Shown one piece after another: positions 1 through 34,418 of a stretch of 34,418 nucleotides of DNA. The stretch lies in the IMG/VR virus record IMGVR_UViG_3300030118_002504, positions 1-34,418 of that record; one strand, 5' to 3'. Under the pieces are notes generated by a model. That model searched no databases. It was not told where the DNA came from and saw only the letters and a program-made list of their open reading frames with translations. The translations under genes and the position numbers were made by a program. The stretch is from a virus. Within the stretch, counting starts at the first letter, position 1. Each line of letters begins with the position of its first letter.

Positions 1-36
1 ATGGCTATATCAGTTGAGTATAACTTAGAATATTAA
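1..36 (+). CDS. 3' end of an upstream gene (partial)
   Basis: Only frame 1 stays open from the window edge, reading to a TAA at 34-36; the other two forward frames stop earlier (stops ending at 15 and 28... within the first 30 bases). The TAA shares its last A with the ATG of the next gene (TAATG), the same junction type seen at 33976-33980, which supports a real gene end. About eleven C-terminal residues are visible, far too few to suggest a function. Confidence 0.35.
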   Translation: MAISVEYNLEY

Positions 37-617
37 TGAATGCTGCTTACAAAGATTTTATTATCAGCCCTATTGGTGATAGGTATAATAACAGTGTACG
101 AGTCGATAACAAAGAGCTAATACTTAATACTGAAGTATTTAATCACCAATATATAAACAGACTAGCAAAAGTAATCGCTACTCCACTATTATTTCAATCA
201 CCTGTTAAAATAGGTGATGAAGTAATAGTACATCATAACGTATTTAGAAGATGGCATGATGTAAAAGGTAGAGAGCGAAATAGTAGATCATATTGGAAAG
301 AAGATAAGTATATAGTATCGCAGGATCAAATATATTTATATAATAATAAGGCTATGCCTGGCTATAGTTTTGTTAAACCAATAAAATCAAACGATAAGCT
401 TAGTAGTGAAAGCGAAAAACCATTAACTGGAATTATTAAATATTCTGATGGTACGTTTGATAAAGAAGAACTAGTTGGGTTTATGCCTAGTATGGAATAT
501 GAGTTTGTTATAAACGGGGAGAGATTATATAGAATTATGAATAAATTTATTACAATTAAATATGAATATCAAGGAAACGAAGAAGAATATAATCCAAGCT
601 GGGCAAAAAGCAGTTGA
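36..617 (+). CDS. Putative co-chaperonin with two GroES-like units
   Basis: This 193-residue protein has no strong single-motif signature, but its pattern matches the GroES fold twice. Residues about 7-102 run from FIISPIGDRY through VKIGDEVIVHH to KYIVSQDQIYLY, matching the GroES order of opening strand, the VKxGDxV strand and the closing EYLxxxEEDIxAx strand. Residues about 109-176 repeat it: YSFVKPI, an intervening KPLTGIIKY strand, then VGFMP, EFVINGERLYRI and NKFITIKY. GroES is about 97 residues, so the length fits two units plus a short tail. Phage co-chaperonins such as T4 gp31 act with host GroEL to fold the capsid protein, and the position just ahead of the packaging and capsid genes fits that role. 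The mobile-loop region, where GroEL would bind, is not identifiable. The start follows a TAATG junction, and the 3' end overlaps the next gene by 56 bases. The GroES family call is moderate; the duplication is an inference from pattern. Confidence 0.6.
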   Translation: MNAAYKDFIISPIGDRYNNSVRVDNKELILNTEVFNHQYINRLAKVIATPLLFQSPVKIGDEVIVHHNVFRRWHDVKGRERNSRSYWKEDKYIVSQDQIYLYNNKAMPGYSFVKPIKSNDKLSSESEKPLTGIIKYSDGTFDKEELVGFMPSMEYEFVINGERLYRIMNKFITIKYEYQGNEEEYNPSWAKSS

Positions 618-834
618 AGAACTTATTAAAGTTGCTAAAGAACCTATAGTTGATAGCGATGATGATATATCAGCTGACAGATTAAAGAACGCCGCAGCTA
701 CAAAGAAGTTGGCTATATTCGATGCTTTTGAAATATTAAATCGTATAAACGAAGAAGAGAATATGCTTGAAGGTAAAGTCGAAGAAAAAAAAGAAGTTAA
801 GTTTAAAGGTTTTGCAGAAGGTAGATCAAAATGA
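562..834 (+). CDS. Putative terminase small subunit
   Basis: This 90-residue, highly charged, mostly helical protein carries a central stretch (about residues 12-67) rich in Ala, Glu and Lys, including the run KNAAATKKLAIFDAFEIL, and a Lys-rich tail. Its stop overlaps the start of the large terminase gene as ATGA (831-834), implying coupled translation. In tailed phages the gene immediately before terL is usually the small terminase subunit, which recognises phage DNA and regulates the motor. I see no clear helix-turn-helix, so the call rests mainly on size, helical character and position. The ATG at 562 lies inside the end of the preceding gene; no later ATG would keep the conserved-looking N-terminal helix. 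Confidence 0.45.
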   Translation: MNIKETKKNIIQAGQKAVEELIKVAKEPIVDSDDDISADRLKNAAATKKLAIFDAFEILNRINEEENMLEGKVEEKKEVKFKGFAEGRSK

Positions 835-3068
835 AGTACGAGCAAAGTTTATATAAAATAGTAGAACCAATAAGGTTAAATACTATTAAAAGATTAAACA
901 AAAGTAAAAAGTGGGAGTATGGATATAATAAAGAAAATGATGTAGTTGTTATATCTAGAACTGGCATGGTTGGTGATGTCATAGAAATACAAGGCTTACA
1001 AATAGCTTTACCTAAACAGCCAAGCAATATATATAGTTGTAGCAAAAATAAAGCAGAGCAAAAGTGGAAGCAGTTTCCAGCTAATCCAGCTTTTAAAAAA
1101 ATTAAAACTGTATTTGATTGGCAAGATTATCCTGATGATTTTAAACAAGATCATTACGAATATATAGACGAAGAATTTAAAAGAAGAGAAGAAGGTTTTT
1201 GGTTTATGAATAACGGTAAGCCAACCTATATAACAGGAACACACTACATGTATTTACAATGGAGTAAAATAGATGTTGGTGCACCAGATTATAGAGAAGC
1301 AAATAGATTATTCTTTATATTTTGGGAAGCTTGTAAAGCAGATAAAAGAAGTTACGGAATGTGTTATTTAAAAAATAGACGTTCTGGTTTTTCTTTTATG
1401 AGTTCAGCTGAAACTGTTAATTTAGCTACATTAGCTAGTGATAGTAGATTTGGTATATTATCTAAGACTGGTGCTGATGCAAAAAAAATGTTTACAGACA
1501 AAGTAGTACCTATTAGTTTAAATTATCCTTTCTTCTTCAAGCCAATACAGGACGGTATGGACCGACCAAAGTCCGAACTTGCTTACAGGGTACCTGCTAA
1601 AAAGTTTACTCGTAGAAAAATACGCGAGCGTGAGGAGATGGACGATGTTGAAGGACTTGATACTACTATAGACTGGAAGAACACAGGTGACAATAGCTAT
1701 GACGGTGAAAAATTAAACTTATTAGTTCACGATGAAAGCGGTAAGTGGGAAAGGCCTGATAATATAAAGAATAACTGGAGAGTTACAAAAACTTGTTTGC
1801 GATTAGGTAGTAGAGTTGTTGGCAAGTGCATGATGGGTAGTACTAGCAACTCACTTGATAAAGGAGGTGATAATTTTAAAGATTTATATAACAACTCAGA
1901 TGTTAATAAAAGAAATAAAAATGGACAGACTAAATCAGGACTTTATTCTTTGTTTATACCCATGGAGTGGAATTATGAAGGTTTCATCGACGAGTACGGT
2001 CAACCTGTATTTAACACTCCTGCACAATCAGCACTTGATCCCCACGGCCTAGAAATAGATCAAGGCGTTATAGATCACTGGGAAAATGAAGCTGAAGGAT
2101 TAAAAGACGATCAAGATGCGTTAAATGAATTTTATCGTCAGTTTCCTAGAACTGAAGAGCACGCGTTTAGAGATGAAACAAAAAATAGTTTATTTAATCT
2201 TATAAAAATATACGAGCAAATAGACTATAACGAAGGCAATAGAAACTCATCAGTAACAACCGTTGGTAATTTTCAATGGTTAAACGGTAAAAAAGATACA
2301 TTAGTTACTTTTAATCCAGATCCTAATGGTAGATTTAGTATTAGCTGGGTGCCAGGTAGTAAATTACAAAATAACGTTATTATTAAAAATGGCGTACGAT
2401 ATCCAGGTAACGAACATATGGGGGCCTTTGGCTGCGACTCATACGATATATCTGGAACAGTAGACAAGCGAGGATCAAAGGGCGCTTTGCACGGGTTAAC
2501 AAAGTTTTCAATGGAAGATGCCCCAGCAAATACTTTTTTCCTTGAATATATAGCAAGACCACAAACAGCTGAGATATTTTTTGAAGATGTTTTAATGGCA
2601 CTAGTATTTTATGGTATGCCATTACTTGCAGAAAATAATAAACCAAGACTGCTATACTATTTAAGAAGAAGAGGCTACAGAGCTTTTAGTATGAACAGAC
2701 CAGATAAAGTTTGGAATAAGTTATCAACTACAGAAAAAGAAGTAGGTGGTATACCAAACTCTAGTGAAGATATAAAGCAAGCTCACGCGGCTGCTATTGA
2801 AATGTACATTAATGATCATGTTGGCTTATTGAAAGACGGAACTTACGGCACTATGTATTTTAATAATACATTGAACGACTGGTCTAAGTTTGATATCAAT
2901 AGACGAACAAGACACGATGCATCAATAAGCTCTGGCTTAGCAGTCATGGCTTGCAATAGACATTTATACCGACCTAATCCAAAGCAAAAAAGAGAACCGT
3001 TAAATTTAACCATATCAAAATATAATAATACTGGATTTTCATCTAAGATAATTAATAATAAAATATGA
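831..3068 (+). CDS. terL: Terminase large subunit (packaging ATPase/nuclease)
   Basis: The 745-residue protein has the two-domain layout of a large terminase, the motor that pumps DNA into the prohead and cuts it. In the ATPase half, a deviant Walker A lies at residues 181-190 (KNRRSGFSFM) and a Walker B at 296-302 (LNLLVHDE, acidic pair D301/E302). A coupling-type motif follows near 334-340 (MMGSTSN). The segment at 122-145, with NNGKPTYITGTHYMY, resembles the N-terminal region of terminases from crAss-like and related marine podoviruses. The nuclease half has a first acidic position in GCDSYD (D536), a conserved-looking RPRLLYYLRRRGY-type strand near 605-616, and a late RHDASIS (D696) as expected for an RNase H-like fold. 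It overlaps the small gene before it and the portal gene after it by four bases each (ATGA), so the three are probably translated together. The usual Walker A Gly-Lys is replaced by Gly-Phe. Confidence 0.93.
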   Translation: MKYEQSLYKIVEPIRLNTIKRLNKSKKWEYGYNKENDVVVISRTGMVGDVIEIQGLQIALPKQPSNIYSCSKNKAEQKWKQFPANPAFKKIKTVFDWQDYPDDFKQDHYEYIDEEFKRREEGFWFMNNGKPTYITGTHYMYLQWSKIDVGAPDYREANRLFFIFWEACKADKRSYGMCYLKNRRSGFSFMSSAETVNLATLASDSRFGILSKTGADAKKMFTDKVVPISLNYPFFFKPIQDGMDRPKSELAYRVPAKKFTRRKIREREEMDDVEGLDTTIDWKNTGDNSYDGEKLNLLVHDESGKWERPDNIKNNWRVTKTCLRLGSRVVGKCMMGSTSNSLDKGGDNFKDLYNNSDVNKRNKNGQTKSGLYSLFIPMEWNYEGFIDEYGQPVFNTPAQSALDPHGLEIDQGVIDHWENEAEGLKDDQDALNEFYRQFPRTEEHAFRDETKNSLFNLIKIYEQIDYNEGNRNSSVTTVGNFQWLNGKKDTLVTFNPDPNGRFSISWVPGSKLQNNVIIKNGVRYPGNEHMGAFGCDSYDISGTVDKRGSKGALHGLTKFSMEDAPANTFFLEYIARPQTAEIFFEDVLMALVFYGMPLLAENNKPRLLYYLRRRGYRAFSMNRPDKVWNKLSTTEKEVGGIPNSSEDIKQAHAAAIEMYINDHVGLLKDGTYGTMYFNNTLNDWSKFDINRRTRHDASISSGLAVMACNRHLYRPNPKQKREPLNLTISKYNNTGFSSKIINNKI

Positions 3069-5467
3069 GACAAGAACACTCTATACATTTTCCATCACAA
3101 GCCGTTAGCGATTTAGAAAAATTAAGCGAAGAGTATGGTTTGAAAGTAGCAAGAGCTATAAGGCATGAATGGTTTTCAGGTAGTACATCTAAATATAATA
3201 GCCACAAAAATAATTTTCACAATTTAAGATTATATGCTAGGGGTGAACAACCTATACAAAAATATAAAAATGAATTATCTATTAACGGTGATTTATCTTA
3301 TCTTAATTTAGACTGGAAGCCAGTACCTATTATACCTAAGTTTGTTGATATTGTTGTAAACGGCATGGCTCAAAGAAATTATGAGATAAATTGCTTTGCG
3401 CAAGATGAATATGGCGTAAGTAAGAGAACTGAGTATATGGAGTCTATGCTTAGAGATATGAACTCTAAAGACTATACTGATTTAGTAAAGCAAACTTTTG
3501 ATATTGATCTTTACGAAAATGATCCTGACACGTTGCCAGAAACCGAAGATGAGTTAGCTTTACACATGCAGCTTAACTATAAGCAGGCAGTAGAGTTAGC
3601 GGAAGAGCAAGCATTAAATGTTTTATTAGAAGGTAGTGACTATGATTTAATTAGACGTAGAGTTTTATATGATTTAACTGTTTTAGGTATTGGTGCTACT
3701 AAAACTACATTTGACTTTAGTAGCGGCGCTAAAGCAGAATATGTAGATCCAGCTGATATAGTTTACTCTCACACAGAGTCTCCTTATTTTGATGATATTT
3801 ATTATATTGGCGAAGTAAAAGAACTACCAATAAACGAACTAGTGAAAGAGTTTCCTGAATTATCTGAAGAAGAAATAAAAGATTTAGTAGATAAGTACGC
3901 TTATCCAATGGACTATGTTTCGAATAAAGATAAAAATAAAGTTCAAGTTATATATTTTAATTATAAAACTCATATGAACAACGTCTATAAATTAAAAAAG
4001 ACTAGTAGCGGTTCAGAAAAAGTAATACAAAAAGACGATACTTTTAATCCGCCAGATAATATGGACGGTGATTTTAGCAAGCTAGAAAGAGTTGTAGAGA
4101 CTTTATATGAAGGCGTTTATGTTATAGGCGCTGACAAAATACTAAGATGGAAGATGTGTGATAACATGATGCGAACAGATTCAGATTTTTCTAACGTTAA
4201 AATGAATTACCAAATAGTAGCGCCAAGAATGTACGAGGGTAGAATAGAGTCTATAGTTAGTAGAATAACTAGCTTTGCTGATATGATACAATTAACTCAT
4301 TTAAAATTACAGCAAGTCATGGCGCGTATGGTACCAGATGGTGTATACTTAGATGCTGATGGTTTAGCAGAAGTTGATTTAGGTAATGGTACTAATTATA
4401 ATCCACAAGAAGCTTTAAATATGTTTTTCCAAACAGGTAGTGTTATAGGTAGAAGCTTTACAGCTGATGGTGATGGTAATCCTGGCAAAGTTCCAATACA
4501 ACAAATAAACAATGGTGTTAATAGCGGTAAGTTACAAAGTTTAATTACTACTTACAATTATTATTTGCAAATGATAAGAGATGTAACCGGCTTAAATGAA
4601 GCAAGAGACGCTAGCACTCCAGATCGTAACGCTTTAGTTGGTGTACAAAAAATTGCAGCTGCTAATTCAAATACAGCAACAAGACACATATTACAGTCTA
4701 TGTTATTTATAACGGCTGAGGTAGCAGAGTGTTTATCGCTACGTATAGCTGATATAATAGAATACTCACCAACTAAAGATGCTTTTATTAGAGCGTTAGG
4801 CGCTCACAACGTAGCAACATTAGATGAAATGAAAAATTTACATCTATATGACTTTGGTATATTTATAGAGCTAATGCCAGATGAAGAAGAAAAACAATTA
4901 CTTGAAAACAATATACAAGCCTCTTTACAACAGCAATCGATAGATTTAGATGATGCAATTGATTTACGTAATATAAGAAACATAAAGCTAGCTAATCAAA
5001 TGTTGAAAGTTAAAAGAAGAAAAAAGATGCAAAGAGATCAACAGGCTCAACAACAAAACATACAGGCTCAGTCTCAAGCTAATCAACAAGCTCAACAAGC
5101 AGCGGCGCAAGCTGAAATACAAAAGCAACAAGCGTCTGCACAAACAGAAGCTCAATTAGAGCAAACTAAAAATCAATTAAAAATACAATACTTACAACAA
5201 GAAGTTCAATCAAAAAAAGAGTTAATGCAGTTTGAGTTTGAGTTAAATTCTCAACTAGAGTCTATAAAACAACAGACATCTACTAAAATAGAATCTGATA
5301 GAGAAGACAGAAGAGATAGAAGAGTTGATATGCAAGCTGATAGGCAAATGCAAATGATTGACAAAAGAAATACTCAAAAAACTGAAGGTGAATCACTTAA
5401 AAAATTTGAATCTTCAGGTAATGATATACTTAGTGGGGATGCAGGCATGGAAAGGTTTGGTCTCTAA
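3065..5467 (+). CDS. Portal protein
   Basis: At 800 residues this is a large portal of the podovirus type. It would form the dodecameric ring at one capsid vertex through which DNA enters and leaves and to which the tail adaptors bind. Directly following terL with an ATGA overlap is the standard portal position. Residues about 192-260 (RRRVLYDLTVLGIGATKT followed by YVDPADIVY) and about 505-545 (RDVTGLNEARDASTPDRNA, then VGVQKIAAANSNTATRH) match the portal core seen in this phage group. Residues about 650-745 are a Gln/Ala-rich predicted coiled coil, corresponding to the helical barrel extension. An Arg/Asp-rich stretch (DREDRRDRRVDMQ) follows, then a Gly-rich end. I see no frameshift or truncation. 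Confidence 0.88.
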   Translation: MRQEHSIHFPSQAVSDLEKLSEEYGLKVARAIRHEWFSGSTSKYNSHKNNFHNLRLYARGEQPIQKYKNELSINGDLSYLNLDWKPVPIIPKFVDIVVNGMAQRNYEINCFAQDEYGVSKRTEYMESMLRDMNSKDYTDLVKQTFDIDLYENDPDTLPETEDELALHMQLNYKQAVELAEEQALNVLLEGSDYDLIRRRVLYDLTVLGIGATKTTFDFSSGAKAEYVDPADIVYSHTESPYFDDIYYIGEVKELPINELVKEFPELSEEEIKDLVDKYAYPMDYVSNKDKNKVQVIYFNYKTHMNNVYKLKKTSSGSEKVIQKDDTFNPPDNMDGDFSKLERVVETLYEGVYVIGADKILRWKMCDNMMRTDSDFSNVKMNYQIVAPRMYEGRIESIVSRITSFADMIQLTHLKLQQVMARMVPDGVYLDADGLAEVDLGNGTNYNPQEALNMFFQTGSVIGRSFTADGDGNPGKVPIQQINNGVNSGKLQSLITTYNYYLQMIRDVTGLNEARDASTPDRNALVGVQKIAAANSNTATRHILQSMLFITAEVAECLSLRIADIIEYSPTKDAFIRALGAHNVATLDEMKNLHLYDFGIFIELMPDEEEKQLLENNIQASLQQQSIDLDDAIDLRNIRNIKLANQMLKVKRRKKMQRDQQAQQQNIQAQSQANQQAQQAAAQAEIQKQQASAQTEAQLEQTKNQLKIQYLQQEVQSKKELMQFEFELNSQLESIKQQTSTKIESDREDRRDRRVDMQADRQMQMIDKRNTQKTEGESLKKFESSGNDILSGDAGMERFGL

Positions 5468-5493
5468 TTTTTAATATTTTATAAAATTTTATT

Positions 5494-6675
5494 ATGGAAG
5501 AACTTAATGAAGAAGTTGTTGAAGAAACAACTGACTCTGTTGAACAAACAGAAGAAACAAATGAACAGCCAGAACAAGAGGTTGTTGAACAAGTTATAGA
5601 TGAATCTAAATTTGATAGCGCTGATAACCCAGACGTTATTAAAATAGATTTAGATGCTCCACCGCCTGAACTAAAAAAAGAAGAAGAGGTTGTGGAAGAA
5701 AAAAAAGAAAACGTAAATACTGTAGAGGAAGTAACTGAAGCTCCAGTAATGGAAGAAGTTACTGAAGAAGAAAAGGTAGAACAAGTTGCGGAAGCTGTAG
5801 AAGAAGCAGTTGAAGAGTCTGTAACTACTGGAAAACCATTACCAGAAAATATACAAAAGCTCGTTGACTTTATGGAAGACACAGGCGGTGATCTACAAGA
5901 TTACGTAAATTTAAACAGAGACGTTTCTAAATTAGACGACTCTGAAGTGTTAGATGAATATTATCGAATGACAAAATCTCATTTAACGCCAGAAGAAAGA
6001 GGGTTTTTATTAGAAGACTCTTTTGGTGTTGATGAAGAAATAGATGATGATAAAACTAAACGTAAAAAGAAAATAGCCCTCAAAGAGCAAGTTGCCGAGG
6101 CTAAAGCCTACTTAGACGGGCAAAAGTCTAAATATTACGAAGAAATTAAAGCTGGCTCTAAGCTAACAGCTGAACAGCAAGAGGCAATTAATTTCTACAA
6201 CAAATACAATAAAGATTCTGAAAAACAGAAGGAGTTAAATACTAAAAGCAAAAGAACATTTTTAAATAAAACTGATAGTTTCTTTGGACAAGACTTCAAA
6301 GGTTTTGAATACAATGTCGGAGATAAAAAATATAGGTTTAATGTTAAAGATGTTGATAAGATTAAGACGGCTCAAAGCGATTTAAATAATTTTGTCAATA
6401 AGTTTGTTGGCGAAGATAAAACAACTATTGAAGACGCAGCGGGTTATCATAAATCTTTATTTACAGCCATGAATGCAGACGCTGTTGCTAGACATTTTTA
6501 TGAGCAAGGCAAAGCAGATGCTATTAAAGGCCAAGTTGCTAAAGACAAAAATATTAATTTAGAACCTAGAAAAACGCACGGCGAAACTAATGTTGGGGGT
6601 GTTAAGTATAGGGTTTTAGGTCAATCTTCTTCTGATATTAAAAACAGATCTTTTAAAATTAAAAAACGAAATTAA
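5494..6675 (+). CDS. Scaffold-like capsid assembly protein
   Basis: This 393-residue protein sits between portal and major capsid genes, the usual place for a scaffold. Residues 1-110 are extremely acidic and dominated by Glu and Val, with EEV/EVV runs and almost no aromatic residues, so they are probably disordered. From about residue 115 a more ordered part begins (LVDFMEDTGGDLQDYVNLNR), followed by helical, Lys-rich segments (about 185-250) and a basic C-terminus ending KIKKRN. An acidic N-terminus with a helical, basic C-terminal end is typical of phage scaffolds, in which the basic end contacts the coat protein. Scaffolds guide prohead assembly and are then removed. The start is the first ATG after an A/T-only leader. 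A minor capsid role cannot be excluded. Confidence 0.7.
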   Translation: MEELNEEVVEETTDSVEQTEETNEQPEQEVVEQVIDESKFDSADNPDVIKIDLDAPPPELKKEEEVVEEKKENVNTVEEVTEAPVMEEVTEEEKVEQVAEAVEEAVEESVTTGKPLPENIQKLVDFMEDTGGDLQDYVNLNRDVSKLDDSEVLDEYYRMTKSHLTPEERGFLLEDSFGVDEEIDDDKTKRKKKIALKEQVAEAKAYLDGQKSKYYEEIKAGSKLTAEQQEAINFYNKYNKDSEKQKELNTKSKRTFLNKTDSFFGQDFKGFEYNVGDKKYRFNVKDVDKIKTAQSDLNNFVNKFVGEDKTTIEDAAGYHKSLFTAMNADAVARHFYEQGKADAIKGQVAKDKNINLEPRKTHGETNVGGVKYRVLGQSSSDIKNRSFKIKKRN

Positions 6676-6695
6676 TAATTTAAAAAGAATATATT

Positions 6696-8222
6696 ATGGC
6701 AATTACAAATGGAGCTAGTTTGAATAGTGTACCTGCCCCACAGCAGCAAGCACTAAACACAAACTATCTTGACTTCAACACAGATATGGGTTGGGCTCAA
6801 CAATACCTGCCAGACTTAATGGAAAAAGAAGCTGAGGTTTTCGGACCAAGAACTATCTCTGGTTTCTTATCACAAGTCGGTGCAGAAGAGGCAATGACCT
6901 CAGATCAAGTTATTTGGTCAGAACAAGGAAGATTACATTTATCTTATAAAGCAGAGATAAAAACTTCTACAACAATACAAATTCAATCAGATATTGATGG
7001 TAATAATGAAGATACTACACACGGTATTTCTGGAAACTCTGAAGCTACAACTGGTATTAAGCACGGTATTAGAGTTAATGACACTGTTCTTATTGCTACA
7101 TCTGCTGGTGTAAACAGATGTGTTGTTACAGCAATGGACGGTACAGATAAAGATTTATTAACTGTACTACCTTATGATGCTGCTAACATGACTAACGGCG
7201 CTGGAGCTAGTTCAGCTGCTTTAGGCGCTACTGTTTTAGTTTATGGTTCTGAATTTGGTAAAGGGGTAAGTTATAATACTACCGCTGCTTCACCAGCTGC
7301 TACTGATTCAAGAGGAGCTAATGAACCAGACTTTAAAACTTTTAGCAATAAACCAATTATTATGAAAGATTACTACGAAGTATCTGGATCGGACGCTTCA
7401 AGAATCGGTTGGGTAGAAGTTACATCTGAACAAGGACAAGGTGGTTACTTATGGTATTTAAAAGCAGAGTCTGATACTAGAGCTAGATTTAACGATTATA
7501 TCGAAATGTCTATGCTAGAATCAGAATTAAACTTATCAGCTTCAGCTCTTGATACTAGTGATATTCTTGGTAATCCAGGTAACGGTGATAACAAAGTTGG
7601 TACTGAAGGTTTATTTTCAGCTATTACTAAAAGAGGTAATGTTACATCCGGTGTTACTGGTGTTAATGCTGCTACTGATTTAGCTGAGTTTGATCTTATA
7701 CTAGCTGAGTTTGATAAGCAAGGTGCTATTGAAGAATACATGATGTTTGTAAACAGAGCTACTAGTTTAGCTATGGACGACATGTTAGCTTCAATGAATT
7801 CTTACGGAGCTGGTGGTACTTCTTACGGAGTATTTAACAACGACGAAGATATGGCATTAAATTTAGGTTTCTCAGGTTTCCGAAGAGGTTCTTATGACTT
7901 CTACAAGTCTGACTTTAGATACTTAAATGATAAAGCTACAAGAGGTGGTATTAACGATGCTGCTGGTTCTAACGCAATTAGAGGCGTTATGATACCAGCT
8001 GGTGTTTCTACAGTTTATGACCAACAATTAGGTAAAAACTTAAAGAGACCTTTCTTGCACGTTAGATACAGAGCTTCTGCTACTGATGATAGAAGAATGA
8101 AGACTTGGACTACTGGTTCGGTTGGAGCTGCTACATCAGCGCTAGATGCAATGCAGTTACACTTCTTAACTGAAAGATGTTTAATAGTACAAGGTGCTAA
8201 TAACTTTATGTTAATGAAGTAA
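6696..8222 (+). CDS. Major capsid protein (HK97-fold type)
   Basis: The 508-residue product follows the scaffold-like gene and is closed by a strong terminator, as expected for the most highly expressed structural gene. Residues 42-88 (starting LMEKEAEVFGPRTISGFLSQ and continuing through SDQVIWSEQGRLHL) match the N-terminal region of major capsid proteins in crAss-like and marine podoviruses. Other capsid-like parts are the segment near 245-275 (GGYLWYLKAESDTRARFNDY), probably the spine helix, and the FVNRATSLAMDDM segment near 350. Between residues about 90 and 185 lies a Gly/Thr/Ala-rich beta region that may be an insertion domain on the capsid surface. No protease site for prohead maturation is evident. 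No Shine-Dalgarno precedes the ATG; the leader is tatattATGGC. Confidence 0.88.
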   Translation: MAITNGASLNSVPAPQQQALNTNYLDFNTDMGWAQQYLPDLMEKEAEVFGPRTISGFLSQVGAEEAMTSDQVIWSEQGRLHLSYKAEIKTSTTIQIQSDIDGNNEDTTHGISGNSEATTGIKHGIRVNDTVLIATSAGVNRCVVTAMDGTDKDLLTVLPYDAANMTNGAGASSAALGATVLVYGSEFGKGVSYNTTAASPAATDSRGANEPDFKTFSNKPIIMKDYYEVSGSDASRIGWVEVTSEQGQGGYLWYLKAESDTRARFNDYIEMSMLESELNLSASALDTSDILGNPGNGDNKVGTEGLFSAITKRGNVTSGVTGVNAATDLAEFDLILAEFDKQGAIEEYMMFVNRATSLAMDDMLASMNSYGAGGTSYGVFNNDEDMALNLGFSGFRRGSYDFYKSDFRYLNDKATRGGINDAAGSNAIRGVMIPAGVSTVYDQQLGKNLKRPFLHVRYRASATDDRRMKTWTTGSVGAATSALDAMQLHFLTERCLIVQGANNFMLMK

Positions 8223-8233
8223 GACTATTTATT

Positions 8234-8270
8234 TATAAGGGCGGTCTAGTATCGCCCTTATATTTTTATT
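8234..8270 (+). terminator. Rho-independent terminator after the capsid gene
   Basis: A perfect 10-base stem (TATAAGGGCG at 8234-8243 pairing with CGCCCTTATA at 8253-8262) encloses a 9-base loop and runs into a TTTTTATT tract. It lies 11 bases after the capsid stop codon. It probably ends or sharply reduces transcription of the packaging/capsid block. Confidence 0.88.
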
Positions 8271-8291
8271 AATTATATTATATATTATATT

Positions 8292-9119
8292 ATGGCAAAG
8301 AAAAAAGTAACTAAGGTTAAAGAGCCTATAGTTGAAGAAACAGTGGTTGTTGAACAACCTAAGGTTGAAGCTCCTAAAATAAAAGCTAAACCAAAAAATA
8401 CTTGGGAAATAAAAGATAGAATTTATTATTTAAGAGGTAGTAAAAAACCTTTATCTTATTCTATTAGAACTTCTAATTTATTTTGGTTTGATGAAGAAAA
8501 AGGATATGAAAGAGAAATAAAATATTGTCAAAATCAAAGAACAGTATTTGTTGATGAAATGCAAGGCGAGCAAAGGTTAGAGCATGTTGTTTTTAGAAAC
8601 GGAGCTTTATTTGTTGAAAAAGCAAAAGTGACTTTACAAAAGTTTTTATCTTTATATCATCCTCATAATGGAAATTTGTTTTATGAACACAAGCCTGCTG
8701 AGGTAGCTGCGCATCAAATTGATAGATTAGAATTAGAAGCAGATGCTATACTAATGGCTAGACAAATAGACATTGATAAAGCTGAAGCAATAATGAGAGT
8801 AGAAAAAGGTTCTAAAGTATCTAATATGAGTTCTAAAGAATTAAAAAGAGACTTATTATTATTTGCTAGAAATAACCCTGATTTGTTTTTAGAATTAGCT
8901 AATGATGGTAATGTTGAACTTAGAAACTTTGGTATTAAAGCTGTTGAGCAAGGAATATTAAAGTTATCAAGTGATCAAAGACATTTTCTTTGGGCGTCAA
9001 CTGATAGAAAACTAATGACAGTTCCTTTTGATGAACATCCATATACAGCGCTAGCTCATTGGTTTAAAACTGATGAAGGCATGGAGATATATGCAAATAT
9101 AGAAAAAAGGTTTAGTTAA
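8292..9119 (+). CDS. Phage protein of unknown function, in a terminator-flanked gene
   Basis: I do not recognise a function for this 275-residue protein. Residues 1-37 are Lys/Val/Glu/Pro-rich with repeated KVEAPK-like units and look disordered. A folded part follows, starting WEIKDRIYYLRGSKKPLSY and including WFDEEKGYEREIKY (about 63-80), a mixed alpha/beta region to about 135 (FLSLYHPHNG), and a helical second half. Proteins of this pattern follow the capsid gene in other marine phage genomes, to my recollection, so a head-associated or DNA-binding structural role is possible. The gene sits alone between two hairpin terminators, which suggests that its expression is set separately from its neighbours. 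The start follows a long A/T repeat leader with no Shine-Dalgarno. Confidence 0.75.
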   Translation: MAKKKVTKVKEPIVEETVVVEQPKVEAPKIKAKPKNTWEIKDRIYYLRGSKKPLSYSIRTSNLFWFDEEKGYEREIKYCQNQRTVFVDEMQGEQRLEHVVFRNGALFVEKAKVTLQKFLSLYHPHNGNLFYEHKPAEVAAHQIDRLELEADAILMARQIDIDKAEAIMRVEKGSKVSNMSSKELKRDLLLFARNNPDLFLELANDGNVELRNFGIKAVEQGILKLSSDQRHFLWASTDRKLMTVPFDEHPYTALAHWFKTDEGMEIYANIEKRFS

Positions 9120-9136
9120 TATTAATTAACTAGTTT

Positions 9137-9170
9137 AAATAGCCACTCATTACGGGTGGCTATTTTTATT
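9137..9170 (+). terminator. Rho-independent terminator before the tail block
   Basis: A perfect 10-base stem (AAATAGCCAC at 9137-9146 with GTGGCTATTT at 9156-9165) encloses a 9-base loop and is followed by further T and A residues (TTATT). It follows the stop of the preceding gene by 17 bases and precedes the promoter-like motif at 9195. Confidence 0.88.
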
Positions 9171-9194
9171 TAGGGGCTAACCTTCCACTTTATT

Positions 9195-9215
9195 ATGTAA
9201 CTATATAATAGTAAA
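9195..9215 (+). promoter_or_regulatory. Repeated promoter-like/operator-like motif, copy 1
   Basis: The 21 bases here are identical to 19339-19359, and both copies end exactly 10 bases before an ATG. The core contains TATAAT and an imperfect inverted repeat ACTAT-ATA-ATAGT. The copy lies just downstream of a strong terminator, where a new transcript must begin. The sequences at the expected -35 spacing (9181-9186 here) do not agree between copies, so it does not look like an ordinary sigma-70 promoter. Promoter function is inferred from position and conservation. Confidence 0.65.
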
Positions 9216-9225
9216 ATAAACAACA

Positions 9226-9924
9226 ATGGCAATAGATATAAATAGAATATACCAAAAAGTTTTAGCTATAGCTAATAAAGAACAAAGAGGTTATATAACA
9301 CCTCAAGAGTTTAACTTATTAGCAAACAAAGCTCAACTTGAAATATTTGAAAATTATTTTTATAAAATAAATACAGCAGAAAGAAAGCCTAAAAATCAAA
9401 TGGCTTATGCTGATAATATAGAAATGCTAGAAGAAAAACTACATCCTTTCCATATTGATACAACAGTACAAACAAGTACCGCTAGCTTAACTTTACCTAC
9501 AGATATATATAAAATAATTGGTATATCTAGAGCTGGTAAAAAAGTAACTCAAGTAAATAAAAGTCAAATATCTTATACTGAAAATCACCCATTAACAAAA
9601 GCAACAATCGATAGATCTGTATTTGTTAGAGAAGACTCTGGTATTGTGACTATACATCCAGCGCCTTCTTTAATGCCAGAAGATTTTGAAGTTAGTTATT
9701 ATAGAGAGCCAGCTAATCCTAATTGGACATATGTTGTATTAAACGGTAAAGCTTTACATAATGCTAATGCTAGTGATTTGCAAAACTTTGAACTGCATCT
9801 TTCTGAAGAAGAAAATTTAGTTTCTAGAATATTAATATCTGCTGGCACATTAATAAAACAACCTGATCTTCAAACTTCTGGAGCTGGTACTATTCAATTA
9901 AACAGTCAAGAACAAAATAATTAA
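9226..9924 (+). CDS. Head-tail adaptor / ring-type protein
   Basis: The 232-residue protein begins with a helical region (about 5-45; NKEQRGYITPQEFNLLANKA). This resembles the N-terminal bundle of the small connector proteins that stack under the portal in marine and crAss-like podoviruses. A beta-rich middle follows (about 78-175), with strands such as SLTLPTDIYKIIGISR and SGIVTIHPAPS. The C-terminal third is helical (SEEENLVSRILISAGTLI) with a polar Asn/Gln-rich end. It is the first gene of the tail block, three bases from a second adaptor-type gene. I infer a ring between portal and tail; no single diagnostic residue confirms this. Confidence 0.6.
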   Translation: MAIDINRIYQKVLAIANKEQRGYITPQEFNLLANKAQLEIFENYFYKINTAERKPKNQMAYADNIEMLEEKLHPFHIDTTVQTSTASLTLPTDIYKIIGISRAGKKVTQVNKSQISYTENHPLTKATIDRSVFVREDSGIVTIHPAPSLMPEDFEVSYYREPANPNWTYVVLNGKALHNANASDLQNFELHLSEEENLVSRILISAGTLIKQPDLQTSGAGTIQLNSQEQNN

Positions 9925-9926
9925 TT

Positions 9927-10802
9927 ATGGGATTATTAGATAATCAAAGTCAAAATTCTTATTATACTGGCAATAGCTTCGGTGATTATCAGTTTGTAAC
10001 TCTAGATAATATTATAAACGCTTTTATGATATCTTATGTAGGTGAAAGTAAAATAATATCTAAAGTTAGTAGAACAGATGTCCAGTTTCATGCTATGCGC
10101 GCGATACAAGAATTATCATACGACGTTTTAAGATCTTTTAAATCTCAAGAAATAGAAGTTCCAAATACGTTATCAATGTCTTTGCCTCAAGATTATGTTA
10201 ACTATATTAAAGTTGTTAGAGTTGGAACTGATGGTTTAGAAAGAATTTTATATCCCGCTAGAAAAACATCTGATCCATTTGCTATAACACAAGACGTTGA
10301 TGGGGTTTATCAATTTACTGGTAATGATTTAACCGAACAGTCACCAAGTAATACTTCTGAAAGTTTTAAAAGCCAAACGCCAGTTGATTACCAATTATAT
10401 GATATTAATTATTCGTCAGATATAGAAATATCAACAGAAGGTAGAAGATATGGATTAGAACCTGAACACTCACAAATAAACGGTAGTTATTTTATAGATA
10501 ACTTAAGAGGCTTGTTAAAATTTAGTTCTGATTTAGCAGGTAAGACAATAACGCTACATTATGTTAGTGATGGCTTGGGTACAGATGCAGAAACTGTTGT
10601 ACATAAATTTTGTGAAGAAGCTTGTTATAAACATATAGCTTATGGTATATTATCTACAAGATCTAATATGCCAGAGTATATAGTTCAAAGATTTAAAAAA
10701 GAAAGATTTGCTGAAACTAGAAAAGCAAAAATTAGATTATCAAATATTAAAATAGAAGAATTTACACAAGTACTAAAAGGTATGGGTAAACAAATTAAAT
10801 AA
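9927..10802 (+). CDS. Head-tail connector / tail tube-like ring protein
   Basis: The 291-residue protein carries the pattern FGDYQFVTLDNIINAFMISY (about 19-38) followed by VGESKIISKVSRTDVQFHAM. These motifs are typical of connector proteins in crAss-like and marine podovirus genomes, functionally comparable to T7 gp11. A beta strand plus PLPxDYVNYIKV-type segment lies near 84-105, and a helical C-terminus (about 215-291; HKFCEEACYKHIAYGIL) ends the protein. Being directly before the muzzle-type gene supports a role in joining the portal ring to the tail nozzle. Only two bases separate it from its neighbours on each side, so the three are probably cotranscribed. Confidence 0.68.
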   Translation: MGLLDNQSQNSYYTGNSFGDYQFVTLDNIINAFMISYVGESKIISKVSRTDVQFHAMRAIQELSYDVLRSFKSQEIEVPNTLSMSLPQDYVNYIKVVRVGTDGLERILYPARKTSDPFAITQDVDGVYQFTGNDLTEQSPSNTSESFKSQTPVDYQLYDINYSSDIEISTEGRRYGLEPEHSQINGSYFIDNLRGLLKFSSDLAGKTITLHYVSDGLGTDAETVVHKFCEEACYKHIAYGILSTRSNMPEYIVQRFKKERFAETRKAKIRLSNIKIEEFTQVLKGMGKQIK

Positions 10803-10804
10803 TT

Positions 10805-13800
10805 ATGCCGGAAATTAAACACACATTTACAGCCGGTAAAATGAACAAAGATCTCGACGAGAGATTAGTTCCTAACGGCGAATATAGACACGCTTTAAAC
10901 GTACAGGTTAGAACTACTGATGGTGATTCTGAAGGTGTAGGTAACGCAGGTGTTGTACAAAATTTACAAGGTAATTCTCATATTAGTGATGGCGGTGATA
11001 ATAATGATGGGGCTTTTAATTCTATATCTTACGTTACGCTAGATAACGGCACTATACCTTCTACAAAGATAATTGGTAGCATAGCTGACGAAAAAAACGA
11101 TAAAGCTTATTTCTTTGCGGCAGCCCCGGATATTAGTAAAATAACAGTTAGCGACATTACTTCAGTTACTTCAACAACACAAAGAGTTTTTGTTGATAGT
11201 ATAGTAGAAGTAGACACCGTTGCGGAAACTGCTAGATCAATATTTGTAGATAGATTTGCTGTAATGGGAATAAAATCAGATGTATTTGTAGTAGAAGATG
11301 GAACTATAAATAATACACCAGGTACTTATTTAAACAATGGCGCTCTTCAATCTACACCAGCTGATGGTTATGATCAAATAACAGTAGTAGATGCTGATAG
11401 ATATAGAGTTGGTATGATTATGTTTGCTCAGAATGCTAGTAACGACCATTTACTTTTTACTGATGGGGTTCCTGGTGTAGAAATAGTAGATTTAAACTCA
11501 ACTACAAATATACTTACGTTAGCCACTCAGCAGACAAGTGATTTAGACACGGGTGCTGCTTTTAAATTTATTCATAAAGAAAGAGTTTTAGAATTTGATC
11601 AAGAAAAATTAATTACAGGTATAAATATTATTGATGATTTATTATTTTTTACTGACGGTAAAAACGAACCTAAAAAAATAAATATAAAAAGATCAAAAGC
11701 AGGAACAGAGTTTAATTTTAATCAAACTCAACTTTATGTACAAAATCCCGCTAATTTATCAGATAAAGATGATTTAATTATTATTAGTGATTTAGAAAAT
11801 GTCGTAACTTCAGATGTAAAAAAAGAACATATTACAGTAATACGAAAAGCCCCTAAGTCTGCGCCTTTTATTTTAATGAGTAAATCAGAAAGAGAAGGTG
11901 GCTCAACTGGTTTAATTAATCATCAATTTGTTAACGAAGATTTCACCCCAGCTGTTCCTACTGAGGGCTCTGGTCAATATGTTCCTTTTCCCTCAAGTAT
12001 GGTTGTTCCAGTTACCGGTGATGAGTTTATATGGACCTCAGCTAATGACGTTTTTGATCCGGTAACTATTATAGGTAAAGTACAAATTAACTTAACTACG
12101 CCGGTGCAAGGTGTTTCTCAAGTTAATGCAGATAACGAAATTATTACTACATTTAATTATTTTGTTATTTTTAGTTTTGTAGATTCAGACTTAAGTCAAG
12201 GTCAAAATCCTTCAGAGTGGGCGGTAGAACTACAACAAAAAAATCCAATATTTGAAACTAAATTTGGTAGATTTGCTTATAGATATAAATACGAAGACAA
12301 CGAATGCTCTTCTTTTTCTCCATTTTCAGAATTAGTTTTTTTACCTGGTAACTTTTCTTATACTCCAAGCAAAGGATTTAATGATGGAATGACTAATAAT
12401 ATTAGATCATTGCTTATTAAAGATTTTATACCAGATATTTCTATAAGACCGCTTGATGCCAAAGCCGTAGACATATTATGGAAAACAACTGATAACTCTA
12501 ATGTTTATATAATAAAAACAATAACAAGAGGTTTTGACTCTGAGTGGTTTGAATTTAATGATTCTGAAAATGTAAACACGGGATCACTTTCTATAAGTTC
12601 CGAAATGATACATAGAGTATTACCTTCAAATCAACTATTAAGATCATTTGACAATGTTCCTAAATCTGCATTTACTCAAGAGATTACAGCAAGCAGAGTA
12701 GTTTATGGAAATTATTTACAAGGCTATAATTTAAAATCACCAGCTGCTATATCACAAGCAATAGTTTCTTCTGCTCAATCTTTTCCTATACCACAAAAAT
12801 CTGTAAAGTCTGACAGAGAATATAAATTTGGAATCGTAATTGGAGATAAATATGGTAGAGAAACTCCTATAATAGCTTATGATTTTGAAAGTGGAGGTAG
12901 TAATCAAGGCGGTAGTATATATGTAGAAAAAAATCTTTGTAGTCTTGGTAACTCTTTCGTTGTCCAACAAAATTGGAACGGTGGCGATCCTACTTCTTTT
13001 ATGTATAATGGAAAACCTTGGATTGAATATATTAAATATTATGTAAAAGAAACATCTAATGAATATTACAATTTAGTAATGGATAGATGGTATGACGCTG
13101 GTGGTGGAAACGTATGGCTATCTTTTAATTCAGCTGATAGAAACAAAGTTGATGAAGAGACTTATCTTGTACTAAAAAACGAACACGGATTCCAACGACC
13201 TGTAAATGAAAAAGCTAAATATAAAATACTAGCTATAAGCAACGAGGCTCCAGATCATATTAAAATAAGTAAAAACGATATGGGTTTGGCTAGAATAAAT
13301 AGTGATAACATATATGGCCCAGATGATGTTCTTGATGGTGTTCCTACTTTGTTAATTAATAAAAGATCGATTAAAACTGACGATAACAGCTGGGCTGAAT
13401 TAGGTTCTAATTTAAGTGATAAATTTAAAGGTACTAAAAAAGTAAGGTTAGTAGGTAAATATACTACAGACAGTGGCGGTGAGATTGTAGCTTTTAGTCC
13501 TTTTAAAACAGTTTCTAAAATATCTACTTCAGGAAGTGAGGGTACTGTTACTTTGAAAGATACTTTTACTTTTTCAGAAGCAAATATGTTTATTAAAATA
13601 TCAAATTTACTTAACGATCCGTCAGAAATTGACGTAGCGCTAGTAGATAACTCAGGCGATCCTGATAGAATACAATATTTTATGGAACTTAGAGACGAAG
13701 TTGTTGAAAATAAACCTGAGTTTGATGGTAAGTTTTTTGTAAAAATAGAAAAAGATTCTACGTTACAAAGTAGAGTTTTAAACGAAACATCAGGTTTATA

Positions 13801-16800
13801 TAATGTGCTAGATTCTTACGAAATAGCCTATTTATCTAATGATTCTAATAACGTTTCAACTACTGGTACTTTTGCTAATAAAGCTTGGGGACTTGACGCT
13901 AGCGATGCGGCAATAGACTCTGTATTTACTTCTACTAACATTGATGATTTTGTACCTCCTTCCACTGCCGCTCCTGATGTTCAAGATTTAAATGCGCAGT
14001 TCAACCTATTTTACAATCTTGATAACGGTTCATATGCTGACATAACTGATTATATAGGTGTAAATCAAGTTCCTTTAGTTCAAGATAATATTCCAAAGTT
14101 TGGACCAGGAGATCAAACTACTACTGAAAATTTTTGGCACTGGTGGTATAGTCAAGGTGATGATTATTTAGGTATATTATCTGGAGAGCCGCTTTCTGAA
14201 AAGCCAAGAACTACTAATATATTTTTAGATGAAATACCAGCGGCTCATGATTATTATTTTAGATTTGGTGGTAATGATGTTGACGACCCTGTTAATCACT
14301 CGGCTACTACATACGTATGGGGCTTTGCACAAGACTCAATGCCTGAGCTAAGTCATGGTCCAAATGAAATAAGTAACACTTGGAGGCAAGATTTTGGCTA
14401 TGGTCTATGGGGTGCTGATTTTGACAGCGTAGCAGCTATTGGTAGCACTTGGGGTCCTCACCCTTGGTTTGATGGGCTTCAAGGTACAGGAAATTCATGG
14501 ATGCTAACTAAAAACTTTGAACCAACTGGTTTAGCTCAAGGTGCTGCAACACTGCCTAATAATATGGGCCAAATGGCTTTTTCTAGCATAGGTCAAGAAA
14601 ACGGATTTGCTCCAGGCGAAGACGCTATTTTTTATAGTAGAATGAAAACTCCTGGTACTATATTTAGGTTTGCCGCAGATCCAAATCAAATAGCTTATAG
14701 AGTGACATCTATAATTATTAATTCTGTTGATTATATTCCTGCCTATGGTGGTATTGGTGGATATTCTGTTGGAGCGTATACTATTGATCCACCTCCTCAG
14801 TACGAGGGGCCTGTAGAGATTAATTCAAAAAATTTTTCTCACGATATGATAGATGATATTTTAAATCTTAGGCATACGTTTATAACTAGATTTGTTGCTA
14901 TAGATAAAGATGGTGGCGATATAACAGGTTCTGGTGTTGATATAGATGTTTTTGATCCAAGAGGCGAGGTTGCTCATAATGGCCTTGGTAGTTTTACTAT
15001 AGAAATACTAGAAAGAGCAGTGGATGAAGAAATAGAAGATACCACTATAGTTAGTAATAATGCTTGTTGGGAAACAGAGCCAAAAGAAAGTGCCGAATTA
15101 GATATATATTATGAAGCTAGTAATTCTATACCTATAAAGTTAAACGCAGATAATATACAACTATTTACTAAAGCTTCTTCGGACTTTAATATAGCTAGTC
15201 AAGCTTTAGCTACAAGGATTACTTACAATGAAGACCTCGCTCTTTATAACACAACAGATATATTAGTACGACAAAGCAGAGCATTTGTTACAAAAAACTA
15301 CGGCGACGATGGTGTAAAAATACAACTTTACGACGCTGATAATGAAGTTTTTGCTGATGGAGACGCTGGCGTAGACTTGAATCGTCTATTAGCTATAAAT
15401 GACACAATTAAATTTAAACACGCAGACGGTACAATAGTTAGCTCTGTAATATTAGATCACTATACTGTGACTACTGTTAATGGAGTAAATATACCTATTC
15501 CTACTACTAGATTAACGCCTAGTAATATTGCAATGGTCGAAGGTAGTAATAGTTTTAATACAAATGTTACTCCAAGTATTGGTGATCAAATAATATCATC
15601 ACCTAATAATTTTTATTTTCCAAACGGTACTTTTGTGACAAATTTTAATGTTATAGTGCCAGGCTCGCTTGTAACAGTAACTCTAAATAATGCAGCTTTA
15701 CAATCAGGTTCTTTTACTAGCGGTATTGAATTTGTGCCAGTTAGTGGTATATATAAAATAGACAGAGAAGTTTGGAACTACCCAGTAGAGCTAAGATGGT
15801 TTAACTGTTATTCTTATGGCAACGGTGTAGAGTCAGATAGAATAAGAGATGATTTTAACGCACCACAAATAGACAATGGCGTTAAAGTATCTTCTACGTT
15901 TTTAGAATATGGAGAAGAAAGAATAGGTACAGGTTTAATACATTCATCTGGGCTATATAATTCTACATCAAGCGTTAACGAGCTTAATCAGTTTAACATG
16001 GCTGAAAAAATTACTAAAAGCTTAAATCCTATATATGGCTCTATACAAGCATTAAAAACTAGAGATACAGATTTAGTAGTTTTAGCAGAAGATAAAATAT
16101 TAAGAGTTTTAGCTAATAAAGACGCTTTATTTAATGCAGATGGTAATACTAATTTAACAGCAACTGACAAAGTGTTAGGCACGGCTATACCTTTTGTTGG
16201 AGACTATGGTATATCAAAGAACCCAGAATCATTAGCTGCAGATCAATATAGAATATATTTTTCTGACAAACAAAGAGGTGCTGTATTAAGATTATCACAA
16301 GATGGTTTAACACCTATATCTAATGTAGGTATGAAGTCTTATTTTAGAGAACACTTAAAACTTTGTGAAAACTTAGTTGGAACTTTTGATATAGTTAACG
16401 GTGAATACAACTTAACTTTAAATATAGCAGAACCACATCAAGTAGCTTCAGTTACGTGCCCTGATAGCGGCTGTGTTACTACACCAGCAGTAAAACCAAT
16501 AACTATTTCGTTTAATGAAGCTGGAAAAGGCTGGGTTAGTTTTAAATCTTTTGTTCCTTCATCTGGAGTTTCTGTAAATGGAAAATATTTAACGTCAAAT
16601 AATTATAAAATATATGAACATTATAGTGATGACGTTGATAGAAATACTTTTTACGAAGATAACGCTGTTGATTCTGAAATTGAAATAGTTTTTAATGACG
16701 ATCCTAGTACTGTTAAATCTTTTAAAACAATAAATTACGAAGGTACTCAAGCTGCTATAAATGAAATAACAACACATACTGATGACGATGGTAATGTTAT

Positions 16801-17401
16801 AGAATCATTTATTGGCGCTAATGATGGTGACGGTGAATACTACAATTTACAAGCAAAAACTGGCTGGTATGTAGATTTATTTAGCACTGATATGCAAGAT
16901 GGCAAAGTGTTTGAATTTATAAGTAAAGAAAATAAATGGTTTAATAAAATAAGTGGAATACAAACTGCTATAGGCAATATTGATCCTAGCGAATTATCTT
17001 TACAGGGCATAGGCTTTCCATTAGAAAATCCTGTTGACGAAGGTACTACTACTCCAACAGTGCAAACAGAAGAAGAAGTTATAGTTAGTACGCTTAATAT
17101 AAATATTAATTTTAATCCACTTGTTGGTAATGATGGTTTCTTTTTCTTTCAAGCTAGCGGTGGCCAACCTCCATACGTTTTTAATATTCAAGGGCCAAAT
17201 GGTTATAGTTCAACAAGCTCCGCGATACCAAATAACTATGGATTAAGTGGCTTTGTTTTCACTGAAGCGTTCACAACAGCTCCTGTTAATTCTAATGGTA
17301 CGGGAGGACCTGGTACTTACACGATAACAGTTACTGATAGTGACGGCGCTCAAGGTCAACTTATTACGGTAATAAATCAAATAAATTATCCACCAGCATA
17401 A
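10805..17401 (+). CDS. Giant tail nozzle/muzzle protein (P22 gp10-like stabilisation protein)
   Basis: At 2198 residues this is a very long member of a family whose P22 relative, gp10, has about 470. The N-terminus (FTAGKMNKDLDERLVPNGEY, residues 8-27, then ALNVQV) is the characteristic start of the stabilisation/muzzle proteins of crAss-like and related marine phages. The family plugs and stabilises the portal channel and forms the tail nozzle. Most of the chain is beta-rich and aromatic, with no catalytic motif that I can see. Residues about 1910-2051 contain a second recognisable part: GWVSFKSFVPSSG, then TGWYVDLFSTDMQDGKVFEF and KWFNKISG. Residues about 2099-2198 form a separate module with ASGGQPPYVFNI and GPGTYTITVTDSDGAQG, resembling SprB/PKD repeats. 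There is a Cys pair near 1885 (CPDSGC). It is head-to-tail with adaptor genes upstream and beta-rich genes downstream. Confidence 0.85.
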   Translation: MPEIKHTFTAGKMNKDLDERLVPNGEYRHALNVQVRTTDGDSEGVGNAGVVQNLQGNSHISDGGDNNDGAFNSISYVTLDNGTIPSTKIIGSIADEKNDKAYFFAAAPDISKITVSDITSVTSTTQRVFVDSIVEVDTVAETARSIFVDRFAVMGIKSDVFVVEDGTINNTPGTYLNNGALQSTPADGYDQITVVDADRYRVGMIMFAQNASNDHLLFTDGVPGVEIVDLNSTTNILTLATQQTSDLDTGAAFKFIHKERVLEFDQEKLITGINIIDDLLFFTDGKNEPKKINIKRSKAGTEFNFNQTQLYVQNPANLSDKDDLIIISDLENVVTSDVKKEHITVIRKAPKSAPFILMSKSEREGGSTGLINHQFVNEDFTPAVPTEGSGQYVPFPSSMVVPVTGDEFIWTSANDVFDPVTIIGKVQINLTTPVQGVSQVNADNEIITTFNYFVIFSFVDSDLSQGQNPSEWAVELQQKNPIFETKFGRFAYRYKYEDNECSSFSPFSELVFLPGNFSYTPSKGFNDGMTNNIRSLLIKDFIPDISIRPLDAKAVDILWKTTDNSNVYIIKTITRGFDSEWFEFNDSENVNTGSLSISSEMIHRVLPSNQLLRSFDNVPKSAFTQEITASRVVYGNYLQGYNLKSPAAISQAIVSSAQSFPIPQKSVKSDREYKFGIVIGDKYGRETPIIAYDFESGGSNQGGSIYVEKNLCSLGNSFVVQQNWNGGDPTSFMYNGKPWIEYIKYYVKETSNEYYNLVMDRWYDAGGGNVWLSFNSADRNKVDEETYLVLKNEHGFQRPVNEKAKYKILAISNEAPDHIKISKNDMGLARINSDNIYGPDDVLDGVPTLLINKRSIKTDDNSWAELGSNLSDKFKGTKKVRLVGKYTTDSGGEIVAFSPFKTVSKISTSGSEGTVTLKDTFTFSEANMFIKISNLLNDPSEIDVALVDNSGDPDRIQYFMELRDEVVENKPEFDGKFFVKIEKDSTLQSRVLNETSGLYNVLDSYEIAYLSNDSNNVSTTGTFANKAWGLDASDAAIDSVFTSTNIDDFVPPSTAAPDVQDLNAQFNLFYNLDNGSYADITDYIGVNQVPLVQDNIPKFGPGDQTTTENFWHWWYSQGDDYLGILSGEPLSEKPRTTNIFLDEIPAAHDYYFRFGGNDVDDPVNHSATTYVWGFAQDSMPELSHGPNEISNTWRQDFGYGLWGADFDSVAAIGSTWGPHPWFDGLQGTGNSWMLTKNFEPTGLAQGAATLPNNMGQMAFSSIGQENGFAPGEDAIFYSRMKTPGTIFRFAADPNQIAYRVTSIIINSVDYIPAYGGIGGYSVGAYTIDPPPQYEGPVEINSKNFSHDMIDDILNLRHTFITRFVAIDKDGGDITGSGVDIDVFDPRGEVAHNGLGSFTIEILERAVDEEIEDTTIVSNNACWETEPKESAELDIYYEASNSIPIKLNADNIQLFTKASSDFNIASQALATRITYNEDLALYNTTDILVRQSRAFVTKNYGDDGVKIQLYDADNEVFADGDAGVDLNRLLAINDTIKFKHADGTIVSSVILDHYTVTTVNGVNIPIPTTRLTPSNIAMVEGSNSFNTNVTPSIGDQIISSPNNFYFPNGTFVTNFNVIVPGSLVTVTLNNAALQSGSFTSGIEFVPVSGIYKIDREVWNYPVELRWFNCYSYGNGVESDRIRDDFNAPQIDNGVKVSSTFLEYGEERIGTGLIHSSGLYNSTSSVNELNQFNMAEKITKSLNPIYGSIQALKTRDTDLVVLAEDKILRVLANKDALFNADGNTNLTATDKVLGTAIPFVGDYGISKNPESLAADQYRIYFSDKQRGAVLRLSQDGLTPISNVGMKSYFREHLKLCENLVGTFDIVNGEYNLTLNIAEPHQVASVTCPDSGCVTTPAVKPITISFNEAGKGWVSFKSFVPSSGVSVNGKYLTSNNYKIYEHYSDDVDRNTFYEDNAVDSEIEIVFNDDPSTVKSFKTINYEGTQAAINEITTHTDDDGNVIESFIGANDGDGEYYNLQAKTGWYVDLFSTDMQDGKVFEFISKENKWFNKISGIQTAIGNIDPSELSLQGIGFPLENPVDEGTTTPTVQTEEEVIVSTLNININFNPLVGNDGFFFFQASGGQPPYVFNIQGPNGYSSTSSAIPNNYGLSGFVFTEAFTTAPVNSNGTGGPGTYTITVTDSDGAQGQLITVINQINYPPA
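17096..17398 (+). other. SprB/PKD-like domain at the muzzle protein C-terminus
   Basis: Residues about 2099-2198 of the 2198-residue protein show the beta-sandwich repeat pattern: a strand ending in SGGQPPYVF, a turn rich in Gly and Ser, then GTYTITVTDSDGAQG. SprB repeats are known mainly from large adhesins of gliding Bacteroidetes, with the form SGGxPPYxY...GTYTVTVTDxxGC. The final Cys of the usual form is replaced here. A role in contact with the cell surface or in tail-tip assembly is an inference. Confidence 0.6.
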
Positions 17402-17411
17402 AATATAGGAT

Positions 17412-18932
17412 ATGGCTAATTATACATCAACAACACTTAAGTTTACTGAAAGAATAGGAGATTCTGTTATAGGTGGTAACATGATTACTTCTGGAACATT
17501 AACTATATCTCCTAAATCAGGTTATGTAGTAACAGCATCTGATTTTTCTATATCAACGTTACCTGATAATGTTACATCAGTTGTTTTTACTGATACTGGT
17601 ACAGCTGGAACGCCTAGTAACAATGTAACAGTCACTGTAACGTTTGGGCCTTTATTTACTATAACAGCTGGCAAAACTATTAATTTGGATATAGCTGGTG
17701 ATGCAAAATTATTAGCGGCACAAGATGTTAACTTAGGAACAAACACTTTAGTTGTTTCTCTTGACTTAAATAAATATCCTAATGTTACAACCAGTATGAC
17801 TGTTGATGATCAACCAACAGGTGCTACGTTTAACATAGGCGTAGTAGATAATACTAGAATACATGTTTTAATAATACAAAATTTAATAGCTAATAAATCT
17901 AAAAAAATAGCTCAAATAAAAATAACAGCTAGTAGTAGTTATTATTTTAACACAAAGCCTTCTTTAAGTTTTACTAGATTATTTGAACCACAGGCTCCTA
18001 ACTTAACTTTAAAAACAAACAGCGTAACAAGAGATAGTAAAAACAGAATTACACAATATGTAATGGATGTGTTTTTTATTTCTGATGTACAAATACCACA
18101 CCCAACGGCAGCTTCAATACAAACTAATCACACGGCAGCTTTTATAAATGCTCCAGTATTAAAAGCTCCTACTATTACAAACTTAATAAAAAATGTTATA
18201 TATGGTAACTCTGAAGTTTCCTCTAGCGGGCAAAATAAAGTAATTGATGTTTATGGAGATAAAGGTGCTACTTTTAATTTAACTATAATTAAAAATAGCG
18301 ACAATAGCTCTATAGTTTCAGCTGGTAATGCTAAAGTTTTTCATCCATTAGCTGGTTTTGTCAAAGGTTATAAAAAAGAAATATATAGTAGTTTAAAATG
18401 TAGTATTAGAGAAAATTTTCCAGCAGGCACAGATACTTATACTATTAAAATTACACCAACAGGTTCAACAACATTATCACCTTCGTTATCTTCTGAAATT
18501 ACAATAAACCAATTTGCTAGACCTGTATTAAATTTAACTACAACTACAGTAGGATTAACAAACTACACTTGCACTACTAATCCTACTATAACTTACACAG
18601 GTAAAGCCAATCAAACTATACAACAGCTTAGTGATTTTAAATCAATACCAGCTAAGTTTGATTTTACTTACGTTTTTACTAGATTAAGTAGCTTTACTTT
18701 TTCAAGATCAGACAATCCTGAGTGGTCAAGTACTGTAGCTACTTCTTCTGATTGGGACAACTCATTATATACTACTAATGGTGGTACTCACTTAGAAATG
18801 TATAACTTAAAAACATCACTTAACGGAACTAGCACTATTGCCACTGTGACAGGCAGCGTTAGAATTAAAAAATTTGGTAACGCAACCGTTACTATGAACT
18901 TAGACTCAAGTCAATTTTTAACATGCAATTAA
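17412..18932 (+). CDS. Beta-rich tail-associated protein, unknown
   Basis: I do not recognise this 506-residue protein. It is almost entirely alternating polar/hydrophobic strand sequence, rich in Thr, Ser, Asn and Ile, as in Ig-like or fibre domains. Residues about 5-65 (SGTLTISPKSGYVVTASDF, then NVTVTVTFGP) look like one such module. Similar strand runs recur throughout, and two Cys residues lie near the end (TCTTNPTITYTG; the last residues are TCN). There is no signal peptide or membrane segment. Its position just after the muzzle gene suggests a tail appendage, tail-tip or capsid-decorating protein. It starts at an ATGGC with the leader atataggat, the closest thing to a Shine-Dalgarno in the block but weak. 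Confidence 0.7.
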   Translation: MANYTSTTLKFTERIGDSVIGGNMITSGTLTISPKSGYVVTASDFSISTLPDNVTSVVFTDTGTAGTPSNNVTVTVTFGPLFTITAGKTINLDIAGDAKLLAAQDVNLGTNTLVVSLDLNKYPNVTTSMTVDDQPTGATFNIGVVDNTRIHVLIIQNLIANKSKKIAQIKITASSSYYFNTKPSLSFTRLFEPQAPNLTLKTNSVTRDSKNRITQYVMDVFFISDVQIPHPTAASIQTNHTAAFINAPVLKAPTITNLIKNVIYGNSEVSSSGQNKVIDVYGDKGATFNLTIIKNSDNSSIVSAGNAKVFHPLAGFVKGYKKEIYSSLKCSIRENFPAGTDTYTIKITPTGSTTLSPSLSSEITINQFARPVLNLTTTTVGLTNYTCTTNPTITYTGKANQTIQQLSDFKSIPAKFDFTYVFTRLSSFTFSRSDNPEWSSTVATSSDWDNSLYTTNGGTHLEMYNLKTSLNGTSTIATVTGSVRIKKFGNATVTMNLDSSQFLTCN

Positions 18933-18941
18933 ACTTATAAT

Positions 18942-19328
18942 ATGGCAAATACAACATTACAATTTCCTAGAAACAGCTATTCTTCACTTCAAGTTGGAGA
19001 TGTTGGCTATTACGCTATACTAGCAGATCCGATAGCTGGTTTTCAAGTAAATAACGAGCAAGAACAATTTGTTCAAATAGGTAAAATTAAATCAATAGAT
19101 CACACAACTTCTTTGACAGACGGTACGTTAACAACAAGTATTACTTTTGATATGCCATTTAACGTAACGCCGCCAACGAGTTCTAATTTTATATTCTTTT
19201 CTAAAGACAACGCTGTGAACGCTTCTTCGTTAGTTGGCTACTACGGTTTAGTTAGATTTAAAAATAGTTCTAATGAAAAAGCTGAAATGTATGCGGCTGC
19301 TTGTGAGGTAGTAGAATCTAGTAAATAA
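18942..19328 (+). CDS. Small beta-rich virion-associated protein, unknown
   Basis: The 128-residue protein has a strand-rich pattern with LQVGDVGYYAIL near residues 16-27, FVQIGKIKSIDH near 43-54, and FIFFSKDNAVNASSLVGYYG near 83-102. From memory, the last motif recurs in small proteins near tail genes of marine myo- and podoviruses. Its function is not known to me. It is the last gene before the second copy of the promoter-like motif and so probably ends the tail block, although I see no hairpin terminator after it. Confidence 0.7.
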   Translation: MANTTLQFPRNSYSSLQVGDVGYYAILADPIAGFQVNNEQEQFVQIGKIKSIDHTTSLTDGTLTTSITFDMPFNVTPPTSSNFIFFSKDNAVNASSLVGYYGLVRFKNSSNEKAEMYAAACEVVESSK

Positions 19329-19338
19329 CAAGCAAAAA

Positions 19339-19359
19339 ATGTAACTATATAATAGTAAA
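19339..19359 (+). promoter_or_regulatory. Repeated promoter-like/operator-like motif, copy 2
   Basis: These 21 bases are identical to 9195-9215 and again end 10 bases before an ATG. This copy opens the internal-virion-protein block in the short gap after the tail block. The flanking bases differ, so the identity is limited to the element itself. No clear hairpin terminator stands in front of this copy. Confidence 0.65.
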
Positions 19360-19369
19360 TTAAATAATT

Positions 19370-20110
19370 ATGGCAGAACAATCTAATAGTCCACTTAAAT
19401 TTGTACCTCTAGTAGGAGCTGTTGTTTCAACAGGATTAAGTATTTTTAGCGCTGTTAAAGCTAATCAAGAAAAGAAAAGAGCAGAAAGAAAAGCTAGAAA
19501 AGCTAGGAAAGAAATGAACAGACTTAAAAATATATATGCTAATCTTGACACTAGCAATCCATATCTTAATATGGAAAACACAATGGAAGATTTAACTGTT
19601 AACCAACAACAAGCACAATTTGAGTCTCAACAGTTTGCTCAAAGTCAAGCTAATATAATGGGCGAATTAAGAGGAGCGGCTGGCGGTAGTGGTATAGCCG
19701 CGTTAGCACAATCGTTAGCGCAGCAAGGACAAATAGCAGCACAGCGTTCTTCTGCTAGCATAGGACAGCAAGAGGCAGCTAATCAACAAGCAGAAAGACA
19801 AATGGCCGCTAATATTCAAGCTCAAGAAAGACAAGGTGAAGTATATTCTAGAAACTTAGAAAGAGAAAAAACATCAACGTTATTAGGTATGGCACAACAA
19901 GAAACAGCTGGATATCAACAACAAGCGGCTGCTGCCAATCAAGCTAAATTTAACGCTATATCTAGTGGTATACAAGGTATTGCTAGCATGACAGCTGGCT
20001 TTGGCGATGCTGGTCAAAACTTACCAGAAGGAGTTACTCAAGATGATTTATTAGCTTCTTATTATAAAAATAATCCAACAACAACAACAACACCACCACC
20101 AACCAAATAA
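19370..20110 (+). CDS. Internal virion / DNA-ejection protein (small)
   Basis: The 246-residue protein starts with a hydrophobic segment (about 9-29, LKFVPLVGAVVSTGLSIF). A strongly basic helix follows (EKKRAERKARKARKEMNRLK), then long Gln/Ala-rich helices (about 75-190) with a Gly-rich break (RGAAGGSGIAAL near 102-112). This composition is typical of small ejection proteins such as T7 gp14, which sit under the portal and enter the host envelope early. The C-terminus is a Thr/Pro low-complexity run. It is first in a block of three genes ending with the giant protein. The call rests on architecture and position, not on a sequence match I could test. Confidence 0.65.
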   Translation: MAEQSNSPLKFVPLVGAVVSTGLSIFSAVKANQEKKRAERKARKARKEMNRLKNIYANLDTSNPYLNMENTMEDLTVNQQQAQFESQQFAQSQANIMGELRGAAGGSGIAALAQSLAQQGQIAAQRSSASIGQQEAANQQAERQMAANIQAQERQGEVYSRNLEREKTSTLLGMAQQETAGYQQQAAAANQAKFNAISSGIQGIASMTAGFGDAGQNLPEGVTQDDLLASYYKNNPTTTTTPPPTK

Positions 20111-20120
20111 ATAATATAAT

Positions 20121-21896
20121 ATGGCAGATTCAACATTAGTACAAGGGGCAGGTTTAGTAGCTCAAACAAAAGGAGCTGGTAATTTAGCAGCTTCTCAAGC
20201 ATTAACTCAAGCTGGACAATTTGTAGCACAAGGTACAGCAGTAACTATTAAAAGAAATAATAGAGAGTTTAATAAAAATTTAAAAGCTATAATGAAAGAA
20301 GAGCTGCAAAGAGAGCCTGGCATGTCTGAAGCTGAGTATAGCGCTTTATATAAAAAATTAAAAAAGAAAAGATTTGGGTATGTTTATCTAAACAAAAAAG
20401 ATCAAGTGCTTGCTAAAAGACAGATCTTAGAAATGAAAAATGAATTAGATAAAATTGAAAATGGCAAGAAAGACTTAGCAAGCAATATAGACGAAGGCAA
20501 CTTAGGTAATGATCCTGCTGAAAAGTTAGGTGTAAACGGTGATGATATTACAGGAATTGTCGATGGTAGTAAAGAAGTAGTAGAAAAAGATGGTAAAAAA
20601 GGTTATATGATAACTAATCCTGATCTTGATAAGTATAAAGGCATGACTTTTTCTCAAGCGTTTAAGGCAAATCGTGACGCTAATATAAAAGCGCATGGTA
20701 TGGATTATTCTAAGTGGACTAGCTTTTATTGGCCTGGTACTAGAAGCGACAAGCCAGATGGGGTGTTGACTGAATATCATCCATATAGAGGCAGTGATTT
20801 AAAAAAAGGCGCTACAAAAGGAGGTTTTGTTCCAGTTGAAAAAGAATTATTTCAAACAATAGATCAAGTAAACAATAGGGTTAATGATTTAAAAGTTGAC
20901 GAAGGCAGCGTTCAAACAGTGCAAGGTCTTATGGATTCTGTTATTGAAAAAGCTTCAAACTTAAAAGTTGGACAAAATTCCGAGTTTAATTTTACTAGCA
21001 TGTATAATAATATAAGAACTAATGTTGTTGGTAAAGGTAATTTAAAATCATTAATGAATGATGAGATAGTTCCTGGTAGAGTGTTTAAAGATGATTTAAA
21101 AGAAGCTTTAGAAAACCAAACATACGAACAGTTAGGTATAGATCCAGAAGTTATAGCTAGGTTAGACCCGACTGATAATGGTAAGATAACTAAAAGAGAT
21201 GCTAGAAGAATATTTAAAGCTATAGAAGAAGACGAGAACTTAACTAAAGATTTTATATCAGAATATTTAACTAAATTTATACAACAACAACACAATAATA
21301 GTTTAACTGACGATGTTAAAAACTATAAGCCTTCAAGTAAAAAAGATGATAAGAAAAAAGATGATAAGAAAAAAGATGATGAGAAAACTGATGAAAAAAC
21401 TGATGAAAAAACTGATGAAAAAGAAGAAAGTTCTACACCTGATTTTGAATCAAATTATAAAAATGAATTGATAAGTGAGGCCGGTGAAGTTGGTATGCAA
21501 GATTGGTATGATGGTTCTGGCTCGTTCGATGATTGGGCTGATAGAGTTTATAAAGTTAATAGCGGTCAAATGCCTATGCCTACTATAGATCCTTTGCCAG
21601 GTAGAGGTTCAGGTGGTGGCCAGACACTAGCTGATAGATTAGGAGATGAAGGAGCTAAAACTCTAGTTGAGACTTATGGCGAAAAACTAAAAGACTTTGG
21701 CTTTGAATTAAAAAATAATGGTCAAAAATTTTTAACTATAGTAGCGCCTGATCTTACTGAAAAAACATTTGAGTATGACTTTTTTAGCGCACAAAGTGAA
21801 GTGAAAGCTAGAGAAGCTATGAACGCTTTTATAAAACAAAAATTTCCAGGTAAAAAAGTTGAATTAAAATCAGATTACGACGGAGGAGAAATTTAA
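20121..21896 (+). CDS. Internal virion protein with a calcium-loop-like segment
   Basis: The 591-residue protein has an Ala/Gly/Gln-rich N-terminus (about 1-45), then a basic helical region (about 60-115; KKLKKKRFGYVYLNKKDQ). Residues 349-360 (DPTDNGKITKRD) fit an EF-hand/dockerin-like loop, with acidic or polar residues at positions 1, 3, 5 and 12, Gly at 6 and Ile at 8. Residues about 408-435 are a charged low-complexity linker of DDKKK then TDEK units. The rest is polar with a Gly-rich turn (GRGSGGG). Its place between the small ejection-type gene and the 3395-residue gene suggests an internal core protein comparable in role to T7 gp15; I see no sequence match to a named family. Expression is probably shared with both neighbours. 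Confidence 0.6.
   Translation: MADSTLVQGAGLVAQTKGAGNLAASQALTQAGQFVAQGTAVTIKRNNREFNKNLKAIMKEELQREPGMSEAEYSALYKKLKKKRFGYVYLNKKDQVLAKRQILEMKNELDKIENGKKDLASNIDEGNLGNDPAEKLGVNGDDITGIVDGSKEVVEKDGKKGYMITNPDLDKYKGMTFSQAFKANRDANIKAHGMDYSKWTSFYWPGTRSDKPDGVLTEYHPYRGSDLKKGATKGGFVPVEKELFQTIDQVNNRVNDLKVDEGSVQTVQGLMDSVIEKASNLKVGQNSEFNFTSMYNNIRTNVVGKGNLKSLMNDEIVPGRVFKDDLKEALENQTYEQLGIDPEVIARLDPTDNGKITKRDARRIFKAIEEDENLTKDFISEYLTKFIQQQHNNSLTDDVKNYKPSSKKDDKKKDDKKKDDEKTDEKTDEKTDEKEESSTPDFESNYKNELISEAGEVGMQDWYDGSGSFDDWADRVYKVNSGQMPMPTIDPLPGRGSGGGQTLADRLGDEGAKTLVETYGEKLKDFGFELKNNGQKFLTIVAPDLTEKTFEYDFFSAQSEVKAREAMNAFIKQKFPGKKVELKSDYDGGEI
21342..21425. repeat. In-frame short tandem repeats (Lys-Asp and Thr-Asp-Glu-Lys units)
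   Basis: Three copies of a 15-base unit (like AAAGATGATAAGAAA) are followed by three copies of a 12-base unit (AAAACTGATGAA). All are in frame and encode a charged linker in the 591-residue protein. Such arrays often vary in copy number by slippage. Confidence 0.85.
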
Positions 21897-21930
21897 CATA
21901 AAATAAATAACGGGTAACTAACGATACAGT

Positions 21931-24900
21931 ATGAAAAAAGAATACAAACTATCGGACGGTAGAACTAAATTTGTTTTACCAGAAGATGAAGAAACATTTT
22001 TTAAAAAATTAGAAGAAGCAGGATTAACAGCCGAGCTAGTACTAAAGCCAACTGAATATAAATTATCAGATGGTAGAATTAAAGTTGTTAAACCTGAAGA
22101 CGAAGCTAAATTTAAATATAATCTAAACAAAGCAAATCTAACAGCTGATAAAATCCTACCACCAACTGTAGAGCTTGATCCAAGCAAACAAATATCACCA
22201 GAAGTCGAGACAGACGAACAAAAAATCAATAAAAAAATAAATGAATTAAGAAGCACTACTAGAATAAATGCTGATTTAAGTGATGGTGAATCATGGGAAG
22301 GAAACTCTTCACATAATTTATTTCAATATAAAGAATTAGTATATAGTGATTTTAAAAGAGATGAATCTGGTCAATGGCAATATGTATCGCCAAAAGGAAG
22401 TGACGAAACTCCTGAGTTTAATCAAAGTGTTTTTAAAGAACTTGATTTAATAGAGTCAATGACTGCAACTCAATTAAAAAATAGAAGACTAGCTATATAC
22501 CAAACTAATTATGGTGATACTAGATTTTACGATGACTTTGTTTTTACTGGTAACGAAGATCCTAACTTTAAGTATTTTAATAAAGCAGACAACTCATATG
22601 TTTCCGGTGATGACATTGAAACTATCAACGCTTTAGATTTTATTAGAACTGGTGGGCAGGAAGGTAGTTTAAAAGCCAATGAAGCAAATCTTTCAAATGA
22701 AATAAATACATACAATGCAAATCTTTACAACAGCTCTTCTAGTAAAGATCTTGAATCTGATATACTTACAATAGATACTGATATATACATAAAAAAAAGA
22801 AAAGATAGAGTTGTAAATATTGGACAAAAAAATCATAGTCTTGACTTAAATGATCATTCTTTATGGAATAGTACTTCTGCTAGTTTTATAGAGCAAATGA
22901 AACAATATTATCCTGATGATATATTTTCTTATGAAAGAAGCTTTCCATTTCATCCAACCGTTAATAAAGAAAAAGTTACTATAACTCACAAGCAGACTGG
23001 TGAATCTATAACTATAGATGTTAATATAGATGAAGATCACGAATATAAAAAATATATAAAACCAAAACTACTTGGAGAAATACCAGCGCCTGTAATATTG
23101 GGACTAAGTACTACAAAAGAAAAAATACAATATTACTACAATAGATCTATTAATGAAAATAGTGAAAATTTATACGAGTTTTTAAATAGAGTTGTTACAG
23201 AAGAAGAAAGAACTAGACCAAGAACTTCATTAAACTCTAATATTATAGCAATAGAAAATGAAATGTTAGAAGTAAATCCTGATACAGGAGAGCAAGGGGC
23301 TTTGTATGTTTCAAAAGAAGAAGAGCAAAATGCTATTAGAAAATATCAAGAAGTAGCTGTTGATGAATCAGGTGAAGAAATTTTAGATGAAAACGGAAAC
23401 CAAACTTTTATTAGAAAAAAAGATTTATTTACTAGCGTAACTGGAGAAGATTATGACATAAGTAATAAAGTAAGTTTTTCTATACCACACTCTAATATAC
23501 TACAACAAGCTGAAACTATTTTATTAGAACAAATGAAGCTTACTGGAACGTACCCAACTACTGAAGAAGTAAAAGATCTTGCTTACAAACTTTTAATAAA
23601 CAAAGTTAAAACAGATTTAAATGACGAGAAAATGACAAACTATGCTGATAGCATAGACGGTGGTTTATTTTCAAATGGTCAAATAAGAAATATACAAAGT
23701 GCTTTTAGAATTAAAAATAAAAAAACAGCTGAAGAGTTTGCTGAAATTAATTTAAAGGTAAATCAAAAAAGAAAAGAACTTGTAAATAGACTTGGTACTC
23801 CAGATAAGCCTAAAAATGAATTAAGTTATGTACAAGATATACAGGCTTTAATACAAGACCCTGATTTTAAATTTAAGATAAGACCAGGCGAACAGTACTA
23901 TGTTTTTGATGAAATAGATAAAAAAATACCTAAAAGAATTTGGGATAAATACACGTCTAGCTACGCTATAATTGATCAGCTTTCGTTAGAGTACGATGAT
24001 TTAATGGATAGCTATGTAGACAAAATAGAGGACTTACAAGATTCAGAATATAAGTTTAATCTTATTATGAGAAACTATAATGATCTTGACAAGTTTGTTC
24101 GTGGGAATATATTAGCTGGGTTTGAAAACATTGCAAGTGGACTTACTTTTGCTTTATCAAAAAAAGCACAATACACATTTGACTCATTAACTGGTGTAAA
24201 AGAAGGTGAAGGAAAAGTTAATGAAAGACTTAACGAAAGGATGGTTGCATTTAACTATGTTAAAAATTATGCTAAACAAAAGTATCAAAAAGATATTGAG
24301 TTTAGTAATAAGACTGAGAGCTTTACTACTTTTGGTAAATTTTTAGCACAGGATTGGGGAGCACAAATACCTATATTTACTTCTATTATGATGGGCCCTT
24401 TTGGTATGTATGCAGTGGCTGCTTCTAGCGGTACAGACAATTATGCCAGAATGTTAGAGCAAGAAGAAATAACTGGCGAAAAATCATCAGAAAGTAAAAA
24501 GTTTTTTACCAGCCTTGCGTATGGCGCCGGTGAATATGTATTTGACAGAATGTTAACTTCAAAAGTTTTAAATAGAGCATGGAGAGGTTTTTATCGTGGA
24601 TCTGGAACTTCACTTATAAAAGGACAAGGTAGATTAGGTCTTAAAGGTGCTAAGGACTTTTTTAGAAATAATTATAAAGGCATACTGAAAAGTGGTGCTA
24701 TGGAGTTGAGTGCTGAAACTTTTACTACAATGTTTCAAAATATAATAACTGGTAGACCTGTTATGGAAAATGTAGATCACTCTGCTTTTTCTGGAGCTAT
24801 GTTTGGTTTAACTTTAGGTGGTGCTCCTGTATTTAAAGGAACATTAATGAACGCTCTTTCGGAATCAAAGAATGTTGTAGAATATAATAATAATATTGAT

Positions 24901-27900
24901 GAAATAAAACAACAGCAAAAAGAACTAGATGAATATCTAGGAAATAAAGAGGCTGATCCTAATTCTACGTACGTAAAAGAAACTAAAAAAAGAATAAAAG
25001 AACTTGGTAATAAAAATCAAAAAATTTTAAATGACATAGAGCTTAAAATAAAAAATAAAGGCATGTCAGCTAAGTTTACACAAACTTTCTTAAAAAGGTT
25101 TGAGCTTGAGCAGTTTTTAAAACAAAAAGCTAGAGAAACACATAAAGATTATAAAAAAGGTAAAATAAATAAAAAACAAAGAGATCTTACTTTAAAATCT
25201 TTAAAAAATCAATTTAACCAAAATTCAGCTATCATGGAGATAATGAAAACTGGAAAAAATTTTGGTAGTAAGTTTATTGGTTTTGTTAGTAGTAATGATC
25301 AAGTTGATATAGATAGAAAAGAAAAATTATTTCAAGATGCTGAAAGTAGATTAAAAAATGGAACTGGATTATTTGGAATTAATAATAAAAAAGTAGAAAA
25401 TCCTACAGAAGAACAAATACAAGAAGAAGCTAGATTAGAATATAATGTTCAAGAGATACGAAAAGATTTAAAAAATAGAAAAAAAAATAATTTAGGTGAG
25501 CATTTTAAAAGTTACAAAACCGTAGATCAAGCTATACAAGAAATAAATAAACTTGATATACCTGAAGCTACAAAAGCTCGGCTTATAGATAGTATACAAA
25601 AAGGTGATTACGGTAGTAATATTATTTTAAAAGATAAAGACGGTAATAGAACAGGCTATATAAGTTTTCAAGTAGAAGAAAACATGGCTAAAGACGATAG
25701 GCTTGAAACAAGAACCCACGAAATAGGTCATGAAACTTTAACAGAGTTGATATCAGAGTACTCTGGAGATTTTAAAGATATGGCTGAAGAAGTGCTAGAA
25801 TATATTAGAGAGTTAAACCCATTATTATATAATGAATTAGTTATGTTAACAAACTGGGGTACTAGCAAGCAAATGAAACCAGATGAAGTTATTGTTACAT
25901 TTTTTGAATTAATAGCAGAAGGTAAAAACTTTAATTTAAAAAAGAAAGAAAACAAAACGTTAATACCTTTATTAGGTTGGTACTTTAATACAAAGACAAA
26001 GAATAGAACAGACATAGACCTTGGTTTAGAAGGTGAAACAGATATAATTAACTTCTTAACACAGCTAGCTAAAAAAATAAAAAAAGGAGAAGTTAATGAT
26101 AAGTTTTTAGAAACTATTAAAAAAACTAAAATAGTTATAGAGTCTAGAAAAAAAGCTGATGAAAGAAAAAAGCAAAGAAAAAAAGAAAAACAAGATGCAT
26201 CAGATATAAAACAATCAGCTAAAGCAGATGGTTTAGTTAATAACTTAATGGTAAATCCAAAGACTAGAAGATTTTATACTGATGATGAGTGGAAAGAAGA
26301 AGGTTCTAAAAGAGCTTTAAAAGAATTAAGAGAAAACACTTGGTTAGATGGCTTGATTAGAGCTAAGTATAAAGTTAGACCTATACCAGAAACTTGGGCT
26401 GAAGACGTTAAAAACTCCCCTGAGTTTAAAAATATGATTGATAGATTTAATAGAGGTTTATGGGGAACTAATAATCAAAATGATAGTTTATTTGGATATA
26501 TACAAGGTCAACTAAGATTTAGAGCTGATGACGTATATAATTTATTTCAAAAGGGTAAAGCACCTGTTGGTACAAAAAGTATTGACGAACAAATGCAAAG
26601 CGGGTCTATTGTTCAGATACAAGACTCTTCTTATAATTTAGATAAACAAACAGACTCCATAGATTATTTTGATCAAAGAACACATGGCCAAAAAACTGAA
26701 ACTAAATCTAATGAATCTACATTTAGAAAAGAAATAGGTATAAGCGATACGCGTAAATCAGAAGTTTTTGCAAAAGTTAAAACTGCTATATTAACATCTG
26801 GTGATTTTAGAAACTCAAAAGATTTTTTAAAGTTATTTGAACAAACATCAGCTAACTCTTTATATAGCGTAATGGAAGAAATATTTAAAGATAGACCTAC
26901 TATTATAAAATATAGAAAAGCTATTTTAGATTCTATACCTTTAAGTAAGTTGATACAAATGCAAAAACAATTACCTGATAAAATATTTGTACAAAGTTAC
27001 GGTAGGGCCACTAACAGAACTATATTATCTGATTTTGTTTACGGAAGAAACGAGTCTGGTAGAAATCCAAATAAAAAAGAATTACTACCACCAGAAATAT
27101 TAAATGACAGCCCTATAAGTAAAAAGAAAAGAGCACAAGGGGTACCTGTTTACGAAAGATTAGAAACCACAACAGAGCAATGGGAAAATTATATTAATGC
27201 TCAACCTATAAATCCTAGAACAGGTAAAAAATCTGGTACTAGAGGAAACAATAAAATAAAAATATTATCTGAGTCGGCTATAGCTATAGCAAAAGATGCT
27301 ACACCAGAGACATTAACAAAAGACTTTGCTAAAAAATATTTAGACATAACTGGTATTATAGGCGTAACTCCAGATCAAGTTGTTAAAGAAATAAATGAAA
27401 TACTTGAAAGACCAGATGATTTAAAATTTAGTGAAAAGTCTACTATTGAAATAGACGAGTTTTTAAATGTAAATAACTACTTAGATATTGATGCTAACGG
27501 TAAAAATGTTGTCTTAAATATGAACAAAGTTGGCGACGCTTTTGATTTAAAAACTAACGAAGGTAGAAAAAAGTTTAGAACTTTTATTAAAGACGTGTTA
27601 CTTCCTATAATGCCTAGAGAATTTTGGTTTGGTGATTCTAGTTTTATTGGTACAGATGAGATTCAAAAGCAAATAACTTTAATGGGTGATAAGTTTTATA
27701 AACAATACAACTTAGATATTAAAGTAGCTAAACCTTTGATTGATCAAGCAATAAAAGAACCAGGTAAGAAAAACATTAATATATATAATGTAATAAGGCA
27801 ATTAAACATACAACATTGGGGGACTGTATTTACCCCTGAGCATAGACCTTATGGTAAATTTTCTATGTCAGAAGTAACACCCGGAGTTCTTAAAAATCCT

Positions 27901-30900
27901 AAAGAGGCTAGAGCATATAATGAATTTAGACATTCATTAAGAGATTTAAGAAATTTACCTGACGAAAACTTTGGACCACCTGTAGAAGGTATATCAGATT
28001 TTAAAGTATCAGCTTATTCTTCTATATTTAAAGATAAACAAACTATAGAAAAAGGTATAGAAGATGGTAGTATAGATAGATGGAACGATAAAGTTACTAA
28101 GATTCATGAAGAAATGTGGTCTAGATTTAATCAAGTAATTAAAGAAAACCGTGAAAATGCTAGAGGTATAGCTACATATCTTGGCTTAGTAGCTAACGAT
28201 ACTGGACATTGGCATAAGTTAGGTGCTAGGTTTATAGGTTATTCTGAAACAATAACAGGTAAGAGATTTGAATATGAACACGCTATGCCGGCAACAGCCG
28301 CATACTTGTATTTATTAGATTCAGCTTTAAAATCTAATGTTAATTTTGAAGCATCGTATAAATTTTTAATGAAAAACTATACGCTAATAGCTCTAGATAA
28401 AGCTATGGATAATAAACTAAGAAGTGCTAAAACAGAAAATGGTTTTAGTTTACAAAGAAGAATGAATGACAACTTTAGTGTTATAGATGGTAATTGGTGG
28501 GAAAGATATTTTAATGCTATAGTGGTAGCTGTAGACGGAATAGGTATACCGCCATCTTCTTTAATAGGCCTTAACGGTAAAACATTTGAACAAATATATA
28601 AAATAAAAGCTGATGGTAAACCAACCGGTCTTAGATCTAGTGAAAAAATAAAAACAGATCAAAACATAGCAGACGCTGATGTTATGTCTGTAAAAAATAG
28701 CTCTAAACCTAGAGGTATGTCAACATTTGATTTTGATGATACATTAGGTTTTACTAAGTCAGGCGTAAGAGCAACAGTACCAAATCCAGACGGAACGCCT
28801 AAGCCAAATCGTAAAGTTGTATTTTTAGCTGGTGGTGCTGGTAGTGGTAAAGGAAATGTCATAAGACAGCTTGGTTTAGAAAGTATGGGCTTTAAAATAG
28901 TTAACTCTGATATATCGTTAGAGTGGTTAAAGAAAAACTCAGGGTTACCTGCTGACATGCGAGACTTAACTAAAGAACAGAGAAGTACATTAGGTAAACT
29001 AGGTGCTCAAGCTAGAAAAATAGCTAGACGTAAAATGATGAAGTATCAAGGTAATGCCAACGGTGTTATAGTAGATGGCACTGGAGGTAGTGTTAAATCA
29101 ATGCAGAAGCTCGTAGATGAGTTTAAATCTAAAGGGTATGATGTTAGTATGTTATTCGTAGATACTTCATTAGATGTAGCCTTAGAGCGTAATAGAGCAA
29201 GAAAGGAAAGATCATTGCTAGATATTATAGTTAAACGTAATCACGAAGCTGTACAAAATAATAAACCTACGTTTAAAGAGATGTTTGGTAATAGATTTAT
29301 GGAAGTCAATACAGACAACTTAACAATGAAGAGCCCTATGCCAGGTAAGTTAGTTCGTCAAATGGAAGACTTTGTTTCTAGTTATGAAAAGCTTAGATTA
29401 GATGCTGCTGAGTTTGCAGAGCAAGGAGATGCTATACTAGAACAAGGTGGCGAGTTTGATTTCTCAGAGTTTAATGATGTTGTTGACGGAACACCAGGCC
29501 CGTTGTTAGATAAAGCTAAAGAGCGAGCTGCTAAGTTTGGTACTAAGGACATGTTTGTTTTAACTGCTAGACCTCAGCAATCAGCTAAAGCTATACACGA
29601 GTTTTTAAAATCACAAGGATTAAATATACCTATAAAAAATATTACTGGTTTAGGTAATAGCACTGGTGATGCTAAAGCGAGATGGTTTTTACAAAAGTTT
29701 GCAGAAGGATATAATGATATGTATTTTGTTGATGACGCTTTACAAAACGTTAAAGCTGTTAAACAAGTTTTAGATCAATTAGATATTAAATCAGATGTGG
29801 TACAAGCTAAAATAAAGTTTAGTGAAAAAGCAAGTATAGAATTTAACGAAATACTAGAACGTAAAAAAGGAGTTGCAGCAGATAAAATATTTTCTTCAGC
29901 AGAAGCTAGAAAGCTAGCCTCACAAACAAACATTAAAAGATTTTTAAAAAGTCTTTATATACCACCGTCGGCAGAAGATTTTAAAGGTTTATTATACTAT
30001 TTTATAACGACAGGTAAGCAAGGAGAGGCTGACTTTCAATATCTTGTTGATAACTTAGTAACACCTTTTGGTAAAGGTATTAGAGCTTGGAATACTTACA
30101 AGCAAACAATGGTTGAGGATTTTAAAAATTTAAAAAAGAAGCATAAAATAAAACTCAATAATAATGTTCCATTAACTGGCTTAACTATTGATACAGCTGT
30201 TCGTGTTTATTTATGGAACAAAAATGGATTTGAAGTAGAAGGTATATCAGATAAAATAAAAATAAGATTAATAGACTACGTTAATAATAATCCTGAAATA
30301 AGAGCGTTTGCTGATAGTTTATCTCTTATAACTAAAAGAAAAGATGGTTACGTAGAACCTTCAGAAACTTGGATGCTTGAAAGCATATCAACTGATTTAA
30401 GAAACATTGTTGAGAAAATAGGTAGACAAGAGTTTTTACATGAATTTATACATAATAAAAATATAATATTTAGCCAAGAAAATATTAACAAGATAAGAGC
30501 TATATATGGAAATGATTTCACAAGCGCTTTATTAGATTCTTTATTTCGTATGGAAAATGGAGGTAATAGACCTAGTGGACAAAGTAGAATTGTATCTGGC
30601 TTTACTAGTTGGATTAACGCTTCTATTGGCTCTATTATGTTTTTTAATACAAGATCAGCTTTACTTCAAACCTTGTCTACTGTTAACTTTATAAACTGGA
30701 GTGATAATAATATATTTAGAGCTTCGTCTGCGTGGGCTAATCAACCACAGTTTTGGAAAGACTTTGTTATGTTGTTTAATTCACCAATGTTAAAACAAAG
30801 AAGATCTGGCTTACAAACAGACGTGTCTGCGTCTGAGTTAACAAAAACTTTTAGAGAAGGTAGAGCTACACCTATTGGTGTTATTAGATACTTATTACAA

Positions 30901-32118
30901 AAAGGTTTCTTGCCAACGCAGTTGGCTGATAGTTTTGCTATAGCTTTTGGTGGCGCTAGTTTTTATAGAAACAGATATAAAAGCTTAATTAAAAAAGGCA
31001 TGAACCCAGCTCAAGCTCACGATCAAGCGATGTTAGACTTTCAACAAGTAGCAGAAGAAACACAACAGTCGTCAAGAGAAGATTTAATATCTCAACAACA
31101 AGCTAGTGTATTAGGTAGATTTATATTAGCTTTTCAAAACGTAACAATGCAGTACGGTAGATTAACTAAAAAATCGTTAGTAGATTTAATGATGGGTAGA
31201 GGTGACTTTAAAACTAATGTATCTAAAATATTATACTATGGAGCTGTGCAAAATATTATATTTGCCTCTTTGCAAACAGCTTTAGCTTTCTTATTATTTG
31301 GAGATGAAGAAGAAGAATTAATAGATAATAAAACAGAAAGAGCTTTAAATGGAGCGCTTGACTCTTTCTTGCGTGGTACAGGTATATATGGAGCTTTAGT
31401 TTCTACTCTTAAAAATACTATTATACAATGGAACAGACAGCAAGAGGCTGGCTTTGGTAAAGATAGACCAGAAAAAATAGGACTTGAAATAATGAATTTA
31501 TCTCCACCAATTGGTAGTAAACTTAGAAAAATATACAATGCTTACTATGCAGAGAAATACAACAAAGGCGTTTCTGAAGAATTAGGACTTAGAATAGAAA
31601 ATCCAGAAATATCAAAATGGGCTAATATCGTTGAAGGATTAACTAATGTTCCTTTAGCAAGGTTACAAAATAAAGCTAACAACTTAGAAGAGGCGTTAAC
31701 GGGTGGTCATGACACTTGGAAAAGAGTGGCGTTAACTCTTGGCTGGAGTAGATGGGATCTTGGTATTGAAGATGAAGAATTAGAAACAGCTAAAGAAGTA
31801 GCAAAAGAAAAAAATATAGAAAAAAGAAAACAAGAAAAAATAGAACAGAAAAAGAAAGAAGAAAAAGAGTTAAAAGAAAAAGGTTATAAAAGTATTAGGT
31901 GTTCTGGAACAAAGTCAAATGGTAAGAGATGTAGCATAATGTCACAGCCGACTAAAGAAAAAACTTTTAAATGTTTTCATCATAGAGAATTTACAGATGG
32001 CATGGATAGAGATGGCGATGGTATTAAAGAATACAGGTGTACAGCTAAAACTAGAGCCGGTAAAAGATGCAAGAATAAAACAGAGAATAAAAACAAGAGA
32101 TGTTATGCTCACCAATAA
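21931..32118 (+). CDS. Giant polyvalent internal virion protein (peptidase, HAD + kinase, zinc knuckles)
   Basis: This 3395-residue chain is the third gene of the ejection block and is most likely packaged in the capsid and injected. Domains in order: a tandem 38-residue repeat (4-79); long helical and charged regions; and a hydrophobic patch near 813-835 (IPIFTSIMMGPFGMYAVAA). An HEIGH zinc-peptidase motif follows (H1263, E1264, H1267), with possible third ligands in DEVIVTFFE (E1319, E1326). A HAD phosphatase motif I (FDFDDT, D2267/D2269) comes next, then a P-loop kinase (GGAGSGKG, K2307) and HAD motifs II-IV (T2545, K2582, D2601/D2602). A helical C-terminal third has a hydrophobic segment near 3108-3124. 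Two zinc-knuckle-like modules end the chain (3324-3351 and 3370-3394). Proteins that join peptidase, nucleotide-active and other domains in one injected chain are known as phage polyvalent proteins. I see no RNA-polymerase motif. The alternative, that it is a tape-measure protein, fits poorly with the podovirus-like set of genes. The start is the first ATG after the previous gene. Confidence 0.82.
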   Translation: MKKEYKLSDGRTKFVLPEDEETFFKKLEEAGLTAELVLKPTEYKLSDGRIKVVKPEDEAKFKYNLNKANLTADKILPPTVELDPSKQISPEVETDEQKINKKINELRSTTRINADLSDGESWEGNSSHNLFQYKELVYSDFKRDESGQWQYVSPKGSDETPEFNQSVFKELDLIESMTATQLKNRRLAIYQTNYGDTRFYDDFVFTGNEDPNFKYFNKADNSYVSGDDIETINALDFIRTGGQEGSLKANEANLSNEINTYNANLYNSSSSKDLESDILTIDTDIYIKKRKDRVVNIGQKNHSLDLNDHSLWNSTSASFIEQMKQYYPDDIFSYERSFPFHPTVNKEKVTITHKQTGESITIDVNIDEDHEYKKYIKPKLLGEIPAPVILGLSTTKEKIQYYYNRSINENSENLYEFLNRVVTEEERTRPRTSLNSNIIAIENEMLEVNPDTGEQGALYVSKEEEQNAIRKYQEVAVDESGEEILDENGNQTFIRKKDLFTSVTGEDYDISNKVSFSIPHSNILQQAETILLEQMKLTGTYPTTEEVKDLAYKLLINKVKTDLNDEKMTNYADSIDGGLFSNGQIRNIQSAFRIKNKKTAEEFAEINLKVNQKRKELVNRLGTPDKPKNELSYVQDIQALIQDPDFKFKIRPGEQYYVFDEIDKKIPKRIWDKYTSSYAIIDQLSLEYDDLMDSYVDKIEDLQDSEYKFNLIMRNYNDLDKFVRGNILAGFENIASGLTFALSKKAQYTFDSLTGVKEGEGKVNERLNERMVAFNYVKNYAKQKYQKDIEFSNKTESFTTFGKFLAQDWGAQIPIFTSIMMGPFGMYAVAASSGTDNYARMLEQEEITGEKSSESKKFFTSLAYGAGEYVFDRMLTSKVLNRAWRGFYRGSGTSLIKGQGRLGLKGAKDFFRNNYKGILKSGAMELSAETFTTMFQNIITGRPVMENVDHSAFSGAMFGLTLGGAPVFKGTLMNALSESKNVVEYNNNIDEIKQQQKELDEYLGNKEADPNSTYVKETKKRIKELGNKNQKILNDIELKIKNKGMSAKFTQTFLKRFELEQFLKQKARETHKDYKKGKINKKQRDLTLKSLKNQFNQNSAIMEIMKTGKNFGSKFIGFVSSNDQVDIDRKEKLFQDAESRLKNGTGLFGINNKKVENPTEEQIQEEARLEYNVQEIRKDLKNRKKNNLGEHFKSYKTVDQAIQEINKLDIPEATKARLIDSIQKGDYGSNIILKDKDGNRTGYISFQVEENMAKDDRLETRTHEIGHETLTELISEYSGDFKDMAEEVLEYIRELNPLLYNELVMLTNWGTSKQMKPDEVIVTFFELIAEGKNFNLKKKENKTLIPLLGWYFNTKTKNRTDIDLGLEGETDIINFLTQLAKKIKKGEVNDKFLETIKKTKIVIESRKKADERKKQRKKEKQDASDIKQSAKADGLVNNLMVNPKTRRFYTDDEWKEEGSKRALKELRENTWLDGLIRAKYKVRPIPETWAEDVKNSPEFKNMIDRFNRGLWGTNNQNDSLFGYIQGQLRFRADDVYNLFQKGKAPVGTKSIDEQMQSGSIVQIQDSSYNLDKQTDSIDYFDQRTHGQKTETKSNESTFRKEIGISDTRKSEVFAKVKTAILTSGDFRNSKDFLKLFEQTSANSLYSVMEEIFKDRPTIIKYRKAILDSIPLSKLIQMQKQLPDKIFVQSYGRATNRTILSDFVYGRNESGRNPNKKELLPPEILNDSPISKKKRAQGVPVYERLETTTEQWENYINAQPINPRTGKKSGTRGNNKIKILSESAIAIAKDATPETLTKDFAKKYLDITGIIGVTPDQVVKEINEILERPDDLKFSEKSTIEIDEFLNVNNYLDIDANGKNVVLNMNKVGDAFDLKTNEGRKKFRTFIKDVLLPIMPREFWFGDSSFIGTDEIQKQITLMGDKFYKQYNLDIKVAKPLIDQAIKEPGKKNINIYNVIRQLNIQHWGTVFTPEHRPYGKFSMSEVTPGVLKNPKEARAYNEFRHSLRDLRNLPDENFGPPVEGISDFKVSAYSSIFKDKQTIEKGIEDGSIDRWNDKVTKIHEEMWSRFNQVIKENRENARGIATYLGLVANDTGHWHKLGARFIGYSETITGKRFEYEHAMPATAAYLYLLDSALKSNVNFEASYKFLMKNYTLIALDKAMDNKLRSAKTENGFSLQRRMNDNFSVIDGNWWERYFNAIVVAVDGIGIPPSSLIGLNGKTFEQIYKIKADGKPTGLRSSEKIKTDQNIADADVMSVKNSSKPRGMSTFDFDDTLGFTKSGVRATVPNPDGTPKPNRKVVFLAGGAGSGKGNVIRQLGLESMGFKIVNSDISLEWLKKNSGLPADMRDLTKEQRSTLGKLGAQARKIARRKMMKYQGNANGVIVDGTGGSVKSMQKLVDEFKSKGYDVSMLFVDTSLDVALERNRARKERSLLDIIVKRNHEAVQNNKPTFKEMFGNRFMEVNTDNLTMKSPMPGKLVRQMEDFVSSYEKLRLDAAEFAEQGDAILEQGGEFDFSEFNDVVDGTPGPLLDKAKERAAKFGTKDMFVLTARPQQSAKAIHEFLKSQGLNIPIKNITGLGNSTGDAKARWFLQKFAEGYNDMYFVDDALQNVKAVKQVLDQLDIKSDVVQAKIKFSEKASIEFNEILERKKGVAADKIFSSAEARKLASQTNIKRFLKSLYIPPSAEDFKGLLYYFITTGKQGEADFQYLVDNLVTPFGKGIRAWNTYKQTMVEDFKNLKKKHKIKLNNNVPLTGLTIDTAVRVYLWNKNGFEVEGISDKIKIRLIDYVNNNPEIRAFADSLSLITKRKDGYVEPSETWMLESISTDLRNIVEKIGRQEFLHEFIHNKNIIFSQENINKIRAIYGNDFTSALLDSLFRMENGGNRPSGQSRIVSGFTSWINASIGSIMFFNTRSALLQTLSTVNFINWSDNNIFRASSAWANQPQFWKDFVMLFNSPMLKQRRSGLQTDVSASELTKTFREGRATPIGVIRYLLQKGFLPTQLADSFAIAFGGASFYRNRYKSLIKKGMNPAQAHDQAMLDFQQVAEETQQSSREDLISQQQASVLGRFILAFQNVTMQYGRLTKKSLVDLMMGRGDFKTNVSKILYYGAVQNIIFASLQTALAFLLFGDEEEELIDNKTERALNGALDSFLRGTGIYGALVSTLKNTIIQWNRQQEAGFGKDRPEKIGLEIMNLSPPIGSKLRKIYNAYYAEKYNKGVSEELGLRIENPEISKWANIVEGLTNVPLARLQNKANNLEEALTGGHDTWKRVALTLGWSRWDLGIEDEELETAKEVAKEKNIEKRKQEKIEQKKKEEKELKEKGYKSIRCSGTKSNGKRCSIMSQPTKEKTFKCFHHREFTDGMDRDGDGIKEYRCTAKTRAGKRCKNKTENKNKRCYAHQ
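21940..22167. repeat. Tandem 38-residue repeat at the N-terminus of the giant protein
   Basis: Residues 4-41 and 42-79 align along their whole length: EYKLSDGR, then PEDE, F, L, LTA and a closing PT occur at equal positions. The DNA copies (21940-22053 and 22054-22167) have diverged while the protein pattern is kept. This suggests selection for a small binding module. Confidence 0.85.
25687..25920 (+). other. Zinc metallopeptidase motif inside the giant protein
   Basis: The sequence THEIGHETL (residues 1262-1270) is a standard HExxH zinc site with a catalytic Glu1264. It is preceded by a strand and acidic loop and followed by a helix containing DEVIVTFFELIAE (1318-1330), where a Glu could be the third ligand. 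Phage structural peptidases of this kind cut internal proteins or help cross the cell wall. The target here is unknown. Confidence 0.6.
28720..29820 (+). other. HAD phosphatase with an inserted P-loop kinase, inside the giant protein
   Basis: HAD motif I lies at residues 2266-2272 (FDFDDTL). A complete small-kinase pattern follows: Walker A at 2301-2309, VIVDGTGG with D2382, and an Arg-rich lid ERNRARKER at 2419-2427. The rest of the HAD then resumes: FVLTARP with T2545, GDAKARWF with K2582 and MYFVDDAL with D2601/D2602. T4 polynucleotide kinase-phosphatase combines the same two folds, but side by side. Whether the substrate is RNA or DNA ends or a nucleotide-sugar, as for zeta-type kinases, cannot be told from the sequence. 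Confidence 0.68.
31900..32115 (+). other. Two zinc-knuckle-like Cys3His modules at the giant protein C-terminus
   Basis: Module one has C3324-x9-C3334, then C3348-x2-H3351. Module two has C3370-x9-C3380-x10-C3391-x2-H3394 and ends one residue before the stop. The sequence between them (DRDGDGIKE, 3359-3367) looks like a calcium-binding loop. Short modules of the form RCxxxTxxGxRCxxx...CxxH are known in bacterial and phage proteins; their ligand is unknown. Confidence 0.7.
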
Positions 32119-32122
32119 ATGT

Positions 32123-32140
32123 GTAATAATACTATAGTAA
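32123..32140 (+). promoter_or_regulatory. Diverged promoter-like/operator-like motif, copy 3
   Basis: GTAATAATACTATAGTAA matches 14 or 15 of 18 positions of the element at 9197-9214. It contains the perfect 10-base palindrome TACTATAGTA. It lies in the short gap after the giant gene and ends 15 bases before the next ATG, compared with 11 for the equivalent base in the other copies. The match is weaker, so function is less certain. Confidence 0.45.
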
Positions 32141-32155
32141 TCAAAAATTAAAAAT

Positions 32156-32335
32156 ATGATAAATTGGATAAATTCCTGGAGAGCAGGTAATAAAAAAGAA
32201 ATTTATGAACTAACATTTAGATTAGGAACATGGACTATGTTTGAAGTTATGTTTTGCCCTTGCGTAAAATGTGACAATGGTAAAACTTGTTCTAAATTTA
32301 GATTTATGATTTTAAACTTTGGTTTTGAAATATAA
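32156..32335 (+). CDS. 59-residue Cys-rich small protein
   Basis: An ATG at 32156 opens a 59-codon frame ending in TAA at 32333-32335, three bases before the next start. It fills the only gap in this part of the operon. The sequence has an aromatic N-terminal half (MINWINSW, TFRLGTWTMFEVMF) and a tight Cys cluster, CPCVKCDNGKTC (residues 34-45). That spacing (C-x-C-x2-C-x5-C) could bind one zinc ion. The A/T leader and close packing match its neighbours. I do not recognise a family. Confidence 0.6.
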   Translation: MINWINSWRAGNKKEIYELTFRLGTWTMFEVMFCPCVKCDNGKTCSKFRFMILNFGFEI

Positions 32336-32338
32336 AAT

Positions 32339-33640
32339 ATGAAATGGGTAGGTCAGCAAATATATGACTTTATATCTAGGTTTCGTAATGATGTATACTT
32401 AGAAGATATCTCCACTGGTACAATTGCTAGTGGAGGTAACCTTGGCCTAGATGCAAACAATAAAATAGTAAAAGCAGACACTGAAGCTGGCGAATTAACT
32501 ATAGCAAACGCTGCAGATAATAGAGTTATAACTTCATTAGGTGGTACTGATTTAAATGCAGAAGCTAATTTAACATGGGATGGTGATGATCTTAATATAA
32601 CTTCATCATTAGCCTCAAGGCCAAAAGTAACTCTTACTAACACTAATGTTAGTAGTAAAGGACCTAATATTTTTCTTGTAAACGATAAAGGTGCTGCAGG
32701 AGCATTAAATGATGAAGCTGGAACAATAACATTTAAATCTGACAACGCTAGTCAATCACTCAAAGATTATGGCTCTATAGCTGTAAAAGCTATTGGGGTA
32801 ATTCCTGGTGATGAAGCTGGAACTTTAGTATTAAGCACAGCTTCTAGTAATGGTTCTTCAACAAATTTAAGAAATGTTATTACTGGAACTGGTAGTGTAA
32901 GTGCTGATACCGTTAATATTGATATAGGCTATGGAACTAGCTCTATGTGTACTATTGCTGGTAACGCTACTATTGGAGGAGATCAAATTTTAATAACTGG
33001 ATCGTCTACACAGTCATCAAGAATTAAGTTTTTTGAAGACACAGATAACGGAACTAATAGCACAGTTCTTGCTAGCGCTGAGGCAATGAGTAGCGATAAA
33101 ACAATAACATTACCTGATGCTACTGGAACAGTTTTACTAAAAGACAACGTAAATCCTGGAAAACAATTTCAAGTTTTTCAAACTAACTTTACAGACGATC
33201 TAAACACAAGTGAAGTATTTATACCTTTACACGGTTCTACTTTTGAACAGACTTCACAATTTGCAGATGATGTAGCTATACTAGCTCCTTGTGATGGCAG
33301 GATAGTTTCTTTAGATTTAAATATATTAGCTGTTACTGGTAGTGGTGATCTTACTGTTACTATTTATAGTTGTCCACCAGGTATTCCTGGAATATTTTTA
33401 ACAGACTGGACCGAAGAAGAAAATGAAGTAATTAGTATACAAGATACTGATGATAGTCACGTTTTTCATTTTGCCTTTGATAATGCTAAACACTTTGAAA
33501 GCACAGAAAAATTTGCTTTATCTATACAATCAAGCGCTGACATAATGGGTAACACTCTTATATATGCTACGGCTGTAGTTGAATTTGATTACTCAACTTT
33601 ATTGCCAGCAACAAGTGCTGAGTTTGATAGTGCTCCTTAA
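32339..33640 (+). CDS. Tail fibre-like / tail appendage protein
   Basis: The 433-residue protein starts MKWVGQQIYDFISRFRNDVY, a short helical head I associate with the N-termini of fibre-like proteins in marine phages; it probably attaches the fibre to the tail. Residues about 25-270 are Thr/Ser/Asn/Gly-rich strands of fibre character, ending near TITLPDATGTVLLKD (about 256-270), a common fibre-shaft closing motif. Residues about 275-433 form a beta-rich C-terminal domain with a Cys pair (APCDGR and YSCPPG) that could be the receptor-binding part. It follows the Cys-rich small gene by three bases. Confidence 0.72.
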   Translation: MKWVGQQIYDFISRFRNDVYLEDISTGTIASGGNLGLDANNKIVKADTEAGELTIANAADNRVITSLGGTDLNAEANLTWDGDDLNITSSLASRPKVTLTNTNVSSKGPNIFLVNDKGAAGALNDEAGTITFKSDNASQSLKDYGSIAVKAIGVIPGDEAGTLVLSTASSNGSSTNLRNVITGTGSVSADTVNIDIGYGTSSMCTIAGNATIGGDQILITGSSTQSSRIKFFEDTDNGTNSTVLASAEAMSSDKTITLPDATGTVLLKDNVNPGKQFQVFQTNFTDDLNTSEVFIPLHGSTFEQTSQFADDVAILAPCDGRIVSLDLNILAVTGSGDLTVTIYSCPPGIPGIFLTDWTEEENEVISIQDTDDSHVFHFAFDNAKHFESTEKFALSIQSSADIMGNTLIYATAVVEFDYSTLLPATSAEFDSAP

Positions 33641-33666
33641 TAAATAAAAATCTTAACAATAATATA

Positions 33667-33978
33667 ATGGCAATAGTACGTAAAAATATATCATCAAACA
33701 CAACTTCAAGCCCAGTAACGCTTATTACTAAAGGTAGTAATGTTAGTGGAAATATTAGTAGTATTTTAATTACTAACCATGATGATTCAGATAGTTGTGT
33801 AGTAAAAATGCAACTAAACAACGGCGCTGGATCTCCAACTATATTTGTTATTAACGAAACGAATATGCCAGCAAGATCTTCGTTAATATTAAAAGATAAT
33901 ATAAAATTTAATTCTGACCATTTTAGTTTACAAGCAGTGACTAACAGCGACGCAGAAATAACAATAATAATAGAATAA
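33667..33978 (+). CDS. Small beta-sandwich virion protein, unknown
   Basis: The 103-residue protein is built of alternating strands, including ISSILITNHDDSDSCVVKMQL (about 30-50) and SSLILKDNIKFNSDHFSLQAV (about 71-91), and ends in a short Ile-rich strand. Small proteins of this pattern follow fibre genes in other marine phages, by my recollection, and are thought to be structural. Its stop overlaps the next start as TAATG, so the two are probably translated together. Confidence 0.65.
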   Translation: MAIVRKNISSNTTSSPVTLITKGSNVSGNISSILITNHDDSDSCVVKMQLNNGAGSPTIFVINETNMPARSSLILKDNIKFNSDHFSLQAVTNSDAEITIIIE

Positions 33979-34418
33979 TGAAATTAACAAAAGACATAAT
34001 AGAAAAAGCAGTAAAAGAAAAAGGTTACAAATGGTTTGAAACAGGTGACTATAATATTAATATAGTTGGTGTAAGAAACTCAGATACAGGTAACGAAGTA
34101 ACAAATAAATTTGACGATAAAATAACACTATCATTTAAATGTGATGATCAGTGGGAGTTTTATTGTTATGATTGTACAACTGATCCCGGTAAGTATTGGG
34201 TGGAGAATATAATGAGAGTGGAGGGTGTGGCCGTCTTGAAGGAAGGGCAATATCCCGGTTCTCATAAAATTAGATTACACCAAGGCAGATATGAGGCGTT
34301 AGGGCAATGCCGCCCAGTCACAGTATATCGTGATGCTAATAAAGATGATAAGTTTGACTTAAGTGATGACAATACTCAAACGGGTTTATTTGGAATTAAT
34401 ATACATCGAGCTACTAAG
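33978..34418 (+). CDS. Possible cell-wall-active enzyme (partial, runs off the window)
   Basis: The frame is open from the ATG at 33978 for 147 codons to the window edge. The visible part has a helical start (KLTKDIIEKAVKEKGYKWFE). A region near 71-118 follows (KYWVENIMRVEGVAVLKEGQ, then GRYEALGQCRPVTVYRD), with a calcium-loop-like DANKDDKFDLSD (119-130) and GLFGINIHRA (136-145). The last motif resembles the His-containing strand of L,D-transpeptidase-like folds, whose SxGC motif would lie just beyond the window. A lysin position after the fibre genes is common. The name is tentative because the diagnostic Cys is not visible. Local base composition from about 34191 is more G+C-rich than elsewhere. 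Confidence 0.5.
   Translation, partial: MKLTKDIIEKAVKEKGYKWFETGDYNINIVGVRNSDTGNEVTNKFDDKITLSFKCDDQWEFYCYDCTTDPGKYWVENIMRVEGVAVLKEGQYPGSHKIRLHQGRYEALGQCRPVTVYRDANKDDKFDLSDDNTQTGLFGINIHRATK

Follow-up and report, generated by a model that had tools for sequence, protein, structure and literature searches.

A complete P-loop kinase at the cap site of a HAD phosphatase in a megaprotein of a crAss-like phage

Can a whole enzyme take the place of the cap domain of another enzyme, and what would such a protein do for the phage that encodes it? The question is raised by a megaprotein of 3395 amino acids, encoded by a single open reading frame (21931-32118; this frame, the parts of the module and the muzzle-like gene below lie on the plus strand) in the IMG/VR virus record IMGVR_UViG_3300030118_002504. 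The window is the whole stretch of DNA that was analysed, with a length of 34,418 nucleotides. A sequence-only reading had proposed that motif I of a HAD phosphatase is separated here from motifs II-IV by a complete P-loop kinase, and all residue numbers that it gave (FDFDD at 2266-2270, K2307, D2382, the lid, T2545, K2582 and D2601/D2602) are correct. The HAD plus kinase module comprises residues 2262-2625 (28714-29805). Its N-terminal HAD piece (residues 2262-2284; 28714-28782), delimited by the AlphaFold2 model and by alignment with uninterrupted HAD relatives, contains strand beta-1 with motif I (D2267xD2269xT2271) and the first strand of the flap hairpin. The kinase insert follows (residues 2290-2484; 28798-29382), as judged by Pfam and by fold matches, with the Walker A motif GGAGSGKG (residues 2301-2308, including K2307; 28831-28854). 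The C-terminal HAD piece, delimited in the same way as the first (residues 2485-2625; 29383-29805), starts with the return strand of the flap hairpin and continues with the remaining Rossmann-like core. Motif reading and conservation place motif II in VLTARP (T2545 and R2547; 29557-29574), motif III at K2582 (29674-29676) and motif IV at D2601 and D2602 (29731-29736). In Pfam searches with the megaprotein the kinase alone scored above the cut-offs (AAA_33, 3.9e-10, 40.6 bits; Zeta_toxin, 3.6e-9, 36.8 bits against a cut-off of 22.3 bits). The HAD half stayed below them although all HAD motifs are present, and the protein outside the kinase gave no match above cut-off, the named polyvalent-associated (LPD) domains included.

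The AlphaFold2 model of the nested module was built from 43 related sequences and reached a pLDDT of 85.6 and a pTM of 0.68. In model numbering (protein residue = model residue + 2257), a strand at 5-10 with motif I at its end is followed by a strand at 22-27, the kinase at 33-227, a strand at 228-233, a helix at 235-247 and the HAD core up to a strand at 363-368. FDFDD at 2266-2270 belongs to the later HAD domain in this model. An uninterrupted HAD from a related contig (L065), also modelled with AlphaFold2 (pLDDT 84.5), has its flap strands at 21-25 and 31-35 with a five-residue turn between them, and these correspond to strands 22-27 and 228-233 of the nested model. Models with and without the insert, together with the alignment, hence place the kinase where the turn of the flap beta-hairpin would be, which is the C1-cap site. 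C1-capped HAD enzymes bear their cap in the flap-hairpin turn after motif I, and the caps known at this site are small domains of helical or mixed type. Here the insert likewise lies between the two flap strands downstream of motif I, but it is itself an enzyme. The features of the HAD superfamily come together in one Rossmann-like fold, with DxDx[TV] on beta-1, a T/S in motif II, a lysine in motif III and a DD pair in motif IV. The insert shows those of a P-loop kinase of the AAA_33/zeta class, namely Walker A, a catalytic aspartate, lid arginines and Pfam scores above cut-off. Residues 2262-2625 are almost certainly a single HAD phosphatase with a whole P-loop kinase in its flap hairpin. A literature search returned no description of a kinase that occupies the cap position of a HAD enzyme, which does not prove that none exists.

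The split of motif I from motifs II-IV is borne out by the model and also by a natural series of relatives. A scan of IMG/VR yielded 234 relatives, the best 80 of these were taken further, and a second scan was added. The combined scans contain 60 nested and 94 uninterrupted forms. These represent 145 distinct sequences, since some contigs enter the count twice, and every one lies in an open frame of more than 1200 amino acids. Motifs I and IV are 332 residues apart in the nested relatives (338 in two of these roughly 60 marine phage contigs), while the distance in the uninterrupted relatives is 132-135 residues, at the same site in an equally large protein. The alignment of both forms is continuous over the junction, where PNPDG, the kinase and RLDAEEF in the nested protein stand against APDGTKGKLNATEF in the uninterrupted one. 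Because the layout recurs in about 60 related contigs, it is not a product of chance. Two contigs (L061 and L062) show a tandem form, in which the kinase comes after an uninterrupted HAD within one protein. In most relatives the HAD is present and the kinase is missing, and thus the pairing is not obligatory; the kinase was absent from all 16 plain-HAD records of 55-71 kb, records that may be incomplete. Searches by kinase patterns did not find the nested form in cellular genomes. Among cellular genomes the uninterrupted HAD was confined to ten contigs, all in metagenome-assembled genomes that represent several unrelated phyla, and these may be stray phage contigs that were binned there.

Both halves are conserved as though active. 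T2545, R2547 and K2582 of the HAD and K2307, D2327, D2382, R2420, R2424 and R2427 of the kinase do not vary in any of the 56 distinct nested sequences. The aspartates of motifs I and IV were part of the selection pattern, hence their invariance is not independent evidence. Against seven relatives, dN/dS is about 0.05-0.2 in both halves, that is, purifying selection. The residue at the +1 position of the P-loop is a glycine in 24 of the 56 sequences. It has been considered that the kinase could be a regulatory or structural cap without catalysis of its own, as its position at the C1-cap site and this glycine might suggest, but the invariant lysine, aspartates and lid arginines, the low dN/dS and the existence of stand-alone kinase relatives in other phages make this very improbable.

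The HAD half is nearest to the phosphatases of the T4 Pnkp type, by fold and profile similarity only. For the uninterrupted HAD model the best solved structure was the 3'-phosphatase of T4 Pnkp (5uj0; Z 13.6 over 126 residues, 2.3 A), followed by Pnkp1 of the Pnkp1/Rnl/Hen1 complex (4xrp; Z 13.0), with the remaining HADs at 11.7 or less; Z values within 1 of each other are ties, and the step from the Pnkp phosphatases to the next HADs is modest. Fifteen of 20 uninterrupted HADs matched phrog_415 (best E 9e-5), which the phosphatase half of T4 PseT matches as well (3e-24). A direct sequence link was also sought, but hhalign aligned the HAD profile with T4 PseT just over the motif I stretch, which is too thin, and the connection to Pnkp is therefore founded on folds and PHROG profiles. 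PDB sequence searches gave no significant match for the HAD.

The kinase half points in the same direction, with one distinct difference. Its closest fold is the kinase of Clostridium thermocellum Pnkp (4gp7; Z 17.6 over 166 residues, 16% identical), followed by seryl-tRNA kinase (Z 16.2), zeta toxin (14.7) and T4 Pnk (14.7), and it matches phrog_505 (7.7e-7), the PHROG of T4 PseT itself. Equivalents of K15, D35, D85 and R126 of T4 Pnk are kept. By alignment, D2327 stands in the Asp35 column, D2382 of the DGTG motif within IVDGTGG (29074-29085) in that of Asp85, and R2424 in that of Arg126, the last within the arginine-rich lid R2420-R2427 (RNRAR at 2420-2424; 29188-29211). The wording DGTG is as zeta-like as it is Pnk-like. 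In T4 Pnk we take Asp35 to be catalytic and Arg38 of the DxxR motif to be the arginine that binds the acceptor phosphate. In the megaprotein the Arg38 column is occupied by L2330 (D2327 to L2330; 28909-28920), a leucine in 56 of 56 nested sequences. Among the wider relatives from T4-like marine phages this column holds Phe, Tyr or Leu and, where readable, never Arg. With an invariant leucine in place of the DxxR arginine, 5'-OH polynucleotide kinase activity is thus only a possible one.

The analogy to polynucleotide kinase-phosphatase that had been drawn from the sequence stands in part. The folds of both halves speak for it, while the missing DxxR arginine and the many relatives that possess the HAD without the kinase speak against it. 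T4 Pnkp (PseT) likewise combines both folds in one protein, provides the closest solved structure for the HAD half and shares the four kinase residues. However, its kinase lies N-terminal to the HAD rather than nested in the flap, and neither a host protein of 3395 amino acids nor a phosphatase that often occurs without a kinase has a counterpart there. Consecutive domains were seen only in the two tandem contigs, and there the phosphatase comes first. Because the DxxR arginine is missing and the domains are not consecutive, we do not file the protein as a Pnkp. Pnkp1 of the bacterial Pnkp1/Rnl/Hen1 RNA repair system also consists of a kinase and a HAD-type phosphatase, but in sequential order, and no Rnl or Hen1 partner was identified here. 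In Clostridium thermocellum Pnkp the phosphatase is a metallophosphoesterase and not a HAD. What is new is the arrangement of known folds, which is Pnkp-like and not a member of the Pnkp family.

By this analogy it is possible, and little short of an even chance, that the pair works like a polynucleotide kinase-phosphatase in the processing of ends. The best explanation as a whole, which we offer tentatively, is an active nested HAD and kinase that heal ends in a Pnkp-like manner and are delivered by the virion. The HAD, with D2267 as nucleophile, D2269 as acid/base, T2545, R2547 and K2582 at the phosphate and D2601/D2602 at the magnesium ion, would remove a terminal phosphate, probably the 3' one. 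The kinase, with K2307, D2327, D2382 and the lid arginines, would phosphorylate a hydroxyl close by, probably a 5'-OH, with the gamma-phosphate of ATP. By analogy to T4, 3'-phosphate/5'-OH ends would be turned into 3'-OH/5'-phosphate ends, and a ligase would then seal the break. Placed like a cap over the HAD active site, the kinase might work on the same substrate or gate it. It folds independently, however, and can be omitted or placed behind the HAD. The protein that hosts the module, being part of a virion block, would probably be packaged and delivered into the cell. A stricter version appears quite improbable as a whole. In it the kinase is a working catalytic cap that closes over the HAD active site, so that removal and addition of a phosphate take place on one nucleic acid end within the same cleft, and the pre-made enzyme is brought in with the phage genome and mends DNA or tRNA cut by host defences before any phage gene is expressed.

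A serious alternative, although in our view a rather unlikely one, is that the insertion is just tolerated: the HAD (a nucleotidase or end-phosphatase) and the kinase would both be active on unrelated substrates, the flap loop would accept inserts, and the megaprotein would be a delivery vehicle for shuffled domains. The history of the insert bears on this. In a HAD tree calculated without the insert the distribution of nested and plain forms requires at least three changes, and the tree is silent on gain versus loss. The kinase is an optional module that has been gained or lost repeatedly, or the parts have recombined. Such a history, the frequent HAD without a kinase and the presence of the same kinase family in T4-like marine phages, by itself or in other polyproteins, all fit a tolerated insertion. 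In the kinase tree, however, the tandem copies branch within the nested kinases (with that of contig L059), so that the nested layout gave rise to the tandem one and the kinase was kept with the HAD despite the change. That the kinase adjoins the HAD even where it is not nested, and that each half independently points to Pnkp-type enzymes, argues for a shared task.

Less probable still, and in our judgement unlikely, is a small-molecule kinase of the zeta type. It would phosphorylate a nucleotide sugar such as UDP-GlcNAc, and in this way weaken wall synthesis or alter pools at entry, and the HAD would reverse or limit the reaction or share the pool. Likeness to the zeta and PezT toxins, which are UDP-GlcNAc kinases, is evident in the Zeta_toxin score well above the gathering score, the xGTG motif, the zeta fold match and the lack of DxxR. 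Zeta-like kinases have been reported in polyvalent proteins of phages and conjugative elements and were proposed to weaken the wall (PMC5512222). Yet AAA_33 scores at least as well as Zeta_toxin, the Pnkp kinase fold is matched better than the zeta fold, and by fold the HAD half is nearest to phosphatases of 3' ends. The kinase here is also fused into a phosphatase, unlike the toxins, and a HAD that is common without the kinase would not be a mere antidote.

Delivery by the virion has to be judged separately, and gene position makes it somewhat probable that the megaprotein is packaged and enters the cell. According to PHROGs, the window contains the virion block of a crAss-like phage with terminase, portal and several structural proteins. 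A crAss muzzle-like protein is encoded at 10805-17401 (PF25729, 8e-7), and the product of 6696-8222 is similar to structural proteins from phages of Flavobacterium and Cellulophaga. Mass spectrometry of crAss001 identified as virion cargo very large proteins whose genes follow that of the muzzle (PMC10172136). The megaprotein shares a stretch of 356 residues with a protein of Tenacibaculum phage Gundel_1 that is annotated as structural (23% identity, E 1e-5; a weak match). The position in the virion block, the crAss001 cargo and the Gundel_1 match render packaging plausible. Like the polyvalent or ejected megaproteins of phages (Iyer et al. 2017; crAss001 cargo), it is a very large multi-domain protein of the structural block, but it gives no match above cut-off to the named Pfam polyvalent-associated domains.

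When T4 grows on prr hosts, tRNA is repaired by PseT together with RNA ligase (T4 record note). A gene for an ATP-dependent ligase is present in eight of eight nested records of 59 kb or more, and in seven of 16 plain-HAD records of 55 kb or more, which may be incomplete. As proof of a repair pathway with the kinase and the HAD the ligase is weak, since about half of the plain-HAD records carry it too and it looks like a small DNA ligase. For the latter reason DNA nicks and tRNA would be equally likely targets.

Bifunctional proteins are rarely built by setting a whole enzyme into the cap position of a second one. Related phages that have the phosphatase with, without or next to the kinase are natural controls for the effect of nesting, and the series also allows one to ask whether crAss-like phages carry end-repair enzymes into the cell.

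Some further observations concern the kinase family outside this module. The stand-alone kinase of phage Melnitz is encoded about 100 bases upstream of a gene for a HAD protein from the 5'-nucleotidase (NT5C) family (L096, 3977-5273), and judged by this neighbourhood the pairing of kinase and HAD may be recurrent. A marine phage polyprotein of 1296 amino acids (L336, 33-3920) combines the same kinase family with a cytidylyltransferase-like domain and, by eye, a possible ADP-ribosyltransferase stretch. An RNA-ligase-like C-terminal domain considered there (KxDG, LE, EGxVF) found no support from Pfam, PHROGs, hhalign or PDB searches. The homologues from T4-like marine phages (L194-L261 and L273-L352) share [x]xEG[VLI][NDY]DPxIFKA directly before the P-loop; [L/I]xE-G precedes the kinase in 33 of 34 distinct homologues, and a looser form in 79 of 80. 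Prohead proteases have a motif that is cut after Glu (PMC9026906, PMC5694885). The conserved stretch resembles such a cleavage site or a capsid-targeting site and gives a hint of packaging, although it is possibly just part of the kinase domain, because EG is also conserved inside larger proteins.

The megaprotein itself contains two HExxH motifs without a Pfam match, HEIGH at residue 1263 (25717-25731) and HEFIH at 2837 (30439-30453), and the former could mark a zinc peptidase domain. At the C-terminus (31900-32115) there are two Cys/His-rich repeats of the C..GxxC...CxxH type, which are likely zinc-binding. At the N-terminus (21937-22167) a repeat of roughly 38 amino acids (EYKLSDGR...) is seen twice by eye.
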